Made by a program: the position numbers and the translations under genes
Source: a virus
IMG/VR virus record: IMGVR_UViG_3300046787_000352
Span: 1-64,000 of that record
Length of the DNA: 64,000 bases
Strand: one strand, 5' to 3'
Notes under the pieces: generated by a model
The model's input: the letters and a program-made list of their open reading frames with translations, nothing else
What the model was told of the DNA's origin: nothing
The model's database searches: none
Shown: positions 1 through 64,000 of the stretch, piece after piece
How positions within the stretch are numbered: position 1 is the stretch's first letter
How the letters are laid out: each line of letters starts with the position of its first letter

Positions 1-723
1 CTTGACGCCAGACTTACTGGGGGCCTTGTTGGGCTTCTGGCCGGGCAGTGCATCGAACTTAGCCGCTGACGCTGCGTAGCTTGGACCAACAAGTTTCTCG
101 TTGATCTTGGCGGCGAGCACATCGAACTCGAATATGTCGCCCTCCACCACCATGCGCACGGGGCGCGGCGTGGGGTACTTGGGTTTGAAGTTCTTGGTGC
201 CGGGCACGCGCAGAACACGGGCGGCGTCAGCCGTCACGGTCATGTCGATCTTCAAGCCTTCCTGTTTGGCCAGACGCTTCAAGTTCTCAGCAACAGGTTT
301 CCAAGTGTCGATGTCGATGGTCTGGCTCAGCGGCCAGTAGATGTGCATACCACCACCAGAATTGATGATGTAAGGCTCACCCAGTGAGCCTAGCCCTGTG
401 TTCTCTAGGAAGTCGGCCAGCGCGTTGGCGCCTTCCTTCTTCGAGCCGTATGTCTTGGGGCCGTCTTCGGCACAGTCGATGTCCATGAACAAAGACTTGA
501 TGACGCGAGCGTTCGACGCCGTGCGGCTACCCGATACCTCGAAAGCAGACAGCGCATAGAACGCGTCGCTTTTCTCCTCTACGAAGCGTTCGGCCACGTC
601 GCTCAGCTCTTGGATGCTTTGGACGTAGACGTGCTCTTTTCTTTTTGTCGTGAATTCAGCCGCGCAGTAATACCCATTTTCAAGGGTCGGCAGAACCACC
701 GCTAGGAAGTCAAGCGGTTGCAT
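1..723 (-). CDS. Archaeo-eukaryotic primase, N-terminal part (runs off left edge)
   Basis: Leftward gene starting at an ATG (723) and open to base 1, giving 241 residues with no stop. The three primase (AEP/PrimPol) motifs are in order: metal-binding D81-x-D83 (MDIDC), the SxH-like motif in SGGGMHIYW (residues 122-130) and a third acidic motif at D160 followed by ARVLRVPGTKN. In phages such domains are usually fused to a C-terminal helicase, so the missing part may encode one. It would synthesise primers at the replication fork. It is the last gene of the left arm in this window. The fold assignment is firm; the helicase fusion is inferred. Confidence 0.85.
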   Translation of the reverse strand, partial: MQPLDFLAVVLPTLENGYYCAAEFTTKRKEHVYVQSIQELSDVAERFVEEKSDAFYALSAFEVSGSRTASNARVIKSLFMDIDCAEDGPKTYGSKKEGANALADFLENTGLGSLGEPYIINSGGGMHIYWPLSQTIDIDTWKPVAENLKRLAKQEGLKIDMTVTADAARVLRVPGTKNFKPKYPTPRPVRMVVEGDIFEFDVLAAKINEKLVGPSYAASAAKFDALPGQKPNKAPSKSGVK

Positions 724-735
724 AGTAACCCTCAG

Positions 736-1005
736 TTATTGGTTGGCAGCAGCTACACCAGCGGCGTAGCCTTTTTGGTAGCTCTCGTCTTCCATCTGGT
801 CTTCGGAAAACTCTACCCCAGCGGCATAACCGTCTTCGTAGCCGTTCTCGTACGCCTCGGTTTCCTCTGGCTCTTTGTCGAGCTGTTGCGCCAAGCGTTT
901 GCAAAGTTCTTCGACCCATTCTTTGGGAAGCATCTCGTTGCCCATCAGGTACACCTGACGCAGCACTTCTTCGTCGGTCAGGTGTTCAGGTCGAATTGTT
1001 TGCAT
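736..1005 (-). CDS. Small acidic hypothetical protein (89 aa)
   Basis: I chose the ATG at 1005 because GGAG lies just upstream; a longer frame exists but lacks such a site. The product is acidic and rich in Glu, with a duplicated short motif near the C-terminus (NGYEDGYAAGVEFSE and QKGYAAGVAAANQ). No family is recognised. It overlaps the upstream HTH gene by 28 nt and lies 12 nt before the primase start, so it is probably co-translated with both. Confidence 0.7.
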   Translation of the reverse strand: MQTIRPEHLTDEEVLRQVYLMGNEMLPKEWVEELCKRLAQQLDKEPEETEAYENGYEDGYAAGVEFSEDQMEDESYQKGYAAGVAAANQ

Positions 1006-1256
1006 ATTTTTCTCCGTGCTTCTGTTGATGAGCCGCATGCGCCCATGATCTTCAATAGGTTCTCCACCGCTGGGCGGTAGGCCACGAATACCTCGCCACC
1101 TGCGAACCAGTTGTAGGCGGTCTGACGCGATGCGCCAGTAGCCTGAGCAATCAGCGCCACAGGAATGTCGAAGTGCACAGCCCAGCGCCCGAGTTGGTTG
1201 CCCAACGTCTTCGGTGCTTTCTTGACCGTGTCTTTGATTTGTTGTGAGTAAGCCAT
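978..1256 (-). CDS. Small helix-turn-helix DNA-binding protein (92 aa)
   Basis: The central part (about residues 32-60) reads as a Cro/CI-like helix-turn-helix: IPVALIAQATGASRQTAYNW, then a wing/helix with AVENLLKIMGA. It is probably a transcriptional regulator acting on phage or host promoters. ATG at 1256. It comes after a GC-rich stem-loop (1263-1276) and its 3' end overlaps the next gene. HTH character is seen in the sequence; its target is unknown. Confidence 0.75.
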   Translation of the reverse strand: MAYSQQIKDTVKKAPKTLGNQLGRWAVHFDIPVALIAQATGASRQTAYNWFAGGEVFVAYRPAVENLLKIMGACGSSTEARRKICKQFDLNT

Positions 1257-1262
1257 GTTGAA

Positions 1263-1276
1263 GGGGCCGAAGCCCC
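1263..1276 (-). terminator. GGGGC-TTCG-GCCCC stem-loop between genes
   Basis: Perfect 5-bp GC stem closed by a TTCG tetraloop, between the 44-aa gene and the HTH gene. There is no T-run after it, so it is more likely an mRNA-stabilising or attenuating hairpin than a full intrinsic terminator. The same 14-mer occurs at 18374 and 35445. Confidence 0.5.
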
Positions 1277-1281
1277 TCTCC

Positions 1282-1416
1282 TTATTTAGTTGTCCTAGAA
1301 CGCACCCATTCGATGATGCGTCTCGCTTGCCATCCCACCCAGATGCCGATAATCAGCGCGAGCCCCATAGCAACGAGAACATCTCCACGTCCTGCGAAGA
1401 TACCCACGGCAGTCAT
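1282..1416 (-). CDS. 44-aa single-pass membrane protein
   Basis: Short gene whose ATG overlaps the stop of the lipoprotein gene (ATGA at 1416-1413), which indicates translational coupling. Residues about 13-28 form one hydrophobic segment (VLVAMGLALIIGIWVGW), followed by a basic C-terminus (RRIIEWVRSRTTK), consistent with a small inner-membrane protein with a cytoplasmic tail. Function unknown. Coupling to a lipoprotein suggests they act together at the envelope, for instance in spanin-like lysis or superinfection exclusion; that is speculation. Confidence 0.65.
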   Translation of the reverse strand: MTAVGIFAGRGDVLVAMGLALIIGIWVGWQARRIIEWVRSRTTK

Positions 1417-1916
1417 TTAGCGCCTACTGCCTTTGGCAATGGGAACGGCACTTCACGTGTGGAAGCGCACTGACCGTCTTGAGCCTTGGCTGGATGCTTA
1501 GACCAGTTGTCCGTTGGGTTCACCATCACACAACCTTGCGTCGAAGAAACCGTGCTGCACATGACAGTGGCTTTCTCGATTTGCAGGTTCTGGGTCTTGC
1601 CTTCGGCACGCTCAGAACGCATGAACACGACCTCAGCCCAACCATCGCCTTGAGGGCAAGTAGAGGAGTGAGTAGTGTCTGCCTTGGTGATTGTCTCCCA
1701 GCCTTGGATGCGTGGGTTCTGACGTTGGTATTCAGCGGCGGATGCGCCAGCGTTTGCACGACCCTGCGCACGTTGCTCCTCGACAGTCTGGAACGAGAAG
1801 GCCATGTCTTTGCTGACTTTGCCGCCCTCCTTCATTACTTGGTCAACGTTCTGTGGGCCGCATGCTGTGAGCAGCGCTGCTGCGATGATGGCGGTAGTGA
1901 TTACGATTTTTTTCAT
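1413..1916 (-). CDS. Putative phage-encoded lipoprotein (167 aa)
   Basis: Starts MKKIV, then a hydrophobic stretch and a lipobox ending LLTAC with the acceptor Cys at residue 19. This is a classic signal peptidase II signal, so the mature protein should be lipid-anchored in the envelope. Four further Cys residues (in STCPQ, VMCST, QGCVM, GQCAS) could form periplasmic disulfides. ATG at 1916 with AGGAGA upstream. The globular part is not recognised. Phage lipoproteins often act in superinfection exclusion or lysis; at 167 aa this is too long for an Rz1 spanin. It is coupled to the 44-aa membrane protein. Confidence 0.75.
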   Translation of the reverse strand: MKKIVITTAIIAAALLTACGPQNVDQVMKEGGKVSKDMAFSFQTVEEQRAQGRANAGASAAEYQRQNPRIQGWETITKADTTHSSTCPQGDGWAEVVFMRSERAEGKTQNLQIEKATVMCSTVSSTQGCVMVNPTDNWSKHPAKAQDGQCASTREVPFPLPKAVGAK

Positions 1917-1947
1917 TGCTTTCTCCTGTTGATTTAAAAATGGTTGA

Positions 1948-1993
1948 CCCCCTGCGAGGGTCTGTAGCTCCGGGTTAAGGGAAACGCAGGGGG
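1948..1993 (-). terminator. Long stem-loop, possible terminator after the ssDNA-binding gene
   Basis: Nine-base perfect inverted repeat (CCCCCTGCG / CGCAGGGGG) with a 28-nt loop. It lies between the stop of the ssDNA-binding gene and the lipoprotein start. About 7 nt downstream (leftward) is a short TTTTT run. It could act as a weak terminator or processing site. Confidence 0.45.
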
Positions 1994-2005
1994 CCTACAC
2001 TCTGC

Positions 2006-2977
2006 TTACTCGTCGTCCCAATCGGTCACGGCTGCGGCCAATGTGGACTTCTTGCTCGGAACAGCCGTTGGCTTGGCCTCTTCCTTGCGCACGACTGGCT
2101 CTTCGCCTTCGTCCTCCGCAGGGGCTGCGGCGGCTTTGGGCTTCTTAGCCTTCGGTGCTGGTGCTGGTGGCTCGTCGTCCTCAGCTTCTGGTGCTGGTGC
2201 CGCCTTGGCTGCTTTAGGAGGAGTGCCGCCCAATGGTGCTGGTGCAGCGGTTGCTGCGTTGTCCATCTTGGCCACGGTCATGGTGATCGCTTTGATGGCG
2301 TCGTCAGACTTGGCTTGCTTCTCAACTGACTCGTACTCGTCGTCGCTCAACCAGCGCATAGGCTTGAAGAACAACTTGGGGCTCTCAGACTTGGTGTCGA
2401 ACTTCATGCGAGTCACGACAGTCTCAGGGTTGATGGTCTGTGCGGCCAAGTAGCGTGCGTACTCTTGCAAGGGGCGATCGTCGCCGACTGCCTTGCCGAA
2501 GACAGATGTTGCTGGCAATGCCAACTGCAACACGTCGCCGTCCACGTCGTTGGCCAACACTACAGCAAGACGTTGCTGGTAGCGGCAAGCGCGGCTGTTA
2601 CCTTGGCCAGAACCAGCAATGTTCTTGGGGCACTCGGCACAGTTGGTGGCTTGCTTGTTCTCGGAGTCAGCGCTAGGCTTCTCACCATCGGGCGACCAGC
2701 AGTCAGGTGCGGCCACTGCGTTGGCGTCGTATGTCTTTGCGTAGAACACGCGGCTGACTTTAGGTGCTGCGTTCACGATCACCACGTCGAGGTAGCGTTC
2801 TTCGATTGCAGCAACTTCTTTGCCAGAGTCCACCAGACGGAACACGCCGCCTTTGATGGAGATACGCTTGCCACCACCAACGCCACCACCCGACAGGGCC
2901 TTAGCGATTGCGGACAGTTCTGCCTTCTTGGCAAATGCGGGGACGGCTGCGCCGTTGAATAAAGCTACGTTGCTCAT
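2006..2977 (-). CDS. Putative single-stranded DNA-binding protein with zinc site
   Basis: 323 aa. The N-terminal two thirds (about 1-230) look like a phage ssDNA-binding (OB-fold type) protein with a four-cysteine cluster (C93, C113, C116, C131) likely to bind zinc. Residues about 245-320 are Ala/Pro/Lys/Glu-rich low complexity. The protein ends in the acidic tail DWDDE, the kind that recruits replication partners in SSB proteins. Location among primase, helicase and polymerase genes supports a replication role. ATG at 2977 overlaps the upstream stop (ATGA). Assignment is from architecture and context; no classical SSB motif is decisive. Confidence 0.6.
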   Translation of the reverse strand: MSNVALFNGAAVPAFAKKAELSAIAKALSGGGVGGGKRISIKGGVFRLVDSGKEVAAIEERYLDVVIVNAAPKVSRVFYAKTYDANAVAAPDCWSPDGEKPSADSENKQATNCAECPKNIAGSGQGNSRACRYQQRLAVVLANDVDGDVLQLALPATSVFGKAVGDDRPLQEYARYLAAQTINPETVVTRMKFDTKSESPKLFFKPMRWLSDDEYESVEKQAKSDDAIKAITMTVAKMDNAATAAPAPLGGTPPKAAKAAPAPEAEDDEPPAPAPKAKKPKAAAAPAEDEGEEPVVRKEEAKPTAVPSKKSTLAAAVTDWDDE

Positions 2978-3210
2978 TTGGTTTCTCCTTTGATGAAATC
3001 TAAAAATGCCTGCGCTGTGGTGGTGATGTGGTTGGCTTGATACATGCCGCCGTTGTTTTTATGGAACGTGATGGCTTGCTCAAGTGCGTTTGAACGAACC
3101 CAACTGTCGTTCGCTTGGTTCGCGACTTCAAGTCCAGCGCTGGTTTGTGTCTCCACAGGCAGTTGCGTGAGCGCTTCGTTAAGCTGCACGTCTTCTTTTT
3201 TCTTCGTCAT
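2974..3210 (-). CDS. Hypothetical protein (78 aa)
   Basis: Overlaps both neighbours by 4 nt (ATGA), so it is translated with the ssDNA-binding gene and the coiled-coil gene. It starts basic (MTKKKED) and is otherwise polar with no recognised motif. It may assist replication or recombination given its position; this is context only. Confidence 0.7.
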   Translation of the reverse strand: MTKKKEDVQLNEALTQLPVETQTSAGLEVANQANDSWVRSNALEQAITFHKNNGGMYQANHITTTAQAFLDFIKGETK

Positions 3211-3665
3211 TTGGTTGGTTTCCTTACTGAGATTGCGTACTCTGTCATCGAGTTAAGTCCGGGCGGTACGACACCTGGATGCTCGTCAAGGAACTGCTTC
3301 ATGTTGGTCTGCGCGATACGCTTCTCAAACAAGTCAAGAGCATCGTTCTCCATCACGAACGACTTGAACGAATCCCAGTCAGTTGTGTTGTAACGAGTCT
3401 TGGTGCTGAGCACCACAGTTCCTTTGTCTGTGCGGACGGAAGACACGCCTAGCACTAGCATCTGGTCTTTGAGAGCGTTCTTCACAGCCTCTTGCTGTGC
3501 CTTGATGTTCTCGACCTGAGTTTCGTACTCGGTGGTCAACTGCTGAATCTTCGCTTGCATCTTGCGATACACGTTAGCCAGCTTGTCCATGGGGATTACC
3601 GACATGTCGTCGTCGTCGGCAGTTTCTTGTTGAGGCGCTACGTCCTCGTCATCTAGAGCGGTCAT
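3207..3665 (-). CDS. Coiled-coil protein, possibly Gam/nuclease-inhibitor-like
   Basis: 152 aa. An acidic start, then a predicted coiled coil at about residues 30-70 (KLANVYRKMQAKIQQLTTEY onward), then a small C-terminal domain with a lysine-rich hairpin and a W-D-S-F stretch. The general layout (helix plus small domain, beside an ssDNA-binding gene) resembles Gam-like proteins that protect DNA ends from host nucleases. The similarity is structural impression only. It is the first gene after the 3666-3734 regulatory gap and so probably starts a transcript with the ssDNA-binding gene. Confidence 0.6.
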   Translation of the reverse strand: MTALDDEDVAPQQETADDDDMSVIPMDKLANVYRKMQAKIQQLTTEYETQVENIKAQQEAVKNALKDQMLVLGVSSVRTDKGTVVLSTKTRYNTTDWDSFKSFVMENDALDLFEKRIAQTNMKQFLDEHPGVVPPGLNSMTEYAISVRKPTK

Positions 3666-3690
3666 TTGCTTCTCCTGTTATGTGTCTAGT

Positions 3691-3725
3691 GTTTGACAAT
3701 GGTACACGAATTTTTCGTTTGACAA
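3691..3725 (-). promoter_or_regulatory. Tandem TTGTCAAAC boxes upstream of the ssDNA-binding operon
   Basis: The only sizeable gap near here (3666-3734) carries two direct copies of TTGTCAAAC on the minus strand (3717-3725 and 3691-3699), 26 bp apart, with a small inverted repeat (ACGAA-N3-TTCGT) between. The upstream copy could serve as a -35 box; no good -10 is seen. The same core occurs in the leaders at 19589-19606 and 26284-26496, so this may be a phage-specific operator or activator site. Confidence 0.45.
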
Positions 3726-3734
3726 CTACCTCCT

Positions 3735-5297
3735 TTAAATATTTTTTACTTCGCTATCGAATAAGCCTACAAGCAATCCGTTGTCGTTCACTTTGGTACT
3801 CATAGCTTTGAACAACTTCTTTTCGATAGGGCTTGACTCGATGTGGTGCACAGTTACTTTGTCTGAGTCTTGACCTTTACGGTCGGCTCGTGCTATGCAC
3901 TGGATGTACTGCTCGACGCTCATGAGTGGGCCAAAGAACACAACTGTGTCTGCTGCTGTCAGCGTGATGCCGTGCGCAGTAGCTTGTGGCTGCATGACCA
4001 ATACACGAATGGTTGGCGTTGTTTGGAAGTCATTGATGATGCGCCCACGCTTGCTGGCGCTCACGTCACCGTGAATCTGATCTACGCCGTAGCCCTTCTT
4101 CGTCAGGTAGTTCACGATGGTGTCGATACTGCTGCGGAACATAGCGAAGATGATGACCTTGCGGCTCGTCTCCTCCAAGATTTCCTCAAGCACAGCCAGT
4201 CGTGGGCCAGCGTCGAACTCAACAACTTCTTTGTCATCTGTGTACGCAGCGCCACAAGAGATTTGTAGCAACTTGTTTACAGCAACACCAGCGTTCACCG
4301 CTGTGATCGTCTCGCCTGCGGCAGACACCAGCAACTGTTCTTTCAACAGCTTGTAGTATTTGTTCTGCTGCGGTGTCATAGGCACCTCACGCGTCACGGT
4401 GATGACGGGCGGCAAGTCCAAGCACTGCGACTTAGAAAACCTAATAGCGGGTTGTAGCGCGGCGAAGACAGTCGTCGTAGCGTCGGGCTTCGCTGCCCAC
4501 TTGAACATCGTGATCTTGTTCATCACCTTGTCGCGCCACGCAGTAAAGAACTTGGGCACGCCTGTTGGGTTCACCAACTTGGCCAAGCCGTACGCATCCA
4601 CTGGAGACTGCGATGCAGGTGTACCCGTCATCATCCACAAGTACGTCTCAGGCGTCAGAATTGAATTGAGCGCCTTCCAACGATTTGTTGATGGGTTCTT
4701 GTATGCGTTCGCTTCGTCCACGATGACCAGATCAAAACGGCCATCACGAATGATCTCGCTGGCAATCAAGTTCAAGCCGTCGTAGTTGGTGATGACCAAC
4801 TCGTAGTCCTGCTGAATCATCTCGATGCGCCGCGCAGCTTGCGTATGGTGGGCCACGATCGCACTGCGATGAATCACGCTTGAGTTGATGTCGCCCATCC
4901 ACGCGCTGTGCATGATTGACAGCGGACACAAGATCAAGACACGGCGAACTTCACCACGCTTCATCAAGTAGTCCGCTGCCCACAATGCGCTGAGCGTCTT
5001 GCCCGTGCCGGGGTCATTGAACACGAACGCACGACGATACATCGTGAGGAACGATGCTGTCTCTACTTGGTGGCCCATGGGCTTGTAACGGCCCGGCCAG
5101 TCGTAGCGTCTCGTGATTGGCGAGGGGACATTCTTGACCCCAAGGTTGCGAAGCACACGTGCTTCATCTAGGCCCCAGAACACGGCGACTTCGTACGCTC
5201 CATCGTTGAAGCCGAGCACCTTGCTCTTGGGGATGACGCTGTACTTGTCAGGGTTTCTTGTGCGCAGTACAAGCGCTTTGTCGTCAACTATTTGCAT
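3735..5297 (-). CDS. SF2 (SNF2-like) DNA helicase/ATPase
   Basis: 520 aa from the ATG at 5297; an upstream TTG extension to 5384 has no obvious advantage. Walker A is DPGTGKT (about residues 95-101), motif II is VDEANAYKN (about 193-201), motif III MTGTPAS, and motif VI is in QCIARADRKGQ near the C-terminus. This is the SNF2/DEAD-like helicase core without a long extra domain. It likely translocates on dsDNA to remodel forks or aid recombination. It overlaps the upstream gene by 14 nt and is followed by the 3666-3734 regulatory gap. Confidence 0.9.
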   Translation of the reverse strand: MQIVDDKALVLRTRNPDKYSVIPKSKVLGFNDGAYEVAVFWGLDEARVLRNLGVKNVPSPITRRYDWPGRYKPMGHQVETASFLTMYRRAFVFNDPGTGKTLSALWAADYLMKRGEVRRVLILCPLSIMHSAWMGDINSSVIHRSAIVAHHTQAARRIEMIQQDYELVITNYDGLNLIASEIIRDGRFDLVIVDEANAYKNPSTNRWKALNSILTPETYLWMMTGTPASQSPVDAYGLAKLVNPTGVPKFFTAWRDKVMNKITMFKWAAKPDATTTVFAALQPAIRFSKSQCLDLPPVITVTREVPMTPQQNKYYKLLKEQLLVSAAGETITAVNAGVAVNKLLQISCGAAYTDDKEVVEFDAGPRLAVLEEILEETSRKVIIFAMFRSSIDTIVNYLTKKGYGVDQIHGDVSASKRGRIINDFQTTPTIRVLVMQPQATAHGITLTAADTVVFFGPLMSVEQYIQCIARADRKGQDSDKVTVHHIESSPIEKKLFKAMSTKVNDNGLLVGLFDSEVKNI

Positions 5298-5640
5298 GGG
5301 GTGCCAGTATGTAAACTTCTTCGGAGAACTCTTGGTGGTTGCCTTCGCGCAGCTCTTTACGTTCAAACAATTCGGAGCCAACAAACCACAGGTCTGAGCC
5401 GCTTATGTTTGCGACTTCTTCCATGGTTGCAACACTGCCGTTGAATGCTGCTGTCCAGATGTCGCGTAACACCTGTGTGCTTGAGCTTCGTATTTGTTTG
5501 GCTTGCTCTGATTCTGTTGCACGTACATCTTTGTTTTTTGACATTTCCTGAAACCTATATTTGTTGTACTCCGCAGCAAACAGTTGGTTGAGTTGCGGCA
5601 TCATTTGTTTGCGCATGGCGCTCATGGTGAGCGGCGGCAT
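5284..5640 (-). CDS. Hypothetical protein, member of tandem DLW paralogue family (118 aa)
   Basis: The most diverged of four adjacent genes sharing a module: here LRDIWTAAFNGS, then SDLWFVGSELFERKELRE. The pattern is L-x-D-(L/I)-W, about 12 residues, then (L/W)W and a helix ending near L/M-E. The other members are at 5640, 6158 and 6513. Starts at ATG 5640, which overlaps the stop of its neighbour by one base. Function unknown. Confidence 0.7.
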   Translation of the reverse strand: MPPLTMSAMRKQMMPQLNQLFAAEYNKYRFQEMSKNKDVRATESEQAKQIRSSSTQVLRDIWTAAFNGSVATMEEVANISGSDLWFVGSELFERKELREGNHQEFSEEVYILAPHANS

Positions 5641-6161
5641 TACACGTTCTCCTTCAAACGCAACCAGATGCGGCTGTGCTTTTCCATTTGCTCAAAGCAT
5701 TTGTTGTTGGTGAGACGCACTTGAATCTCGCCGTAGATGTCGTCCTCTGCGTAAGTTTGATGCGCTCGAACCCACGCATCGCCGTGCTTGGCCCTCCACA
5801 GATCAACGGCTGTTGATAGTGAAACAGAATAAGCGTTGTCGTTGTTGGGGTCGTACGCGTCAGCGATGGCCTGCATACGTGCCTCCTCCTGTTGCTTCTG
5901 GTAGCGCTCGATCATGCGCCACTGCGAGTCCGCATCCATCTCCTCCCAAACACGTTGTGCGTTGGGGTCTTGCGCTATCTCGTCATACAACGGTACAGGT
6001 ATGTCGCTCCCCCGTGGCGCTGGTCGAGACATCGGCCGCAGACCCTGCGGCGCTTGTTGGTATCCGTTGCCATACATACCCCGTGGGTCGTTCCACCCAT
6101 GTGATGCGTGCTGCGCTGCTTGTTGCGCGGCGTTGTTCCATGCGTTGTTAAGTGCGCTCAT
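5640..6161 (-). CDS. Hypothetical protein with DLW module (173 aa)
   Basis: I chose ATG 6161 because GGAGGAAGT lies directly before it; an upstream in-frame ATG (6185) is less well placed. The N-terminal 70 residues are Gln/Ala/Pro/Gly-rich and probably disordered. The C-terminal module reads TAVDLWRAKHGDAWVRAH, then AEDDIYGEIQVRL, matching its neighbours (DLW-x-x-K-x-G-x-x-WV). Function unknown. The 4-nt overlap with the next gene suggests coupling. Confidence 0.75.
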   Translation of the reverse strand: MSALNNAWNNAAQQAAQHASHGWNDPRGMYGNGYQQAPQGLRPMSRPAPRGSDIPVPLYDEIAQDPNAQRVWEEMDADSQWRMIERYQKQQEEARMQAIADAYDPNNDNAYSVSLSTAVDLWRAKHGDAWVRAHQTYAEDDIYGEIQVRLTNNKCFEQMEKHSRIWLRLKENV

Positions 6162-6493
6162 ACTTCCTCCCGCAACTTGCGCCATTCGCAGGTCATGTCG
6201 TCTTCGAGCATGTGATACTCACGCAGTCGGTACTGAATTAATTCCCACGTCTCACCATCATCTAGGATGGTTTCATGCACCCACTGCCTGCCAAACTTTG
6301 ATAGCCACAAGTCGCGCAGTGTTTCGATCGGTGTGTTGTATAGCTCTACGTTGTTCGGGTTACTTCCGTCCACCTCTGGCGGTTCTTCCTCATAGACGAT
6401 TGCCATGGACTTGGCGTACACCTCGGGGCTAATACCGAGCCGCTGAGCGACAGCTATCTGCGCTGAGTTAAGTATGATTTTTTTGGTAGTCAT
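6158..6493 (-). CDS. Hypothetical protein with DLW module (111 aa)
   Basis: Clear family member: LRDLWLSKFGRQWVHETILD, then DGETWELIQYRLREYHMLED. The N-terminal about 25 residues (ILNSAQIAVAQRLGISPEVY) look like the start of a small helical, perhaps DNA- or virion-associated domain. ATG 6493 with AGGAGAAG upstream. It overlaps the next gene by 4 nt. Function unknown; it may bind a common partner with its paralogues. Confidence 0.8.
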   Translation of the reverse strand: MTTKKIILNSAQIAVAQRLGISPEVYAKSMAIVYEEEPPEVDGSNPNNVELYNTPIETLRDLWLSKFGRQWVHETILDDGETWELIQYRLREYHMLEDDMTCEWRKLREEV

Positions 6494-6512
6494 TTGCTTC
6501 TCCTGTTGAAAT

Positions 6513-6902
6513 TTATGCTGGCTTGCGACACACGTACGTTGCGCGGTCTGTCAAGTAATGCTGCTCTACATGGCCTAGCTGTTTAAGTCGCTCACATGCG
6601 ACTTGCCAGAACCTATCGTCATGAATGGCTGTTAAGTCCACCCACTCGTTACCCCACTTCGCTAACCACAAGTCACACAGCGTTTGAGGTGAGGTGTTGT
6701 ACGCCTCGTTCTCTTTCAGCTCGATGCTGTTGGTGTGGTTGCGGATTGCGGCTGTTGAAGCCCCGAAGGGGCCACCTTGATGCGATGCTGTGTTGTTGAT
6801 ACTGAGCGGTGTGATTGTGCTGGGTGAAGTTGTCATCACCCACGAGCCAGCAGGCATAGCAGTACCGATCTCCTGCGCCGTAACGCCTATATGCGTGCTC
6901 AC
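6513..6902 (-). CDS. Hypothetical protein with DLW module (129 aa)
   Basis: GTG start at 6902 within GTGA, overlapping the stop of the HNH gene. The first 60 residues are Thr/Ser/Gly-rich. The module is LCDLWLAKWGNEWVDLTAIH, then DDRFWQVACERLKQLGHVEQ, the best match to the 6158 gene. Function unknown. Confidence 0.75.
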   Translation of the reverse strand: MSTHIGVTAQEIGTAMPAGSWVMTTSPSTITPLSINNTASHQGGPFGASTAAIRNHTNSIELKENEAYNTSPQTLCDLWLAKWGNEWVDLTAIHDDRFWQVACERLKQLGHVEQHYLTDRATYVCRKPA

Positions 6903-7132
6903 TTCTTGTCTCCGCGATTGGCCTTCACGCTACGCACACGCAGGTTCGACTTCGCTGACGTGCCGCCGCTCTTGAGTGGTTTGATGTGGTCAACATCTTT
7001 ACCATCGCCTTTGTGCACGGCACCGCTTTTCTCCATGATGCGTCGTGCCTTGACGCGCTCAGCGCGTTTGGCGATCTGCTCTGGCTTGCCGTGAAAGTCT
7101 TTGTATTCCTGTTTGTAGTCGCGTGTTGCCAT
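6899..7132 (-). CDS. Small HNH-family endonuclease-like protein (77 aa)
   Basis: Highly basic, with D48-H49 in VDHIKPLKSGGTSAKSNL, then N63 and N72: the DH...N...N pattern of an HNH nuclease fold. At 77 aa it is a stand-alone minimal HNH domain without the usual zinc CxxC pairs. It may cut or nick DNA in packaging, recombination or host DNA breakdown. ATG 7132 with GGAG just upstream, 9 nt after the exonuclease stop. Confidence 0.75.
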   Translation of the reverse strand: MATRDYKQEYKDFHGKPEQIAKRAERVKARRIMEKSGAVHKGDGKDVDHIKPLKSGGTSAKSNLRVRSVKANRGDKK

Positions 7133-7141
7133 GATGGCTCC

Positions 7142-7810
7142 TTAGTGCTTGGGGTTGAACTCGCAGCCGGTGACCTGACACCATTTGCATAGAGGGGTTT
7201 GATTGGGGTTCCACACGTTGTTGGCAAAGCTGGCTTCAAGCCGCGCTGTGCGCTCACGGTACTTCCACCACGCAGCGTCTGCTTGCTCACGCATCATCTG
7301 CATCTTGACTATATCGTTCTTGACGATGAACAGCAACGCTGAGTTGACCTTGCGGATGTGCGGGAAGTGAGCGAATACCATGATCGACATGAGCACCAAC
7401 TGATCGCGGTCTGGGTACTTGTTGTTGCCTGTCTTCCAGTCGCCCACCCACGCAGTGAGGTTGTCATCATTCACGATCAAGATGTCAGCGATGCCGCGCA
7501 CCCACACGTCGGGGGACTTCCACTCGCAGGGGTTCAGGTTCACGTCCAACGCCATCTCATACTCGGCGAGCTTGCGCCCTTCTTTCTGAATCATGGCGTC
7601 GGCCACATCCTTGAACTGAGCGTGCTCAGGAGGGATAGGTTTGCCATCGCGGATGTACAGCTCCAAGCTCTCGTGCACTTGGTTACCGTAACGTGTTGCC
7701 TCAGTCTCTTGGAAGGGGTACTTCTTCAAGACCTTGACCTCGTGGTAACGCCGAGCGCAACCCTCAAAGTCTTTTAAGGAGCTGTGGCTCCATGCTGGTT
7801 TCTTACTCAT
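7142..7810 (-). CDS. Cas4/RecB-type PD-(D/E)XK exonuclease
   Basis: 222 aa. Nuclease core: G42-N-x-V-H46, D109 in GIADI, D124-W-K126 in GDWKTGN, and Q137. Four cysteines (C18, C208, C211, C216) sit at the two ends, as in Cas4 and AddB nucleases, where they hold an iron-sulfur cluster that clamps the fold. It likely resects DNA ends in phage recombination or repair. It lies between DNA polymerase and HNH genes and overlaps the upstream gene by 8 nt. Confidence 0.85.
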   Translation of the reverse strand: MSKKPAWSHSSLKDFEGCARRYHEVKVLKKYPFQETEATRYGNQVHESLELYIRDGKPIPPEHAQFKDVADAMIQKEGRKLAEYEMALDVNLNPCEWKSPDVWVRGIADILIVNDDNLTAWVGDWKTGNNKYPDRDQLVLMSIMVFAHFPHIRKVNSALLFIVKNDIVKMQMMREQADAAWWKYRERTARLEASFANNVWNPNQTPLCKWCQVTGCEFNPKH

Positions 7811-8039
7811 GTTTTTCCCAAACGCGTTTGTATAAAAGAAAGTAGTTCAGCGCTTTTTGTAGCGTTGTGAACGAGCAATAAGGTGATGACGCACGGGGAG
7901 GCTTTATGTACCACTCTCGATCTTCACGATCTTGGTAGCAGTCCCAACCCGCATACTCGAACAACATCTTTATCGCTTCGTCGTCCAGCTCAGAATCGGG
8001 CTGATCGGACTGCATTGCTGAGCCTTGTTGAAAACGCAT
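7803..8039 (-). CDS. Hypothetical protein (about 78 aa)
   Basis: Start uncertain: ATG 8039 has GAGAAG 7 nt before it, while ATG 8015 and a TTG at 8045 are in frame. An acidic N-terminus is followed by a small alpha/beta-looking part (FEYAGWDCYQDREDREWYI). It overlaps the metallopeptidase gene by about 50 nt and the exonuclease gene by 8 nt. No family recognised. Confidence 0.6.
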   Translation of the reverse strand: MRFQQGSAMQSDQPDSELDDEAIKMLFEYAGWDCYQDREDREWYIKPPRASSPYCSFTTLQKALNYFLLYKRVWEKHE

Positions 8040-8292
8040 CGACAAACTTCTCGTTGGCTTCGAGCTTGCTGCCCATGTCTTCGAGAATGGCGTGAGTCAA
8101 CTCGTGCCAGAAGGTTGTGTCAATTTCTTTCTCTGGCAGTGGGCGACCCAACGAGTTGTGTGTGCCGATACGGATGTCGGCTTCGTCGTAGTTGATACCA
8201 CCCCACACGTGCTTGCCGTTGATCTTGTGCGTAAGACGCTTGGTGACCGTGTACCACTTCTTGCCGACTTTAATTTTCTTTGGTAGTTGCAT
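7990..8292 (-). CDS. Small HExxH zinc metallopeptidase-like protein (100 aa)
   Basis: Contains FWHELTHAILEDMG (H63, E64, H67), the zinc-binding and catalytic signature of gluzincin-type peptidases, after a small N-terminal beta domain (KIKVGKKWYTVT). The size and motif resemble the compact phage proteins related to the ImmA/IrrE or SprT folds. The third metal ligand would be one of the acidic residues further on (E79 or D85 region). Substrate unknown; a phage regulator or host protein is possible. Confidence 0.75.
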   Translation of the reverse strand: MQLPKKIKVGKKWYTVTKRLTHKINGKHVWGGINYDEADIRIGTHNSLGRPLPEKEIDTTFWHELTHAILEDMGSKLEANEKFVDAFSTRLSNAVRSARF

Positions 8293-8302
8293 TGCTCTCT
8301 CC

Positions 8303-10282
8303 TTAATTTTTTGCTAACCCATACCTACGGTGCGCACCACCGTCAGCGTCCAGAGGGATGCCCTGCATGTAGCTTGGCTCCATGGTCATCTGCGCCAAGA
8401 CCCAAGTCTTAGCGTCAGCAACTTCTGCATCTGGCACAACCGAAATCAATTCGTCGTGCACGGTGCCTTTGACGGGATAGCGTTTGTTCACACGCAGCAT
8501 CCCATCGGTCATCACAATCCGCGCTGTACCTTGCACCACGTTGTTCGTGATCTTGCCTGCGTACAGCTTGGTAGCGTCGGGGCCATAAACCCATTGCGGC
8601 CTACCCTTCTCGTCCTTTTCTTGGCGTAGGTTCTTATAGAACACGCTCATACCGTTCGGTAGGACAATCTCTTCTTTGCGGAAGGTGATACATTTATAAC
8701 TGAATTCGTTGCCTAAGTAAAGGCTTCGATGAATCAATTCACCGCACATGTCCCAAAAAGCAACAACGGGGTACGCTGTGGCACGGTACTTGTCGATGAT
8801 CGCCTTGGCCGCCACGCAGTGAATCAACAGCTCCTCGTCTGTGCACACGCGGGGTATCTCCTCCATCTTCTTGATGTTGTCCTCGTTGTTCAAGAAGCTG
8901 TCGATGTACTTCGACGTGACGCCGAGCGCTTTGGCGAAGTCTTTTTTGTATCGTACAGGCGGTGCTCCAAGGAAGCCCACCAAGAGTTGCGCTGAGAACG
9001 ATGCCCAACCAAGGCCATACCCGCAACCAAGCAACGCGCTTTTCGCGGACTGCCGTAGGTCTGGGTGAGATTCTTTACTGAGTCCGGGTATGTTGAACAT
9101 CTGAGCGCCGAACGCCGCATAAGGGTCACCCCCTTCTTTGAAGATGCGCAACATGTCGTGGTAATCCGCCAGCCACGCAAGCACTCGTGGCTCAATCTGC
9201 GAGAGGTCGCCCACCACGAGCTGGTGCCCAGCGGGAGCCATAATTGCTTTACGAAGGAACGAACCTCGCTTGAGGTTCTGCATGTTGATGGCACTGCCCT
9301 TGGACGCTGTCCATCGCCCCGAGAGAGCGCCGTAATACGAGAGCGGTACAGGTAACGGGCCGCGTCGGGAGATGTCAAGAAAGCGCTGCGCTCGCGTGCG
9401 CTCAGTCGTTGACTTAACTTTAAGGCGAGCCTCGCAAAGTAGGGCGACATCTTCATTTTCGCCGTTGAGCATTGCTTGGAAGTGCGCGTCAGTCTTTGCA
9501 AGCGCAAGAGTCTGCTTGCCGGTGGTTTTGCTTTTCTTAGTCGGCGCAACAACGCCAAGAGATTTAAGAATCGCCTCGAAGTTTTTGTTCGACGCAAGCG
9601 CAGCTTCTTCCACGCCGAGCTTTTTAAGTAGGGCTTCACGTGATTCCTTTTCTGAGTGGAGCGCATCCACCAACATATTGCTGTCAAGTTCAAGAACAGG
9701 GTTCGTGAACATCTTTAAGGTCATGTCGATAAGGCGGAGTTCCTTAGACGGGTAGCCAACAACAAGACGCTTGAAGATTTCTTCACACAAGAACACGTCG
9801 TGCATGCAGTAGTCCGCAAGTTCTTTCTCAATCTGCGGCGTGAGTTCCGTGAGGCCGTCCGTGGTATGCACGGCCTTGCCCTTCGCTGGGAGCCCGTACT
9901 TTTCTGCAAGGGTGGCGAGACTGTTGCCTGCGACAAGAAGCCCTTCGGAGATGTTGCGTGCACGTGCCATGCTAAGGCTATCGAAAATAAAGCAAGGATG
10001 AACGTCGTAAACCCACTCAAGAATGGAAACGTCAAACTGAGCATTGTGAGCAAGCACAGCAGTGCTGCTCCAATCGTAAGTTGAAAGGATGCGCGGGAGC
10101 TCCTCATGGCTGTACCACTGGATGATCTTGTCTGTGCCGTACTCATGGATGCAGGCTCCGAAGGCTTTGAATTGTGGGTCACGTATGTACTCCTCTGTTG
10201 TCATCTTACGTAGGGTGTAGCCCGAGCTGTCCCACCGAGTTTCAAAGTCGATGGTCAGCAGTGTTTTGTATGGGGCGCTCAA
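8303..10282 (-). CDS. DNA polymerase, family A, with 3'-5' exonuclease
   Basis: 659 aa. Exonuclease motifs: D12-x-E14 in TIDFETRW, N80...D84 in HNAQFDV, and Y158...D162. Polymerase motifs: A at VVGDLSQIEPR (D359), B at RQSAKSALLGCGYGLGW (R410, K414, Y422) and C at TVHDELI (H609-D610-E611). About 190 residues separate motifs B and C, longer than in E. coli Pol I. The start is TTG (10282) in TTGA overlapping the upstream stop, with AAAGGAG upstream. It is the replicative polymerase of the phage. Confidence 0.95.
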   Translation of the reverse strand: MSAPYKTLLTIDFETRWDSSGYTLRKMTTEEYIRDPQFKAFGACIHEYGTDKIIQWYSHEELPRILSTYDWSSTAVLAHNAQFDVSILEWVYDVHPCFIFDSLSMARARNISEGLLVAGNSLATLAEKYGLPAKGKAVHTTDGLTELTPQIEKELADYCMHDVFLCEEIFKRLVVGYPSKELRLIDMTLKMFTNPVLELDSNMLVDALHSEKESREALLKKLGVEEAALASNKNFEAILKSLGVVAPTKKSKTTGKQTLALAKTDAHFQAMLNGENEDVALLCEARLKVKSTTERTRAQRFLDISRRGPLPVPLSYYGALSGRWTASKGSAINMQNLKRGSFLRKAIMAPAGHQLVVGDLSQIEPRVLAWLADYHDMLRIFKEGGDPYAAFGAQMFNIPGLSKESHPDLRQSAKSALLGCGYGLGWASFSAQLLVGFLGAPPVRYKKDFAKALGVTSKYIDSFLNNEDNIKKMEEIPRVCTDEELLIHCVAAKAIIDKYRATAYPVVAFWDMCGELIHRSLYLGNEFSYKCITFRKEEIVLPNGMSVFYKNLRQEKDEKGRPQWVYGPDATKLYAGKITNNVVQGTARIVMTDGMLRVNKRYPVKGTVHDELISVVPDAEVADAKTWVLAQMTMEPSYMQGIPLDADGGAHRRYGLAKN

Positions 10283-10578
10283 TTCATCATCTCCTTTGAT
10301 GGCGCGTCGGCCATGTTTAAATCCATGAGCGCCATGCCGAGCTTCGACACGAGTACGCCTGCCTCCATCTCTGTGCAGTTGATTGTCATAAGCTCAGCCT
10401 TGTCGTCTCCGTCTCGGCCAGCAATGATGACTGCACGCCAATCGTTTTGTAGGTAGCACTCGATGATGCCCTTCACAACCACACGCAGGTGGTCGCGTTG
10501 TGGTTTGCTCAGTTTGTCGATCTTCTCCATGAATTCCAGCGCTTCTTTTGTCTCGCCTATCGTTCGTCGTCCGTCCAT
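10279..10578 (-). CDS. Hypothetical protein (99 aa)
   Basis: ATG 10578 with AAGGAG upstream. It overlaps the polymerase start by 4 nt and the VRR-NUC gene by 22 nt. Mostly helical, with a central beta-rich part (WRAVIIAGRDGDDKAELMTI). No family recognised; its coupling to the polymerase suggests a replication role. Confidence 0.7.
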   Translation of the reverse strand: MDGRRTIGETKEALEFMEKIDKLSKPQRDHLRVVVKGIIECYLQNDWRAVIIAGRDGDDKAELMTINCTEMEAGVLVSKLGMALMDLNMADAPSKEMMN

Positions 10579-10886
10579 TGCATGCTCCTTAAAGTGTCGA
10601 GTGTTTCGATTGCTGTGGCCAAGTCGGCCACGTTTGATTCATTGATGACCAGCGATATGCCGCCGCTTTCTTGGATGCGCCGCAGGTTGTCTTCCTGCAA
10701 CGCTGTCGTCTTGCCCTTGCCTGCCTTCGCTTCGATGCCGATGAACAGGCCGTTCTTGCAAGCCAAGAAATCAGGAACGCCGCTGCTCCCATAGCCCGTA
10801 CCAAGCGGCATAGCGTAGTATGTCCGTGTGGTGTCCAGTATCTTTCTGATCTGCTTCTTTACTTTGGATTCCGGTGTTGCTGCCAA
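10557..10886 (-). CDS. VRR-NUC (PD-(D/E)XK) nuclease (109 aa)
   Basis: The core GVPDFLA (D39) and FIGIEAKAGKG (E52, K54) is typical of stand-alone viral VRR-NUC nucleases, which act on branched DNA such as Holliday junctions. The start appears to be TTG at 10886 with GGGAG 8 nt before it. The first 116 nt lie inside the 3' end of the upstream gene in another frame, an unusually long overlap. It probably resolves replication or recombination intermediates. Confidence 0.8.
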   Translation of the reverse strand: MAATPESKVKKQIRKILDTTRTYYAMPLGTGYGSSGVPDFLACKNGLFIGIEAKAGKGKTTALQEDNLRRIQESGGISLVINESNVADLATAIETLDTLRSMQWTDDER

Positions 10887-11373
10887 TGTTGTATCTCCCT
10901 ATTGCTTTGAATTTAATGCGCTCGTCGATGTGTGTTGCTAGGTTGTCTGCGGCTTCATCCAACACCATACCCGCTATGCTCTTGCCGCGCGACCTAAACC
11001 CTGCTGGGTCACTAGCCAACGCACCTGCGTCCATCATCTGACGGAGCACTCGGTTTGTTGTCTTGGAGCCAAGGCTGTTCCACGTGTGGCGCTCGATGTA
11101 CTTGTCCATGTCTTCACCTTGCAGATGAAGCGGCTCGTCGCCCATGAGCACCACGCCTTGACGGCGCAAGAAGTCATAGGCTCCTGCCCTACCGCGCAAC
11201 GCATCCACCTTAGCCTTGGCCTCATCGCGCTCAGCAGTGAGAAAGATGTTCTTGTCGCGCAACTCCTCGTAGCACTGCTTCCAATATTTCGCCTCTTGGA
11301 TAGCTTGCTCGCGGTCAGCGACTTTCTTCTCTGCTTGTTTAAGCGCTGGTTGTTTCCATTGTGCTTTGCTCAC
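10771..11373 (-). CDS. Hypothetical protein with N-terminal coiled coil (200 aa)
   Basis: GTG start at 11373 with AAGGAGG upstream. Residues about 10-60 form a charged coiled coil; the middle has a conserved-looking stretch, DPAGFRSRGKSIAGMVLDEA, then ERIKFKAIGRYNIGSN. The last 38 residues are encoded within the VRR-NUC gene. Function unknown. Confidence 0.65.
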   Translation of the reverse strand: MSKAQWKQPALKQAEKKVADREQAIQEAKYWKQCYEELRDKNIFLTAERDEAKAKVDALRGRAGAYDFLRRQGVVLMGDEPLHLQGEDMDKYIERHTWNSLGSKTTNRVLRQMMDAGALASDPAGFRSRGKSIAGMVLDEAADNLATHIDERIKFKAIGRYNIGSNTGIQSKEADQKDTGHHTDILRYAAWYGLWEQRRS

Positions 11374-11599
11374 GCTGCACCTCCTTGAGTTTCATGTTGT
11401 AGTGGAACCACTTCTCTGCGTCTGGGCTGTCCTTCTTGCCTTGACGCATCCCGTACTTAATGAGGTTGCCCTTGAGGTAGCCGATGAACTCCTCGCGTGT
11501 AAGCAGCGCCTCCATCACAGTCCACGGCTGTACGCTCATGTCCTTGTAGTGGCTACCGCCTGCTTGAATGTCGTCTGCTTTAATCGTTGTCTCTACCAT
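11339..11599 (-). CDS. DUF3310 family protein (86 aa)
   Basis: Carries the DUF3310 signature: GGSHYK, QPW, then FIGYLKGNLIKYGMRQGKK, then a D/W/H-containing helix. The family is widespread in tailed phages and includes the nucleotide-kinase-like protein gp1.7 of T7; its role here is likely nucleotide metabolism. ATG 11599 with GGAGAAG upstream; the 3' end overlaps the next gene by 35 nt. Confidence 0.85.
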   Translation of the reverse strand: MVETTIKADDIQAGGSHYKDMSVQPWTVMEALLTREEFIGYLKGNLIKYGMRQGKKDSPDAEKWFHYNMKLKEVQREQSTMETTSA

Positions 11600-11609
11600 G
11601 TTGCTTCTC

Positions 11610-12023
11610 CTACAGAATTGGTTTCTTTGCTCTTGAAGGCCTTGTGCGCTTCTTCGAGGCGTTTGCCCTCCACTCGCGTAAAAGGCCAGTGCGCCGCGAA
11701 GGGATTCCCATCTCGGCAGCTATCGTGCTTATCATGCTGTCGCACAGTCCGAACTTGTTCGCTATGTACGAGTGTTTCTCGCCTTGCCTTAGTAGCGCGG
11801 CGATGTGTTGATTGCGCACGAAGCGAATCTTTTTCTTCTCGATTGCATCGGCGTGTGCCGGTATTACTTTCCTGACTGACTTCCATATACCCTCGTCTAC
11901 TTCATAGGTTGCGAACTTGTGGTCACACACGGCGCACTTTCGTGTCCTGCGTGTAACGGTATCAGCGTGTAGGGGGCGTGTCTCCAATACGGATGCCTCA
12001 CCCCCACATTTAACGCACTTCAT
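11610..12023 (-). CDS. Zinc-ribbon/HTH protein, NrdR-like N-terminus (137 aa)
   Basis: N-terminal zinc ribbon with C3-x2-C6 and C30-x2-C33 (MKCVKCGGEASVLETR ... RKCAVCDHKFATYE), close to the ribbon of the NrdR repressor. A helix-turn-helix-like part follows (HSYIANKFGLCDSMISTIAA), then a basic tail. The NrdR ATP-cone is absent, so this is a phage-type regulator rather than true NrdR. It may bind promoters. Confidence 0.75.
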   Translation of the reverse strand: MKCVKCGGEASVLETRPLHADTVTRRTRKCAVCDHKFATYEVDEGIWKSVRKVIPAHADAIEKKKIRFVRNQHIAALLRQGEKHSYIANKFGLCDSMISTIAAEMGIPSRRTGLLREWRANASKKRTRPSRAKKPIL

Positions 12024-12138
12024 GTTTGTGTGCCTTTGCTTCTTGTATGTTTACAAACACGTCACCGCAAACCTTGCAACGCAGTGCGCGTCCCTCGGTC
12101 ATGCGGTAACTACCTTGACTACGTTGAACGGCGTACAT
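12010..12138 (-). CDS. 42-aa zinc-finger protein
   Basis: The likely start is ATG 12138 (the same frame extends upstream inside the 12119 gene). It holds CKVCGDVFVNIQEAKAHKHE, a C2H2-like finger (C-x2-C then H-x-H). No strong ribosome binding site is seen, so it may be translated by coupling to the upstream gene. The stop overlaps the next gene by 14 nt. A small nucleic-acid-binding accessory protein is likely. Confidence 0.55.
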   Translation of the reverse strand: MYAVQRSQGSYRMTEGRALRCKVCGDVFVNIQEAKAHKHEVR

Positions 12139-12310
12139 CGTCTTGATGATTTCCCATGCGCTGCTCTTGCTCTCGCTGGATGCGCTCGAACTCGTCGTCT
12201 TCTGCTTTGGCATCGTCCTGCTTTCTAAAGATGTTGTCGAAGTGTTCGGAGAACGACTTGTAGTTTGTTGGGCGTTGTTGGGAGCCCTTGCCGCCGTCAC
12301 CGTGTGTCAT
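12119..12310 (-). CDS. Hypothetical charged protein (63 aa)
   Basis: ATG 12310 with GGAAAGAAG upstream. A very polar, Gln/Asp/Glu/Arg-rich product without hydrophobic core residues, so it may be disordered or helical. The 3' part overlaps the 42-aa zinc-finger gene. No family. Confidence 0.6.
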   Translation of the reverse strand: MTHGDGGKGSQQRPTNYKSFSEHFDNIFRKQDDAKAEDDEFERIQREQEQRMGNHQDDVRRST

Positions 12311-12648
12311 TTCTTCTTTCCTTTCGGGCCAACATTCTTGGCACCTGCTTTGTTGTAGATGTGGAACTCGCGTGGTGTCAGGTCTACCTTCAAAGGCTTC
12401 GCTGCTTTCGATACACCATGCACGAAGCCGTGCAGTGGATTGGTCTTGCGCTTCTCTGTAACGTGTTTGCTCAACGTCTCACCTGCACCCAAGCGGGTGT
12501 CGTCTGCCTTGATGGCTGTCAGAATCTCAGGCATGTACGTCTTCACGTAGTCAGGGTGGAACGCATTGATGATGGGTGGTGTTGGGTTGTTCAAAACAAA
12601 GCATCCTTTGATGGGGTCATAGGTGGAGAGGGGTTGGTCAGTCTGCAC
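12307..12648 (-). CDS. Hypothetical basic protein (113 aa)
   Basis: I chose GTG 12648 because GGAGCAAACAC is directly upstream; the longer frame (to 12690) overlaps the membrane gene deeply. The Lys-rich C-terminus ends AGAKNVGPKGKKK. The central part is mixed alpha/beta with no recognised motif. It overlaps the neighbour genes by 4 and 11 nt. Confidence 0.6.
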   Translation of the reverse strand: MQTDQPLSTYDPIKGCFVLNNPTPPIINAFHPDYVKTYMPEILTAIKADDTRLGAGETLSKHVTEKRKTNPLHGFVHGVSKAAKPLKVDLTPREFHIYNKAGAKNVGPKGKKK

Positions 12649-12841
12649 GTGTTTGCTCCAAACGAATCCACAGCATGAAGCCGAAGACAACAGCCCACAC
12701 AGACATGACTGCGCGAAGGTCTGCCGTCCAGTCAGCTAAGTCCCAGCTTGCCGAAGTGAAAGCGCCGATACCATACATGCACGCCATGGTGACGACAAAC
12801 GGAAAGACTGACTGAAAAGATTTCTCTACGGTGTGTTTCAT
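12638..12841 (-). CDS. Small membrane protein, two hydrophobic segments (67 aa)
   Basis: Hydrophobic stretches at about residues 12-30 and 43-59 (VMSVWAVVFGFMLWIRLE). ATG 12841 with AGGAGAAAC upstream. A short inner-membrane protein of unknown role; an early-lysis or exclusion function is possible but unsupported. Confidence 0.7.
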   Translation of the reverse strand: MKHTVEKSFQSVFPFVVTMACMYGIGAFTSASWDLADWTADLRAVMSVWAVVFGFMLWIRLEQTRAD

Positions 12842-13059
12842 TGTTTCTCCTTGTGCACGGCGGCTAAGCGCCTGTACCGTGCGATATTGTTTTTTAAGGC
12901 GCGGGGTTCTTCCGCGTTCTTGGTCACGAATTGGGGCTCCGGAAACTCTGCAAAGGTTAACTTGGCATGAGCACCTGCCCTGAATTCAATGTCAATCACG
13001 TTGAACCCCGCACGGGAGTAAGCGTCGATCTGCTTACGAAAGTGACGGGGTATCTCCAT
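12838..13059 (-). CDS. Hypothetical protein (73 aa)
   Basis: Compact alpha/beta sequence (FNVIDIEFRAGAHAKLTF, then a helix NNIARYRRLAAVHKEKQ), which could be a small RNA- or DNA-binding fold; this is an impression only. ATG 13059 follows the previous stop closely and no strong ribosome site is seen. Confidence 0.65.
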   Translation of the reverse strand: MEIPRHFRKQIDAYSRAGFNVIDIEFRAGAHAKLTFAEFPEPQFVTKNAEEPRALKNNIARYRRLAAVHKEKQ

Positions 13060-13061
13060 GA

Positions 13062-13766
13062 TTAACCCAACATCTTCTTGAGCTCAGCGTGAAGCAAGAC
13101 TGCCTCGGACAGAGAGATGTTGTCGATGACGTAGGACGCAGTGAGTGCGATGCGTGGTGGCTTGACCGCTTCTGGTTGTGGTGCGATGAACGTCTCCATA
13201 GGAGGGCGAGGGATGCGGGTGTGCGTTGGCCGTCCGATGCGTTCGCTTTCTTCCTTGGTTTTCTCCACAGGCAAAGCGGCGATACCATGCGCTTGTGGCG
13301 CGGCATCGACATGTTTACCCTTCTTATGGATGCGAATCTTCTTGGCCTTCTTGTTGGGTACAACGGCTGGGATGTCATCGTACTCAGGCACCCCAACGCT
13401 ATACACGAACACATCACGCATAGTCAACACGCCACCATGAATACGACGTTGTGCTTTGATTTGTTTGCGCAACAGCTTGCCGTTGAAATACAGCGTGCTC
13501 AAGTGTGTGGATGTTGTGCCGTGATCGAAACCACAATCTGCTAGGTCTTGCAGCGAACTCTCGGGATTGCCTTTGATGTGGTAGAACAGCTCACGACGTG
13601 CGCTTTCATTCTCGGGGGTTGGGCGTTGGCCGCGTGGGTTATGTGTTACTTGCATTTGAGTTACCTCGGGTAGTGGGGTTGGTTGTTGCTTCTCTACTTG
13701 ATGACGACCCAGTGAGTCGTCCCATTCGTTTAACGCTTCTTTGAGCGCTGTTTGCATGTCTGGCAT
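13062..13766 (-). CDS. Putative winged-helix DNA-binding protein (234 aa)
   Basis: Residues about 55-110 look like a winged helix: RRELFYHIKGNPESSLQDLA, then THLSTLYFNGKLLRKQIK. Disordered Pro/Gln-rich linkers and Lys/Arg-rich parts (NKKAKKIRIHKKGKH) surround it. The C-terminal helix (SEAVLLHAELKKMLG) might be for oligomerisation. ATG 13766 with GGAGAAAGC upstream. Likely a regulator or replication accessory. Confidence 0.6.
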   Translation of the reverse strand: MPDMQTALKEALNEWDDSLGRHQVEKQQPTPLPEVTQMQVTHNPRGQRPTPENESARRELFYHIKGNPESSLQDLADCGFDHGTTSTHLSTLYFNGKLLRKQIKAQRRIHGGVLTMRDVFVYSVGVPEYDDIPAVVPNKKAKKIRIHKKGKHVDAAPQAHGIAALPVEKTKEESERIGRPTHTRIPRPPMETFIAPQPEAVKPPRIALTASYVIDNISLSEAVLLHAELKKMLG

Positions 13767-13775
13767 TGCTTTCTC

Positions 13776-13991
13776 CTAACGTGTGAAAAGATACCCAATG
13801 GCAACGAGCACAGCGACTGCTGTACCCAACTGCACGAGGGTGCGGGTTAAATCAGAGAACGGTTGTCGGATACCAAGCAGTGCTGCTTGAATCTTCTCCT
13901 CGTCCTCCGACATTTGTGCAGGCGGTGGTTGGTATAACAAACCAATCTTCACTTTGCCTGTGTCATACGGTACGTTTTGTTTCTGGTGCAT
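13776..13991 (-). CDS. Small C-terminally anchored membrane protein (71 aa)
   Basis: The start is ATG 13991 (TGATG overlap with the upstream stop, GGAG 8 nt before). Polar N-terminus, then one hydrophobic segment at the very end (LVQLGTAVAVLVAIGYLFTR), so a tail-anchored protein. Function unknown. Confidence 0.65.
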   Translation of the reverse strand: MHQKQNVPYDTGKVKIGLLYQPPPAQMSEDEEKIQAALLGIRQPFSDLTRTLVQLGTAVAVLVAIGYLFTR

Positions 13992-14413
13992 CACCACTGC
14001 TCCTTATAGGCTTGCATGATTGTTTCTAAATGGATTGTCAAAGATTTTACATCGGGTCTGTACGGCTGTACAAGATGGTCAGCAAACTTTTTGTTCTCAC
14101 GAATACGTTGCCATATCTCCCATGAGACGTTGTGTTTGATGGCAAACATAGTCGCTAAGTTCTCACACAACTCGTTGGCCTTGGCACGGTCGTACTCATT
14201 GGCCTTGACCTTGAACTTACAACAGATAGCGTAGACCTTCTTGGCGTTGCCGTTAGGGAATTCCGCAGGGTCACGAGGCATGACGCCCGTGTATGACACC
14301 TGTATAGTGCGCATCCCCTTGCTCGCATCCAACGCGCTGAACTTGAACCAGATGGTGCCAAGGTTGAAACCAATCTTCTGCGCGTCACTCACCCAGATGT
14401 CATGGGCTTCCAT
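13991..14413 (-). CDS. Hypothetical protein (140 aa)
   Basis: Soluble mixed alpha/beta protein with ATG 14413 and GGAG upstream. It carries ICCKFKVKANEYDRAKANEL and a Trp-rich middle. No family recognised. It is coupled to the tail-anchored gene downstream. Confidence 0.7.
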   Translation of the reverse strand: MEAHDIWVSDAQKIGFNLGTIWFKFSALDASKGMRTIQVSYTGVMPRDPAEFPNGNAKKVYAICCKFKVKANEYDRAKANELCENLATMFAIKHNVSWEIWQRIRENKKFADHLVQPYRPDVKSLTIHLETIMQAYKEQW

Positions 14414-14416
14414 GTG

Positions 14417-14608
14417 TTACTCCTTCTTCAACTTGGGCAGTGGTGCCCAATGCGTATAGAACTTGTCTTTGCCGTTGTACGTACCGTACATGGCCACGCC
14501 TCCTGCACCCAACAGTTGAACCTTCACGCCGCGTGGGCATGTGTCGATGGGCAACCAGAAGTAGTTGTGATCTACGGCGACTGTGCCTGTGCTGTCTAGT
14601 TTTGTCAT
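14417..14608 (-). CDS. Hypothetical beta-rich protein (63 aa)
   Basis: Short protein with a likely small beta-barrel (YFWLPIDTCPRGVKVQLLGA, then GVAMYGTYNGKDKFYTHWAP). Similar short orphan proteins with 'W.P....P.G.KV.LLG..G.A..G' occur in other phages (recalled, not checked). ATG 14608 overlaps the Lar-like gene by 4 nt. Confidence 0.65.
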   Translation of the reverse strand: MTKLDSTGTVAVDHNYFWLPIDTCPRGVKVQLLGAGGVAMYGTYNGKDKFYTHWAPLPKLKKE

Positions 14609-14904
14609 TGTTTCTCCTCACGTAACTTTGGGTCTTCGTCCACGGCAATCAACCCGCGTTCCCACAGGTAGTTGCGCACGTACTCGTCTTCGATTTTCAT
14701 AGCAACCAATTCACGTGTTGGTGTGCGTGTATTCCACAACTCCACGCCTTCTTTGTGCCACTTGAAGTCGTCTGGGTAGCTACGCCTGACCTCCATAGAT
14801 GTGCCGCAACCGCCGCAACTTACTAGCCCCCAGCGGTATGTACTTCCGTCAGAGAAATCCAACCCCACGTGTCCACAAAAAGGACATGGTTCAATGTGTG
14901 CCAT
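14605..14904 (-). CDS. Lar-like zinc protein (restriction alleviation family, 99 aa)
   Basis: N-terminal CPFCGHVGL, then SCGGCGTSMEV, and WNTRTP: the four-cysteine pattern and closing W-N-x-R of the Lar restriction-alleviation family. Lar proteins in the Rac prophage modulate type I restriction, so an anti-restriction role is plausible, though many phage members are of unproven function. ATG 14904 with AAGGAGG upstream. Confidence 0.75.
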   Translation of the reverse strand: MAHIEPCPFCGHVGLDFSDGSTYRWGLVSCGGCGTSMEVRRSYPDDFKWHKEGVELWNTRTPTRELVAMKIEDEYVRNYLWERGLIAVDEDPKLREEKQ

Positions 14905-14913
14905 ACAACCTCC

Positions 14914-15789
14914 TTAAAAATTAAACTTGCTCAGCAGTGCATCGACTGCCTTCTTGGTGTCCTGACGGACGGCTTCGTTCTTGCGCAACTCCTGCGGTGT
15001 GATGCCCACCAGCAGCTCGGACAGTTCACTGCGCGCTGTCTCTAGTTCTTTGTCGCCCGTCACGTTCAACGCACGGGTCATGTCGCACAGCTCGATCGCA
15101 CCAACCACCAACGTGTCATGGAATCGGCGTTGCTTAGCTTCACCACCCACGTAGTCGGTCGTCAGTCGGTCGGACATGCGCTTCAAGTGCTCACCAAGAC
15201 GGCGGCGAATGTCTGCCATGGCAGCATCAACACGCTCAGCGGCCAGCTCCTCTAGTTTGGCCTTCAACTCGGCCTGTGCTTCGTTGCCCACGTCTACACG
15301 GAAGTCACCAGCAGTAGGCACAGGCATGTAGTTGAGACGGAAAGAGAACTTACGTGCGATCTCGTTGGCCGTGGGGTATTCGTCGCGCTTGAACATGTCA
15401 CCCAACGCCATAGCCTGAGCCGTGATTAGTGTGGGGTAGATGTTCAAGAACTCCGCGACTAGGCGCTCGAACTCCTCCTCGAACTGCGACATGCGCTCAG
15501 CGAAGGCCATGAAGTTGGTGGTCGGCAACAAACGCAAGCCAGAGTCAGACCATGGCAACGTGTTGTCATACACATAGGTACGTGCACGATTGACCATAGA
15601 TTGAATTGTCTCCAACTCATTGCGGCCAGCTAGTAGTGACTTGTTCACACGCGCTGCGTCTTTGGCTTGTGCGTTCTTTGACGACACGATCTCGTCAGTG
15701 GCTCCCTTGTCTAGCTTGCGTGCTGTCCACACAGAAGCGTTGAACTCGGCGAGCATTGCGCAGGTTGATATGTTGTACGTTGGTGTCAT
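14914..15789 (-). CDS. DUF3150-like protein (MoxR/VWA partner, 291 aa)
   Basis: N-terminal VWTARKLDK, middle coiled helices with FLNIYPTLITAQAMALGDMF, then KFSFRLNYMPVPTAGDFRVD, and a long helical C-terminus. From memory this pattern fits DUF3150, a phage and bacterial family found next to MoxR-type AAA+ and von Willebrand A proteins. Here such a pair lies 1.3 kb upstream in the same operon. It may be the third component or substrate adaptor of that machine. ATG 15789 with GGAGAAAC upstream. The family match could not be searched. Confidence 0.6.
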   Translation of the reverse strand: MTPTYNISTCAMLAEFNASVWTARKLDKGATDEIVSSKNAQAKDAARVNKSLLAGRNELETIQSMVNRARTYVYDNTLPWSDSGLRLLPTTNFMAFAERMSQFEEEFERLVAEFLNIYPTLITAQAMALGDMFKRDEYPTANEIARKFSFRLNYMPVPTAGDFRVDVGNEAQAELKAKLEELAAERVDAAMADIRRRLGEHLKRMSDRLTTDYVGGEAKQRRFHDTLVVGAIELCDMTRALNVTGDKELETARSELSELLVGITPQELRKNEAVRQDTKKAVDALLSKFNF

Positions 15790-16055
15790 TTTGTTTCTCC
15801 TTGGTTAATTAATTCGTCAGCGTACCGCATACGGCACACGTCCAACAATGTGTCCATTGTTTGTTGCATGGTTTCTGTGGGTGCGTGATGGTCGAACACG
15901 ACACGACACACACTCCAGTGAGCTTGCATACGTGCGGCTTTGCATTTCACCACGCACACGTGAGACCCAATCCTTGTTGGCACCCAATAGAAACCACGTT
16001 CATCTAGGTCGATCATGGTTGGTTCCCAATACCAACTGATCTTCGGCTCAGTCAT
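15786..16055 (-). CDS. Hypothetical protein, LCxxRY paralogue 1 (89 aa)
   Basis: ATG 16055; a TTG extension to 16073 is less likely. The C-terminus TMDTLLDVCRMRYADELINQ matches the ends of three nearby proteins (LL-x-L-C-E-x-R-Y). The first part is beta-rich with Trp/His (ISWYWEPTMIDLDERGFYW). Function unknown. Confidence 0.65.
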   Translation of the reverse strand: MTEPKISWYWEPTMIDLDERGFYWVPTRIGSHVCVVKCKAARMQAHWSVCRVVFDHHAPTETMQQTMDTLLDVCRMRYADELINQGETK

Positions 16056-16407
16056 CTTTGTACCTTGATGCAAGCAGCACGCTCATGATTTGCTCAGGCT
16101 TGGTGGCTTCTACTTTATTAAGCAGTCGTTTAATCCACCTGTGAATTGCCTCGCGGTCCTTCTTGTTGAGTGCGTTCTCCTTGTCCTCGTCTTTCATGTG
16201 CACGTGCGGTACGCGATACACCTTGCAGAACCTAGCGGACTCACCAATCCACAACTCAATACCTGATCGCTCGTGCTTGAGTGTGTAGGTTTCTTTAATC
16301 CACGTGTCCGTCATCAGTGCATCACGTAGCTCAAGACCAAGCGCAGACATGCCACGCGTCTCACGCCACCACCGAAACCTCACGTAAAGCTCACGCAGTT
16401 TTTTCAT
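16048..16407 (-). CDS. Hypothetical basic protein (119 aa)
   Basis: I chose ATG 16407 because GGGAGAAGC lies just upstream; the in-frame extension to 16446 overlaps the neighbour. Basic and Arg-rich N-terminus (KKLRELYVRFRWWRETRG), helical C-terminus. No family recognised. Confidence 0.65.
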   Translation of the reverse strand: MKKLRELYVRFRWWRETRGMSALGLELRDALMTDTWIKETYTLKHERSGIELWIGESARFCKVYRVPHVHMKDEDKENALNKKDREAIHRWIKRLLNKVEATKPEQIMSVLLASRYKDD

Positions 16408-16624
16408 TTGCTTCTCCCGAAAAAGATTGTTGATAGTGAATTTCACAGAGAGTGCGCACGTTGGCTAAGTCCTCCGCATCGTTGGTTCCGTCGAGAGTGA
16501 ACCAAGCTAAGTGCCACGTGTGAATACAGGCGTACCCTTTGCGCGGGTATGGCCGCACAACACAATAGCCTTTGAAGTCCCACTCCACCTTTCTGTCCTG
16601 CATAAACATGATCTCTTGAATCAC
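16391..16624 (-). CDS. Hypothetical protein, LCxxRY paralogue 2 (77 aa)
   Basis: GTG start (16624) within GTGA, overlapping the upstream stop. Its C-terminus EDLANVRTLCEIHYQQS aligns with paralogue 1; the front is a beta sheet with aromatic residues (WDFKGYCVVRPY). Function unknown. Confidence 0.65.
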   Translation of the reverse strand: MIQEIMFMQDRKVEWDFKGYCVVRPYPRKGYACIHTWHLAWFTLDGTNDAEDLANVRTLCEIHYQQSFSGEANEKTA

Positions 16625-16845
16625 AGCGATGCCTCCCAGTTAGCGTGGCGTAGCTCAAGCATGGTGACCACAGTTTGACCTACTCGCACCTTCTCGTCAG
16701 GCGTGTACCTGCTAGGCGTAATCACCTGTGCAACCGTGTAGTCCATCTTGTCCCTCACATGAGCACCAGAACCCGTCACAATAATTTTGAACGGTGGAAC
16801 CCAATGCTCAACGCTACTGAACTCGTATATTGCTACGTCATCCAT
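16621..16845 (-). CDS. Hypothetical protein, LCxxRY paralogue 3 (74 aa)
   Basis: ATG 16845 with AGGAGAATC upstream is preferred over the longer frame. The end GQTVVTMLELRHANWEASL is a diverged form of the shared helix. Front part beta-rich (FKIIVTGSGAHVRDKMDYTV). Function unknown. Confidence 0.6.
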   Translation of the reverse strand: MDDVAIYEFSSVEHWVPPFKIIVTGSGAHVRDKMDYTVAQVITPSRYTPDEKVRVGQTVVTMLELRHANWEASL

Positions 16846-17113
16846 TTGGATTCTCCTGTGCATAGCGCTGTTCACACAACGCCAGTAGTGATTCGCCTAC
16901 GGCTTCTTTGTCCTTGGGGTGCACGTACCATGCACGCACGTTCCACCATTCTGTATTGGCGCCTCGGTTGGAGTACACATACACGTCGAACAAACTGGTG
17001 TTGATGTTGAACTCATACTCAACTGTGAAGGGAGGGCGCGACCATGACTCACCATCAGCGCTACCATCGGCAGACAGGTCGTCCCACTCCCACTCGATAA
17101 GCACCTCGCTCAT
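16838..17113 (-). CDS. Hypothetical protein, LCxxRY paralogue 4 (91 aa)
   Basis: Starts at ATG 17113, overlapping the stop of the VWA gene (ATGA). Shared end: GESLLALCEQRYAQENPNG; front has FTVEYEFNINTSLFDVYVYS. Translated with the VWA gene, so it might modulate that machine. Function unknown. Confidence 0.65.
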   Translation of the reverse strand: MSEVLIEWEWDDLSADGSADGESWSRPPFTVEYEFNINTSLFDVYVYSNRGANTEWWNVRAWYVHPKDKEAVGESLLALCEQRYAQENPNG

Positions 17114-18357
17114 GGCTTGATGCGCACAACCTTGCCCGTGTGCGGTACGAAGTCATCGTTATCTACAACGCCGAACAACACGGGGAGCTTGGGCACCTCA
17201 TAGTCGCTCTCGATGTAGCCGTCAGTCAGATAGATCACGCACTTAGGTGTGAGCTTCTTCTTGGCAATGTACTTAGCAACACACGACACGGTGGTGCCGC
17301 CGCCACCCTTGGGTGACATGAGCGTAGCGATCTGGTCGTACTGGTCAGGCTTGAACTCCTGATCGCCGCACACGGATGTGTCCCACCACAACACACGCAC
17401 ACCCTCGGGACGCACACTGCTACAGATACGTGCGATCTCACCGAAGATGGTCGAGTAGTACGGGTGCATAGAGCCTGACGTGTCACACGCAATCACGATC
17501 TCACCGATCGTCTCAGTGAAGTGCGAAGGCATGATGAAGCCTGACGCAAGCAAGCGTTTGTTGGGAGGGCAGAAGCGCGACTGCTCGTCACCTTGGCACA
17601 CACTCGACAAGAAGTCACGCAGCGCATCCTGCCAGTTAGTCGCACGCTCAGCGGCCAGCTCGAAGATGTCACGACCACCAGCACCATTGCCGCGTAGCTT
17701 CTGTGCAAGCAGGGCACCTTGATGGTTGGCATCGTCAATGTCCTTAGAGAGTTTGTTGATCTCTTGCTCGGTCATCTCCTTGTCGTCATCCTCAGCATCG
17801 CCGTGCATGTGCTCGTCGAGACACTTGCCTAGCATCTCCTCCAATGCCTTCTGCATAGCGTCAGCATCTTTCTTCATCTGCTCAGGGTCTTGGCCGTTGG
17901 CCTTCATGTCGTCAACCAAAGACTTGAGCACCTGCGGAAAGGACATGCCCTTGTACTTGGGGTCAACCAATGGGGGCACAGCAGTAGGACGGTCAACAAA
18001 GTTGAGCGCAGGGTCAAGCTCCTCGATCAAGCCGTTCACCACGTAGTCCATAGCCACGTTACACAGTGGGCCACCGAAGCGATCTTCTAGTGGGCGGTAT
18101 GCGATGCAGTGCTTGAGTGCAACGTGGAAGTTCTCATGCAACACGAGGTAGCGCAGTTGCTTGCGCGTCATGTCCTTGATGAAGTCAGCACCGTAGTACT
18201 TGTTCTTGCCGTCAGTGCCAGCAGTAGGCAGGTCATCCTTAACGTCAGACTTACCCATACAGATGATGCCAGACAGTAGTGCGAAATCTTTGTTACGCAT
18301 ACAGTCGATGTTGACCGCCTCGACGCGGCGGTGTAGTGTCATTTTCTCGAAGCTCAT
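17110..18357 (-). CDS. Metallopeptidase-like / von Willebrand A protein
   Basis: 415 aa in two parts. The N-terminal domain has LVLHENFHVALKH (H74, E75, H78) and CNVAMDYVVN (D104), as in the putative metallopeptidase (DUF2201-like) domains fused to VWA. An acidic linker (about 185-215) follows. The C-terminal VWA domain has a complete MIDAS: D292-T-S294-G-S296, T355/T356 and D379 in YLTDG. It lies directly downstream of the MoxR-type ATPase, as in bacterial MoxR/VWA pairs (e.g. RavA-ViaA, CobS-CobT), which remodel or insert metal into target proteins. ATG 18357 with GGAGAAAC upstream. Confidence 0.85.
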   Translation of the reverse strand: MSFEKMTLHRRVEAVNIDCMRNKDFALLSGIICMGKSDVKDDLPTAGTDGKNKYYGADFIKDMTRKQLRYLVLHENFHVALKHCIAYRPLEDRFGGPLCNVAMDYVVNGLIEELDPALNFVDRPTAVPPLVDPKYKGMSFPQVLKSLVDDMKANGQDPEQMKKDADAMQKALEEMLGKCLDEHMHGDAEDDDKEMTEQEINKLSKDIDDANHQGALLAQKLRGNGAGGRDIFELAAERATNWQDALRDFLSSVCQGDEQSRFCPPNKRLLASGFIMPSHFTETIGEIVIACDTSGSMHPYYSTIFGEIARICSSVRPEGVRVLWWDTSVCGDQEFKPDQYDQIATLMSPKGGGGTTVSCVAKYIAKKKLTPKCVIYLTDGYIESDYEVPKLPVLFGVVDNDDFVPHTGKVVRIKP

Positions 18358-18373
18358 TTTGTTTCTCCTAGAT

Positions 18374-18387
18374 GGGGCCGAAGCCCC
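18374..18387 (-). terminator. GGGGC-TTCG-GCCCC stem-loop between ATPase and VWA genes
   Basis: Same 14-base hairpin as at 1263 and 35445, in the 35-nt gap between the MoxR and VWA genes. No T-run follows. It could reduce read-through or protect the upstream mRNA so that ATPase is made in excess of VWA. Confidence 0.5.
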
Positions 18388-18392
18388 GTTGA

Positions 18393-19517
18393 TTACTTAG
18401 TGTTGAACAGGTCACGATGCGCGGCCAGCATCTTGGCAAACTCGCTCAGTGTCACGAACAGAGACAAGCGTTGGCTGTTGGCCAACGTATTGCAGAACAG
18501 TGACTGCATCTCGGTACGCATACGCAACACGTACTTGACCACAGCCTCGGCCTCGGCACGATTCTCCACACGTGTGATGAACTGATACACCTGCAACAAC
18601 TGCGCCGTAGGGTTGTCAGACAGCGCCGCCTTATCAGGTGCGGCAACCACTGACTCGAACGATGCAATGTCACGACCGAAGCGAATGAACGCACCCATGG
18701 CCTCGGCTGTCGCCTCGCCTACTGCACCGACCAACGCTGTCTCCATCGTGTCGTCGTCAACGATACCGTCACAGGCAGTGATGATGTCAGACGCTGCGTG
18801 CAATGAGCGAGGTGATGCGTATGCCAGTTGCATAGAGCGAGGGTTGAAGATGTAGCCGTTGTCCTTGTCTTGCTTCTTACCCTCGTGCTTGCCGCCCTTC
18901 TCGTAGTCGAGGAAAGAATCCATGACGTTGCTATGTTGTGACACGAAGGTGATGACCTTCTCGTTGAGGCCACGGTCGATCGCCCAGCTAATCCACTCGT
19001 CAGCCGAAGGCTTACGCATCTTGACGAACACCAGACGGTTACGCAAGTGAGCCTGAATCGAATCGCCTAGACCCTCGGTGCTCAGGTTGGTAGCGCAGAA
19101 CACAACGCTACCCTCGGGCAGATGGTAGTTACCAACGCGACGCTCATAGATGATCGGAGCCAGCACGTTCTTGATGAACTGCGGAGCCTTAGCGATCTCG
19201 TCCAAGAAGATCAACACAGGCTTGGCACCATTGACACCTAGCTGATTGGTCTTGGTCACACCGAAGCGCTCGTTAGGCAACTCACGTGACACACCGTTCT
19301 CACGATCGAGGTCGGGCATCCACACGCTACCGTCAGACAGTTGGGTACAGTCGATTGGGTCAACGGCAATGTGATTGGCAAACTGTGGCATCTTCTTGAT
19401 GGCATGGAACAGGCCAGTCTTACCGATACCGTTTTCGCCCTCGACTATTACTGTGCGCTTGTCACCGATAGCGGCCACGAGGTTAGACACTTGAGAGAAT
19501 GAGAGAAAGTTACGCAT
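18393..19517 (-). CDS. MoxR-type AAA+ ATPase (374 aa)
   Basis: Walker A GENGIGKT (27-34), Walker B VLIFLDE (101-107), sensor 1 in FCATN (N144) and arginine fingers in AHLRNRLVF (R159, R161), plus the MoxR-style loop between Walker B and sensor 1. MoxR ATPases act with VWA proteins as chaperones or metal-insertase motors. Promoter at 19577-19606 and a hairpin leader are directly upstream, so it is the first gene of its own unit. ATG 19517 with AGGAAATC upstream. The ATPase assignment is firm; the substrate is unknown. Confidence 0.9.
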   Translation of the reverse strand: MRNFLSFSQVSNLVAAIGDKRTVIVEGENGIGKTGLFHAIKKMPQFANHIAVDPIDCTQLSDGSVWMPDLDRENGVSRELPNERFGVTKTNQLGVNGAKPVLIFLDEIAKAPQFIKNVLAPIIYERRVGNYHLPEGSVVFCATNLSTEGLGDSIQAHLRNRLVFVKMRKPSADEWISWAIDRGLNEKVITFVSQHSNVMDSFLDYEKGGKHEGKKQDKDNGYIFNPRSMQLAYASPRSLHAASDIITACDGIVDDDTMETALVGAVGEATAEAMGAFIRFGRDIASFESVVAAPDKAALSDNPTAQLLQVYQFITRVENRAEAEAVVKYVLRMRTEMQSLFCNTLANSQRLSLFVTLSEFAKMLAAHRDLFNTK

Positions 19518-19547
19518 GATGATTTCCTAGAAAGTTAAAAGTTGTTT

Positions 19548-19566
19548 GCCACTGAACCGCAGTGGC
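19548..19566 (-). promoter_or_regulatory. Leader hairpin (possible pseudoknot) of the MoxR gene
   Basis: On the transcript: GCCACTG-CGGTT-CAGTGGC, a perfect 7-bp stem about 30 nt before the start codon. CACCGTG lies directly 5' of the stem, and its ACCG can pair with the loop CGGT, giving an H-type pseudoknot. A second copy with two compensated base changes sits at 23726-23744. Could be a translational control site. Confidence 0.55.
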
Positions 19567-19576
19567 CACGGTGTTG

Positions 19577-19606
19577 ATTATATCAGAGTTGTCAAAGACT
19601 TGACAA
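19577..19606 (-). promoter_or_regulatory. Sigma70-type promoter with overlapping operator for the MoxR/VWA unit
   Basis: On the minus strand, TTGTCA (19606-19601) and TATAAT (19582-19577) are 18 bp apart, a near-consensus promoter pointing at the ATPase gene. A perfect 7-bp inverted repeat TTGTCAA-N4-TTGACAA (19589-19606) covers the -35 box, which is where a repressor would bind. The best promoter seen in the left arm. Confidence 0.7.
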
Positions 19607-19610
19607 CACG

Positions 19611-20624
19611 TCATGGATAGGTAGTGATGTTGCTACGAGGCAACACATCGGCGAACTGAGGTAGCTCGACGGCTTCGGACTGACCGCACAGTGTGGTATG
19701 GCGCTTGATGGTTTCCCACAAACGTGCCTCCAATTCTTTCTCAGTAATACGTTGCTCTAACTCACTGGGTGTGGTCTGCACTGCACCCGTAGCCACATAG
19801 CCCCGACCGCTAACCCAGTTGTGCAGATCGCGGTGTTGTTTGAGTTTGCCTTCGTTGTGCGCACGATGCGTAGCCATTGACGCGTATACCTTCGGTGCAG
19901 TGATACGTAAGAACGAATCAAGCACTGTCTGATTGAAGTCACCATTGACCAAGCTCTGCATAGCGTAGCGCTCGGCTGTGTCTGGTGTCGCCTCGTTGTG
20001 GAACGCATACATGTAGCTTGGGGAGATGGTTTCCTCACGCTCATAGTCAGGCAGCTTCATCGCCGCCATGAACAGGATAGCCTGCAACGATTGCTTCACA
20101 TCCTTGCGGTGTTGTTTGTCTTCGGCGCTCGACTTGCGTGTGTAGTGGCGTGTGTGACTTGATGCCTTCACATCCAACACGTAGTCATCGAACCACATGT
20201 CAACACAGAACTGCTCACCCTTGTCTGTGATGCTGTTGCGTACGTGTACTGGCACGATCGCTGTGTACTCCATACCCTCGAACACTGCTTGCGTCTCGAA
20301 GCGGCGACCATACCGAAGCACTGACCAACGATACTGATTCGACAAGTTGGTGTTGCTACCGTTTAGTAGTACGCGGCGGCGTGAGCCCTCTGGTTTGTAG
20401 TAGCGTGCCATGGGTGTGCGATACAACATGAGGTCATACCACTCTTGCCCGTCAGCCTGTGTGTGGTGCTCGATGCGGTAGTGATGCAAGCGTGCGTTGC
20501 GTAGTGGCCGCTGGTTGTCTTGCCATGCCCTAGCACGTGGTGGCTTCTTGGTCTTGGCATAGTACGTCTGTGCAGCTTCGTAGCTGTCGATTAGTGGAAG
20601 TGATTGAACTGAATTGCTATACAT
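19611..20624 (-). CDS. Hypothetical conserved phage protein (337 aa)
   Basis: ATG 20624 with GGAGAAAAC upstream. Notable stretches: QFCVDMWFDDYVLDVKASSH, a D-V-K-A strand that could be part of a nuclease-like core, and a helical C-terminus. No confident family. It ends 4 nt before the MoxR promoter, so it belongs to the upstream transcript. Confidence 0.7.
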   Translation of the reverse strand: MYSNSVQSLPLIDSYEAAQTYYAKTKKPPRARAWQDNQRPLRNARLHHYRIEHHTQADGQEWYDLMLYRTPMARYYKPEGSRRRVLLNGSNTNLSNQYRWSVLRYGRRFETQAVFEGMEYTAIVPVHVRNSITDKGEQFCVDMWFDDYVLDVKASSHTRHYTRKSSAEDKQHRKDVKQSLQAILFMAAMKLPDYEREETISPSYMYAFHNEATPDTAERYAMQSLVNGDFNQTVLDSFLRITAPKVYASMATHRAHNEGKLKQHRDLHNWVSGRGYVATGAVQTTPSELEQRITEKELEARLWETIKRHTTLCGQSEAVELPQFADVLPRSNITTYP

Positions 20625-20640
20625 GGTTTTCTCCTAGGGT

Positions 20641-21003
20641 TTAAAAAGTTGTGTGCAGTTGGTGCGTTGCATGAATCATGTCGTACAACTCGTCTGCGTC
20701 ATTGCCGCCTGCTCTGTATTCTTCGGCTCCGTCTTCACCTATTGCTAGGAAACGGAAGCTGGCCTCGAATACTTCCTCGGCTTCGGACATGAGTTTGTAG
20801 TGCGAAGCTACATCGGGGTAGCTCTCATACCACTTCACATCGTCGATCTTGAACACGATGTACTTGTCTTCGTGGTCTCGTGTCTCGTTGATTGCCTGTG
20901 TCATCCACGCATCGTTCTTGTGCAGCACTACATCTCTGAATGTTGCACGCTCGTTTGCGTCTTTGAATTGAATGGCGTATGCCACGTCACTGCGGTAGCC
21001 CAT
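20641..21003 (-). CDS. MGYRSDV-type conserved phage protein (120 aa)
   Basis: Begins MGYRSDVAYAIQF, a start shared by many phage orphan proteins (recalled). Acidic, with Trp/Tyr-rich beta part DVKWYESYPDV. ATG 21003 with GGAGAAAAC upstream. Unknown function. Confidence 0.75.
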   Translation of the reverse strand: MGYRSDVAYAIQFKDANERATFRDVVLHKNDAWMTQAINETRDHEDKYIVFKIDDVKWYESYPDVASHYKLMSEAEEVFEASFRFLAIGEDGAEEYRAGGNDADELYDMIHATHQLHTTF

Positions 21004-21262
21004 CGGTTTTCTCCTTGGTTAGTTTGTTGATAAGTCTGCGCATACCGAACTGCTGATACACGATGTTCGATTTGGTTGCGGGTTTCTTCGGGTCTGCGAG
21101 TAGCAACCACATACCACTGCTAGGCCATGCTTCGTAGCGCAACCCGTTGTGGTCTATGCGAATGTGCTGACCGTTGTTGAACACCTCGTGGTCAATGCCA
21201 GCGATGGTGAGTAGTGTTGGGGTGCATTGCACCCACCAGTCTTTGGTTTCTTTTGCGTCCAT
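20987..21262 (-). CDS. Hypothetical protein (91 aa)
   Basis: Starts at ATG 21262, only 7 nt after the 19-bp palindrome at 21270-21288, with no clear Shine-Dalgarno sequence, so the palindrome lies in its translation-initiation region. The product has a small beta part (HIRIDHNGLRYEAWPS) and a basic C-terminal helix. Overlaps the next gene by 17 nt. Confidence 0.65.
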   Translation of the reverse strand: MDAKETKDWWVQCTPTLLTIAGIDHEVFNNGQHIRIDHNGLRYEAWPSSGMWLLLADPKKPATKSNIVYQQFGMRRLINKLTKEKTDGLPQ

Positions 21263-21269
21263 GTTTTGC

Positions 21270-21288
21270 GTGGGACACCGTGTCCCAC
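21270..21288. repeat. 19-bp palindrome GTGGGACA-N3-TGTCCCAC, copy 1
   Basis: Perfect 8-bp arms with a CCG spacer. It lies between the 21310 gene stop and the 21262 start, at the ribosome-binding position of the latter. See the five other copies at 23752, 24251, 25334, 25775 and 26101. Confidence 0.9.
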
Positions 21289-21309
21289 AGAAAGATGTTG
21301 ATAGTGAAG

Positions 21310-21969
21310 TCAGAGGGTGCGCCCATCCTCGTCAAACTCCCACTCGTTGTGCTCACACGCGTCAGCGATCTGCTCAGGCGAACACAACCACTCGTACTCC
21401 TCCTCTAGTTGCTTGTAACAGCGACGTGCATACTCACCCGCCTCGGTCTGCATCCACTCATGCAGTGAGCTGAGCAACCCATCTATGTCGATCTCACGCC
21501 CGATGTTCTCGACGTTCACACCTTTGAACATGCCGTGTGTTAGTACGTCAGGCTCGTCTACTGCGCGGTACGTGTAGTCCTCGGGTTCCTCTACCGTAGT
21601 GACATGGCCACGGTATTGGCGATTGCTCACGCTCACCCTATGCTGTACCCAGTCGTCGTCGATCAGGTCACGCAGTATTAGGTAGCGTGCATAGTCGGTG
21701 TGCTCAGGTGTGAGGTGTGCGTCAAGAAAGTCAGCGATACGTATTGACCCATTCCATGAGGCGTAGTCACCCTGTGAGTAGAAGCCTGAGAAATTTATCT
21801 CGTCAACGTCGAACCCTTTCTCTGGCCCCTGTGACTTTAGGTCGTCGATCGTGAACTCCCACCAGTCGTAGCCCATGCAGTCGTCGCAGTACCACTGGTG
21901 CACTCGCTCCTTGGCCTTCTCACTCAGCTCGTTGTACTTGTAAACAAGTTTCTCTATTACTCGTGGCAT
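21310..21969 (-). CDS. Hypothetical acidic phage protein (219 aa)
   Basis: ATG 21969 with GGAGGATTG upstream, better than the extension to 21996. Contains INFSGFYSQGDYASWNG, a segment I recall in a widespread phage family whose function is not known. Very acidic, rich in Tyr/Trp. Several coupled small genes precede it. Confidence 0.75.
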   Translation of the reverse strand: MPRVIEKLVYKYNELSEKAKERVHQWYCDDCMGYDWWEFTIDDLKSQGPEKGFDVDEINFSGFYSQGDYASWNGSIRIADFLDAHLTPEHTDYARYLILRDLIDDDWVQHRVSVSNRQYRGHVTTVEEPEDYTYRAVDEPDVLTHGMFKGVNVENIGREIDIDGLLSSLHEWMQTEAGEYARRCYKQLEEEYEWLCSPEQIADACEHNEWEFDEDGRTL

Positions 21970-21970
21970 A

Positions 21971-22033
21971 TCAATCCTCCAAAAATAAAAAGTCAATCAA
22001 TCGGCAAACCAAAACAAATGTGATGACGGTCAT
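21971..22033 (-). CDS. Possible 20-aa hydrophobic micro-protein
   Basis: AAGGAG lies 6-7 nt before ATG 22033, and the stop TGA (21973-21971) sits in the ribosome site of the 219-aa gene. The peptide MTVITFVLVCRLIDFLFLED is almost entirely hydrophobic. It could be a tiny membrane peptide or just a coupling leader. Too short to judge by sequence alone. Confidence 0.35.
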   Translation of the reverse strand: MTVITFVLVCRLIDFLFLED

Positions 22034-22285
22034 TCATATCTCCTTGTTGTGCCAAGGTGGTGCCATCATCATGTACCCATGGTCAGGGTATCGCTCACAC
22101 AAAATCTTGCGGAGGTCGTTGTACTTCTGCATCACCTCGGTGTACTTGAGGTGAAGCTCCCACACCTGTTCAGGTGTCGCATCGGGGTGGCGCATTAGCT
22201 TGAGCACACTAATGCCAATCCCCTTGTGGTGTGCAACGAATTGCACCCACATCGTTCGCAGCTCTTTGCTTGGTAGCTTACTCAT
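22034..22285 (-). CDS. Hypothetical protein (83 aa)
   Basis: Helical and basic N-terminal half, with VWELHLKYTEVMQKYNDLRK and a Met-rich end. ATG 22285 overlaps the stop of the 51-aa gene, so initiation is probably by coupling. No family. Confidence 0.65.
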   Translation of the reverse strand: MSKLPSKELRTMWVQFVAHHKGIGISVLKLMRHPDATPEQVWELHLKYTEVMQKYNDLRKILCERYPDHGYMMMAPPWHNKEI

Positions 22286-22433
22286 AGTGGCGTAGCGTTA
22301 TCTTGTGCGCCCACTCACGGCCATGGTCATAGGCCCGCATCAAGCCCCAGTCTGCGTACCACGTGGTGTAGTGCGAACGGAACTCCCACACCCCATTGAT
22401 GAAGGCGCGTAGTTTGTAAAGTTTGTATGTCAT
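22278..22433 (-). CDS. Hypothetical protein (51 aa)
   Basis: Starts at ATG 22433 (ATGA overlap with the upstream stop) and ends overlapping the next gene. Aromatic and Arg-rich: YKLYKLRAFINGVWEFRSHY. GAGAGAG lies just upstream of the ATG. A compact small protein of unknown role. Confidence 0.7.
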   Translation of the reverse strand: MTYKLYKLRAFINGVWEFRSHYTTWYADWGLMRAYDHGREWAHKITLRHYE

Positions 22434-22813
22434 TGCTCTCTCTCCTTAAATTGTTTTGCTAGGTTATCTAGCTCGTTGATTACGAAGTCGAGGGACTTCC
22501 ATGTTGCATCGGCGAACGGGTCGTTATCCAATTCGTCGTAGTACACCTTGCTGTTAGGGCGCACGTCCATGTAGTGCGAACAGTCGAAGCCGAAGCACCA
22601 CACACCGTCACTCTCTGGGTCTGCATACGTCAGCCCACCATGCACATCTACCACGGCATCGTCATAATGTGCGCCGAAGTCAGGGTGTGTGCTTGGTAGG
22701 TAGATGTACCCGCACCACGAATCCATCACGGTGCGCCGTCTTGCAAGGCACACGAACCCGTGCGACTCAAACAAATGTTCGAGGGGTTCGCTTAGCCAAG
22801 GTTCGTTATTCAT
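22430..22813 (-). CDS. Hypothetical phage protein with VHGGLTYA motif (127 aa)
   Basis: Has DVHGGLTYADPESDGVWCFG, then FDCSHYMD, a pattern I recall in many phage and prophage orphan proteins. N-terminal HLFESHGFVCLARR relates it to the 24008 and 23730 proteins. ATG 22813. Function unknown. Confidence 0.75.
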   Translation of the reverse strand: MNNEPWLSEPLEHLFESHGFVCLARRRTVMDSWCGYIYLPSTHPDFGAHYDDAVVDVHGGLTYADPESDGVWCFGFDCSHYMDVRPNSKVYYDELDNDPFADATWKSLDFVINELDNLAKQFKEREQ

Positions 22814-23087
22814 CTACTTTCCTTTCTCTCGACACAAGGTCGAGTATGTCCATGCCTGATCGCATGTCAGGTATATGTTGGTCGTTGATACGGTCGCCAC
22901 GCAACACAGTTAAGAAGTAATAGCGCCTGTCTCCACTGCTTGACCAGCGCTGCTCAACGTACCCGAGAGATTCGTTCTGCCTAGTTAAATCAAGCAAGTG
23001 CAGACGCAATGTCTTCACCTCGAACAAACCCTCTGGGTTCTTGGCGCTACTTAATATGGCGGGGGACAGCATCCATTCGTACTCCAT
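22806..23087 (-). CDS. Hypothetical protein (93 aa)
   Basis: ATG 23087 (TGATG with the upstream stop) is preferred over the longer frame. Mixed alpha/beta, with a short beta hairpin SSSGDRRYYFLTVLRGD. No family recognised. Confidence 0.65.
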   Translation of the reverse strand: MEYEWMLSPAILSSAKNPEGLFEVKTLRLHLLDLTRQNESLGYVEQRWSSSGDRRYYFLTVLRGDRINDQHIPDMRSGMDILDLVSRERKVDE

Positions 23088-23512
23088 CACCGCACCCAAT
23101 ATGTGTAGGCACCCCACTCCACGGCGGTGTAGTCAGCCTTGAGGTTGTCGGCTGTCGCCTCCCAGTCAATCACGACATAGGTTGGCATGTTGCGTGGTAT
23201 AGCGCCCAAGTCATCGGTCAGTTGCTCGGCATACTCCGTCCAGTGCTCGTCCAGAATCAACTGCACCCCATGGTGCCAGTCGGAGCAGTATTGCTCGGCC
23301 TCGTTACAGAATTCTTCGAGCGCCTTGTACTCCTCGCCATGCTCGTCGTCCCATGCGTCGAGGTTTTCTTGCGCCGCCTCCTTGTCGTCCTCGGTATCGG
23401 CTTCGTCCACAGCATCGACTAGCGCCGCCCTGTCTGTGGCCATTTCAGTTAGTAGCTCGGCCAGCTCGCGGCTGTCGATGGTGTCGTCACCGTTGTAGTT
23501 TGTGTAACTCAT
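23087..23512 (-). CDS. Hypothetical very acidic protein (141 aa)
   Basis: ATG 23512 with GAGGAGAG upstream. N-terminal 80 residues are rich in Asp/Glu and probably helical; the C-terminus has PTYVVIDWEATADNLKADYT, then GAYTYWVR. Similar C-termini occur in phage orphans, some annotated as anti-restriction proteins; I do not claim that here, although an acidic DNA-mimic would fit the charge. Confidence 0.65.
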   Translation of the reverse strand: MSYTNYNGDDTIDSRELAELLTEMATDRAALVDAVDEADTEDDKEAAQENLDAWDDEHGEEYKALEEFCNEAEQYCSDWHHGVQLILDEHWTEYAEQLTDDLGAIPRNMPTYVVIDWEATADNLKADYTAVEWGAYTYWVR

Positions 23513-23706
23513 GCTGTCTCTCCTCGTGATTGAATGTTTGCTTTGATTAGTACGCCCTGTGCGTACAGGTTGCACGCCTTCTCGAACTCAGGCGTATTGG
23601 GGTTCATGAGCGGCATCGCGGCGGCTAGTAGCTCCATGATGCCCTCGGCTTGGCGCAGTGCCTTGGCACGTTGCTCTGGTGTCTTGATCTGGTTTCTCAT
23701 TGTCAT
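23509..23706 (-). CDS. Hypothetical helical protein (65 aa)
   Basis: ATG 23706 with AGGAGAAAC upstream and the hairpin at 23726 just before it. Sequence is helical throughout (AKALRQAEGIMELLAAAMPL). Unknown function; the leader hairpin suggests controlled translation. Confidence 0.7.
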   Translation of the reverse strand: MTMRNQIKTPEQRAKALRQAEGIMELLAAAMPLMNPNTPEFEKACNLYAQGVLIKANIQSRGETA

Positions 23707-23725
23707 GGTTTCTCCTAAACAAGTT

Positions 23726-23744
23726 GCTACTAGACCGTAGTAGC
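23726..23744 (-). promoter_or_regulatory. Leader hairpin of the 65-aa gene, homologous to 19548-19566
   Basis: On the transcript: GCTACTA-CGGTC-TAGTAGC with CACCGTG immediately 5'. Relative to the MoxR leader, two stem pairs change (C-G to U-A, and G-C to A-U) with pairing kept, while the loop CGGT and the upstream CACCGTG are conserved. It contains the stop codon of the 23730 gene. Confidence 0.55.
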
Positions 23745-24011
23745 CACGGTGGTGGGACAGGGTGTCCCACGGGGTTCTTTCTCGGCATGGCGCACCTCTA
23801 CTTTGGCATAGCGCACGGCGTCCTCGGGTGTGTTGTGTATTCGTGCCATCTTGAGTACCTCGCCATCGGGCCAGTAAATCACTGTGCCCCATGCTCTTTC
23901 TTCCTCTGCGGCTTCGGGGCCTGAGTACCACGGGTAGCGATACACCAGTTGGCACACCACACCACGGTACTCAAACAGGTCGCCCGTGTAGCTGTCTTCG
24001 TCGTGTGTCAT
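23730..24011 (-). CDS. Hypothetical protein, LFExxGxVC family (93 aa)
   Basis: ATG 24011 (ATGA overlap with the upstream stop). Contains DLFEYRGVVCQL and, after a variable part with WY-x-G, NTPEDAVRYAKVEVRHAEK, matching the 24008 protein. The C-terminus (RGTPCPTTVATTV) is encoded by the 19-bp palindrome and the hairpin, so the repeat has become coding sequence. Confidence 0.7.
   Translation of the reverse strand: MTHDEDSYTGDLFEYRGVVCQLVYRYPWYSGPEAAEEERAWGTVIYWPDGEVLKMARIHNTPEDAVRYAKVEVRHAEKEPRGTPCPTTVATTV
23752..23770. repeat. 19-bp palindrome, copy 2
   Basis: GTGGGACA-GGG-TGTCCCAC, perfect arms, in the last codons of the 23730 gene, where it encodes GTPCPT. Confidence 0.9.
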
Positions 24012-24235
24012 CTGTACGCCCCATTCTTTTCTTGGTTGACCATGACCCGCGCCATCTTTATTGCGTCTTCTGGCTTGGTGTACCAGTTCGACTGGTTGTG
24101 GGTGCCGTCCTTGCGATACATCAAGCCCTGATACCACGGCGGTTGGTTAGCACTGGTCTGCGCGGTGCGCAAGGCACACACATAGCCGCTATGCTCGAAC
24201 AGTTCCATCTCGTCTGAATTGAACCTAATACTCAT
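24008..24235 (-). CDS. Hypothetical protein, LFExxGxVC family (75 aa)
   Basis: ATG 24235 with AAGGAGAAGC upstream. Sequence ELFEHSGYVCALRTA, a W-Y-x-G middle, then TKPEDAIKMARVMVNQEKN, aligning with the adjacent 23730 protein. Probably a tandem duplication. Palindrome copy 3 lies just before its ribosome site. Confidence 0.75.
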   Translation of the reverse strand: MSIRFNSDEMELFEHSGYVCALRTAQTSANQPPWYQGLMYRKDGTHNQSNWYTKPEDAIKMARVMVNQEKNGAYR

Positions 24236-24250
24236 TGCTTCTCCTTGTTG

Positions 24251-24269
24251 GTGGGACAGGTTGTCCCAC
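24251..24269. repeat. 19-bp palindrome, copy 3
   Basis: GTGGGACA-GGT-TGTCCCAC between the stop of the 24274 gene and the ribosome binding site of the 24008 gene. Confidence 0.9.
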
Positions 24270-24273
24270 GGGT

Positions 24274-24927
24274 TTAATCCCACAGCTTCGGCACTCTCAG
24301 CTTCCACTGCATCTCTGTGGAGATTGCTCTCCACCGTTCGCCCACGCCAAACCGTTCGTTGGCCTCGACGTAATCTTGCCACCGTGCGCTAGGCGCTCGG
24401 CGTTGTTCTTTCAGGCGCTCCAGTTTTGAGTGGGCGCGGATGGATTCGAGCATCTCTAGGTAGTATTCGAGATGGTCTTTGGTGTTTGGGCACTGGTTGT
24501 ACGCCGCGCGTTGGTTGTGCTTACGTAGCTGGTCTTTCACGGCGGCGATCTCTTTGCCTAGCGGCTCAAGCATTACGTCCCACGACTCACGATATATCTG
24601 GCCCCACCGCTTCGTGATTGCGTCACGCCCTTTGTTTGCTCGGCTTGCTTCGCGCTTCTCGATTTCTCTATCAACAATGTATTGAGAGAGTTCGCCCGAT
24701 TTGACCTTGGCCAGTAGCTCGTCGCGGCGTAGCTTGTCGATGGGCTTTTTCTTGGGCTGACATGATTTGCATCGGCTTGATTCGTACTCAAGGGTGACAG
24801 CTCCCGCGAACCCCCAAGCCTTCGACTGCGCCTTGGTGGCTTTGGCTTTGAATTCAGCGAGGGGTTTGATCGCTTTGCATACGGTGCACATGGCCGCCGC
24901 AGGCAGTGATTCCACGTCAATAGTCAT
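24274..24927 (-). CDS. Zinc-binding hypothetical protein (217 aa)
   Basis: Two Cys pairs, C14-x2-C17 and C53-x2-C56 (CTVCKAIKPLAEF ... RCKSC), form a zinc site like that of zinc-ribbon or HNH-associated phage proteins. The rest is a basic, helical, Arg/Lys/Glu-rich region. It may bind nucleic acid. ATG 24927 with AAGGAGTAAG upstream; it lies directly downstream of the origin-like region. Confidence 0.7.
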   Translation of the reverse strand: MTIDVESLPAAAMCTVCKAIKPLAEFKAKATKAQSKAWGFAGAVTLEYESSRCKSCQPKKKPIDKLRRDELLAKVKSGELSQYIVDREIEKREASRANKGRDAITKRWGQIYRESWDVMLEPLGKEIAAVKDQLRKHNQRAAYNQCPNTKDHLEYYLEMLESIRAHSKLERLKEQRRAPSARWQDYVEANERFGVGERWRAISTEMQWKLRVPKLWD

Positions 24928-25175
24928 ACTTACTCCTTACGTTTTGCCGTGGGATACCCACTAGGCAAGTTGCAGATACCCACTAAAGCCATGGTGGTGG
25001 ACAGTATGGTGGGTGATATTTTGAGCCCCGAGTATACATCGTTTTAGGGGGGGTGTACCCACAAGACCTATCTCGTAGCAAGAACGCTATCGCCAAAAAG
25101 GGTAAAAACCTATTTGTATTAACGCCTAACCACACCCACGTGACCCACTTTATATATATATCTTAATAAATCTAT
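24928..25175. other. Origin-like intergenic region
   Basis: 248 bp without a supportable gene. It holds a 13-bp palindrome GTGGGATACCCAC (24949-24961), one arm of a 27-bp inverted repeat (24976-25002), several GTGGG/CCCAC words, a -10-like GTATACT on the minus strand (near 25030) and one flank of an AT-rich cruciform (25144-25199). Density of palindromes and AT-rich tract suggests a replication origin or a complex regulatory site. Confidence 0.5.
24976..25002 (+). repeat. Left arm of 27-bp inverted repeat
   Basis: Matches the reverse complement of 25254-25280 at 25 of 27 positions. Each arm can also fold on itself (CCACTA with TAGTGG, or with TGGTGG allowing G-U). Confidence 0.8.
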
Positions 25176-25199
25176 TTATATATATATAGGTGTAGTGGG
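25144..25199. repeat. AT-rich cruciform-like palindrome
   Basis: CCCACT (25144-25149) pairs with AGTGGG (25194-25199), and inside these TATATATATA (25151-25160) pairs with TATATATATATA (25177-25188). The loop is AT-rich. It overlaps the last codons of a small gene. Easily melted DNA of this sort is typical of origins. Confidence 0.7.
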
Positions 25200-25313
25200 T
25201 GCTGGGTGTGGGTTCGCTAATATCCATGCGGGTTTGAGGGTGGCCCACCCCTTGTCCACTACTATGGCTTTAGTGGGTATTTCGCCTGTTTCAGGTGGGT
25301 ATGCCTTACCCAT
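25176..25313 (-). CDS. Possible 45-aa protein, perhaps a remnant
   Basis: ATG 25313 has GGAGAAGTC upstream. The product (MGKAYPPETGEIPTKAIVV onward, ending APTTPIYI) has no recognised motif and stops inside the AT-rich palindrome. It could be a real small gene, or the 5' end of a gene broken by the repeat region. Confidence 0.45.
   Translation of the reverse strand: MGKAYPPETGEIPTKAIVVDKGWATLKPAWILANPHPAPTTPIYI
25254..25280 (-). repeat. Right arm of 27-bp inverted repeat
   Basis: Inverted partner of 24976-25002 (25/27). The arms are about 250 bp apart and bracket the AT-rich cruciform. This arm lies within the 45-aa reading frame. Confidence 0.8.
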
Positions 25314-25461
25314 GACTTCTCCAAAACAAGTTGGTGGGACATGGTGTCCCACGGCGTCGATGGTCTGCGATAGCGAGGAGGCGGTGCTCCTCACGCAAGG
25401 CGCGCAAGCGCTCACGATACCAAGCCACATAGACGGGCAGTGTGAGGGGTAGTTGTTTCAT
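25306..25461 (-). CDS. Hypothetical basic protein (51 aa)
   Basis: ATG 25461 overlaps the upstream stop (ATGA). The first 37 residues are an Arg/Leu-rich helix (VYVAWYRERLRALREEHRLL). The C-terminal stretch RGTPCPTNLFWRSHG comes from palindrome copy 4 and its flank, so the natural end of the protein may once have been different. Confidence 0.6.
   Translation of the reverse strand: MKQLPLTLPVYVAWYRERLRALREEHRLLAIADHRRRGTPCPTNLFWRSHG
25334..25352. repeat. 19-bp palindrome, copy 4
   Basis: GTGGGACA-TGG-TGTCCCAC within the 3' end of the 25306 gene and upstream of the 25313 start. Shares its flank (AACTTGTTTTGGAGAAG on the minus strand) with copy 3 and with a half-copy at about 25660-25680. Confidence 0.9.
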
Positions 25462-25652
25462 AGTGCCCCCATCGTGCCGCTGTGGCGGTAGTGTGTGAAG
25501 CCTTGCACCAGCGCCCATGCCTTGGCCATCTTGTACAGCGTGTCGTATTCGTGGCCCTCGAATGTTTTGATTAGCTTGTTGCGGTAGAACAGGTCGAAGG
25601 CGTAGCCTGACGAACCCCATGGGTGATACGTGCTGAGCGTGACGGTTTTCAT
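25458..25652 (-). CDS. Hypothetical protein (64 aa)
   Basis: ATG 25652 with GGAGAAGCC upstream. Begins MKTVTLSTYHPWGSSGYAF and has YDTLYKMAKAWALVQGF. No family recognised. About 120 bp of apparently non-coding DNA, with a degenerate palindrome flank, precede it. Confidence 0.65.
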   Translation of the reverse strand: MKTVTLSTYHPWGSSGYAFDLFYRNKLIKTFEGHEYDTLYKMAKAWALVQGFTHYRHSGTMGAL

Positions 25653-25774
25653 GCTGGCTTCTCCAAAATAGGTTTGTGGGAATAAATGCGCAACGAAGCG
25701 CGGTGGACACGGAATGGAACAGCAGTCAGGCGAGGCGCTCCCGCCCTTCTGCGTAGGTTTTGTAAAACACGTTG

Positions 25775-25793
25775 GTGGGACACGGTGTCCCAC
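25775..25793. repeat. 19-bp palindrome, copy 5
   Basis: GTGGGACA-CGG-TGTCCCAC, 3 nt after the stop of the 25797 gene. Confidence 0.9.
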
Positions 25794-25796
25794 GCA

Positions 25797-26222
25797 TTAC
25801 GCATTGAGTGCTTTGAAGACAGCGGCGGCACGTTTCTTGTCGCCACCACAAGCGGCCAAGAAGGCTTTGAAGGCTTCGCGCTCGGCGGCAGTCACGCGCA
25901 TCTTGGTTGGCTCGGCGCGTGCTCGCTCGGTGGACTTGAAATGCACCATGACGTTGCGCTCCCAAGACTTACGGGCCGAGTCGTTGCGGGTGTCGCGGGT
26001 TGATTCGTCGCCGTCATAGAACACGGCAGAGCCTGCGGCGTTCCATGTGTAGTTGCACTGGTACTTCTTGGCGTGTACCTTGGCCAGTGCCTCTAGTAGC
26101 GTGGGACATGGTGTCCCACCGAGCGCGGCGGCGGCTTGGCTTAGTGCGTCACCGTATGACATGCCAGCCTGCAAGAAGGCTTCGTACTTGGCGGCGATAG
26201 ATTGAATGTTGATTGAAGTCAT
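25797..26222 (-). CDS. Hypothetical first gene of the leftward arm (141 aa)
   Basis: First leftward gene; ATG 26222 with GGAAATATC upstream. A helical, Ala/Lys/Arg-rich protein; residues 35-41 (GGTPCPT) are encoded by an in-frame palindrome (copy 6) between two helices. Its position next to the divergent control region suggests very early expression, for example host take-over. Function unknown. Confidence 0.7.
   Translation of the reverse strand: MTSINIQSIAAKYEAFLQAGMSYGDALSQAAAALGGTPCPTLLEALAKVHAKKYQCNYTWNAAGSAVFYDGDESTRDTRNDSARKSWERNVMVHFKSTERARAEPTKMRVTAAEREAFKAFLAACGGDKKRAAAVFKALNA
26101..26119. repeat. 19-bp palindrome, copy 6 (inside a gene)
   Basis: GTGGGACA-TGG-TGTCCCAC in frame within the 25797 gene; it encodes GTPCPT. 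Confidence 0.9.
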
Positions 26223-26538
26223 GATATTTCCTTTGGTTATGTATCAAGCAGAGAACCATTCCCTACTCGATGCCTCTATTGTATGACAACACGTTTTCAA
26301 AAGGGGTTGACAACACCCAAATCGGCCAGTTCCGAACCCCACCTACCCCCCACATCCCCTTTTTGACGTACCCATGGCCGTCGCGTATGAACACTGTTCC
26401 ACATCGACTTTCAGCAAATTTGTCAAACACTGTCCACTTATAGCCAAAAGTATTACATCAAAAATTTTATAAAAAATTGGCCAGGTTTTTGTCAAATGCC
26501 AGGCGAAAAAAAAGCCCCGGGTTTGATGCCGGGGCTGA
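26223..26538. promoter_or_regulatory. Divergent control region between early and late arms
   Basis: 316 bp without a gene, between the first leftward and first rightward genes. It contains four TTGTCA(A) boxes: two leftward (26284-26292 and 26308-26316, each reading GTGTTGTCA on the minus strand, 24 bp apart) and two rightward (26420-26428 and 26489-26496). Minus-strand TACAAT follows the box at 26284 (a possible -10). Promoters for both arms must lie here, but no clean -35/-10 pair was found, so activation by a phage factor is plausible. Confidence 0.6.
26506..26535 (-). terminator. Leftward intrinsic terminator
   Basis: On the minus strand, GCCCCGG-N8-CCGGGGC is followed by eight T residues: a textbook rho-independent terminator. 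It points leftward and lies just before the late genes, so it would stop antisense transcripts from entering the early control region. Confidence 0.8.
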
Positions 26539-27261
26539 ATGGGTTTTACCCCAGAGGAGAAGCAATGCAGGCAACTGCTTGCCGCACTACCGGAAATGAG
26601 TGTACACTCCGCGCATCGAGGTGACAACAGGAGCCTTCGCTTGTTTGAAGATTTGGTGCAATTTAATCCGGAACCCACACCGTCTGGAAACTTCAAGCCC
26701 ATCGACGAGATGGGGCCAGCTACCGTGCTTGACGCACAGGTGGCTACAGCTGATTGGCTGGAAGAGATCGGCGCGCCTCCCGATGAGGACGCCCACGCAG
26801 AGGCAACGCAAAAGTTGGCCCGGGCTGCGTTCACCGCCATGATTACTGACTCGGACGAGGGCACACAGCGCAAAGCGCTCACCACCCTGAAGACACCCGA
26901 GGCGGTAAGACACATCACCGGCATGCTGGCAGCCTACGACTGGGAATTTGTCGAGCAGGCCAAAGAGCTCCGCGGCTACGCCGTGGCGCAAATCTTCGAA
27001 GAGACCAAACACCCCGACGCCAAGATTCGACTCAAAGCACTTGAGATGCTGGGCAAGGTCACGGAAGTGGCGCTGTTCACGGAACGCGTTGAGGTCAAGA
27101 AGGCTGAGATGAGCGACCACGAGCTCGAGGCCAAGATCAAAGAGAAGCTGAACAAGTTCATGAAGGTCGTGGACGTGGTCGATGTAAGGGACGTGTCAGA
27201 AGACACCCCGGCCGAAGACCCCACCCCCGCACTCCCCAAACCAGAAACGGACGACGAGTGA
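26539..27261 (+). CDS. Terminase small subunit (putative, 240 aa)
   Basis: Assigned mainly by position directly before the large subunit and by its helical build with an acidic C-terminus. Start is uncertain: ATG 26539 lies in the terminator stem; ATG 26596 is an alternative. A better ribosome site (GAGGAGAAGC) serves an out-of-frame 19-codon reading frame from 26565. It would recognise phage DNA for packaging. The stop overlaps the next gene by 4 nt. Confidence 0.65.
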   Translation: MGFTPEEKQCRQLLAALPEMSVHSAHRGDNRSLRLFEDLVQFNPEPTPSGNFKPIDEMGPATVLDAQVATADWLEEIGAPPDEDAHAEATQKLARAAFTAMITDSDEGTQRKALTTLKTPEAVRHITGMLAAYDWEFVEQAKELRGYAVAQIFEETKHPDAKIRLKALEMLGKVTEVALFTERVEVKKAEMSDHELEAKIKEKLNKFMKVVDVVDVRDVSEDTPAEDPTPALPKPETDDE

Positions 27262-28799
27262 ACCTTGACGCCCTGACCACGCTTAGTAAGGAGGAGCTAT
27301 TGGCTCTCCAAAAGGCGTTGCCGACAATGTCGCTCCAAGACAAGATGGAGCTGTTCGACATGTTGGAGGTGCGCGAGAAGCGCGCCAGCCTGGCGGCCGC
27401 CCAAGGGAACATGCTCGGGTTCGCCAACGCCGTCTACCCAGGATTCAAGGTCGGGCCGCACCACAGGAAGCTGGCCAAGATTTTCCAAGACGTGATCGAC
27501 GGCAAGAAGAAGCGCGTCATCATCAACATCGCGCCGCGTATGGGCAAGTCTGAGTTTAGCTCCTACCTGTTCCCAGCGTACTTCCTAGGTAATAACCCTA
27601 ACAAGAAGATCATCATGGGCACGCACACGGCGGGCCTGTCCGAAGACTTCGGTCGACGGATTCGAAACCTGCTCGACTCGGAGGAGTACCGTGAAGTTTT
27701 CCCCAACACGCAGGTGGCGGCCGACCAGAAGGCTGCTGGTAAATGGTCTACAAGCGCTGGCGGTCAGTACTATGCTGCTGGTGTCGGCGGTGCTCTTGCT
27801 GGTCGTGGTGCTGACTTGTTCGTTATTGATGACCCGCACTCGGAACAGGATGTAAAGACAAACTCGCGCCTGGCGTTCGACACGGCGTGGTCGTGGTTCC
27901 AGACTGGCCCCTTGCAGCGTTTGATGCCGGGCGGCGCGATCATAGTCATCATGACGCGGTGGAGTCTGCTGGACCTGACCGGCCGGCTGATCGACTACCA
28001 GATGAAGAACCCGAACGCGATTCCATGGGAGATCGTGGAGCTGCCAGCCATTCTGAACGAGGACACCGAGAACGAGAAATCACTCTGGCCGGAGCAGTGG
28101 CCACTGGCGTCCTTGAAGTCGACGAAGGCTTCGCTGGACCCACAGTATTGGAACGCGCAGTACATGCAGCAGCCCACATCGGACTCAGCTGCCATCGTGT
28201 CGAGAAAGAGCTGGCGCATTTGGGAGAGCGACGAGCCGCCCAAGTGTGAGTACGTCATCCAGAGCTGGGACACGGCCTTTGAAGCCAAGACCCGGTCGGA
28301 CTATTCTGCGTGCACCACGTGGGGCGTCTTCTATAACGAGGAAGAGAATCACACACCGCAGGTCATCTTGCTGGACGCGTTCAAGGACCGCATGGAGTTT
28401 CCTGAGCTCAAGGCCGTGGCGCTGAAACACTACCGCGAGTGGGAGCCAGATGCGTTCGTGGTTGAAAAGAAAGCCGCCGGCGCGCCCCTCATCCAAGAGC
28501 TCAAGAACATGGGCATCTTCGTCCAAGAATTTACACCGAGCCGCGGAAACGATAAGATCGTGCGTATGAACGCAGTGGCTGACTTGTTCTACTCAGGTAA
28601 AGTCTGGGCACCCGACACGCGCTGGGCGCGCGAAGTGATCGAAGAAGTTGCGTCGTTTCCGAACGGCGAGCACGACGACTACGTGGACACGACATCCCAA
28701 GCATTGCTGCGTTTCAGGCAAGGTGGTTTCATTCCGTTGGACTCCGACGAGCGTGACGAACCGACATTCTTCAAACGCAAAACTCACGCGTACTACTAG
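27258..28799 (+). CDS. Terminase large subunit
   Basis: 513 aa, GTG start in GTGA overlapping the previous stop. ATPase: Walker A-like PRMGKSE (93-99) and Walker B LFVIDDPH (187-194). Nuclease: SWDTAF (D338), VVEKKAAG (E403) and EHDDYVD (D473/D474), the three acidic positions of the RNase H-like terminase nuclease. It pumps and cuts DNA during packaging at the portal. Confidence 0.95.
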   Translation: MNLDALTTLSKEELLALQKALPTMSLQDKMELFDMLEVREKRASLAAAQGNMLGFANAVYPGFKVGPHHRKLAKIFQDVIDGKKKRVIINIAPRMGKSEFSSYLFPAYFLGNNPNKKIIMGTHTAGLSEDFGRRIRNLLDSEEYREVFPNTQVAADQKAAGKWSTSAGGQYYAAGVGGALAGRGADLFVIDDPHSEQDVKTNSRLAFDTAWSWFQTGPLQRLMPGGAIIVIMTRWSLLDLTGRLIDYQMKNPNAIPWEIVELPAILNEDTENEKSLWPEQWPLASLKSTKASLDPQYWNAQYMQQPTSDSAAIVSRKSWRIWESDEPPKCEYVIQSWDTAFEAKTRSDYSACTTWGVFYNEEENHTPQVILLDAFKDRMEFPELKAVALKHYREWEPDAFVVEKKAAGAPLIQELKNMGIFVQEFTPSRGNDKIVRMNAVADLFYSGKVWAPDTRWAREVIEEVASFPNGEHDDYVDTTSQALLRFRQGGFIPLDSDERDEPTFFKRKTHAYY

Positions 28800-28813
28800 G
28801 AAAGATTTAGCAC

Positions 28814-31252
28814 ATGGCCACCAATATCGACAAGGCGCTGTTCCAGCAGCCTCAAGGTCTCGAAGAACTCGCGCAGGACGAATCGCCGATTGAGATCGAG
28901 ATCATCGACCCCGAGGAAGTAAAGATCGGCATGGACGGTCTTGAGATCGACATCATCCCTGGCGAAGAAACTGACGAAGATTTCAACGAAAACATCGCCG
29001 AGCACGTAGACCCTAGTGCCTTGGAGATGCTGTCTGGCGACTTGCTCAGCGACATCGAGAACGACTTGGCCTCACGCAAGGACTGGGAGAAAGCCTACGT
29101 GGAGGGTATCAAGCTCTTGGGTTTGCAGTACGAGGAGCGCACCGAGCCTTGGAACGGTGCCTGCGGCGTCTTCCACCCGATGATTACAGAGGCTGTGGTC
29201 AGGTTCCAGTCAGAGACCATCACAGAGACCTTCCCAGCCCAAGGCCCCGTGCGCACCAAGATTCTTGGCAAAGAGACACCGACCAAGCAAGAAGCCGCGG
29301 TCCGAGTCGAGACCGACATGAACTACCAGTTGACTGAGACCATGGTCGAGTTCCGTCCTGAGCACGAGCGCATGCTGTGGTCATTGCCGGCCACGGGCTC
29401 TGCGTTCAAGAAGGTCTACTTCGACCCAAGCCTTGATCGCCAGACTTCGATCTTCATCCCAGCCGAGGACATGATCTTGCCTTACGGCACGTCGGACATC
29501 CAGTCGTGCTACCGCGTCACGCACCGCATGCGCAAGACCGAGAACGACCTCGTGAAGTTGCAGCGCGCGGGCTTCTACTTGGACGTGGAGCTCCCAGACC
29601 CAAGCAAAGAGTCGAACGACATCCGCAAGGCCAAGGACAAAGAGACAGGTTTCAGCGACCTGAACGACGAGCGCTTCGAGATTTACGAGTGCCACGTGGA
29701 CTTGGATTTGAAGGGCTACGAGGATAAAGACGCAGACGGCGAACCCACGGGCATCGCTCTGCCGTACGTCGTCACCATGTTGAAAACTGACGGAACCATC
29801 TTGGCCATCCGTCGTAACTGGAAGGAAGATGATGAGCTGCGCCTCAAGCGACAACACTTCGTGCACTACCAGTACATTCCTGGTTTCGGTGCCTATGGCT
29901 TCGGTCTGTTCCATCTCATCGGAGGCTACGCCAAGTCGGCCACCAGCATCATGCGTCAGTTGGTGGACGCTGGAACGTTGTCTAACTTGCCCGGCGGTCT
30001 CAAGTCACGGGGACTTCGCATCAAGGGTGATGACACTCCAATTGCACCGGGCGAGTGGCGCGATGTAGACATCGGCTCTGGCGCCATGCGCGACAACATC
30101 TTGCCGCTGCCTTACAAGGAGCCATCTGGCGTCTTGGCCGCATTGATGGACAAGATTGTGGAGGAAGGCCGTCGCTTCGCTTCCACAGCGGACACGAACA
30201 TCTCCGACATGAGTGGCCAGGCCCCAGTGGGCACGACCCTTGCTTTGTTGGAGCGTCAGCTGAAAGTCATGACGGCCGTGCAGGCGCGCGTGCACTACGC
30301 CTTGAAGCAAGAACTTCAGTTGTTGGCTGAGATCATCCGCGACTACAGCGACGACGAGTACAACTACGAGCCAGAGAGCGGCAGCCCGCGCGCGAAGAAG
30401 TCTGACTACAACCACGTCGACATCATCCCCGTGAGCGACCCCAATGCTGCGACCATGTCACAGCGCGTTGTGCAGTACCAAGCCGTGATTCAGATGGCCC
30501 AGATGGCGCCTGACATTTACGACCTGCCCCAGTTGCATCGCAAGATGCTTGAGGTGCTGGGCATCAAGAACGCAGACAAGCTCGTGCCTTTGGAAGACGA
30601 CCAAAAGCCCAAGGACCCAGTGTCCGAAAACATGGCTTTGCTCAAGAACGAGCCGGTCAAGGCGTTCATGTACCAAGACCACGAGTCGCACATCAAGGTG
30701 CACATGTCGGCTATGCAAGACCCCAACATCATGCAGCTGGTTGGTCAAAGCCCCAAGGCTGCCCAGATTCAAGCGGCTGCCATGGCGCACATAGCTGAGC
30801 ACGTTGGCTTTGCGTACCGTCAGAAGATCGAGCAGCAGATGGGCGTGGCGTTGCCACCCGAGGACGAGAAGCTCCCACCAGAAGTCGAGTTGGCTTTGTC
30901 GAGCATGATGGCCCAGGCCGCGCAGCAGGTGTTGCAGCAGAGCCAAGCACAGCAGGCTCAGCAACAAGCACAGCAGCAACAGCAAGACCCAGTGGTGCAG
31001 ATGCAGCAACAAGAGTTGCAGCTCAAGGACCGCGAAGTTGCCGTCAAAGAGCAAAAGCTCAAGATCGACGCAGCCGCGCAGGCAGACAAGTTGCAGTTGG
31101 AGGAGAAGAAGCTGGCTGTCATGGCCGCCGGCCAAGCCGACAAACTCCAAGCTGACCAAGAACGAGACGGTGTCCGCATGGGCATCGAGATCGCACGAAG
31201 CCGCCAGGAGAAGGCGAAGCCACAACAACCACAGGAGAAGCCAGCTAAATGA
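28814..31252 (+). CDS. Portal protein (812 aa)
   Basis: Large portal of the podovirus type: N-terminal acidic arm, then a core with SASDLASRKDWEKAYVEG-like region near residues 75-95, W-N-G-A-C-G, a clip/stem region, and a C-terminal Gln-rich helical barrel (about residues 690-800). It follows the terminase and precedes scaffold and capsid genes, the usual packaging order. Forms the dodecameric DNA entry ring. Confidence 0.85.
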   Translation: MATNIDKALFQQPQGLEELAQDESPIEIEIIDPEEVKIGMDGLEIDIIPGEETDEDFNENIAEHVDPSALEMLSGDLLSDIENDLASRKDWEKAYVEGIKLLGLQYEERTEPWNGACGVFHPMITEAVVRFQSETITETFPAQGPVRTKILGKETPTKQEAAVRVETDMNYQLTETMVEFRPEHERMLWSLPATGSAFKKVYFDPSLDRQTSIFIPAEDMILPYGTSDIQSCYRVTHRMRKTENDLVKLQRAGFYLDVELPDPSKESNDIRKAKDKETGFSDLNDERFEIYECHVDLDLKGYEDKDADGEPTGIALPYVVTMLKTDGTILAIRRNWKEDDELRLKRQHFVHYQYIPGFGAYGFGLFHLIGGYAKSATSIMRQLVDAGTLSNLPGGLKSRGLRIKGDDTPIAPGEWRDVDIGSGAMRDNILPLPYKEPSGVLAALMDKIVEEGRRFASTADTNISDMSGQAPVGTTLALLERQLKVMTAVQARVHYALKQELQLLAEIIRDYSDDEYNYEPESGSPRAKKSDYNHVDIIPVSDPNAATMSQRVVQYQAVIQMAQMAPDIYDLPQLHRKMLEVLGIKNADKLVPLEDDQKPKDPVSENMALLKNEPVKAFMYQDHESHIKVHMSAMQDPNIMQLVGQSPKAAQIQAAAMAHIAEHVGFAYRQKIEQQMGVALPPEDEKLPPEVELALSSMMAQAAQQVLQQSQAQQAQQQAQQQQQDPVVQMQQQELQLKDREVAVKEQKLKIDAAAQADKLQLEEKKLAVMAAGQADKLQADQERDGVRMGIEIARSRQEKAKPQQPQEKPAK

Positions 31253-31449
31253 TTTCCGAATTCGCACGCGTACTGCGCGAACAAGTACGCCAAGATATGA
31301 ACAACTACTGTGACGACCTCGCCAGCGGGGTCTGCCAGTCGTTCGACCAGTATCAAAAACTCTGCGGTGTGATTCAGGGTCTTGCTATCGCAGAGCAATA
31401 CATCATCGACCTTGCAAAGAAAGTGGAGAAAGCAAATGACGAATCCTAA
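31249..31449 (+). CDS. Hypothetical small head-region protein (66 aa)
   Basis: ATG 31249 overlaps the portal stop; AGGAGAAGC precedes it. Helical, soluble, with two Cys (NYCDDLASGVCQSF). Small proteins in this position are common in related phages but have no known role. Confidence 0.7.
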   Translation: MISEFARVLREQVRQDMNNYCDDLASGVCQSFDQYQKLCGVIQGLAIAEQYIIDLAKKVEKANDES

Positions 31450-31885
31450 CGAAGCGGGTCTCATCCTGCCGCCAGGTATCGCGCTACCAGCGCACATTCA
31501 ACCGGTCGACGAGCCGGACGAGGGTGCTGACAACGAAACCAAAGCAGGTGCACTGCCAACGCCAACAGGTTGGAAGCTGCTCTGTGTGGTCCCAGAAGTG
31601 GACGAGAAGATTGCGGGCACGTCCCTCGATCTGGTTCGTGACGCTGCAAGCATGCGTAATGAAGAGCACGGCACCACCGTGCTGTTCGTGCTGCGTGTGG
31701 GTCCAGACGCGTACAAAGACACAACCAAGTTTCCGGGCGGTGCCTGGTGCAAGGAAGGTGACTTCGTGCTCGTGCGTACGTATTCCGGTACGCGTTTCAA
31801 AATTTTCGGAAAAGAATTCCGCCTGCTCAATGACGATCAGGTAGAAGCTGTTGTGCAAGACCCCCGCGGTATCACCCGCGCTTAA
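31436..31885 (+). CDS. GroES-like co-chaperonin (149 aa)
   Basis: ATG 31436 with GGAGAAAGC upstream. After a disordered 40-residue start comes the cpn10 barrel: GWKLLCVVPEVDEKIAGTS, a variable loop, LFVLRVGPDAYKD, GAWCKEGDFVLVRTYSGTRF and FRLLNDDQVEAVV, equivalent to the GroES core. Phage co-chaperonins such as T4 gp31 direct GroEL to fold the capsid protein; the position between portal and scaffold fits. Confidence 0.8.
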   Translation: MTNPNEAGLILPPGIALPAHIQPVDEPDEGADNETKAGALPTPTGWKLLCVVPEVDEKIAGTSLDLVRDAASMRNEEHGTTVLFVLRVGPDAYKDTTKFPGGAWCKEGDFVLVRTYSGTRFKIFGKEFRLLNDDQVEAVVQDPRGITRA

Positions 31886-31894
31886 GGAGAAACT

Positions 31895-32863
31895 ATGAGC
31901 CTGAACGACGAGTTCGAGTTCCCGGACGAGATCGAAGAGAAGAAAGCCGCCACCGGCGGTGAAATCAAATCGACCGAATCCGACGACTTCGAGATTGAAA
32001 TTGTTGACGACACCCCCGCGCAAGACCGTGGCCGCAAGCCGCTGGAGCGCGAGGTAGCCGACCCATCGGAAGATGAGATCGAGTCGTACTCTGATGGTGT
32101 GAAGAAACGCATCAAGGAGTTAACACATGCGCGCCACGACGAGCGTCGCGCTAAAGAGGCCATCCTCCGAGAGAAGGAAGAGCTGGAGCGGGTCACACAA
32201 CAGCTGATTGACGACAACAAGCGTCTCAAGCAGAACCTGCACAACGGCACCGAGCAGTTCATGACACAAGCCAAAACACTGGCCGAGTCAGAGCTGGAGG
32301 CAGCCAAGCGCAAGTACAAGGAAGCTCACGAGGCGTTTGATGCGGATGCTATGGTTGAGGCGCAAGCCGCGATGATGGCAGCTCAAATGAAAATGGCTGA
32401 TGCAAATAAATTTAAGCCAACCCCTTTACAAGAGCGTGAAGTTGAGGTACAAACTAGCCATCGCGAACCCCAACGCGTGCAACCGGACGAAAAAACCTTG
32501 CGCTGGCAAGCTAAAAACCAGTGGTTCGGTGCTGCGGGGTACGAAGAAGTTACCAGCTACGCGCTAGGGCTGCACCAAAAGCTAGTGAACTCAGGCATCA
32601 CTCCCGCGAGTGAGGTCTATTTCGAGCAGATTGATGCTCGCATGAAGTCAAAGTTCCCTGAGATTCTCGGGGCCGACGAAGACAAGCCACGTACAAGTGA
32701 AGTCTCCAAGAAACCAGCGACGGTTGTTGCAGGTGCTACGCGCTCTACGGGCGCGAAAAAAATCCAGTTGACATCAACGCAGGTTGCCCTTGCGAAGAAG
32801 TTTGGACTTACCCCTCAACAATATGCCGCCGAATTGGCAAAAATGGAGAAATCAAATGGCTGA
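31895..32863 (+). CDS. Scaffolding protein (322 aa)
   Basis: Highly charged, with a long coiled coil (about 65-170), then an oligomeric-like C-terminal part ending TQVALAKKFGLTPQQYAAEL. Position between the portal and major capsid genes is that of a scaffold, which guides head assembly and is then released or digested. ATG 31895 with AAGGAGAAAC upstream. Confidence 0.8.
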   Translation: MSLNDEFEFPDEIEEKKAATGGEIKSTESDDFEIEIVDDTPAQDRGRKPLEREVADPSEDEIESYSDGVKKRIKELTHARHDERRAKEAILREKEELERVTQQLIDDNKRLKQNLHNGTEQFMTQAKTLAESELEAAKRKYKEAHEAFDADAMVEAQAAMMAAQMKMADANKFKPTPLQEREVEVQTSHREPQRVQPDEKTLRWQAKNQWFGAAGYEEVTSYALGLHQKLVNSGITPASEVYFEQIDARMKSKFPEILGADEDKPRTSEVSKKPATVVAGATRSTGAKKIQLTSTQVALAKKFGLTPQQYAAELAKMEKSNG

Positions 32864-33308
32864 AAACCGTACACCTCGTGAGCTCGCCTCACGCGAAAAA
32901 AATGTTCGTGCTGTATACGTACCGCCGACATCTCTGCCCGACCCAACACCTGAACCTGGTTATGTGTATCGCTGGATTGCGACTCACGTGCTTGGCCAGG
33001 CTGACCCATCCAACGTGTCTCGCAAGATGCGCGAAGGTTGGCAACCGGTGAAGGCAGAGGACCATCCAGAACTGCAACTGTTCGGTAACGAAAAGTCAGG
33101 AAACGTGGAAATTGGCGGCCTCATGCTCTGCAAGATGCTGACCGAACAAGCCCGTGCCCGCGACGAGTACTACAACCAGCAAGCGCAGAACCAGATGGAA
33201 TCAGTGGACAACCACTTCATGCGAAACAACGACCCCCGTATGCCTCTGTTCAGCGACCGCAAGTCGACGACCAGTCGCGGCGGTGGTTTTGGTTCAGGTT
33301 CAAAGTAA
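32856..33308 (+). CDS. Hypothetical head-associated protein (150 aa)
   Basis: ATG 32856 overlaps the scaffold stop (32861-32863). Contains PPTSLPDPTPEPGYVYRWIA and a Gln/Asn/Met-rich helical end. Found in this position in other phages of the type as an unknown structural protein (recalled). Confidence 0.65.
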   Translation: MAENRTPRELASREKNVRAVYVPPTSLPDPTPEPGYVYRWIATHVLGQADPSNVSRKMREGWQPVKAEDHPELQLFGNEKSGNVEIGGLMLCKMLTEQARARDEYYNQQAQNQMESVDNHFMRNNDPRMPLFSDRKSTTSRGGGFGSGSK

Positions 33309-33323
33309 CTTAGGAGTCCTTAA

Positions 33324-33944
33324 ATGGCATCTACCGCTTCTCCCTACGGCCTCCGTGCCGTAAACGAGTTGGGTGGTCTACCTTATGCTGGTAGCACTCG
33401 CTCGTTCTTGATTAACCCAGCCGGTTACTCAAACAACATTTTCAATGGCAGCATTGTTTTTGTTGGTGATGACGGCTATCTGCAACTCGTGACCGGCACT
33501 GGTGCTGACGCTACGACTAACTCGTTCCCCGGCAACGGTACCTTGACTGGTGCAGTTGGCGTGTTCGTGGGTTGTTCGTATGTGAACGCTCAAGGCCAAG
33601 TGATCTATTCACAGTACTACCCTGCCAGCACAACTGGTGTGGTTCAGGCACTCGTGATTGATGACGACCGCACCGTGTTCCAAGTTCAAGCAGCTGGCGT
33701 TATCAGCCAAACTGAATTGGGCAACAACGTGTACTTGGCTAACGCCCAGTCCACAAGCACTGGTTCGACCACCAACGGCAACAGCAACGTGGCTGTGAAC
33801 GCTACTGCTATCACTACTACCGCTGCTTTCCGCATCGTTGGTTTTGTGAACAGCACAACTTCACAAGTTGGCGACGCGTACACCGACATCTTGGTGAAAT
33901 TCAACCCCGGCTACCACAGCTATTCCAACGCCGTTGGTCTGTAA
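33324..33944 (+). CDS. Virion head protein, beta-rich (206 aa)
   Basis: Beta-rich, Gly/Ser/Thr/Asn-rich protein starting MASTASPYGLRAVNELGG. Located directly before the major capsid gene, so likely a head decoration or accessory head protein. ATG 33324 with AGGAGTCC upstream. Confidence 0.75.
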   Translation: MASTASPYGLRAVNELGGLPYAGSTRSFLINPAGYSNNIFNGSIVFVGDDGYLQLVTGTGADATTNSFPGNGTLTGAVGVFVGCSYVNAQGQVIYSQYYPASTTGVVQALVIDDDRTVFQVQAAGVISQTELGNNVYLANAQSTSTGSTTNGNSNVAVNATAITTTAAFRIVGFVNSTTSQVGDAYTDILVKFNPGYHSYSNAVGL

Positions 33945-33955
33945 GGAGTAAATAA

Positions 33956-34885
33956 ATGGCTATTTCACGCGCACAACTGCTCAAAGAATTGCTGCCAGGC
34001 CTGAACGCTTTGTTCGGCATGGAATACGCACGCTACGGCGAAGAGCACAAAGAAATCTACGAAACAGAGAAATCTGAGCGTAGCTTCGAAGAAGAAACCA
34101 AGCTGGCTGGCTTTGGTGCTGCACCTGTTAAGAACGAAGGCTCTGCCATCGCTTTTGACAACGCACAAGAAGCGTTCACAGCTCGCTACAACCACGAGAC
34201 CATTGCGCTCGGCTTCTCCATCACGGAAGAAGCAGTTGAAGACAACTTGTACGACAGCCTGTCTGCTCGTTACACCAAGTCTTTGGCTCGCGCCATGGCC
34301 TACACCAAGCAAGTGAAAGCTGCATCCGTCATCAACAACGGTTTCAGCGGCAGCTACTTGGGTGGTGACGGTGTGTCATTGTTCGGCGTTAGCTCTGGTG
34401 GCTCACGTGTTGGTCACCCATTGGTGAACGGCTCTGTGAACTACAACAGCCCAACTACCGCTGTTGACTTGAACGAAACTTCGTTGGAAAACGCCGTGAT
34501 TCAGATCGCTGCGTGGACTGATGAACGCGGTCTGTTGATCGCTGCTAAGCCAGTCAAGATGGTCATCCCACCAGCTTTGATGTTCGTTGCTAAGCGTTTG
34601 TTGGATACCGAACTCCGCGTCGGTACTGCTGACAACGACATCAACGCGTTGAAGCAAATGGGTGCTATCCCTGGTGGCTACACCGTCAACCACTTCTTGA
34701 CCGACAGCAATGCCTGGTTCTTGACGACTGACGTGCCAAACGGCTTGAAGCACTTCGAGCGTTCAGCCCTGACCAACAGCATGGACGGTGACTTTGACAC
34801 TGGCAACGTGCGTTACAAGGCTCGCGAGCGTTATAGCTTCGGCTGGTCTGACCCCCTCGGTATGTGGGGCTCTGCCGGCGCCTAA
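33956..34885 (+). CDS. Major capsid protein (309 aa)
   Basis: N-arm MAISRAQLLKELLPGLNALF, an A/P-domain body with LGFSITEEAVEDNLYDSLS, and a C-terminal KARERYSFGWSDPLGMWG. This resembles the HK97-fold Mu gpT-type coat proteins of many short-tailed phages. It is followed immediately by the strongest terminator in the window, as is common for this highly expressed gene. ATG 33956. Confidence 0.9.
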   Translation: MAISRAQLLKELLPGLNALFGMEYARYGEEHKEIYETEKSERSFEEETKLAGFGAAPVKNEGSAIAFDNAQEAFTARYNHETIALGFSITEEAVEDNLYDSLSARYTKSLARAMAYTKQVKAASVINNGFSGSYLGGDGVSLFGVSSGGSRVGHPLVNGSVNYNSPTTAVDLNETSLENAVIQIAAWTDERGLLIAAKPVKMVIPPALMFVAKRLLDTELRVGTADNDINALKQMGAIPGGYTVNHFLTDSNAWFLTTDVPNGLKHFERSALTNSMDGDFDTGNVRYKARERYSFGWSDPLGMWGSAGA

Positions 34886-34898
34886 TCGGCGACACGAG

Positions 34899-34927
34899 AA
34901 AAGGGACTTCGGTCCCTTTTCTTTTTT
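34899..34927 (+). terminator. Strong intrinsic terminator after the capsid gene
   Basis: AAAAGGGAC-TTCG-GTCCCTTTT stem, then CTTTTTT. It ends or attenuates the terminase-to-capsid transcript, so later genes may use read-through or their own promoter. Confidence 0.9.
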
Positions 34928-35033
34928 GTGAAACGGGTGTATATTCACCCCATCCCGGGGTCTCCGGTGTATCTGACAGTCCCGGCTGACGACATGCAGA
35001 CAGATACGCCCCACTTGCATGTAAGGAAACATC
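34928..35033 (+). promoter_or_regulatory. 106-bp gap after the capsid terminator
   Basis: It contains GGGTGTATATTCACCC, a small palindrome with a -10-like TATATT, and an A/G-rich ribosome site (AAGGAAAC) for the 35034 gene. No good -35 is seen, so it is only a weak promoter candidate. Confidence 0.3.
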
Positions 35034-35435
35034 ATGGCAAACACCACATTCAACGGCCCAGTACGGTCGCAAAACGGCTTCCAATCAATCTCTGTGAACA
35101 GCACAACCGGTGCCGTTACAGTCAACTCCGCGTTTGATACCGGTGTTGTTTTGGGTACTCAATCTTTGTCTGGCGCAGGTGCTGTTGACATCACCAACGC
35201 TTTCACCGCTTTGACAACCACTGGCTCAGCCCAAGCGTTGACTTTGGCCAACGGCTCTGCCGGCGAAGTCAAGATCATCACTCACGTGGTTGACGGTGGC
35301 TCTGCTGTGTTGACCCCCACCACAAAAATCGGTTTCTCGACCATCACCTTCACCGGTGTTGGCGAGTCTGCCATGTTGGTTTACACCGCTGCCGGTTGGG
35401 CAATCGTTGCTTTGAACGGCGCTGTTGCAGCCTAA
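35034..35435 (+). CDS. Beta-rich decoration/fibre protein (133 aa)
   Basis: Ser/Thr/Val/Gly-rich, with a regular beta pattern (GAVTVNSAFDTGVVLGTQSL) like capsid fibre or decoration subunits. ATG 35034. Followed by the GGGGC-TTCG-GCCCC hairpin. Assignment is by composition and location. Confidence 0.7.
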   Translation: MANTTFNGPVRSQNGFQSISVNSTTGAVTVNSAFDTGVVLGTQSLSGAGAVDITNAFTALTTTGSAQALTLANGSAGEVKIITHVVDGGSAVLTPTTKIGFSTITFTGVGESAMLVYTAAGWAIVALNGAVAA

Positions 35436-35444
35436 TCAATCTCA

Positions 35445-35458
35445 GGGGCTTCGGCCCC
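35445..35458 (+). terminator. GGGGC-TTCG-GCCCC stem-loop
   Basis: Third copy of the 14-base hairpin, between two head-decoration genes, without a T-run. Possibly an mRNA stability or partial termination element. Confidence 0.5.
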
Positions 35459-35478
35459 CGTTCTAAAGGAGAATTGAT

Positions 35479-35769
35479 ATGACTATGCAAGGCGACGTAA
35501 AAGCCACGCACTTGAGTGCTTCAGGAACTATTTCCAATCAGCGCACACGTGTCAAAGGCTTTTCTATTTGCGCAACAGCGAGCCAGACAGGCACATTGTT
35601 GTTGAAAGATGGCGGCTCGAGTGGTACGACACGGATTGAGATTGACCTTCCATCAAACTCAAACCCTAACTCGTTCTACGTGGCCATCCCGCAAGAAGGC
35701 GTTTTGTTCACAACCGACGTGTATGCCACGTTGACGAACATCGCCAGTGTGACTGTCTTCTACGGGTAA
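35479..35769 (+). CDS. Beta-rich head or fibre protein (96 aa)
   Basis: Ser/Thr-rich beta protein with GTTRIEIDLPSNSNPNSFYV and a terminal ASVTVFYG. AAGGAGAATT precedes ATG 35479. Probably a small structural subunit; no function assigned. Confidence 0.65.
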   Translation: MTMQGDVKATHLSASGTISNQRTRVKGFSICATASQTGTLLLKDGGSSGTTRIEIDLPSNSNPNSFYVAIPQEGVLFTTDVYATLTNIASVTVFYG

Positions 35770-35774
35770 CCACC

Positions 35775-35981
35775 ATGAAAGACCCGTTCGCAAACATGGA
35801 TGAGTCGATGAAGCACGTCCTTGATGGGGTGTCAGTCATCGCAACTGTTGGAACACTGATCGAAATGCTTCCCTCAATCGCCGCACTTTTAACGATTGTC
35901 TGGACGGGCATCCGTATCTACGAGACCAGCACGGTTCAGCGTTTGCTGGGTCGCAAAGGGGGCGAAGATGGCGAGAGCTGA
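35775..35981 (+). CDS. Holin-like membrane protein 1 (68 aa)
   Basis: A hydrophobic stretch (residues about 17-46: VSVIATVGTLIEMLP then IAALLTIVWTGIRIY) makes one or two membrane segments, followed by a charged tail. The pattern ALLTIVWTGIRIYET is common in podovirus holins (recalled). It would open the inner membrane to release the endolysin. Located far (14 kb) from the endolysin gene. ATG 35775. Confidence 0.65.
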   Translation: MKDPFANMDESMKHVLDGVSVIATVGTLIEMLPSIAALLTIVWTGIRIYETSTVQRLLGRKGGEDGES

Positions 35982-36222
35982 TCTTCAAAAGGTAAACGTA
36001 CGCAAGACCCAACACGGGTCAACTCAACTTTTCAAAGAAGGAGGCCACATCATGGCTACAAAAAACAACGGCATCACTACTGCCAAAATGGGTAAAGTCA
36101 AAACTGCTGCTCCAAGCAAAGATGGTGTTGCCTCCAAGGGTAAAACCAAAGGCAAGATGATTGCAATGAAGTCGAGCAAGCCTCTGGGCATGTGCGGCGG
36201 CGGCATGGCCAAGAAGAAGTAA
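35968..36222 (+). CDS. Small basic Lys/Gly-rich protein (84 aa), dual start possible
   Basis: ATG 35968 lies in the holin 3' end with GGGGGCGAAG upstream. A stronger site (AAGGAGGCC) precedes an internal in-frame ATG at 36052, which would give 56 aa. The N-terminal part QHGSTQLFKEGGH and the C-terminal GMCGGGMAKKK are typical of the small 'KGG' phage proteins. Probably a DNA- or virion-associated basic protein. Confidence 0.6.
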   Translation: MARADLQKVNVRKTQHGSTQLFKEGGHIMATKNNGITTAKMGKVKTAAPSKDGVASKGKTKGKMIAMKSSKPLGMCGGGMAKKK

Positions 36223-36237
36223 TTCAAGGAGGCCATC

Positions 36238-36630
36238 ATGGCAACATCCGCATTTGGCAAAGCATTTGCCGAGGCCCGCAAAGCGGGCGACAAAGAGTTC
36301 AGCTTCAATGGCAAGATGTACACCACCGCAATGAAGGGCGAGAAATCAGCCCCAGGCGGCCGTGAACCCGTGCACGTCGATGCGGAGGCAGGTATGTCTC
36401 GCGGTCGTAAAGACTACGTGACAAGCGGCAAGCAGTCGTTTGACACCGAGACAGAGAACATCCCGCCAGACATGAGCGCATACAAGCCACGTCGCGCGCC
36501 TAAGCCTTTGACGGAAGTCACAAAGCCAGGCACACGCACCAACTACGAAAACGAAGACGGCATGAAAAAAGGCGGCTCCGTTAAGGGTTGGGGTAAAGCA
36601 CGCGGCGCGCGCAAAGCGAAGATTTACTGA
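36238..36630 (+). CDS. Small basic protein with KKGGSVKGWGKARG tail (130 aa)
   Basis: ATG 36238 with GGAGGCC upstream. Starts with a short helix (FGKAFAEARKAGDKEFSF) and ends KKGGSVKGWGKARGARKAKI, a repeated-looking basic tail of a type I recall in related phages. Likely packaged or head-associated; function unknown. Confidence 0.7.
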   Translation: MATSAFGKAFAEARKAGDKEFSFNGKMYTTAMKGEKSAPGGREPVHVDAEAGMSRGRKDYVTSGKQSFDTETENIPPDMSAYKPRRAPKPLTEVTKPGTRTNYENEDGMKKGGSVKGWGKARGARKAKIY

Positions 36631-36631
36631 C

Positions 36632-36910
36632 ATGATGGCCAGCCGTGGGATGGGGGCCGTGGCCCCCAGCAAAATGCCAAAAGCCAAGACGGTCACCCGC
36701 AAGGATGACCCGAACAAGGTTGAGGTGTTTGCCGAGGGCGGCAAAGTAAATGCTGCCGGCAACTACACGAAGCCCAGCCTTCGCAAGAAGATTGTGTCGC
36801 AGGTGAAAGCCGCAGCCACCCACGGCACCAAAGCAGGTCAGTGGTCTGCACGTAAAGCGCAACTCGTTGCGAAAAAGTACAAGGCTGCTGGCGGAGGTTA
36901 CAAGGATTGA
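36632..36910 (+). CDS. Small basic protein, GQWSARKAQLV motif (92 aa)
   Basis: ATG 36632. Contains LRKKIVSQVK, then GTKAGQWSARKAQLVAKKYK and AAGGGYKD. I recall this motif in small proteins of many phages and some giant viruses; function unknown. Basic, possibly DNA-binding. Confidence 0.7.
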   Translation: MMASRGMGAVAPSKMPKAKTVTRKDDPNKVEVFAEGGKVNAAGNYTKPSLRKKIVSQVKAAATHGTKAGQWSARKAQLVAKKYKAAGGGYKD

Positions 36911-37140
36911 AAGCCCCTCAGAAATCGCTCAAGGATTGGACCGCGCAGAAGTGGACCACCAAATCCGGCAAGCCGTCTTCCAAGACGGGCGAGCGCTATT
37001 TGCCTGAGAAAGCAATCAAGGCTTTGTCGCCTGCCGAGTATGCAGCAACCACTGCGGCCAAGCGTAAGGGCAAGGCAGCCGGCAAACAGTTTGTAAAGCA
37101 GCCGCCCAAGGTGGCAGCAAAGACCAAGGGGTTCAGATAA
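36907..37140 (+). CDS. DUF5872-like basic protein (77 aa)
   Basis: TTG start within TTGA, with GGAGG upstream. Pattern SLKDWTAQKWTTKSGKPSSK, GERYLPEKAIKALSPAEY and KRKGKAAGKQFVKQP matches my memory of DUF5872, a family shared by phages and giant viruses. Role unknown. Confidence 0.7.
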   Translation: MKAPQKSLKDWTAQKWTTKSGKPSSKTGERYLPEKAIKALSPAEYAATTAAKRKGKAAGKQFVKQPPKVAAKTKGFR

Positions 37141-37397
37141 TGGCTACCAAGAAGACTCCTTCACTGGCCGTCGGCCGTGGCGAGAAACTCCCAGCATCCA
37201 AAGGCGCGGGTCTTACAGCCAAAGGCCGCGCTAAGTACAATGCTGCCACAGGCAGTAATTTGAAGGCGCCGCAGCCGCAGGGTGGCGCGCGCAAGAAGTC
37301 GTTCTGCGCACGTATGTCCGGTATGCCCGGCCCAATGAAAGACGAGAAGGGTAAGCCAACTCGTAAAGCAGCGTCTCTGGCGCGATGGAAATGCTAA
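37140..37397 (+). CDS. DUF6321-like basic protein (85 aa)
   Basis: ATG 37140. Contains GLTAKGRAKYNAATGSNLK, then RKKSFCARMSGMPGPM and RKAASLARWKC, as I recall for DUF6321. Its three Cys and Arg/Lys clusters suggest a small nucleic-acid-binding protein. Shared with giant viruses (recalled). Confidence 0.7.
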   Translation: MATKKTPSLAVGRGEKLPASKGAGLTAKGRAKYNAATGSNLKAPQPQGGARKKSFCARMSGMPGPMKDEKGKPTRKAASLARWKC

Positions 37398-38330
37398 ATG
37401 GCTAACACCTCCGGAACCACTGGTTTTAACCTTGACTTGACCGAACTGGTCGAGGAGGCGTTCGAGCGCGTGGGCTCGGAGATGCGCACGGGTTATGACC
37501 TCAAGACCGCTCGTCGGTCTTTGAATCTTTTGTTCGCTGATTGGGCGAACCGTGGCGTGAACATGTGGACGTTTGAGCAAGGCACGATCAACCTCGTGCA
37601 AGGCCAGAACACCTATGCTCTGCCAAATGACACCGTGGACCTGCTCGAACATGTGATTCGCACGCAGGCCAACCAGCAGTCGAACCAAGCTGACTTGACG
37701 ATCACGCGTATCAGCGTGTCGACGTACGCGACTCTCCCCAACAAGCTGCAACAAGCCCGCCCAATTCAGGTGTGGGTGCAGCGCATGGACGGACAGACCT
37801 CGAACACCGGAGCCACGCTTGCAAGCACGATCACCTCGACAGATAACACCATCACTCTTGACACCGTTGTTGGATTACCGTCAACCGGTTTCATCAAGAT
37901 TGACAATGAGTTTATCCAGTACGGGTACATTGACGGCAACACGCTGTATAACTGTTTCCGCGGCCAAAACAACTCAACGGCAGCAGCCCATACTGCTGCG
38001 GCCATCGTCTACTGGGCCAAGCTCCCAGCCGTGACTGTGTGGCCAACACCTGATGGCTCTCAGAGCTACCAGTTTGTGTACTGGCGCATGCGCCGCGTGC
38101 AAGACGCCGGCGGCGGTGTGAACGTCATGGACGTGCCCTTCCGCTTTGTGCCTTGCATGACAGCTGGCCTGGCCTACTACTTGGCGCTCAAGGTGCCGAG
38201 TGGTTTCAACCGTTTGGACGTGCTCAAGATGCAGTACGACGAGGCTTGGGCCACAGCTGCGCAGGAAGACCAAGAGAAGGCTGCCGTGCGCTTTGTGCCG
38301 CGTCAGCAGTTCATTGGGGGTGGGTTCTAA
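37398..38330 (+). CDS. Head-to-tail adaptor / DNA-stabilisation protein (310 aa)
   Basis: Residues about 25-90 (YDLKTARRSLNLLFADWANR, then GTINLVQGQNTYALPNDTVD) match the P22 gp4-like adaptor pattern found in podoviruses. The middle 60 residues form a beta-rich insertion, and the C-terminal end is helical. It would seal the portal after packaging and dock the nozzle. ATG 37398. Confidence 0.8.
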   Translation: MANTSGTTGFNLDLTELVEEAFERVGSEMRTGYDLKTARRSLNLLFADWANRGVNMWTFEQGTINLVQGQNTYALPNDTVDLLEHVIRTQANQQSNQADLTITRISVSTYATLPNKLQQARPIQVWVQRMDGQTSNTGATLASTITSTDNTITLDTVVGLPSTGFIKIDNEFIQYGYIDGNTLYNCFRGQNNSTAAAHTAAAIVYWAKLPAVTVWPTPDGSQSYQFVYWRMRRVQDAGGGVNVMDVPFRFVPCMTAGLAYYLALKVPSGFNRLDVLKMQYDEAWATAAQEDQEKAAVRFVPRQQFIGGGF

Positions 38331-38759
38331 GTGGGCAATCGGTTCTCATCCGGCAAGAACAGCATCGCCGAGTGCGATCGCTGTGGCTTCCGGTTCAAGC
38401 TGCACCAGCTACGTCGTGAGGTCGTCAAGACCAAGAACTACGAGTTGCTGGTCTGCGGCCCATGCTGGGACCCCGATCACCCGCAGCTTCAATTGGGTAT
38501 GTACCCAGTGGATGACCCTCAAGGTGTTCGCAACCCGCGTCCTGATCGCAGCTATGTTTCGTCTGGTACGACAGGTTTGCAGATCATCGACGGCAGCAGC
38601 ACAAGTCTTGATGCTCAAGGCTTCCAAGGTGAAGGCAGCCGCAACATACAATGGGGCTGGGCGCCAGTAGGTGGCTCTAGCTTTTTTGACGACCCACTCA
38701 CACCAAACAACTTGGCATTGAGCGTGGAAATTGGTACAGTCACCGTAACAACGACGTAA
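38331..38759 (+). CDS. Zinc-ribbon virion protein (142 aa)
   Basis: GTG 38331. N-terminal zinc ribbon CDRCGFRFKLHQLRRE ... LVCGPCWD (two C-x2-C pairs), then a low-complexity Gly/Ser tail. This type is found beside adaptor genes in related phages; function unknown, perhaps a tail accessory. Confidence 0.7.
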   Translation: MGNRFSSGKNSIAECDRCGFRFKLHQLRREVVKTKNYELLVCGPCWDPDHPQLQLGMYPVDDPQGVRNPRPDRSYVSSGTTGLQIIDGSSTSLDAQGFQGEGSRNIQWGWAPVGGSSFFDDPLTPNNLALSVEIGTVTVTTT

Positions 38760-38769
38760 GGAGCCGATC

Positions 38770-38931
38770 ATGGCAAAAGTAGACGCAAAGACAGCTGTGC
38801 GTAAGCACGAACAAAATATGCACCCCGGCAAGGCACCAACAAAGATGCGTGCTGGCGGTAAGACCAACAGCGACATGCTGAAAATGGGTCGTGGTTTGGC
38901 TAAGATCGCCAACCAAAAAGCGAAAGGCTAA
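38770..38931 (+). CDS. Small basic KGG-type protein (53 aa)
   Basis: ATG 38770 with GGAG upstream (AAGGAGCC). Sequence has MRAGGKTNSDMLKMGRGLAK, close to other small Lys/Gly-rich proteins of this region. Function unknown. Confidence 0.7.
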   Translation: MAKVDAKTAVRKHEQNMHPGKAPTKMRAGGKTNSDMLKMGRGLAKIANQKAKG

Positions 38932-38933
38932 TC

Positions 38934-39137
38934 ATGGCTACCTCAAAGCAACCACAGAAAAAGCCTATTGCTGCCGCCGGCGTTGAGAAAAACAACACCA
39001 AGGCGAACAAAGACATGAACGTGTCTTCGGCTAACCGCCACAGCAATGACTACAAAGGCGTCAAGACTTCTGGCATCAAAATCCGCGGTACTGGCGCAGC
39101 CACAAAAGGTTTGATGGCCCGCGGCCCAATGGCGTAA
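38934..39137 (+). CDS. Small basic protein with KIRGTGAATKGLMARGPMA end (67 aa)
   Basis: ATG 38934, 2 nt after the previous stop. C-terminus GIKIRGTGAATKGLMARGP is a motif I recall in cyanophage and pelagiphage small proteins. Probably virion- or DNA-associated; unknown function. Confidence 0.7.
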   Translation: MATSKQPQKKPIAAAGVEKNNTKANKDMNVSSANRHSNDYKGVKTSGIKIRGTGAATKGLMARGPMA

Positions 39138-39140
39138 AGC

Positions 39141-39854
39141 ATGACCTACGACGAACTTTTCGCAAACGTACAGGCGTACACGGAGAACACGTTCCCCGAC
39201 ACGTACCTTGCTGACGGCAGTGTTGTTTCTACGGAGACGCAGATCAACACGTTCATCAAGCAGGCGGAGCAGCGCATCTACAACTCGGTGCAGTTCCCTT
39301 CTTTGCGTAAGAACGTCACAGGCATCACGACCACCAACAATAAATACCTATCGCTCCCCGGCGACTTTTTGTCGACGTTCTCTTTGGCTGTTGTTGCCGA
39401 CGATGGGAGCTACGAGTACTTGTTGAATAAGGACGTGAACTTCATTCGTCAAGCGTACCCAAGACCGACGGACACAGCGTTCCCGAAGTACTACGCATTA
39501 TTTGGTCCAACGACTACAAGCGGGGGCTCACCTGCAATCACAGATGAGTTGTCCGCTATTCTTGGTCCAACGCCAGATGCAGCGTATGAAGTAGAGCTGC
39601 ACTATTACTACTACCCAGAGTCGATCGTCGACGCGGCAGACGGGCATACATGGTTGGGTGACAACTTTGACAGCGTGTTGCTGTATGGCACCTTGGTTGA
39701 GGCGTACACCTTTATGAAGGGTGAGGCGGACATCATGGCGTTCTACGTCAAGAAATACGAAGAAGCTCTTGGCTTGGCTAAACGTCTGGGTGATGGTCTG
39801 GAGCGCGGCGACGCGTATCGTGACGGACAAACTAAACTGCGAGTAACGTCATGA
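39141..39854 (+). CDS. Tail/adaptor structural protein (237 aa)
   Basis: Aromatic-rich, with TFIKQAEQRIYNSVQFPSLR and FPKYYALF, then a helical end (MAFYVKKYEEALGLAKRLGD). The order suggests the second adaptor or tail-tube-A-like component that joins nozzle and portal ring. ATG 39141. Confidence 0.7.
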   Translation: MTYDELFANVQAYTENTFPDTYLADGSVVSTETQINTFIKQAEQRIYNSVQFPSLRKNVTGITTTNNKYLSLPGDFLSTFSLAVVADDGSYEYLLNKDVNFIRQAYPRPTDTAFPKYYALFGPTTTSGGSPAITDELSAILGPTPDAAYEVELHYYYYPESIVDAADGHTWLGDNFDSVLLYGTLVEAYTFMKGEADIMAFYVKKYEEALGLAKRLGDGLERGDAYRDGQTKLRVTS

Positions 39855-40279
39855 CCATTGCACAGGGCGCAACCAACACATTCAAGCTCGGGTTGCCGAA
39901 AGGCAACTTTGATTTTGACGTGGACACATTCAAGATCGCGCTGTACACCGGCGCGGCTTCGATCAATTTAGACACCACCGCGTACACGACGGACGGTGAG
40001 GTCGTAGCCGCAGGCTACACCGCTGGTGGTGAGACGTTGTCGGTGTCGCAAGTACCCACGATTGGAAATCAAACCGGTGATGCCACTGTGTATCTGTCGT
40101 TTAGCAATGTGACGTGGACTTCAGCGCTCACAGCGCGCGGCGCGTTGATTTACAAATCTGGCTCGGGCAACCCGTCCGTTTGCGTTCTTGACTTCGGTGC
40201 GGACAAAACTTCCACCACAACTTTCACGGTGCAGTTTCCCGCTGCCACCAATACAGCGGCGATCATCCGCATTTCGTAA
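39851..40279 (+). CDS. Beta-rich tail protein (142 aa)
   Basis: Thr/Ala/Gly-rich, beta pattern (FKIALYTGAASINLDTTAYT). Overlaps the previous stop by 4 nt. Probably a small fibre-associated or tail structural subunit. Confidence 0.65.
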   Translation: MTIAQGATNTFKLGLPKGNFDFDVDTFKIALYTGAASINLDTTAYTTDGEVVAAGYTAGGETLSVSQVPTIGNQTGDATVYLSFSNVTWTSALTARGALIYKSGSGNPSVCVLDFGADKTSTTTFTVQFPAATNTAAIIRIS

Positions 40280-40288
40280 GGACTCAAC

Positions 40289-40807
40289 ATGCAAGAAACA
40301 GCAAAAGCCGGTGGTGTGTTCCACGTTCAGTGCTTGGACAAAGACGGCAACCTCAAGTGGGAAACGCAATTCCCCAACCTCGTTGTGAACGAGGGTTTGC
40401 AGGACATGAACAACAAGTATTTCAAGGGTAGTGGCTACACTGCGGCTTGGTACATGGGCTTGATTACAGGCCCCGGCTCAGGCACATCGTTTGCCGCAGG
40501 CGACACTTTGGCCAGTCACTCCGGTTGGACCGAGTTCACTAACTACTCAGGCGGCGTGCGCCCACAGATCACTTTCGGTACGCCGACAACTGCTGACCCA
40601 TCGGTGGCAACAAACTCGGCTTCCCCAACAGCGTTCTCGATTTCCAGCTCAGGTGGCGTAGTGGCTGGCGCGTTTGTTTGCTCAGCAACCTCCGGTACGT
40701 CTGGCGTGTTGTTTTCCGCTGCCGATTTTGAATCGCCCGGCGACCGTACAGTTGTGTCTGGTGACACATTGAACGTCACATACACCTTCAGCTTGGCTGC
40801 TGCGTAA
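40289..40807 (+). CDS. Beta-rich tail/fibre protein (172 aa)
   Basis: Begins MQETAKAGGVFHVQCLDKDG, then NLVVNEGLQDMNNKYFKGSG and a Thr/Ser/Ala-rich beta-sandwich. The pattern is seen in phage virion structural proteins (recalled). ATG 40289. Confidence 0.7.
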   Translation: MQETAKAGGVFHVQCLDKDGNLKWETQFPNLVVNEGLQDMNNKYFKGSGYTAAWYMGLITGPGSGTSFAAGDTLASHSGWTEFTNYSGGVRPQITFGTPTTADPSVATNSASPTAFSISSSGGVVAGAFVCSATSGTSGVLFSAADFESPGDRTVVSGDTLNVTYTFSLAAA

Positions 40808-40815
40808 GGCACTAG

Positions 40816-41373
40816 ATGTTTAGCGGAGCAGCTTTTGCAGCCGCCCCGTTCTCTGCAACTGGGTCGAACACATACAACGTAGTTATCCTTGAGGATGCTA
40901 CTGGTAGCAGCACGTTTGTGGCGAGAGCACGTTTTGCCTCGTCTGTGACTGAATCTGCTGAGATGTCCGCGCAGACTTTTGTCGCTGCTTCGGTGTTTGG
41001 TGCGTCTTTTGTTGACGCTGCTGAAGGCTCGGACACAATGCTTGTTGCGCCGTCAGAATTTGGTGCTTCTGTTGCAGAGACAGCCGAAGGCACGGACACA
41101 ATGCTTGTTGCCCCGTCAGAGTTCAACGCCTCTTTTGTAGACGCCGCAGAAGCGTCGGATGGATTCGTTGCGTTGGTGATATTCGTTTGTTCGATTTCAG
41201 AATCGGCAGATGCAGCAGATCAGATTTTGGCCCGCCTATTGTGGGAAATCATCGACGACAGTCAATCAGTTGTTTGGGGCTTGGTGGGTGACTCGCAGAG
41301 CACAACGTGGTCTAATATCGACGACAGCGCACCGACAACGTGGTCAACAATCCCCACCATTAACAGAGATTAA
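40816..41373 (+). CDS. Tandem-repeat fibre-associated protein (185 aa)
   Basis: Residues 34-136 consist of five imperfect repeats of 20-21 residues with the theme (F/M)(V/L)A..xF.AS..(E/D).AE.(S/T)D. The C-terminal part has three shorter repeats of I-x-DDS-(Q/A)-x-x-x-W. No family recognised. Such repeats suggest an elongated structural protein of the tail. ATG 40816. Confidence 0.7.
   Translation: MFSGAAFAAAPFSATGSNTYNVVILEDATGSSTFVARARFASSVTESAEMSAQTFVAASVFGASFVDAAEGSDTMLVAPSEFGASVAETAEGTDTMLVAPSEFNASFVDAAEASDGFVALVIFVCSISESADAADQILARLLWEIIDDSQSVVWGLVGDSQSTTWSNIDDSAPTTWSTIPTINRD
40915..41223 (+). repeat. Coding tandem repeats, five units of about 62 bp
   Basis: Direct repeats within the 40816 gene; the middle two units share long identical stretches (ACAATGCTTGTTGC, CCGTCAGA), suggesting recent unit duplication. 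Confidence 0.75.
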
Positions 41374-41375
41374 AC

Positions 41376-43391
41376 ATGGCTATTGTCGTAAAAGATCGGG
41401 TACAAGAAACCTCCACAACTACAGGCACATCTGACTTTGTGCTTGCTGGAGCGACCCCCGGTTACCAGTCGTTCGCTGCTATTGGCAACACAAATACCAC
41501 ATACTACGCAGCGGTTGACCCCGCCACTGGCGCTTGGGAAGTTGGTACTGGCACGTACAGTACCACTGGCCCGACTCTCACACGCACAACTGTTTTTGAA
41601 TCCAGTGCAAGTGGAGCGAAGGTTGACTTTGCCGCAGGTGCAAAGAATGTGTTCTGCGTTTACCCAGCTGAGCGAGCCATTTACGAAGAGCCTTCTGGCA
41701 ATACTCTTATTGACGGTGGTCCGCTGACGGTTATCGGTACCGGTGTGCCAACTTACACCAGCTTCTCGGCTGTTTTGTCCGAGATGTATGGCAACGTGGA
41801 TACCTTTGCGCAATCTTACGCACAGAACTACAACGACGGGCCAGACGCTTCGGCGGACATGATTGTCTACCGTGATAACACCGTGGTGGATACGGCCAAC
41901 TTCATGGACATGGGCATTAACAGCTCAAACTTCTCGTCCGCAACGTACCCGATTTTTACGCCTAGTTCCATGTACCTGTACGGTGATGGCGGTGAGATGT
42001 TTGTTGGTAGCGGCACTGATGATCTTATTTTCTTTACTGGAGGTGTTGACACCACTGACGAAGCTGCGCGTTTTGACAAGACTACAAAAGCGCTGACCAC
42101 AATTGCGGACGTTAACGTTGGCGGTGCTCTGGATGTGATAGGTGCGGCCACGTTTGGTTCGACTGTTACCCTAGATGCAGACCCAACTACCGCACTCGAA
42201 GCGGCAACCAAGCAGTACGTAGACAACGCAGTGTCAAACGGTTTTCACGTCCACACCCCCGTGCTCGTGGCTACAACAGGCAACCTCACTGCAACCTATA
42301 GCAACGGTACCGCTGGTGTTGGCGCTACTCTAACCAACTCAGGCACACAAGAAGCTCTTGAGATTGACGGTGTGTCGATGACGGTCGCTGACCGTGTATT
42401 GGTGTGGCAACAAAGTGCTCAAGCCCAGAACGGCGTGTACGTCGTAACAACCGTTGGTGACGGCTCAACAAACTGGGTGCTGACTCGCGCATCGGATGCG
42501 GACACCTACGTGCCACAGTCAGACACCGGCCTTGGTGGCGGAGATTACTTCTTCGTGTCCAGCGGCGCTACAGAGGGCTTCTCGTCTTTTGTTTGCACGA
42601 ACGACGGCGCGATTACATTCGGCACTACAGCCATTACATTTGCGTTGTTCAGTACAGTTCCAGAGTACATCGTCACGGCTCCTTTGAGCCTGACAGGCAA
42701 CACACTGGCTTTAACTGGCACTGTTGCAGCAACTAACGGTGGTACAGGTACAAACACAGTCACGACAGGTGACATGCTCTACGGTTCTGCGTCGAACACT
42801 TGGTCTAAGTTGGCCTTGGGTTCCGCATACAAGTCTTTGGTGGTGAACGGTTCAGGTACTCAGGTGGAGTGGAACGCAGTTGCCTTGAACCAAGCAGGTG
42901 CGGTCTCTGGTGCCCTTGGTGCTACGAACGGCGGCACAGGTCAAAGCTCTTACGCTGTGGGCGACATCCTGTATTCTGGTCTGGCTAACACGTTGAGTAA
43001 GTTGGCCGGTAATACATCGACCACCAAGAAGTTCCTTTCCCAAACAGGTACAGGCTCTGATTCCGCCGCGCCTTCATGGGATGCGGTTTCGTCTGGGGAT
43101 ATTTCAGGTCTTGGTACGATGGCATCTCAAAATGCCAACAACGTTGCTATCACAGGTGGCACAATCAACGGCACAACGGTCGGAGCTTCTACCCCTGCGG
43201 CTGTTACGGGTACTGTAGTTTCTGGCACTACATCTGTTGTCGCTGCTAATGGCGTGTTCATCAACGATCAGATCGTTAGCTCAAACTTGGCTATTGGTAC
43301 CGGACAAAACGGTTTCTCGATTGGCCCGTTGTCAGTTGCTTCTGGCGTGACATTTAGCGTTGCTGCGGGTCAGCGCCACATCGTTCTGTAA
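41376..43391 (+). CDS. Tail fibre protein (671 aa)
   Basis: N-terminal 90 residues ([20 protein letters not shown]) look like the virion-attachment end of phage fibres. The middle has [20 protein letters not shown], the C-terminal half carries repeated ATNGGTG-x-x units. Elongated, Gly/Thr/Ser-rich, as expected of a trimeric receptor-binding fibre. ATG 41376. Confidence 0.8.
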
Positions 43392-43399
43392 GGAAAGAC

Positions 43400-44326
43400 A
43401 TGACTACTATTACCGCATCAACATTGGTGAATACAGGGTACGTTGTTGAGGCCGACGATACCGGCACGCTTGTCTTAAAGACGGGGGCGACTCCCACGAC
43501 TGCTTTGACTATTAGCGACGCGCAGGTCGTCACTTTTGCGCAGCCGGTTTCCGGTTCCGGTTCCAACCTAACGTCACTGAACGCAAGTAACTTATCGTCT
43601 GGGACGGTCGCCACTGCACGTCTTGGCTCCGGTACAGCAAGCTCGTCTACCTACCTTCGTGGTGACAGCACTTGGGCTTCTATTGCATCAAGCCAATGGA
43701 CAACAACTGGTTCTGACATCTACTACAACACAGGTAACGTAGGTATTGGTACGAGTTCGCCAAGTTTTTCTGGTTTTGGTTCAAACACAAGTGGTGTTCA
43801 AGTAACTAATGGTAATAATGCGGCATTTAAATTAAGTGGTAATGCTGGCGGTGATTTTTATATAGTTAGTGGCTCAGGACAGCATTGGTTATACGCAACC
43901 GGCGCTGTACCAATGTCTTTCTCTACCAACGGCACAGAACAAGCGCGTATCACTTCTGCGGGCCTTTTTCAGTTCAACTCAGGCTACGGCTCTGTCGCCA
44001 CTGCCTACGGTTGCCGCGCTTGGGTCAACTTCAACGGTACAGGTACTGTGTCGATTCGTGCAAGTGGTAACGTGTCTAGCATTGGTGATAACGGTGTTGG
44101 CGACTACACCATAAACTTTTCGTCAGCTATGCCTAATGCAAACTACGCATGGTCCTGCGCCGGTAGCAGCTACTTAGATAGCTCAACTACAAACGCCTGT
44201 ATGGTTGGTAGAACAACAACATCTGAACAAACAGCTGCATCACTGCGCTTTGACACGGTGCGCTCACAAGGCTCGTCTATGGATAACCAAGATACACCTT
44301 TGGTTACTGTTCAAATTATTCGATAA
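43400..44326 (+). CDS. Tail fibre-like protein (308 aa)
   Basis: N-terminal module ([20 protein letters not shown]) is shared with the 44813 protein. It carries a typical [10 protein letters not shown] motif and ends in a beta-rich domain that may bind the receptor. ATG 43400. Likely part of the fibre/tip assembly. Confidence 0.75.
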
Positions 44327-44338
44327 AAAGGACCGACC

Positions 44339-44593
44339 ATGACACAACGAATCATCTATGAAAACGACGAAGGCGGCGTGGTTGTCCTCATCCCAGCACC
44401 AGAAGCTCTTGAGCAATACGGCATCGAAGCCATTGCGTTGAAAGATGTACCTGCGGGCAAGCCTTTTAAGATTGTTGCCGTAGAAGAAATTCCATCTGAC
44501 CGTACTTTCCGTGGCGCATGGGAGGTTGACCCTGCCGCGTTGACTGACGGCGTAGGTGCTGAATCTGACCAATTTCCAGAGGTGGCTGAATGA
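44339..44593 (+). CDS. Small conserved tail-region protein (84 aa)
   Basis: Contains IIYENDEGGVVVLIPAPEAL, then ALKDVPAGKPFKIVAVEEIP. I recall this protein type among tail fibre genes of many phages. It may be an assembly chaperone. Overlaps the next gene by 4 nt. Confidence 0.7.
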   Translation: MTQRIIYENDEGGVVVLIPAPEALEQYGIEAIALKDVPAGKPFKIVAVEEIPSDRTFRGAWEVDPAALTDGVGAESDQFPEVAE

Positions 44594-44811
44594 TTACCGT
44601 GAACATCGACAAGGCAAAAGACATCACCAAAGACCGTTTGCGTGCCGAGCGTGTTGCGCTGTTGGCGGCTCAGGACGTTGCGTATATGCGTGCCATTGAA
44701 TCTGGCCAAGACACCTCAGCTATCGTGGCTGAGAAACAACGTCTACGCGACATCACTCAACTGGCCGACCAAGCATCAACACTGGAAGAGCTAAAAGCTC
44801 TTGGGGTCTAA
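44590..44811 (+). CDS. Tail-fibre assembly chaperone-like protein (73 aa)
   Basis: INIDKAKDITKDRLRAERVA, an A-Q-D-V-A-Y-M-R-A-I-E-S segment and RLRDITQLADQA resemble the XkdW/fibre-assembly type small proteins (recalled). Coupled to the 44339 gene and directly before the tip gene. Confidence 0.65.
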   Translation: MITVNIDKAKDITKDRLRAERVALLAAQDVAYMRAIESGQDTSAIVAEKQRLRDITQLADQASTLEELKALGV

Positions 44812-44812
44812 T

Positions 44813-45481
44813 ATGGCAGCAACAACACTTCTTAGCGACAACGGTGCAAGCTCAGGGCTGTCTGGGTACACGCTCACTGGCGGCAGCGACGGCACGTTGG
44901 AACTTCAAACCACGACTGCTGGCGGCACCCCTACCACAGCCATAAGCATTAGCAACGCACAGGTTGTTACGTTTGTGAACCCGCCTGTTGGTGTTGACGC
45001 GTTCCCATCTGGAACGGCGATGTTGTTTCTTCAAACAGCCGCTCCGACAGGTTGGACAAAATCAACCGCGCATGACAACAAAGCCCTTCGTGTGGTCAGC
45101 GGTACCGCAGGTTCTGGCGGTTCGGTGGCGTTCACGACTGCGTTCGCTTCGCAGACACCTAGCGGCTCCGTATCGGTGTCAGGTACGGTGGGCGCGACAA
45201 CGCTCTCGACAAGCCAGATTCCAAGTCATAACCACTTAGGTGGACATCCTAGAGCGAACGGATTTGAGTACAACAACTCCCTATACGGAACAACAACAGC
45301 TGGTAGTTATGCTGTATCTTCGCAAGCCAGTGGATACTACACAGGCAACTTTGCTTACACGTCATCTACAGGCAGCGGCGGCTCCCATGACCACTCGTTC
45401 AGCGGCTCGGGGAGTTTCTCTGGCTCTGCGATCAACTTGGCGGTACAGTATGTGGACACCATCATCGCTACAAAGAATTGA
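44813..45481 (+). CDS. Collar-type tail tip protein A (222 aa)
   Basis: ATG 44813. N-terminal fibre-like module, then a tail-collar-type domain: APTGWTKSTAHDNKALRVVS, a His-rich loop SHNHLGGHP and HDHSFSG ... INLAVQYVDTIIATKN. The H-x-H loops are known to bind metal in phage short tail fibres. A paralogue is at 46070. Confidence 0.75.
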   Translation: MAATTLLSDNGASSGLSGYTLTGGSDGTLELQTTTAGGTPTTAISISNAQVVTFVNPPVGVDAFPSGTAMLFLQTAAPTGWTKSTAHDNKALRVVSGTAGSGGSVAFTTAFASQTPSGSVSVSGTVGATTLSTSQIPSHNHLGGHPRANGFEYNNSLYGTTTAGSYAVSSQASGYYTGNFAYTSSTGSGGSHDHSFSGSGSFSGSAINLAVQYVDTIIATKN

Positions 45482-45483
45482 TT

Positions 45484-45798
45484 ATGAAAATTGAAGCCAA
45501 AGCCAACTGCCCACTTGACGGATTTAACCCTTGCCGCAAACTTGACTGCGCATGGTTTATGCAGATTCGCGGGAAGAATCCGAACACCGGCGATGATATT
45601 GACGATTGGGGCTGCTCTATGGCGTGGATGCCTGTGTTGCTTATTGAGAACAGCCAGCAGCAACGCCAGACAGGTGCGGCGGTTGAGTCGTTCCGTAACG
45701 AGATGGTCAAGTCAAACGAGGTCGGGCAGCGTGTTCTCTTGGCCGCTGCGGGCGTGCCGCAACAAGCACAACAAATGATTTTGGAGTCCAACAAATGA
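45484..45798 (+). CDS. Cysteine-rich conserved phage protein (104 aa)
   Basis: ATG 45484. Contains CPLDGFNPCRKLDCAWFMQI, then DDWGCSMAWMP: four Cys in a compact arrangement recalled from many fibre-region phage proteins. Possibly zinc-binding chaperone. Function unknown. Confidence 0.7.
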   Translation: MKIEAKANCPLDGFNPCRKLDCAWFMQIRGKNPNTGDDIDDWGCSMAWMPVLLIENSQQQRQTGAAVESFRNEMVKSNEVGQRVLLAAAGVPQQAQQMILESNK

Positions 45799-46067
45799 AG
45801 ATCACAATTATTCCTGCGGATGGCGCAGTCTACAAAGACAACGTTTCTTTCTCTGAGTTAGACCTGTCTTGTGCCCCCGCAGACGTTCACGCCCTGCAAT
45901 GGTTTGGTGAAAAAGGTTGGATTGAGTTTTCTGTCGATGCAGATTTCAATAAGCCAGCGAACCAAAACATCACAGAGCTACCTGTGTGGGTGGCTACCGC
46001 CCTTACAAAATGGGATGAGGCGCAAGCCGCTTTGACCCAAGCAACCCAAGCAACCCAAGAAGGTTAA
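45795..46067 (+). CDS. Small tail-region protein (90 aa)
   Basis: Begins MKITIIPADGAVYKDNVSFS, with ALQWFGEKGWIEF in the middle. Common partner of the Cys-rich protein (recalled). Ends with a short ATQ repeat (nucleotide GCAACCCAA three times). Overlaps the previous stop. Confidence 0.7.
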   Translation: MKITIIPADGAVYKDNVSFSELDLSCAPADVHALQWFGEKGWIEFSVDADFNKPANQNITELPVWVATALTKWDEAQAALTQATQATQEG

Positions 46068-46069
46068 GT

Positions 46070-46621
46070 ATGGCAGTCGTAATTAACGGGTCTGGGAGCA
46101 TATCCGGCCTAAGTGTCGGGGGTCTACCCGAAGGGGTTGTTACCGTATCCGATCTGTACGCCACAGGCACGCCAAGCTCTACTACGTTCCTGCGAGGGGA
46201 CGGTGCATGGGCGCAAGCCGGATTTGAGTCAGGCACGACGTTGGTGTTTTCACAGACCAATGCCCCTACCGGCTGGACGAAGTCAACAACACACAACAAC
46301 AAAGCACTGCGAATCGTGTCTGGCACTGTAAGTTCAGGTGGCTCTGTTGCGTTTACCACTGCGTTTGCCTCACAGGCCGTTGTAGGGACCGTAGGGGACA
46401 CCACACTTTCAACCGCACAAATGCCCAGCCACTTCCACGGTAACGCCTATAACAGCTACGGTGGCGTGTCAGGCCCCGGTTTTTACAACCCTGCGTACTA
46501 CCCGATTCTAGGGAACACCTCGTCTACGGGTGGAGGCGGCTCACATACGCACAGTTTTTCTGGCACCGCAATCAACTTGGCTGTGCAGTACGTGGACGTC
46601 ATCTTGGCCGTAAAAGATTAA
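46070..46621 (+). CDS. Collar-type tail tip protein B (183 aa)
   Basis: Same C-terminal domain as the 44813 gene: APTGWTKSTTHNNKALRIVS, the loop SHFHGNAYN and SHTHSFSG ... INLAVQYVDVILAVKD. Different N-terminus, with FLRGDGAWAQAG. A duplicate tip gene that could broaden receptor choice. Confidence 0.75.
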   Translation: MAVVINGSGSISGLSVGGLPEGVVTVSDLYATGTPSSTTFLRGDGAWAQAGFESGTTLVFSQTNAPTGWTKSTTHNNKALRIVSGTVSSGGSVAFTTAFASQAVVGTVGDTTLSTAQMPSHFHGNAYNSYGGVSGPGFYNPAYYPILGNTSSTGGGGSHTHSFSGTAINLAVQYVDVILAVKD

Positions 46622-46630
46622 AGGAACACA

Positions 46631-47857
46631 ATGTCTTCAACCTACTCTCCCGATCTGCGCATCGAACTCATTGGCACCGGCGACCAAGCTGGTGTCTGGG
46701 GCAACACAACCAACACAAACCTCGGCACGCTGATGGAGAACGCAATTGCGGGCTACACGTCTGTCTCTATCATTGCATCGCCCCAAGCCCTAACTGCAAA
46801 CGACGGTGCGTTGGATGAGGCTCGTTTTGCTGCGGTTGCTTTGACCACCACGACAAGTGCCAACTTCACGGTCTGCATCCCACCAAACTCAAAGCTGTAC
46901 ACGTTCTACAACGCGTCGAGCTACACAGCCACGATCACCAACTCCACGGTGAAGAACGGCATCATTGCAAGCGGTGGCACAACTGTGGCCATCCCTGCGG
47001 GTAAAACCATGTCATTGTGGTCTGACGGTACGAACGTTGCGCAGCAAACGAACCACCTGATCTCCCCCTCGTTGGTGACCCCTGCGTTGGGCACGCCCGC
47101 ATCTGGCACATTGACTAACGCAACGGGCCTTCCCCTCACTACCGGCGTGACCGGCACACTGCCTGTGGCCAACGGTGGCACAGGCGTGACATCCTCTACG
47201 GGTACAGGCAACGTTGTTTTGTCGAACAGCCCTACATTGGTGACCCCTGCTTTGGGCACGCCATCCTCTGGTACCTTGACAAACGCTACTGGCTTACCGC
47301 TGACTACGGGCGTGACAGGCGTGCTTCCTATCGCCAACGGCGGTACAAACCTGTCTTCAACTCCTACAAACGGCCAAATTCCTGTGGGTAACGGTACTGG
47401 GTACGCCTTGGCAACAATCACTGCTGGTACGGGCGTATCGGTGACTAACGGCTCAGGCAGCATCACTGTGGCCAACACCGGTGTTACTTCGGTTAACGGC
47501 TCTACCGGCGCGGTGACCACAATGGGTTGGAACGTAACCGCAACCAATTCAACAATCGGTAACGGCGGTACATACGCTATTCCGAGCAACACCATTTTGA
47601 TTACCGGGTACATTAACTCTCAGTTCACCGGCAACAACCCTGCTGCGGGTGATATCACGCTCCAAGATAGCGGCGGCGGTAACCTTGGGACCTACGCATA
47701 TGGTGGCCAAACGGGAGGCGGTGATGGCGGCGGTGCTTTTTACTTCCGCTTCCCAGTGACGATTGCTGTGCCTTCTAACGCAACGCAGTTGAGGGTGACC
47801 CAAACCTCCGGCAGCAACACTTTCCAACTCGTCATCTTGGCCTACGTAACAAAGTGA
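46631..47857 (+). CDS. Tail fibre protein (408 aa)
   Basis: N-terminal STYSPDLRIELIGTGDQAGV, an attachment domain I recall in podovirus fibres. Then two repeats of (V/L)VTPALGTP-x-SGTLTNATGLPLTTG with ANGGTG, and a beta-rich end. Likely a distal host-binding fibre. ATG 46631. Confidence 0.8.
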   Translation: MSSTYSPDLRIELIGTGDQAGVWGNTTNTNLGTLMENAIAGYTSVSIIASPQALTANDGALDEARFAAVALTTTTSANFTVCIPPNSKLYTFYNASSYTATITNSTVKNGIIASGGTTVAIPAGKTMSLWSDGTNVAQQTNHLISPSLVTPALGTPASGTLTNATGLPLTTGVTGTLPVANGGTGVTSSTGTGNVVLSNSPTLVTPALGTPSSGTLTNATGLPLTTGVTGVLPIANGGTNLSSTPTNGQIPVGNGTGYALATITAGTGVSVTNGSGSITVANTGVTSVNGSTGAVTTMGWNVTATNSTIGNGGTYAIPSNTILITGYINSQFTGNNPAAGDITLQDSGGGNLGTYAYGGQTGGGDGGGAFYFRFPVTIAVPSNATQLRVTQTSGSNTFQLVILAYVTK

Positions 47858-47858
47858 T

Positions 47859-48590
47859 GTGGACCCAATCAGTCTTCTCCTCATGGCGCAGAGTGCTGTC
47901 GGTGCTATCCGCGCTGGCTGTCAAATGCTCAGTGAAGGGAAGGCTGAAATTGGCAAGTTTAAAAAGCAAGTTGAAGGTGGGGTAGCAGATGCCCGAGCAA
48001 TCTACAACGAGGTCACAGGAATCTGGGACTGGCTCAAAGGACTCTTCGGAGAAAAGAAATCACAACCTACAGTCACTGCGCCAGTTGTGGAGAAAGCAGC
48101 AGCTCCTGCGCCGACTAAGAAGAAGGTAGCGGAGCCAGAACCAGAACTAAGCTACGAGGAGTTTCAAGCGCGTGCAGTGCACGACATCTGCGAAAATTTG
48201 AAGGTCTACTTTGAAGCTATGAGGCAACTTAAAGCACACTGCCGGGAACTTGAAGAACAAGCTCTGACCACAGAGAAAGTTGCCGACAGTGCGATTGATC
48301 GAATCGAGATTCAGTGGCAAATGAATCAGCTGTCCGCGCAGTTGAAGCAGGCCATGATTTGGGGTACGCCGGAGGAGCTGGGTCTTGGTGATATGTACCG
48401 AGACTTCCTCACCAAGTACGACGAGATTTTGGAAGAGCAAGAAGCTGCTCGTGAGGTGAAGCTCAAGAAGGAACGGAACAGCGCATGGCGACTAGAGCAC
48501 CGCAAAGAAATACTGGTGGCCAAGCTGGGGTACGTAGTGATCGTGTCAGTGGCGGCCCTGTGGATGACGGGGTTGTATTCCGTTCTATGA
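47859..48590 (+). CDS. Membrane-anchored hypothetical protein (243 aa)
   Basis: GTG start at 47859. N-terminal amphipathic region, a Pro/Lys/Glu linker (about 70-95), coiled coil, and one C-terminal membrane segment (VVIVSVAALWMTGLYSVL). First of the second lysis block; may be a tail-anchored lysis factor. Function unknown. Confidence 0.65.
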   Translation: MDPISLLLMAQSAVGAIRAGCQMLSEGKAEIGKFKKQVEGGVADARAIYNEVTGIWDWLKGLFGEKKSQPTVTAPVVEKAAAPAPTKKKVAEPEPELSYEEFQARAVHDICENLKVYFEAMRQLKAHCRELEEQALTTEKVADSAIDRIEIQWQMNQLSAQLKQAMIWGTPEELGLGDMYRDFLTKYDEILEEQEAAREVKLKKERNSAWRLEHRKEILVAKLGYVVIVSVAALWMTGLYSVL

Positions 48591-48766
48591 AGGAATTCTG
48601 GTACTGGGTATTGATCGTTACGTTTCTAATCGCTTTAAACTTCGCGACGTGGTTGGGGCTGCTCCACATGGACAAGAAACTAAAACAAACAGAAGCGCTC
48701 GTGCTTCGCTTGGAAGATAAGGACAAGAAAAATGACCGCAGAAAAAAAGACCCTGACCCGGAGTGA
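48587..48766 (+). CDS. Single-pass membrane protein, possible i-spanin (59 aa)
   Basis: ATG 48587 overlaps the previous stop. N-terminal membrane segment (YWVLIVTFLIALNFATWL), then a charged coil (KLKQTEALVLRLEDKDKK). Size and layout fit a minimal inner-membrane spanin, but no outer-membrane partner is obvious nearby. Confidence 0.5.
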   Translation: MKEFWYWVLIVTFLIALNFATWLGLLHMDKKLKQTEALVLRLEDKDKKNDRRKKDPDPE

Positions 48767-49235
48767 GTTGGAAGTCATCATCAAGCGCCGCGCTGCGGTG
48801 CTCTTGATTGTCTTAGCCGCGCTGGTAGCCGTTAATAGCTTTTTCAAGGACAGCAACTCCGGCCGCATCATGAAGGACATCATCGCCGCCAACAACCAGT
48901 GGGCTTGGTACCAAGCCAAGAACGTGCGTGCTGCCATATACAAAACCACCGCTGACTTGGTTGACGACAAGAAGTTGTCCCAGCTGTACCATGCAGAAGC
49001 ACAGCGCATGAATGACGACATGGACAGCATCCGTGCTAAGGCTCAGGCCTTCGAGCTGGAGCAGAAGTTGCTCAGCATCAAAGCTCCGTACTACACCTAC
49101 TCAGCCATGCTCATGCAGCTTGGTCTGGTCTTGTCGACCGCAGCTATTCTTGCTGTGTCTATGCCCTTGTTCTACTCTGCCGTGGCTGTTGGCTCGTTTG
49201 GTGTAGGACTGTTTATTGTTGCTTTAGGAGTTTGA
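48732..49235 (+). CDS. DUF4337-like membrane protein (167 aa)
   Basis: N-terminal membrane segment, then IIAANNQWAWYQAKNVRAAI, a core signature I recall for DUF4337, and two C-terminal membrane segments. Found in many phages next to holins. Role unknown; may aid lysis. Overlaps the previous gene by 35 nt. Confidence 0.7.
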   Translation: MTAEKKTLTRSELEVIIKRRAAVLLIVLAALVAVNSFFKDSNSGRIMKDIIAANNQWAWYQAKNVRAAIYKTTADLVDDKKLSQLYHAEAQRMNDDMDSIRAKAQAFELEQKLLSIKAPYYTYSAMLMQLGLVLSTAAILAVSMPLFYSAVAVGSFGVGLFIVALGV

Positions 49236-49236
49236 T

Positions 49237-49713
49237 ATGTTGCCAGTTGTGATGTCTATTGTTCAGGGCTTGATCGCCAACAACATGCACAAGGTCGCGG
49301 ATGCCGTGGTCGAGAAGGGTGTCGATTACGTGCAGGACAAGATGGGTATCACCCTCAAGCCTGAGCACGAAGCCACCAAAGAGGACTATGAGAAGTGGAA
49401 CGCAGAGGCAGCCAAGCACGATGAGTTCATGGCCGAGCTCGACGAGAAGTCTCGCCAGCGTGCCACCGACATGCAGATGAAAGCCATGGAGTCAGACGAC
49501 CCATTCATCCGTCGCTTCCTGTACTACTTCATCGGCCTGTGGTCTACCTTCTCCGTGATTTTCATCCCTTGCTTGATCTGGGTTCCTATTCCCGAGAACA
49601 ACACGCGCTTCGCTGACACCATCCTCGGCTACGTGTTGGGTACGGTCATCACCGGCATGTTTGCTTTCTTGCTTGGTTCCAGCCAAGGCTCACGCAACAA
49701 GGACAAGAAATGA
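49237..49713 (+). CDS. 3-TM holin-like protein (158 aa)
   Basis: C-terminal half has two to three membrane segments (FLYYFIGLWSTFSVIFIPCL, then TILGYVLGTVITGMFAFLLG) ending SSQGSRNKDKK, as in the GTA-type 3-TM holins. The preceding charged coil faces the cytoplasm. It lies immediately before the endolysin gene, so it is the better holin candidate of the two. ATG 49237. Confidence 0.75.
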   Translation: MLPVVMSIVQGLIANNMHKVADAVVEKGVDYVQDKMGITLKPEHEATKEDYEKWNAEAAKHDEFMAELDEKSRQRATDMQMKAMESDDPFIRRFLYYFIGLWSTFSVIFIPCLIWVPIPENNTRFADTILGYVLGTVITGMFAFLLGSSQGSRNKDKK

Positions 49714-50372
49714 TTCCAACCAGAGAAATGCTGGCGGCCGTCAAGGTCAAAGACCCGGACAAGTGGCTGCCCCACATCATCAAGACTTGCGAAGAGTTCG
49801 AGATCAACACGCCACAGCGCATCGCCGCGTTCCTGGCGCAGACTGCCCACGAGTCGGCCGGCTACACAATGCTGGAGGAGAACCTCAACTACTCTGACGT
49901 GACCATGGCTGCTGTGTGGCCCGCGCGTTTTGCTGTGATTGACCCAGCCACAAAGAAGCCGAAGAAGGACGAGAAGGGGAAGAACATCCCCAACGCGTTT
50001 GCCAAAGCCCTCCATCGCAAGCCGCAGCTCATCGCCAACAGTGTGTACTCGAACCGTATGGGCAACGGCACGGTTGAGTCTGGTGATGGCTGGAACCACC
50101 GAGGAATGGGTCTAAAGCAGTTGACCGGCAAAGACAATCACAAACGCTGTGGCGACTACCTCGGCGTGGACTTCGTAGCCAGCCCTGTTTTGTTGCTTGA
50201 GCCCGAGTACGCCGCGCGCAGCGCAGGCTGGTTCTGGAAGACGAATAAGCTCAACAGCTTCGCCGATGCCGGCGACATCAAGGGTATGACGAAGGTCATC
50301 AACGGTGGTCTAATCGGGTACGAGCAGCGCCAAGCGCTTTATGACAACTGCTCTGGACAGTGCCGAGCCTAA
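49710..50372 (+). CDS. Endolysin, glycoside hydrolase family 19 (220 aa)
   Basis: Overlaps the holin by 4 nt. The chitinase-like catalytic motif is FLAQTAHESAGYTMLEENLN (E48), followed by YSNRMGNG and GDGWNHRGMGLKQLTGKDNH, typical of GH19 lysins that cut peptidoglycan glycan strands. No signal peptide, so it needs the holin. Confidence 0.9.
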   Translation: MIPTREMLAAVKVKDPDKWLPHIIKTCEEFEINTPQRIAAFLAQTAHESAGYTMLEENLNYSDVTMAAVWPARFAVIDPATKKPKKDEKGKNIPNAFAKALHRKPQLIANSVYSNRMGNGTVESGDGWNHRGMGLKQLTGKDNHKRCGDYLGVDFVASPVLLLEPEYAARSAGWFWKTNKLNSFADAGDIKGMTKVINGGLIGYEQRQALYDNCSGQCRA

Positions 50373-50388
50373 GTGAGAAAATGCCGCC

Positions 50389-52332
50389 ATGCCTTTACAA
50401 AAACTCCAATTCCGCCCCGGTGTCAACCGTGAAGGCACGACCTTAGCTAACGAGGGCGGCTGGTTCGAGTGCGATAAGATTCGCTTCCGTTCGGGCTACC
50501 CTGAGAAGTTGGGCGGCTGGATTAAAGATACGGGCATCGCTGAATCCACTCTACAACCGCCTACTGGCTCTTACTGGGGTGTGGCGCGTTCGATGTGGAA
50601 TTGGGAATCTTTGGCCGGTAACAACTACCTCGGCCTCGGCACCAACCTGAAATACTACATCCAGAACGGCCCCGACGGCTTGTTCTACGACATCACACCG
50701 ATTCGAGACACCAGCACGGTTGCGTCAAACGCGTTTGATACCGTTAACGGCTCGACGACTGTTGTAGTGAACGACACAGGCCACGGGGCACAAAATGGTG
50801 ACTTCGTGACGATTTCTGGTGTCGGTGGTGCGGTTAACGGTATTCCCGCCGCCGCGCTCAACCGCGAGTTCCAGATCACATACATCAACGGTAACGAGTA
50901 CAGCATTGTTGTGAGCGCACCCGCAACCTCCACAGGTACGGCAGGCGCAGCAGATTTTGCCTACCAGATTACAACGGGCCTAGACACATTCACTATTGCT
51001 ACAGGCTGGGGTGCAGGCGGCTGGGGTGGCTCAAACGTTGGCGGCACAAGTACGGGTTGGGGTGAAGCGGCATCTACTGGTGGTATTGGCCAGCAGCTTC
51101 GTCTGTGGAGCCAGTCGAACTACGGTGAGGACTTGATCTTCAACCCACGAGGCGGCGGAATCTACTACTGGTCGGTCAATGCGAACCCAAACATCTTTGA
51201 TCGCGGAATTCAAATCACACCGTCAACCACAAGCGATACAACATGCCCAACCATCGCCAACTTGGTTATGGTGTCAGATGCGTCTCGCTTTGTGATTGCC
51301 ATGGGTACCAACGACCCATCCGGTACGCTATTCCCAACTACACAAGACCCCCTGCTGATTCGTTGGTCGCAGCAAGAAGACTACCAGATGTGGACCCCTG
51401 CGGCCACAAACCAAGCAGGTGATTACCGCCTGAGCCGTGGTTCTGAAATTGTTGCTGCCCAACAAACCCGCCAAGAAATTTTGGTATGGACTGACGCAGC
51501 CGTATACTCTATGCAGTACCTTGGCCCACCATACGTGTGGGGCTTCCAGATCATGGGGGACAACATCTCCATCGCTGGGCCAAACGTGGTCTCGGTGGCG
51601 AACAACGTCACATACTGGATGGGTACTGACAAGTTCTACATGTACTCAGGCCGTGTTGAGACACTGCCTTGTTCTTTACGTCAGTACGTTTTCCAGAACA
51701 TCAACATGGAGCAGTCGTATCAGTTTTTCTCTGGTACGAATGAAGGCTACAGCGAGATTTGGTGGTTCTATTGCTCGGCCAACAGCCTTGTGGTGGACCG
51801 CTATGTGGTGTTCAACCACCTTGAGCGTACTTGGTATTACGGCACTATGGAGCGCACCGCTTGGTTGGATAGCCCGTTGCGCGATGTTCCTATGGCTGCT
51901 GGCTACAATGGTCAACTGCTGTACCACGAAACCGGTAACGACGATGGAACCACTAGCCCTCCTAGCCCTATTGAGGCGTTTTGCCAGTCTTCGGACTTCG
52001 ACATTGGTGATGGCCATAATTTCGGCCTTGTCTCTCGCATTATTCCTGACGTCACCTTTGATGGCTCAGATGTAGTAGACCCAACGGTTGTGTTCACTGT
52101 GCGTCCGCGCCAGAACCCCGGCGCAAACTACGGCCGCTCAGATAGCCCTGATGTGGTCAGCGCCAACAATTACATTGGTCAGCGCACGTACAACGTGCAG
52201 CAGTTCACCCAGTATGTCTATGTCCGTGTGCGCGGCCGCCAGATGGCTTTCCGTGTGGGTTCAAACGAGTTAGGTGTGGCGTGGCAGCTCGGCGCCCCTC
52301 GCCTTGATGTGCGTCCTGACGGCCGGAGATAA
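50389..52332 (+). CDS. Tail nozzle / DNA-stabilisation protein (647 aa)
   Basis: Begins MPLQKLQFRPGVNREGTTLA, ends with VRVRGRQMAFRVGSNELGVA; Gly/Trp/Tyr-rich beta structure throughout (beta-propeller-like). It corresponds to the P22 gp10-like or T7 gp12-like nozzle of short-tailed phages. Forms the tail tube attached to the adaptor. ATG 50389. Confidence 0.8.
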   Translation: MPLQKLQFRPGVNREGTTLANEGGWFECDKIRFRSGYPEKLGGWIKDTGIAESTLQPPTGSYWGVARSMWNWESLAGNNYLGLGTNLKYYIQNGPDGLFYDITPIRDTSTVASNAFDTVNGSTTVVVNDTGHGAQNGDFVTISGVGGAVNGIPAAALNREFQITYINGNEYSIVVSAPATSTGTAGAADFAYQITTGLDTFTIATGWGAGGWGGSNVGGTSTGWGEAASTGGIGQQLRLWSQSNYGEDLIFNPRGGGIYYWSVNANPNIFDRGIQITPSTTSDTTCPTIANLVMVSDASRFVIAMGTNDPSGTLFPTTQDPLLIRWSQQEDYQMWTPAATNQAGDYRLSRGSEIVAAQQTRQEILVWTDAAVYSMQYLGPPYVWGFQIMGDNISIAGPNVVSVANNVTYWMGTDKFYMYSGRVETLPCSLRQYVFQNINMEQSYQFFSGTNEGYSEIWWFYCSANSLVVDRYVVFNHLERTWYYGTMERTAWLDSPLRDVPMAAGYNGQLLYHETGNDDGTTSPPSPIEAFCQSSDFDIGDGHNFGLVSRIIPDVTFDGSDVVDPTVVFTVRPRQNPGANYGRSDSPDVVSANNYIGQRTYNVQQFTQYVYVRVRGRQMAFRVGSNELGVAWQLGAPRLDVRPDGRR

Positions 52333-52334
52333 GT

Positions 52335-52661
52335 ATGGCTCAGAAAAACACCAACCCACCCATGCTGCCGGTTGCTCCGGTCGAGTACAGCCAGCAGTTT
52401 ATGGACCAGCTCACGAACGTACTTCGCTTGTACTTTGCGCAGGTCAGCAACGCGTCGCCAATGCTGGCTTCTTCACAGGGTGTGGGAACAGACACCGTTA
52501 TTTCTGGGCTGACGTTTGCTGCGCCAGACCCAACCGATAGGCGCTTATTCACGATTAGTTTGCCGACAGATGCAGACTTTGCGAACCTGCGTTCGGGTGA
52601 CGTGTACTACGACACTTCTGGTGGCGCAGCCACTAGCTATCCTCTCCGCATCAAGGCATAA
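52335..52661 (+). CDS. Hypothetical tail protein (108 aa)
   Basis: ATG 52335, 2 nt after the nozzle gene. N-terminal helix (EYSQQFMDQLTNVLRLYFAQ), then a small beta domain ending TSYPLRIKA. Recalled as a common companion of nozzle genes; function unknown. Confidence 0.7.
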   Translation: MAQKNTNPPMLPVAPVEYSQQFMDQLTNVLRLYFAQVSNASPMLASSQGVGTDTVISGLTFAAPDPTDRRLFTISLPTDADFANLRSGDVYYDTSGGAATSYPLRIKA

Positions 52662-52691
52662 TATGCCCAACCCCCAATCTACGAGGCACCT

Positions 52692-54089
52692 ATGAGCCTG
52701 CAACACGCTGCACAACATCTTGCATCAAAAGGCCGAGGCCCTGACCGCACCCTAGTTCACATGGCGCCTCGTGAGGTGGCCGGTCTTCAAGCCTTGGCTA
52801 AAGCCCATGGTGGCTCATTGACGATCAACCCCGAGACAGGTCTGGCCGAAGCCGGCTTTCTTTCCAACATCTTGCCAACGCTGATTGGTGTGGGTTTGAC
52901 TGCTGCTACTGGTGGCGCAGCCGCCCCTTGGATGATCGGTGCTGGCGTTGGCGGTCTTCAAGCAATGCGTACCGGCAGCCTCAAAGAAGGTCTCTTGGCC
53001 GGCATGGGTGCGTACGGTGGGGCTGGTTTGGCTAGTGGTTTCACATCCCTCGGCACTCAAGCGGGAACAAACGCTGCTGCAACAGAAGCCGCGGCCGCCG
53101 GCGAAGCAGCTGCCACATCCGCAGGGGAGCAAGCGACTCAACAAGCTGCACAACAACAGGCCCAACAACAAGCCATGGCGCAGGCGGGCACTCAATCAGC
53201 CGCAGAGTCAGCACGTCTGGCTGCTACTGCACCCCCAACGCTTAGCCCAGACATCATGGCACAGTCGGCGCGTGATTACGCGGCCGATACAGCAGGCACC
53301 GCAGCATCCCCATTCGGTGCCGCTACACAACAAACCATGGCCAACCCAATGCAAGCTGGTTTGCAGGCGGCTGCCAATAACCCAAGTGCCTACGTAAATC
53401 AAATGGGTGGCGGAGCAAGTTTGGCCAAGACGGGGTTGACAGCTCTTTCACCAGCAATCGCCGGCGCGATGACCCCTCAGATGGCAATGCCTGGCGAAGA
53501 AAAGTACACCGGCCCGTTGAGTCGTTACAGTATGTCTGAGGACTACAAACCTTACGATCAGCAGCAACCCAACCCGTACTACCAAGCGCAGTACCAGAAC
53601 TACCAGTACGCCGGCGGCGGTCCTATCGAGCAGATGTCGAACGCCAATGCGCTTGGTGCAAACACAGGATTCCCCGGTGCTGATGTACGCCAAGGTGCGT
53701 ACGCTACACCATACCAAACACCCATGAGCCAAAACGTGGTTCAGGGCACAGCCGACACCGGTGTGAATAATATGACTGGCGAAATGAACTTTGCCGGTGG
53801 CGGTGGCGTCTCTGATCTAGGTAGCTACTCAGACGGCGGCCGCATGCTTAAAGGCCCCGGAGATGGTATGTCGGATTCAATTCCAGCCAAGATTGGCGGT
53901 AAGCAGCCAGCTCGTTTGGCTGACGGTGAGTTTGTGATGCCCGCAGACGTGGTGTCTCATTTAGGTAACGGCTCAACAGAAGCAGGCGCACGCCAGCTGT
54001 ACAAGATGATGGACCGTATTCGCTCGGCCCGTACCGGCAAGAAAAAGCAAGCGCCCGAAGTAAATCCTAGGAAGGTCATGGTCGCATGA
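52692..54089 (+). CDS. Internal virion/ejection protein (465 aa)
   Basis: Ala/Gln/Gly-rich central part, with hydrophobic glycine-rich stretches (about 55-120) that may insert into membranes during DNA ejection. A conserved C-terminal domain, DGMSDSIPAKIGGKQPARLA, then DGEFVMPADVVSHLGNGST, is common in podovirus ejection proteins (recalled). ATG 52692. Confidence 0.75.
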   Translation: MSLQHAAQHLASKGRGPDRTLVHMAPREVAGLQALAKAHGGSLTINPETGLAEAGFLSNILPTLIGVGLTAATGGAAAPWMIGAGVGGLQAMRTGSLKEGLLAGMGAYGGAGLASGFTSLGTQAGTNAAATEAAAAGEAAATSAGEQATQQAAQQQAQQQAMAQAGTQSAAESARLAATAPPTLSPDIMAQSARDYAADTAGTAASPFGAATQQTMANPMQAGLQAAANNPSAYVNQMGGGASLAKTGLTALSPAIAGAMTPQMAMPGEEKYTGPLSRYSMSEDYKPYDQQQPNPYYQAQYQNYQYAGGGPIEQMSNANALGANTGFPGADVRQGAYATPYQTPMSQNVVQGTADTGVNNMTGEMNFAGGGGVSDLGSYSDGGRMLKGPGDGMSDSIPAKIGGKQPARLADGEFVMPADVVSHLGNGSTEAGARQLYKMMDRIRSARTGKKKQAPEVNPRKVMVA

Positions 54090-54547
54090 ACTACACCATC
54101 ACGCTAGAAAAGTTCACGGAAAACTACAGGGAGCTTGAACCCCTGTATCGTCAGCACTACGCTGAAATGACGGAACGTCTGGCTGGTGAGGGTGTGTTCT
54201 ACAGCCCGTACAACCCACGATTGGATAAGTACGGGGAGGCGTGCCAAGGTGGTTGGTTGTTGAACTTTGTGGTCCGTTGTGACGGTGCGGCGGTTGGGTA
54301 TAGCAATGTGTATTTGACCAACGACATGCACAACAACGACCTGATCTCCCAAGAAGACACGGTGTTCGTCCTGAAAGAGCACCGCAACGGAATCGGTAAA
54401 AAGCTGGTTCAGTGTGTAGTTGAAGAGCTGCGCTCGCGTGATGTGAAGCGGCTTATGGTGTCAGCAATGACTGACTTACGTGTGGCTAAACTCTGGAAGC
54501 GAATGGGCTTTAAAGAGATGGCCACACAAATGATTTATGAATTTTGA
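54086..54547 (+). CDS. GNAT-family N-acetyltransferase (153 aa)
   Basis: Contains the acetyl-CoA binding loop EHRNGIGKKLVQCVVEEL (R/Q-x-x-G-x-G/A type) and the C-terminal AKLWKRMGFKEM of GNAT enzymes. Overlaps the previous gene by 4 nt and lies inside the ejection-protein block, so it is a late gene. Substrate unknown, perhaps a virion or host protein. Confidence 0.85.
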   Translation: MNYTITLEKFTENYRELEPLYRQHYAEMTERLAGEGVFYSPYNPRLDKYGEACQGGWLLNFVVRCDGAAVGYSNVYLTNDMHNNDLISQEDTVFVLKEHRNGIGKKLVQCVVEELRSRDVKRLMVSAMTDLRVAKLWKRMGFKEMATQMIYEF

Positions 54548-54555
54548 GGTGACTT

Positions 54556-55650
54556 ATGTGCGGTTCTAGCTCTCCAGCAGGTCCATCGTCGTCGACAACC
54601 CAAACGTCGAACATCCCCGAATACGCACGTCCGTACGTAGAGACGATGCTGGGCGCGACCCAGAAGCAGTTGTTTGACACCCAGCAAAACGTGGACCCAA
54701 CCACCGGCCAGACCTCGACAGAGATCACCGGCATGAAGGGTTACACCCCGTTCAGCACGGACATGAACCAGTATTTTGCTGGCGCAAGCCCGATGCAGGA
54801 GCAGGCGTATCAAGGCGCGGCAAACCTTGGCCCAACACAACAGACATACGACGCATCCACCATCGCCGCGCAGGCAGGACTTGGTGCCTTGAATCAGAAC
54901 TACAACGGCATGCAGGCCCGTTCTCAGAACTTCAACCCCATGTCTGCTGCGCAGTACATGAGCCCGTACGTTATGCAGTCGTTGCAACCGCAGCTGCAAG
55001 AACAAGCGCGTGCATCTCAGATGGCTGGACAGCAACAACAAGCTGAGGCCGTTGGCCGTGGCGCGTTTGGCGGCAGCCGTGACGCTCTCATGCGTTCTGA
55101 GCGCGAGCGCAACTTGGGTATTCAGCAAGGCAACACAATCAGCACTGGTCTTAACACAGCGTACAACAACGCCCAACAGCAGTTCAACCAAGATCAAGCG
55201 CGCGCCATGGCTGCGCAGCAAGCCAATATTGGTCAACAGCAGTTCGGTGCGAACTTGGGTCTGCAAGGATTGCAGACTGCCAATCAAGCTGCCGGTACTT
55301 TGGGTACTTTGGGCCAGCAGCAGTTCGGTCAAGAGCAAGCGGCCATCGGCCTGCAAAACCAATTGGGTACGCAACAGCAACAGCTGGAGCAGAACAAGAT
55401 CAACCAGCAGATTCAAAACTACGCCACCCAACAACAGTGGGGCATGCAGCAACTCTCCAACATGAACGCCATGTTGCGCGGCTTGCCGTTGCAAACCACT
55501 TCGACGCAGACATACCAAGCGGCTCCGTCCGCCGTGTCTCAATTGGCGGGTCTGGGTACTGCTGCCTACGGCGCAAGCAAAATGGCGAAAGGTGGTTCTG
55601 TGAACGCCCCGTCTGGCTTGGCCGACTTGGCAATCTACAACATGGGTTAA
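54556..55650 (+). CDS. Internal virion/ejection protein, Gln-rich (364 aa)
   Basis: Starts MCGSSSPAGPSSSTTQTSNI; a long Gln/Ala/Asn-rich helical part (about 150-300). Ends with a conserved-looking MAKGGSVNAPSGLADLAIYN. Typical of the helical core proteins injected with DNA. ATG 54556 with GAGGTG upstream. Confidence 0.75.
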   Translation: MCGSSSPAGPSSSTTQTSNIPEYARPYVETMLGATQKQLFDTQQNVDPTTGQTSTEITGMKGYTPFSTDMNQYFAGASPMQEQAYQGAANLGPTQQTYDASTIAAQAGLGALNQNYNGMQARSQNFNPMSAAQYMSPYVMQSLQPQLQEQARASQMAGQQQQAEAVGRGAFGGSRDALMRSERERNLGIQQGNTISTGLNTAYNNAQQQFNQDQARAMAAQQANIGQQQFGANLGLQGLQTANQAAGTLGTLGQQQFGQEQAAIGLQNQLGTQQQQLEQNKINQQIQNYATQQQWGMQQLSNMNAMLRGLPLQTTSTQTYQAAPSAVSQLAGLGTAAYGASKMAKGGSVNAPSGLADLAIYNMG

Positions 55651-55659
55651 GGAAGAGAC

Positions 55660-57123
55660 ATGCTCAACGTCAATCAGATCACCTCGCAACTGGCCAAGAT
55701 GCCAGACAACGCGTTGCAGCAGTACGCGACGATGCACAAGGCCGACCCTTATATGTTGGCCCTGACGATTGCTGAGTCCAACCGCCGCAAAGAGATGCGC
55801 ACTGCCGCGCAGGGTGCGCAAGGCGCGATGCCTCAACCCAAGGTAGCCGACCAAGCCATCGCTGGCATGTCTCCACAACAGCTTCCGGAGAACGTTGGTA
55901 TCGGCGCATTGCCTGCTGACAACATGAAGGGTATGGCCGCCGGCGGCATCGTGGCGTTTGATAACGGCGGTGAAGTGGCTACGTCTCCCGCAGGCGAGTT
56001 CTTTGGCGGCATCGCCAACTGGTTTGGTGAAGTGGGTGACCCTGCACGCAACCCGCGTGCGCAACTGGCTCAGCTACAAACCGAGCGTGCTCGTGCAGAA
56101 CAAGGTATTTTTGAGGCATTGACACCTTCGCAAAAGGCTGAGCGCAAGGCCCAGGTCGCAGCGATCGACGCTCAGATCAACAACATGCAACGCCAAACGA
56201 CGCAAGCTGCTCCCGCAGCTAAGCCTAGCACCGCTGCACCGTTGTTTAAAGACCCCCGTCGTACGGACAATGCCGCGTCGCCGAATTTTGTTGGTAACAA
56301 AACAACAGACACCCCAGACACCAAGAAGGGTTTGGGCGCACTGGCCGGAGCTTCTGGTGCTGCCAGCCAACAGTCAGGTCTTTCAGGCGGCGCAGGTGGA
56401 GCTGGCACATACAAGCCAAGCACACTGGCCGAGATGATGAAGGAAGTCAGCCCAGAAGTCGAGAAGATGAACGCTGAAGATCGTGCTGCCATGGACCCGT
56501 TCCGTAAGCAATTCGAGTCGGAGCGCAGCGACTTGGCCAAGCGTAAAGAGTCCAACAAGGCAGAAGCTATCTTGGCCGCTGGCCTCGGCATGCTGTCGGG
56601 TAACTCTCGCTACGCGTTGCAGAACATCGGCACCGGTGCCCAGCAGGGTTTGACCTCGTTGAAGGAAGCCAACCGCTTAGACGACGCAGCCAAGCGTGCG
56701 CTCATGCAGTCCGAAATGCACTTGGCCCAAGCCGAGATGCAAGGCCGCAAGGGTAACTTCCAGTCCATGAACCAGTTGGCCAACCAAGCCCGTCAAGAGA
56801 AGCAGTTCGCTGTCAGCTCTGAGTTGCAAAAGCAGCAGATCGCCCAACAAGGCCAGTACTACGGCGCCATGGCGAAAGCTGCGGAAGCTAAAGGCAGCAT
56901 GGATTCTAAGATGTTGTCAGAGTACCGCCGCTTGCAGGAGTTGGCTGAAAAGCACGTCAAAGACAACGGCGGCATGGCAATGACCGACGCGCAGCGCAGC
57001 GCTATGTACCAAGAGAAGCTGAACGAGTATCTTGCAACAAACCCGTTCATGCAAAAACTGGGCGCTGCTCAGGCGGCTGCACCCACCGCTGTTCGTTTAG
57101 CCGGACAAAACTATGGTGAATAA
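55660..57123 (+). CDS. Internal virion/ejection protein (487 aa)
   Basis: N-terminal domain MLNVNQITSQLAKMPDNALQ, the motif GMAAGGIVAFDNGGEV (about residues 86-110), then a long coiled-coil/Gln-rich region. Second core ejection protein. ATG 55660 with AAGGAAGAG upstream. Confidence 0.75.
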   Translation: MLNVNQITSQLAKMPDNALQQYATMHKADPYMLALTIAESNRRKEMRTAAQGAQGAMPQPKVADQAIAGMSPQQLPENVGIGALPADNMKGMAAGGIVAFDNGGEVATSPAGEFFGGIANWFGEVGDPARNPRAQLAQLQTERARAEQGIFEALTPSQKAERKAQVAAIDAQINNMQRQTTQAAPAAKPSTAAPLFKDPRRTDNAASPNFVGNKTTDTPDTKKGLGALAGASGAASQQSGLSGGAGGAGTYKPSTLAEMMKEVSPEVEKMNAEDRAAMDPFRKQFESERSDLAKRKESNKAEAILAAGLGMLSGNSRYALQNIGTGAQQGLTSLKEANRLDDAAKRALMQSEMHLAQAEMQGRKGNFQSMNQLANQARQEKQFAVSSELQKQQIAQQGQYYGAMAKAAEAKGSMDSKMLSEYRRLQELAEKHVKDNGGMAMTDAQRSAMYQEKLNEYLATNPFMQKLGAAQAAAPTAVRLAGQNYGE

Positions 57124-57153
57124 CCCACTTATGTGAGAGAATTCTCCACACAG

Positions 57154-57178
57154 CGCCTCAGTCTTACCCGCTGGGGCG
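57154..57178 (+). terminator. Stem-loop before the giant virion gene
   Basis: CGCCTCAG-N9-CTGGGGCG (one G-U pair) followed by TTTG. It may partly terminate transcripts, so the giant gene is made at lower level. Confidence 0.45.
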
Positions 57179-57215
57179 TTTGCACATTTGATGGGTTACT
57201 TTCTGCTGATTGACT

Positions 57216-60200
57216 ATGGCCAAATTCCTGCCCCTGCCTAACGGTTCTAAACTCGAAGTGCCACCTGGCATGTCTGACGATGAGGCCATGCGCCTTGCGC
57301 GCAAGCAGTTCCCGGACCTTTTCCCCAAACAAGGCGGCGTAATGGGGGCCGTGGGCAAAGGCTTCGAGTCAACCTTGTCTGGTATGCAGACGGGTATTGG
57401 TGCCCTGTTTAATCCAGAAGAAGCAGCTCGCGCAGGTGCAGAGCGTGGCCAAGACATCAACAGCCGCTACGCTGAAGAAGTCAGCTTCGACAAAGTCCGT
57501 GAAGCCTACGATAAGAACGGCATCCTCTCCGCCGCGCGCGAAGCGCTTGGTCAAGTTCCCAAAGCAATCGCTGAGCAAGCACCCAATATGGCTGCCACAC
57601 TTGGCAGTGCGCGCCTCGGCGCCATGGCGGGTTCACTTGCAGGCCCAGCAGGTACAGTCGTTGGTGGTGTGGCCGGTGCGCTGGCCCCGTCCCTCTTGCA
57701 GCAGTTCGGTGGCAACATTGAGCGTCAACAGGCCGAAGGCGTCCCAATCAATCGTGGTGCTGCCGCTGCGGCCGCAGTCCCCCAAGCCGCGCTGGATGCC
57801 GCTGGTACCTTTATTCCTTTGGGTGGCCAACTGGTAAGCAAGCTGACAGGCATCCCAATCAAGGGTCTGGCCAACAAGGGTGCAGCCAAACTGGCTGACG
57901 AGTCTCTCAAGAAGACGTTGCTCAAAGGTACGGCCGTTGGCGCCTTGGCTGAAATCCCCACCGAAATCACACAGCAGATGCTTGAGCGCGCGCAAGCCGG
58001 CCTGTCCTTGACCAGCCCAGACGCTCTGAAAGAATACGGCGAGACCGCATACCAAGTTGGTCTGTTGGCGCCCATCGGTGCCGTCGGTCGCTTCTCGGAG
58101 AAGGGCGCAGCCCGCCAACAAATCGCTGACGAGCAAGACGCCAAAGACATTGCCGCTGCGGCCGCCGAGGAAGAACGCAAGAACCAGCCCGAGTATTTGC
58201 AGAAGCTGTCGGCCGACTTCACCGCTGCGCGTTCACAGATGCAGGACCTCAACGACCGCATCGACGCAGCCGCCCCACCCAAGAAGCCCGGCAAGAACGC
58301 CAAGCCCGAAACAATTCAGGCGTACAAGGCCGCGCGCGCAGCGTATACCCCTGCTCAGGAAGCCGAGTACAACGAAGCCAAGATGGCCAAGGACGAACTG
58401 CTGGGCACCTTCGCCCCACTGCGTGACGAGTTCAATGCGCGCCGCGACCAGATCAACGAGATGGAGCAGCAGCGCATGAGCGCCATGGAGCAGGAGACTG
58501 CCCAGAATCAACCGACAGCCGCCGGAGCAATCCCCAACGCTGACCCACAACGAAACGTCGTTGACCTCATGCAGCGTCACGACGCCATGGGTACTCAGCT
58601 GGATGACCTGCAAACACAAGCCGCAGAAGCAGCGAAGGCTGGCGACACGGCCACCATCCTGTCTTTGACTCCGCAGATCAACGCGCTCAAACAAAAGCAA
58701 GCCAGCGCGGCCGAGATCATCACACAGATGGGCGGTTCTACCGCCCCAACAAAAGAACTGGCCGTCATCGCCGAGAAACAGTTGGCCGATGCACAAGCCA
58801 AGATGCTCGCGACACAAAAGGAGCTCATCAAAGCCGCTGAGCTAGGCGATACCGCTGCGACCGAGAAGTTGGCTAAGCAGTTTGATGCAGAGAAGCTGAA
58901 CATTCAAGCGCTGCAAGACAAGACTGCCAAGCAAATGCAGTTGCGCACAGTTGCTGAAACACCCGCCGGTGAAACGCCAGGCATGTTCGGCGCCCAAGAG
59001 AAGCCAGATGAAGTGAAAGCCACTGAGGTCTTGAAAGGCGAAGCCGAGCGCGGTCTCTATGGCCCAGAAAGCAAAGCCGAGTCGGCCAAGCAAGCGTTCA
59101 CCGAAGCAGAAGTTGGCCCACGTGGCCAGCTCGAAACTGCACCTGTGATGCAGAAGGTCAAGAAAGACAAGGATACGCTCGCCCTGTTCGGTAAAGAGAA
59201 CCTCGTCAAGACCACGCTGGCTAACCGCGAGTTTGAAAATGGCCCGTACAAAGAAGTCACACTGGACGAGCAAGGTCAGCGCAACGTCGAGCGTGAGCGC
59301 GTCTTGCGTTTGTTGGAAGACCGTTTTGGTTTGGGCGGCGAAGACAAGATCACCGAAGGTCCGTTCAAAGGCGAGACCACGCGCAGCGTGCAGTCCACCC
59401 GCATGTATGAGCACCCCATGTTCAAAAAGACCATGGAAGAGATTCAGAAGCACAAGGACAAGGTCGAAAAGAAGCAGCGCAACGCCAAGAAGTCTTTGTT
59501 GGACCAGCTGTATGAGCACGCCAATACATACAACTACATCCACGAGCTGCAAGGTGGCAACAAGAAGACCGGCGCAGCCGAGTCTCCAATCGCTGCTGTC
59601 GCTGACCAACTGGTGAACTTGGCTCCTCCTGCGCAATTCGTTGCGGGTTTGGAGAAGAAGACACCATACACGTTGGGTCTTGCCAAAAAATCGGCTCTGA
59701 CAAAATACGAAGCGGTGTTGGCCAAGATCGAGATGGAGCGCAACGCCATCGAGAAGCTGTACAAGAACTTGCACAGCGCAGTCGTGAAGATCACCCCACT
59801 TGAGAAAGTGGAGTCTGTGCGACAGAAGAAAAAGGACCTGTTGGCTGCACAACCAAAGCCCGTCGTGTCGAAGGCCGCCAAGGAAGTCAAGCGCATCAAC
59901 GAAGGTGACGTGGCCAAAGAAGCGTCTGAGACGCAGACCATGCGTGACTTGGCCTACATGCTCGGCATGGACACAGACGTGTACGCTCGCGCCAAGAAGC
60001 AGCTCGCACAGCGTGGCAAGAAGATTGCCGACCAGCACACCAAGGACTCAAACGAGTATCGTGAGTTCATCGACTTGGCTCGCCCAGACCTGCGCAACAT
60101 TGCTGAGCGTGAAGGCGCCAAGACAGACGAGTACAAAGAAGCGCTGGCCGAACAGACTGAGTCGCTGAAGAAGTCATATCAGTCCGCCGGCAAGCAAGAG

Positions 60201-63200
60201 CTGAAGTCGAAGCGTGACAAGTCACCGGTGATGCGCAAGCAGTCCGCTGCACCTGAGCGTTTTGTGACTGGCTCCCCTGAGAGCAAGGCTCGCGCTGCCG
60301 AAAAACAAGCTCGCTACATGCAATCGCTGAACGACGCCTACGAAGCCATCCAGTCTGAGAACGACGGCACCTATGGTGAAGGCAACTGGCGCACAGCCCC
60401 ACGCACTCAAGGCATCAAGCTGGACGAAGCACAGAAAGTCATCGACGGTTTGAAGTTGCCCAAGGGCATCAAGTTCGTCTACGCCGAGTCGCTGGACGAT
60501 GCCCCCAAAGAGTTCTACATGGAAGCTGCGGCCCAAGGCTTGAAGCACATGGACTTGCTCGACAAGAAGGGTGTGGTCTTGAAGGACGGCACAGTGATTG
60601 TCATCGGTGCGCACCACGCCAACGTCAAAGACCTCGAAGCCACCATCGCTCACGAGTTGATCGGCCACTACAGTGTTCAAGGTTTGCTGGGCAAGAAGGG
60701 TATGGCCAACTTGATGGAGACCATCGACACCCAACAGGGTGGCGTGCTCAAGCTCGCCGATGACCTGGGCGTTGGTATCCAAGTGCGCAACGCGATTGCC
60801 GAAGCCAAAGAAGGCGGCGCAAGCGATCTCGACTCCCGCTTTGTCGGCTTGCAAGAGATGCTGGCCTATGTTGAAGAACAGCGTGTGACCGAGGATTTCT
60901 TGGCTAAGGCCAAGCGCTTCATGAAAGAGATCGTCGGCGCTGTGCGCAAGGCGTTCCGTGACATGGGCCTCCTCAACACAGCCGAGCTCAGCACCAGCGA
61001 CATGTACAAGCTGTTGCGCGACGCACGCAAGCAATTCAACGAAGGCAGCACCGGCGCATACCGTGACCCCAACGGCGGCTTGCTGTTCCGCAGCGGCGCC
61101 AAGAGCACGGCCAAACACAGCATCACAGCCAAGCCATCCACGCTCAAGGACAAGATCAAGGCAAACTTCTTTGGTCTGGGCGCACGCCAGCAGTTCGTGG
61201 ACAGCTACGCTTCGATCGACTCGGCCATCCGCGCCGGCATGGACAAGAATATGCTGACCTCCATGGAGGGCGAGCAAGCCATGTACTACCTGCGCTTCAC
61301 TGAGCAGCGTAGCCAATACGTCGGCCAGTTCGTGACGAACGGCCCCGTGTCGCTTGAGTCACAGAAGACACCACGCGGCACCGAGTACGTGTTCAAGTCC
61401 AAGAAAGGCCCGACCTTGATGAAGGTCGCTGAGCTCGCCGGCAAGTCTGGTTTGGGCAACGAAGCCACCATTGAGGACTACCTGACCTCCTACCTCGTCG
61501 GCCAACGTGCCAATGCTGTGGGCTGGAGCAAGCTGGGCAAGAGCGAGAAGGAAGCTCGCGCCGCTTACCAAGAAGTTATGGGTAAGCTGGCCGCCAACCC
61601 CAAGGCCAAGACAGCGTTCGAGGCAGCGGCCAAAGAGTACAAGGCATACAACGACGGCCTCATTGACTTCTTGGCGCAGTCCGGCGCGATCAGCCGTGGC
61701 AAAGCCGCTGAGTTGAAGTCCAAGCCATACGTGCCGTTCTATCGTGAGAAAGATGGCAACGTCGAGCTCGTAGTCGATGGTGAGTCTATCCTGCGCATCG
61801 GCAACATCAAGAACCAACCACAGCTCAAAGAGTTGCTGGGCGGCGATGAGAAGGTCATGCCGCTCTACGAGAGCGCTATGCAGAACACCGCCATGATTAC
61901 GGACATGGCCTTGCGCAACATCAAGACCAAGAACACAGCGTACGCGTTGAAGAAGGTCGGCATCGTGAGCCGCGTCGGCGACGGCAAAGGCCCTGCTGAC
62001 CCCAGCATCGTGCGCTTCTTCGAGCATGGCGAACCCAAATATGCGGTCGTTGACAAAGACGCCTTCGGCATCCCCGCTGAGCTCGTGGTCAAGTCCATGG
62101 AGGGCATCGCCACCACCATCCCCGCCGTCGTGCGTTTGATGGGCTACCCAGCTGACTGGCTGCGCCAGTTCGTGACCCGCAACCCAGCGTACGCTATCCG
62201 TCAGACCATTCGTGACCCGTTGTCTGCATGGCTCACCACCGGTACGGACTCAATGCCTGTGCTCAGCTCTCTGAAAGAACTCAGCAAGATGGTGGGCGGC
62301 CGCAGTGCAGCTGAGACAAAGCTCATGGAGTCTGGTGCGATTAGCAGCAACGTGTTTACAGGAGACTCCAAAGACCTGAAGACCTTCCTGCGCGACATCT
62401 CTGCTGGCAAGTCTGGTTGGGAGAAAGCCATGGCCAAGCTCGACGCCTTCGCTTTGCAGGGCGATTCGGCTACCCGCGCGGTGATCTACAACGAAGCGAT
62501 CAAGCAAGGCATGACCGAGATGCAGGCCCTGACCCGCACGCTGGAGTCCATGAACTTCTCACGTCGCGGCTTGTCACCCAGCATGCAGGTGCTCTCCACG
62601 CTCATCCCGTTCTTCAACGCACAGATTCAAGGTCTGGACGTGCTGTATCGCGCCTACAAAGGCCAGATGCCGTTCGAGAAGCAACTCCAAGTGCGTGAGA
62701 AGATGTTGAAGCGCGGCACCATTCTGGCAGTTGCCGCCGTGGCCTACGCCGCGCTCATGCAGGACGACGAAGCGTACAAGAACGCCAAGCCCGAAGAACG
62801 TTATGGCAACTTCTTCCTGAGCATCCCGGGCATCGACGAACCGATGCGCGTGCCACTGCCGTTCGAATTGGGCTACATCTTCAAGGCGCTGCCCGAGGCG
62901 ATCTACAACATGGCAGTCGGCGACGAGAAGGCCAGCAACGCCATGGCCGGTATCGGTAAGCTGTTCGCTCAGTCCAACCCGTTTGGTCTGCCCCAAGCCA
63001 TCAAACCAGCGACCGAAGTCATCCTCGGCAAGTCGTTCTACTCAGGCGACATCGAGTCGGCACGTGACAAGCAAGTGCTCCCCACCGAGCGCTACCGCGA
63101 CAACACGTCTGAGCTGAGCAAGATTATCGGCAGCGTCACAGGCGAAGTGGGCCTGAGCCCCGTCAAGCTGGACTACCTGATTCGCGGTTACTTCGGTAGC

Positions 63201-63659
63201 CTGGGCGTTGCATTGGCCCAGATCGCCAACCCAGTTCTGGCCGCGACACCTGAGAAGGAAGTGGCCAAACCAAGCACCAAGGTCAGCCAGATGCCAGTCA
63301 TCGGTTCGCTTTTCCAACCCATCGAAGGTCGCGGCCCAGTGGACGAAGCCTACGCCCGTATGGAGGAAATCAAGCAAGCCAAGGGCACCTTCACACGCTT
63401 GGTCGAGCAAGGCAAACAAGCCGAAGCCCGTGCGTTCGCTCAGCAGTATTCGACAGAACTGGCCATGGCCAGCACATCCGGTGCCGTGTACAAGCGACTC
63501 GGCGAGCTGTCGAAGCAAGAGCGTGCGATCAAGGCCAGCGCCAACATGGACACACCTCAGAAGGACGAAGCGCTCAAGCGTATCGCCGAGGCCAAGATCA
63601 AGTTGGCTCGGATGTTGACTCAGGCTTCCGACCGCGCCGCTGAAACAAAACCCCAATGA
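57216..63659 (+). CDS. Giant internal virion protein (2147 aa) with HELIGH peptidase motif
   Basis: ATG 57216 (an in-frame TTG lies 6 nt upstream). N-terminal MAKFLPLPNGSKLEVPPGMS, then a glycine-rich possible membrane segment (about 140-185) and long charged coiled coils (about 300-1000). A zinc metallopeptidase motif ATIAHELIGHYSV follows (H1146, E1147, H1150). The last 900 residues resemble the large polyvalent/ejection proteins that use LPD38-type domains (recalled; near PFFNAQIQGLDVLYRAYKG). It is probably ejected into the cell with the DNA. Length and single frame are certain. Confidence 0.8.
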   Translation: MAKFLPLPNGSKLEVPPGMSDDEAMRLARKQFPDLFPKQGGVMGAVGKGFESTLSGMQTGIGALFNPEEAARAGAERGQDINSRYAEEVSFDKVREAYDKNGILSAAREALGQVPKAIAEQAPNMAATLGSARLGAMAGSLAGPAGTVVGGVAGALAPSLLQQFGGNIERQQAEGVPINRGAAAAAAVPQAALDAAGTFIPLGGQLVSKLTGIPIKGLANKGAAKLADESLKKTLLKGTAVGALAEIPTEITQQMLERAQAGLSLTSPDALKEYGETAYQVGLLAPIGAVGRFSEKGAARQQIADEQDAKDIAAAAAEEERKNQPEYLQKLSADFTAARSQMQDLNDRIDAAAPPKKPGKNAKPETIQAYKAARAAYTPAQEAEYNEAKMAKDELLGTFAPLRDEFNARRDQINEMEQQRMSAMEQETAQNQPTAAGAIPNADPQRNVVDLMQRHDAMGTQLDDLQTQAAEAAKAGDTATILSLTPQINALKQKQASAAEIITQMGGSTAPTKELAVIAEKQLADAQAKMLATQKELIKAAELGDTAATEKLAKQFDAEKLNIQALQDKTAKQMQLRTVAETPAGETPGMFGAQEKPDEVKATEVLKGEAERGLYGPESKAESAKQAFTEAEVGPRGQLETAPVMQKVKKDKDTLALFGKENLVKTTLANREFENGPYKEVTLDEQGQRNVERERVLRLLEDRFGLGGEDKITEGPFKGETTRSVQSTRMYEHPMFKKTMEEIQKHKDKVEKKQRNAKKSLLDQLYEHANTYNYIHELQGGNKKTGAAESPIAAVADQLVNLAPPAQFVAGLEKKTPYTLGLAKKSALTKYEAVLAKIEMERNAIEKLYKNLHSAVVKITPLEKVESVRQKKKDLLAAQPKPVVSKAAKEVKRINEGDVAKEASETQTMRDLAYMLGMDTDVYARAKKQLAQRGKKIADQHTKDSNEYREFIDLARPDLRNIAEREGAKTDEYKEALAEQTESLKKSYQSAGKQELKSKRDKSPVMRKQSAAPERFVTGSPESKARAAEKQARYMQSLNDAYEAIQSENDGTYGEGNWRTAPRTQGIKLDEAQKVIDGLKLPKGIKFVYAESLDDAPKEFYMEAAAQGLKHMDLLDKKGVVLKDGTVIVIGAHHANVKDLEATIAHELIGHYSVQGLLGKKGMANLMETIDTQQGGVLKLADDLGVGIQVRNAIAEAKEGGASDLDSRFVGLQEMLAYVEEQRVTEDFLAKAKRFMKEIVGAVRKAFRDMGLLNTAELSTSDMYKLLRDARKQFNEGSTGAYRDPNGGLLFRSGAKSTAKHSITAKPSTLKDKIKANFFGLGARQQFVDSYASIDSAIRAGMDKNMLTSMEGEQAMYYLRFTEQRSQYVGQFVTNGPVSLESQKTPRGTEYVFKSKKGPTLMKVAELAGKSGLGNEATIEDYLTSYLVGQRANAVGWSKLGKSEKEARAAYQEVMGKLAANPKAKTAFEAAAKEYKAYNDGLIDFLAQSGAISRGKAAELKSKPYVPFYREKDGNVELVVDGESILRIGNIKNQPQLKELLGGDEKVMPLYESAMQNTAMITDMALRNIKTKNTAYALKKVGIVSRVGDGKGPADPSIVRFFEHGEPKYAVVDKDAFGIPAELVVKSMEGIATTIPAVVRLMGYPADWLRQFVTRNPAYAIRQTIRDPLSAWLTTGTDSMPVLSSLKELSKMVGGRSAAETKLMESGAISSNVFTGDSKDLKTFLRDISAGKSGWEKAMAKLDAFALQGDSATRAVIYNEAIKQGMTEMQALTRTLESMNFSRRGLSPSMQVLSTLIPFFNAQIQGLDVLYRAYKGQMPFEKQLQVREKMLKRGTILAVAAVAYAALMQDDEAYKNAKPEERYGNFFLSIPGIDEPMRVPLPFELGYIFKALPEAIYNMAVGDEKASNAMAGIGKLFAQSNPFGLPQAIKPATEVILGKSFYSGDIESARDKQVLPTERYRDNTSELSKIIGSVTGEVGLSPVKLDYLIRGYFGSLGVALAQIANPVLAATPEKEVAKPSTKVSQMPVIGSLFQPIEGRGPVDEAYARMEEIKQAKGTFTRLVEQGKQAEARAFAQQYSTELAMASTSGAVYKRLGELSKQERAIKASANMDTPQKDEALKRIAEAKIKLARMLTQASDRAAETKPQ

Positions 63660-63703
63660 GGCCGTCCTTGACCCCGATGGTGGCTCGGGTGTGAATCCGG
63701 AAT

Positions 63704-63731
63704 GGGAGCGCAGCTTTTAGGCCGCGCTCCC
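63704..63731. terminator. Inverted repeat between convergent genes
   Basis: GGGAGCGC-N12-GCGCTCCC, perfect 8-bp stem between the stop of the giant gene (63659) and the stop of the leftward gene (63746). It likely ends transcripts from both sides, although no clear T-run is present. Confidence 0.6.
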
Positions 63732-63745
63732 TGACTCCGTGAACA

Positions 63746-64000
63746 TCAAGCGTCGGGACGAAGAAGCTCTCCTGCGGCTGGAGCTTCTCCCAAGGGAAGT
63801 GAATCTTCATCAATGGTGTCCTTTGGGCGGCTTATGTGCATCACGTTGACTCGCATGTTGGGGCCGTTCGTGCGCGAGGTCATGTCCTTCTTGATGTAGG
63901 TCACGTGGTACTTCGCTTCGAGCTGCGTCTTGAAGTCAGAATACCCGAAGCTCATGGCCACGCAGTGCTGCTTCAACAGCTGCTCCTCGATGTAGTACTC
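63746..64000 (-). CDS. C-terminal end of a leftward gene, possibly the primase-helicase
   Basis: Frame open to the right edge, giving the last 84 residues (EYYIEEQLLKQHCVAMSFGY, ..., ending AAGELLRPDA). No motif is decisive. Its strand matches the primase fragment at base 1, so in a circular or permuted genome the two could be the ends of a single primase-helicase gene, with its middle part outside the window. Confidence 0.55.
   Translation of the reverse strand, partial: EYYIEEQLLKQHCVAMSFGYSDFKTQLEAKYHVTYIKKDMTSRTNGPNMRVNVMHISRPKDTIDEDSLPLGEAPAAGELLRPDA

Follow-up and report, generated by a model that had tools for sequence, protein, structure and literature searches.

Phage-specific palindromes in early operons and F0, a candidate regulator whose sequence covaries with them

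Palindromic sites and genes of the early region

In the window, the 64,000-nt stretch of DNA from an uncultured phage analysed here, the palindrome GTGGGACA-N3-TGTCCCAC occurs in six exact copies with perfect 8-bp arms, all within the early region. The sequence-only reading had listed six copies, and every one of them is present at its position. No further copy was found in the window with up to three mismatches allowed, and none lies outside the early region in the whole 66,049-base record. When the sequence was shuffled with its dinucleotides kept (n=100), such palindromes matched 0.46 times on average, and six matches were never reached. The sites, together with the gene and codons considered below, are as follows.

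21270..21288, no strand: copy 1, palindromic site 7 bp upstream of the ATG of gene 20987-21262; same site and flank in the relatives L069 and L148
23752..23770, no strand: copy 2, palindromic site near the 3' end of an ORF with its stop at 23730, 45 bp before the ATG at 23706; homologous position in L148
24251..24269, no strand: copy 3, palindromic site 4 bp past the stop of gene 24274-24927 and 15 bp before the ATG at 24235
25334..25352, no strand: copy 4, palindromic site upstream of a structured noncoding region and gene F1
25775..25793, no strand: copy 5, palindromic site 3 bp past the F0 stop
26101..26119, no strand: copy 6, palindromic site inside the F0 gene, where codons 35-41 read Gly-Gly-Thr-Pro-Cys-Pro-Thr
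25797..26222, minus strand: F0, the first leftward early gene (141 aa), proposed on covariation evidence as the DNA-binding reader of the palindromes
25968..25970, minus strand: Lys85 codon of F0, covarying with half-site base 5 (GTGGxACA); top column of a whole-protein scan
25971..25973, minus strand: Arg84 codon of F0, covarying, with two exceptions, with half-site base 4 (GTGxGACA)

Three copies had been described as coding in frame, and the reading Gly-Thr-x-Cys-Pro-Thr is correct for copy 6 in gene 25797-26222, as well as for the two small ORFs that stop at 23730 and at 25306, near whose C-termini the palindrome lies. This peptide is a by-product of the frame, because other frames through the palindrome are also open. 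The 3-nt centre, which had been called variable, is not free and reads CCN on the coding strand in four of the six copies. As to the extended flank said to be shared by copies 3 to 5, the GTTG directly before the palindrome is indeed common to them, and beyond it the similarity is loose.

Palindromes of related phages

In each of about 50 contigs from related phages there are several copies, usually 3-9, of a palindrome of the same build and of that phage's own sequence, while a phage's own palindrome recurs at most once in shuffled sequence. The types include GTGGAACA-N3 (in full GTGGAACA-N3-TGTTCCAC), GTGGCACA-N3, GCGGACA-N3, GCAGACA-N3, TGGTCA-N2, AGAGAGA-N2 and others, and they were assigned partly by hand, a few of them (AGAGAGA) from contigs in which one or two sites were seen. 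The spacer ranges from 1 to 5 depending on the phage and is nearly constant inside one phage.

These copies, nearly perfect, are spread at gene ends across some 5-8 kb. Intergenic sites number 162 of 224, though noncoding sequence makes up 23% of the region. Where an intergenic site has an upstream gene, it lies no more than 15 nt past the stop codon in 66% of cases, compared with 13% at random, and where it has a downstream gene, it ends 10-35 nt before the start codon in 37%. Near-complete relatives have their sites in the early operons only, with none in the late half. Pag-Yong1, a cultured Planktothrix phage and distant relative, has 16 copies of a palindrome of similar kind, GGTTCAG-N-CTGAACC, also between late genes; its first leftward protein is UMO76074.1. 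No recurrent palindrome was found in the examined parts of HTVC027P, HTVC023P, 023Pt_psg01 and DSL-LC04. Public phages included no DNA-level relative of the window early region, and searches of the open-access literature brought up no account of palindromes like these for this group of phages. E. coli-type -10/-35 promoter hexamers were not enriched around 177 non-redundant sites, and since no such hexamers recur near the sites, action after initiation is favoured.

Several positions recur across the group. The site 3' of gene 24274-24927 (copy 3) is found in most relatives, and the sites preceding the ~390-nt leader of F1 (copy 4) and directly past the F0 stop (copy 5) are also found in relatives, the latter with the palindrome proper to each phage. 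In other phage types the counterpart of copy 6 precedes the F0 start by ~15-25 bp. In close relatives the palindromes occupy the same junctions and their flanks are conserved; at the equivalent junction of relatives further removed there is a different palindrome, not an empty site. Pairwise comparison shows the sites of one phage changing together: all five sites that can be matched between L073 and L082 show a T-to-A replacement in each arm, and four of five between L051 and L062 show G to A, with the flanks kept in both pairs. The early regions of these phages are mosaic.

Covariation of palindrome type with F0

The palindrome type tracks the N-terminal part of F0 and not the terminase. Palindrome distance correlated with distance in this part of F0 (Mantel r 0.46, P 0.0002; 0.48 when partialled on TerL), relatedness among F0 sequences being not fully removed by the test, and it correlated with neither TerL (r -0.07) nor TerS (0.06). 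There are exceptions: L057 combines an AGAGAGA-type F0 with three GTGGGACA sites, L097, L040 and L101 fall outside the F0-palindrome match, and single deviating sites occur in L046 (GGAACA) and L051 (GGGACA). The zinc-ribbon candidate F1 (gene 24274-24927) had also been put forward as a protein that might bind the sites; the covariation speaks against it, its correlation of 0.15 dropping to 0.025 once F0 is allowed for.

The covariation, which was computed directly from the sequences, extends to single residues. Within one F0 type, Lys, Gln or Arg at residue 85 goes with G at base 5 in 29/29 distinct proteins, and Met goes with A or C in 10/10. On a tree built with residue 85 masked, this switch changed seven times, and at least five of the changes are forced by supported branches. 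In L165, A and C half-sites are mixed within single sites, so that four of its five sites have unequal halves (GGAACA with GGCACA). Such unequal halves would break an RNA stem, whereas the DNA motif is matched by each of them, which points to reading of the DNA by half-sites.

F0 has no sequence match in Pfam, PHROG or PDB, and one of the 47 members of its family gave a weak match to the Pfam BEN domain (E 0.0025). The AlphaFold2 model (pLDDT 83) has the secondary-structure order HHH-EE-H-HH. Two AlphaFold2 models and three Foldseek searches revealed no significant structural relative, comparisons with MarR and IscR structures were not significant, and family searches and Foldseek recognised no HTH domain. 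Among 84,980 cellular genomes, no relative of F0 was found in prophages or hosts. Judging from sequence, F0 is best explained as the representative of a new family of regulators that bind DNA sequence-specifically.

Proposed role of F0 and its implications

We suggest that F0 reads dispersed palindromic operators, probably as an autoregulated, stoperator-like repressor, and we consider this proposal fairly probable. The F0 of each phage would bind directly to a palindromic site built of two half-sites, probably as a homodimer in which, according to the model, a helix including residues 81-90 reads each half. Sites before or inside its own gene would provide autoregulation. Bound at the ends of early genes, F0 would probably stop or lower transcription through the early operons at the elongation step, as mycobacteriophage L5 stoperators do, and may thereby contribute to early shut-off. 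Specificity would differ from phage to phage through joint change of the F0 N-terminal domain and of all sites, and the resulting groups with matched codes would cut across phage phylogeny.

F0 might instead read the sites without repressing, as an activator, an antiterminator, or a factor for genome organisation or partition, replication or packaging. The sign of regulation is not readable from the sites, which lack promoter association, and the late-gene copies of Pag-Yong1 would suit such a role; however, packaging and genome-wide organisation fit poorly with sites found only in the early operons of near-complete relatives, and autorepression is typically marked by a site within or in front of the protein's own gene, so we consider a non-repressing F0 unlikely. 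The sequence-only reading had offered a mobile element, or a set of operator or RNA hairpin sites. Its operator alternative is well supported, and the L165 sites disfavour the hairpin, which would work in the transcript, bound by an RNA-binding protein or altering translation. Every copy is transcribed and would fold into an 8-bp stem with a 3-nt loop, and the frequent location shortly before start codons would be consistent with such a role, but many sites have no start codon nearby, the spacer varies between phages while staying nearly constant within each, and a stem would not require identical arms at all sites of one phage. We thus regard RNA hairpins as improbable.

A mobile or spreading palindromic element of the REP or Rickettsia type, inserting in and between genes, is refuted as the main explanation and is extremely improbable. 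Repeated identical palindromes, some in reading frames, are what it would produce, and a few orphan GTGGGACA sites do occur in phages of other types (L039, L040, L057), although gene cassettes carrying their own site explain these better. Against insertion stand the junctions and flanks shared by close relatives, the kind of finding that the sequence-only reading had itself named as refuting, and the lack of empty sites in distant ones. Copy 6, moreover, arose by substitutions in an existing loop, and F0 homologues without an in-gene palindrome (e.g. L115, L195) have the same length there to within a residue. Equally improbable are recombination linkers, that is, conserved boundaries promoting exchange of early gene cassettes. 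The sites do lie at gene boundaries in mosaic regions, but local similarity ends at 38% of sites compared with 44% of site-less stops, 50% of site-less starts and 23% of random points. Breakpoints are thus no commoner at the sites than at other gene ends, so the sites are not special in this respect, and mosaic junctions are not concentrated at them. A linker role would also not require sequence differences between phages that follow one protein.

The proposed repressor system can be compared with known ones. Lambdoid CI/Cro operators are imperfect and grouped at two promoters of the immunity region. Both systems have palindromic operators and a phage-specific match of protein and sites that is swapped between otherwise similar phages, but the copies here are near-perfect and lie dispersed at the ends of genes, and no repressor fold already known was recognised. 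T4-type PeSL cassettes have early promoters between stem-loops and are not known to be matched to a phage-specific protein. As with PeSL, stem-loop-forming sequences lie here between early genes of apparently virulent phages and travel with cassettes, but without enrichment of E. coli-type promoter hexamers. REP/REPIN and Rickettsia palindromic elements are inserted mobile elements; they resemble the present sites as repeated palindromes that are intergenic or in frame, whereas the sites here are not insertions and follow a candidate regulator. In Cluster A mycobacteriophages (L5, Bxb1), a phage-encoded repressor acts on many dispersed stoperators, mostly away from promoters and in short intergenic spaces, the site consensus differs by phage and follows the repressor, and an autoregulatory site lies at the repressor gene (PMC6550527, PMC9283540). 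Their sites, 13 bp long, are asymmetric and follow the direction of transcription, the repressor binds as a monomer and has a second domain besides its HTH, the phages are temperate, with an integrase or parABS, and in the L5 clade specificity correlates with whole-genome distance (PMC6550527, PMC9283540). The phages studied here similarly carry many dispersed candidate repressor sites, mostly away from promoters, whose sequence is phage-specific and follows the repressor candidate F0. However, these sites are palindromic, F0 lacks a recognisable N-terminal HTH and stoperator domain, the phages look virulent, with no PF00589 match, and specificity is uncoupled from phylogeny.

The 66-kb record contains no match to the tyrosine integrase family (PF00589), and TerL relatives among the 84,980 cellular genomes are at most 54% identical; with no integrase of this family and no close prophage kin, phages of this group seem virulent. 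Immunity-like specificity groups would be surprising in such phages. We raise, as a tentative possibility, superinfection immunity among virulent phages, in which resident F0, a member of an undescribed DNA-binding family, would silence incoming early genes of the same code and competition would diversify the code, leaving sisters with almost identical virion genes in different code groups.

Matched repressor-operator codes are a textbook mark of temperate phages, and here a similar pattern appears, with an unrecognised protein family, in abundant environmental phages for which no tyrosine integrase or close prophage kin was found. The specificity residue can be read from natural covariation, Lys85 with G and Met85 with A or C. 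The system offers a direct test of how an operator code can switch although any change in the protein has to be accompanied by changes at five or more sites, and of whether transcriptional silencing serves virulent phages to exclude one another. It would also give a name and a functional class to an early gene, so far an orphan, that occurs in the examined relatives.

Palindromes of the window and of its relatives

The six copies of a 19-bp palindrome described in the sequence-only reading, each with two 8-bp arms around a 3-nt centre, were confirmed with exact placement and perfect arms, and no seventh copy was detected in the window even when three mismatches were allowed. In 100 dinucleotide shuffles, matches with up to three mismatches averaged 0.46, and six were reached in 0 of 100. 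The window is nearly the whole of the 66,049-base virus record, which contains copies only within 21,270-26,119, and the genes around them are all leftward (minus strand), pointing away from the terminase genes at 26539-28799. In the viral contigs scanned, the motif occurs in 69 stretches, mostly as clusters of 2-6; in about 40 of these, the encoded proteins include relatives of the terminase large subunit of the window (TerL, identity up to 98%) or of its other proteins. The in-frame copy within F0, the first leftward gene, recurs at 50-60% protein identity with 16 of 16 arm bases conserved. The earlier suggestion of a mobile element is contradicted in close relatives, where the palindromes occupy the same sites with conserved flanks.

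When relatives were chosen by TerL alone and each contig was screened for any recurring inverted repeat, 3-9 copies of a recurring palindrome were found per phage, while shuffled sequence of the same kind showed no recurrence (maximum 1, 20 trials). The palindrome sequence varies among phages and its build is constant.

Palindrome types, assigned partly by hand (half-site, centre, example contigs)
GTGGGACA-N3
GTGGAACA-N3: L051
GTGGCACA-N3: L102
GTGAGACA-N3: L129
GGGGACA-N3
CGGGACA-N3
TGGGACA-N2: L018, L072
TGGTCA-N2: L073
TGGACA-N2: L082
GCGGACA-N3: L114, L127
GCAGACA-N3: L085, L107
GCTGACA-N3: L109
GTTGCAC-N1: L053
AGAGAGA-N2: L039, L105, L132, L142 and others, after the stop codons of F0 and of F1, a zinc-ribbon gene

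Directly 3' of the AGAGAGA site following F0, a second conserved hairpin, e.g. ACAGCGGGC-GAGGCTG-GCCCGCTGT then TTTC, is present in L086, L097, L099, L105, L112, L113, L132, L136 and L142, and it looks like a terminator or attenuator.

F0 and its proposed reading of the palindromes

25797-26222 (-): F0, 141 aa, adjoining the divergent gene of the terminase small subunit (TerS)

The C-terminal third of F0 is common to many relatives, and its N-terminal part occurs in several types. Among 67 non-redundant phages, palindrome distance correlated with F0 N-terminal distance (Mantel r 0.46, P 0.0002), where the permutations correct for relatedness incompletely and protection comes mainly from the controls with TerL and TerS and from the recurrent switches at residue 85. 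Neither TerL (r -0.07, P 0.81) nor TerS (r 0.06, P 0.14) correlated with palindrome distance in the same phages, and the correlation with the F0 N-terminal part was 0.48 when TerL was partialled out. Beyond the N-terminal part, the C-terminal part made no contribution (0.02); F1, a CxxC protein and the next conserved early gene, likewise made none (0.025). Some pairs have near-identical TerL, yet differ in both F0 N-terminal part and palindrome (L129/L132, L085/L088, L075/L080 and L116/L120). Judged from these comparisons, the behaviour of F0 and the palindromes is that of a putative matched protein-operator module. A strict one-to-one rule is weakened by L057, which combines an F0 of AGAGAGA type with GTGGGACA sites, by L097, L040 and L101, where F0 and palindrome do not fit, by L039 and again L040, with one orphan GTGGGACA site each, and by L046 and L051, which have one site each in the code of the other. 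The exceptions agree with recent recombination of cassettes that bring along their own site.

No family was recognised for F0 in Pfam, PHROG or PDB, and none of the Foldseek matches, which include winged helices of MarR or IscR, was significant. The AlphaFold2 model of the window protein is confident (pLDDT 83) and shows three helices, a beta hairpin, a helix at 81-90 containing residues 84 and 85, and two further helices; the model of the GCGGACA-type F0 of L127 has the same order at lower confidence (pLDDT 74). Profile comparison linked the window type to the CGGGACA/GGGGACA types over its full length (96%, E 4e-9) and to the AGAGAGA type (97%); its link with the GCGGACA type was weak (14%, E 0.002).

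Within the window's F0 type, whose members were collected by profile search, 29 of 29 distinct proteins with the half-site GTGGGACA or GTGAGAC have Lys, Gln or Arg at residue 85 (in SARKSWERN), and the 10 distinct proteins with A or C at the covarying base all have Met there. This residue is the best of all F0 columns for this base; the second best, residue 40, must change with the base because its codons belong to the in-gene site. When residue 85 was masked for tree building, 7 changes of the Lys/Met state were needed, and supported branches force at least 5 of them. Leaving aside the in-gene site, the top columns for the neighbouring base (GTGGGACA to GTGAGACA) include Asp81 and, adjoining residue 85, Arg84, both in the predicted helix that holds residue 85; Arg84 becomes Thr or Gln, with two exceptions. 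Adjacent helix residues matching adjacent bases would be expected of a recognition helix contacting DNA.

The arms themselves help to distinguish DNA from RNA. In the Met85 phage L165, a GGAACA half is paired with a GGCACA half in 4 of 5 sites; such unequal halves leave an RNA stem mismatched, and each half, as DNA, agrees with the A-or-C reading of Met85. L073 and L082 differ from each other by an identical symmetric change on both arms at five matched sites with similar flanks, and between L051 and L062 G is replaced by A on both arms in 4 of 5 matched sites, the last one being the same. We infer that the palindromes are read as DNA, not RNA.

A predicted structured leader and other minus-strand genes

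24970-25286 (-): noncoding stretch between palindrome copy 4 and F1
24274-24927 (-): F1, zinc-ribbon protein with CxxC, present in 50 of 83 contigs, more than any other early gene of the group
17110-19517 (-): MoxR-like ATPase (phrog_1297) and adjoining DUF2201/VWA putative metallopeptidase, a pair kept in relatives
11610-12023 (-): protein whose N-terminus resembles the NrdR zinc ribbon (PF22811, E 9.7e-11)

A 28-nt inverted repeat (24976-25003/25253-25280) closes the noncoding stretch, whose predicted RNA fold has -123.5 kcal/mol (z -7.7; equally good shuffles 0 of 100). In 26 of 26 relatives tested, the roughly 375 nt ahead of F1 are also predicted to fold, with a median z of -6.8 vs -0.7 for the coding control. 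An alignment of six leaders gave 59 consensus pairs with 91% of cells paired and 17 pairs with double changes, structure and count being derived from one and the same alignment. No match was found in Rfam, and the stretch is a candidate for a new large structured phage RNA, or an origin. F1 always lies downstream of this leader and shows weak likeness to HNH endonucleases (phrog_2340, E 0.011).

Site placement and a possible regulatory role

In phages with assigned types, 162 of 224 sites are intergenic, while 23% of the region is noncoding. Where an intergenic site has an upstream gene, it lies no more than 15 nt past the stop codon in 66% of cases, compared with 13% of random intergenic points; 37% of intergenic sites having a downstream gene end 10-35 nt ahead of its start, compared with 14%, positions relative to starts being approximate because the gene starts come from a simple script. 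In near-complete relatives every site is within the early region. The cultured Planktothrix phage Pag-Yong1 (OL906435, our L155; TerL identity 47%) has 16 sites of GGTTCA-N3-TGAACC type, mostly GGTTCAG-N-CTGAACC, in the 31 kb examined; they lie at positions 1474-30260, in early as well as late operons, most of them directly between genes, past stops and ahead of starts. Its first leftward protein, UMO76074.1, has a C-terminus that is matched by the profile of the F0 C-terminal part (89%, E 2e-6), and this phage is the natural organism for experiments. The records of MinM2 and Pra-JY27 share the length of 65,014 and the TerL match, and may represent a single genome.

F0 is probably an autoregulated repressor acting on early-operon transcription. 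This reading is favoured because sites are located ahead of or within the F0 gene and past the stops of early genes, with no recurring promoter hexamers of E. coli type close to them. An activating role of F0, or a different function of the bound protein, we consider rather unlikely. As a repressor, F0 would hinder transcription through the early operons, acting at its sites as the repressor of mycobacteriophage L5 hinders transcription at its dispersed stoperators (PMC6550527, PMC9283540).

The phage group looks virulent, since no tyrosine integrase family matched in the 66,049-base record, no F0 relative was found in 84,980 species genomes, and TerL relatives in those genomes reach at most 54% identity, the nearest being on contigs of metagenome bins. 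Immunity-like code groups are therefore unexpected. One sample can harbour contigs of different codes: GTGGGACA-N3 and TGGGACA-N2 in 3300033076, GTGGGACA and CGGGACA in 3300046318, and AGAGAGA and GGCACA in 3300043395. As a candidate reading, the palindrome codes may mediate superinfection exclusion among these phages.
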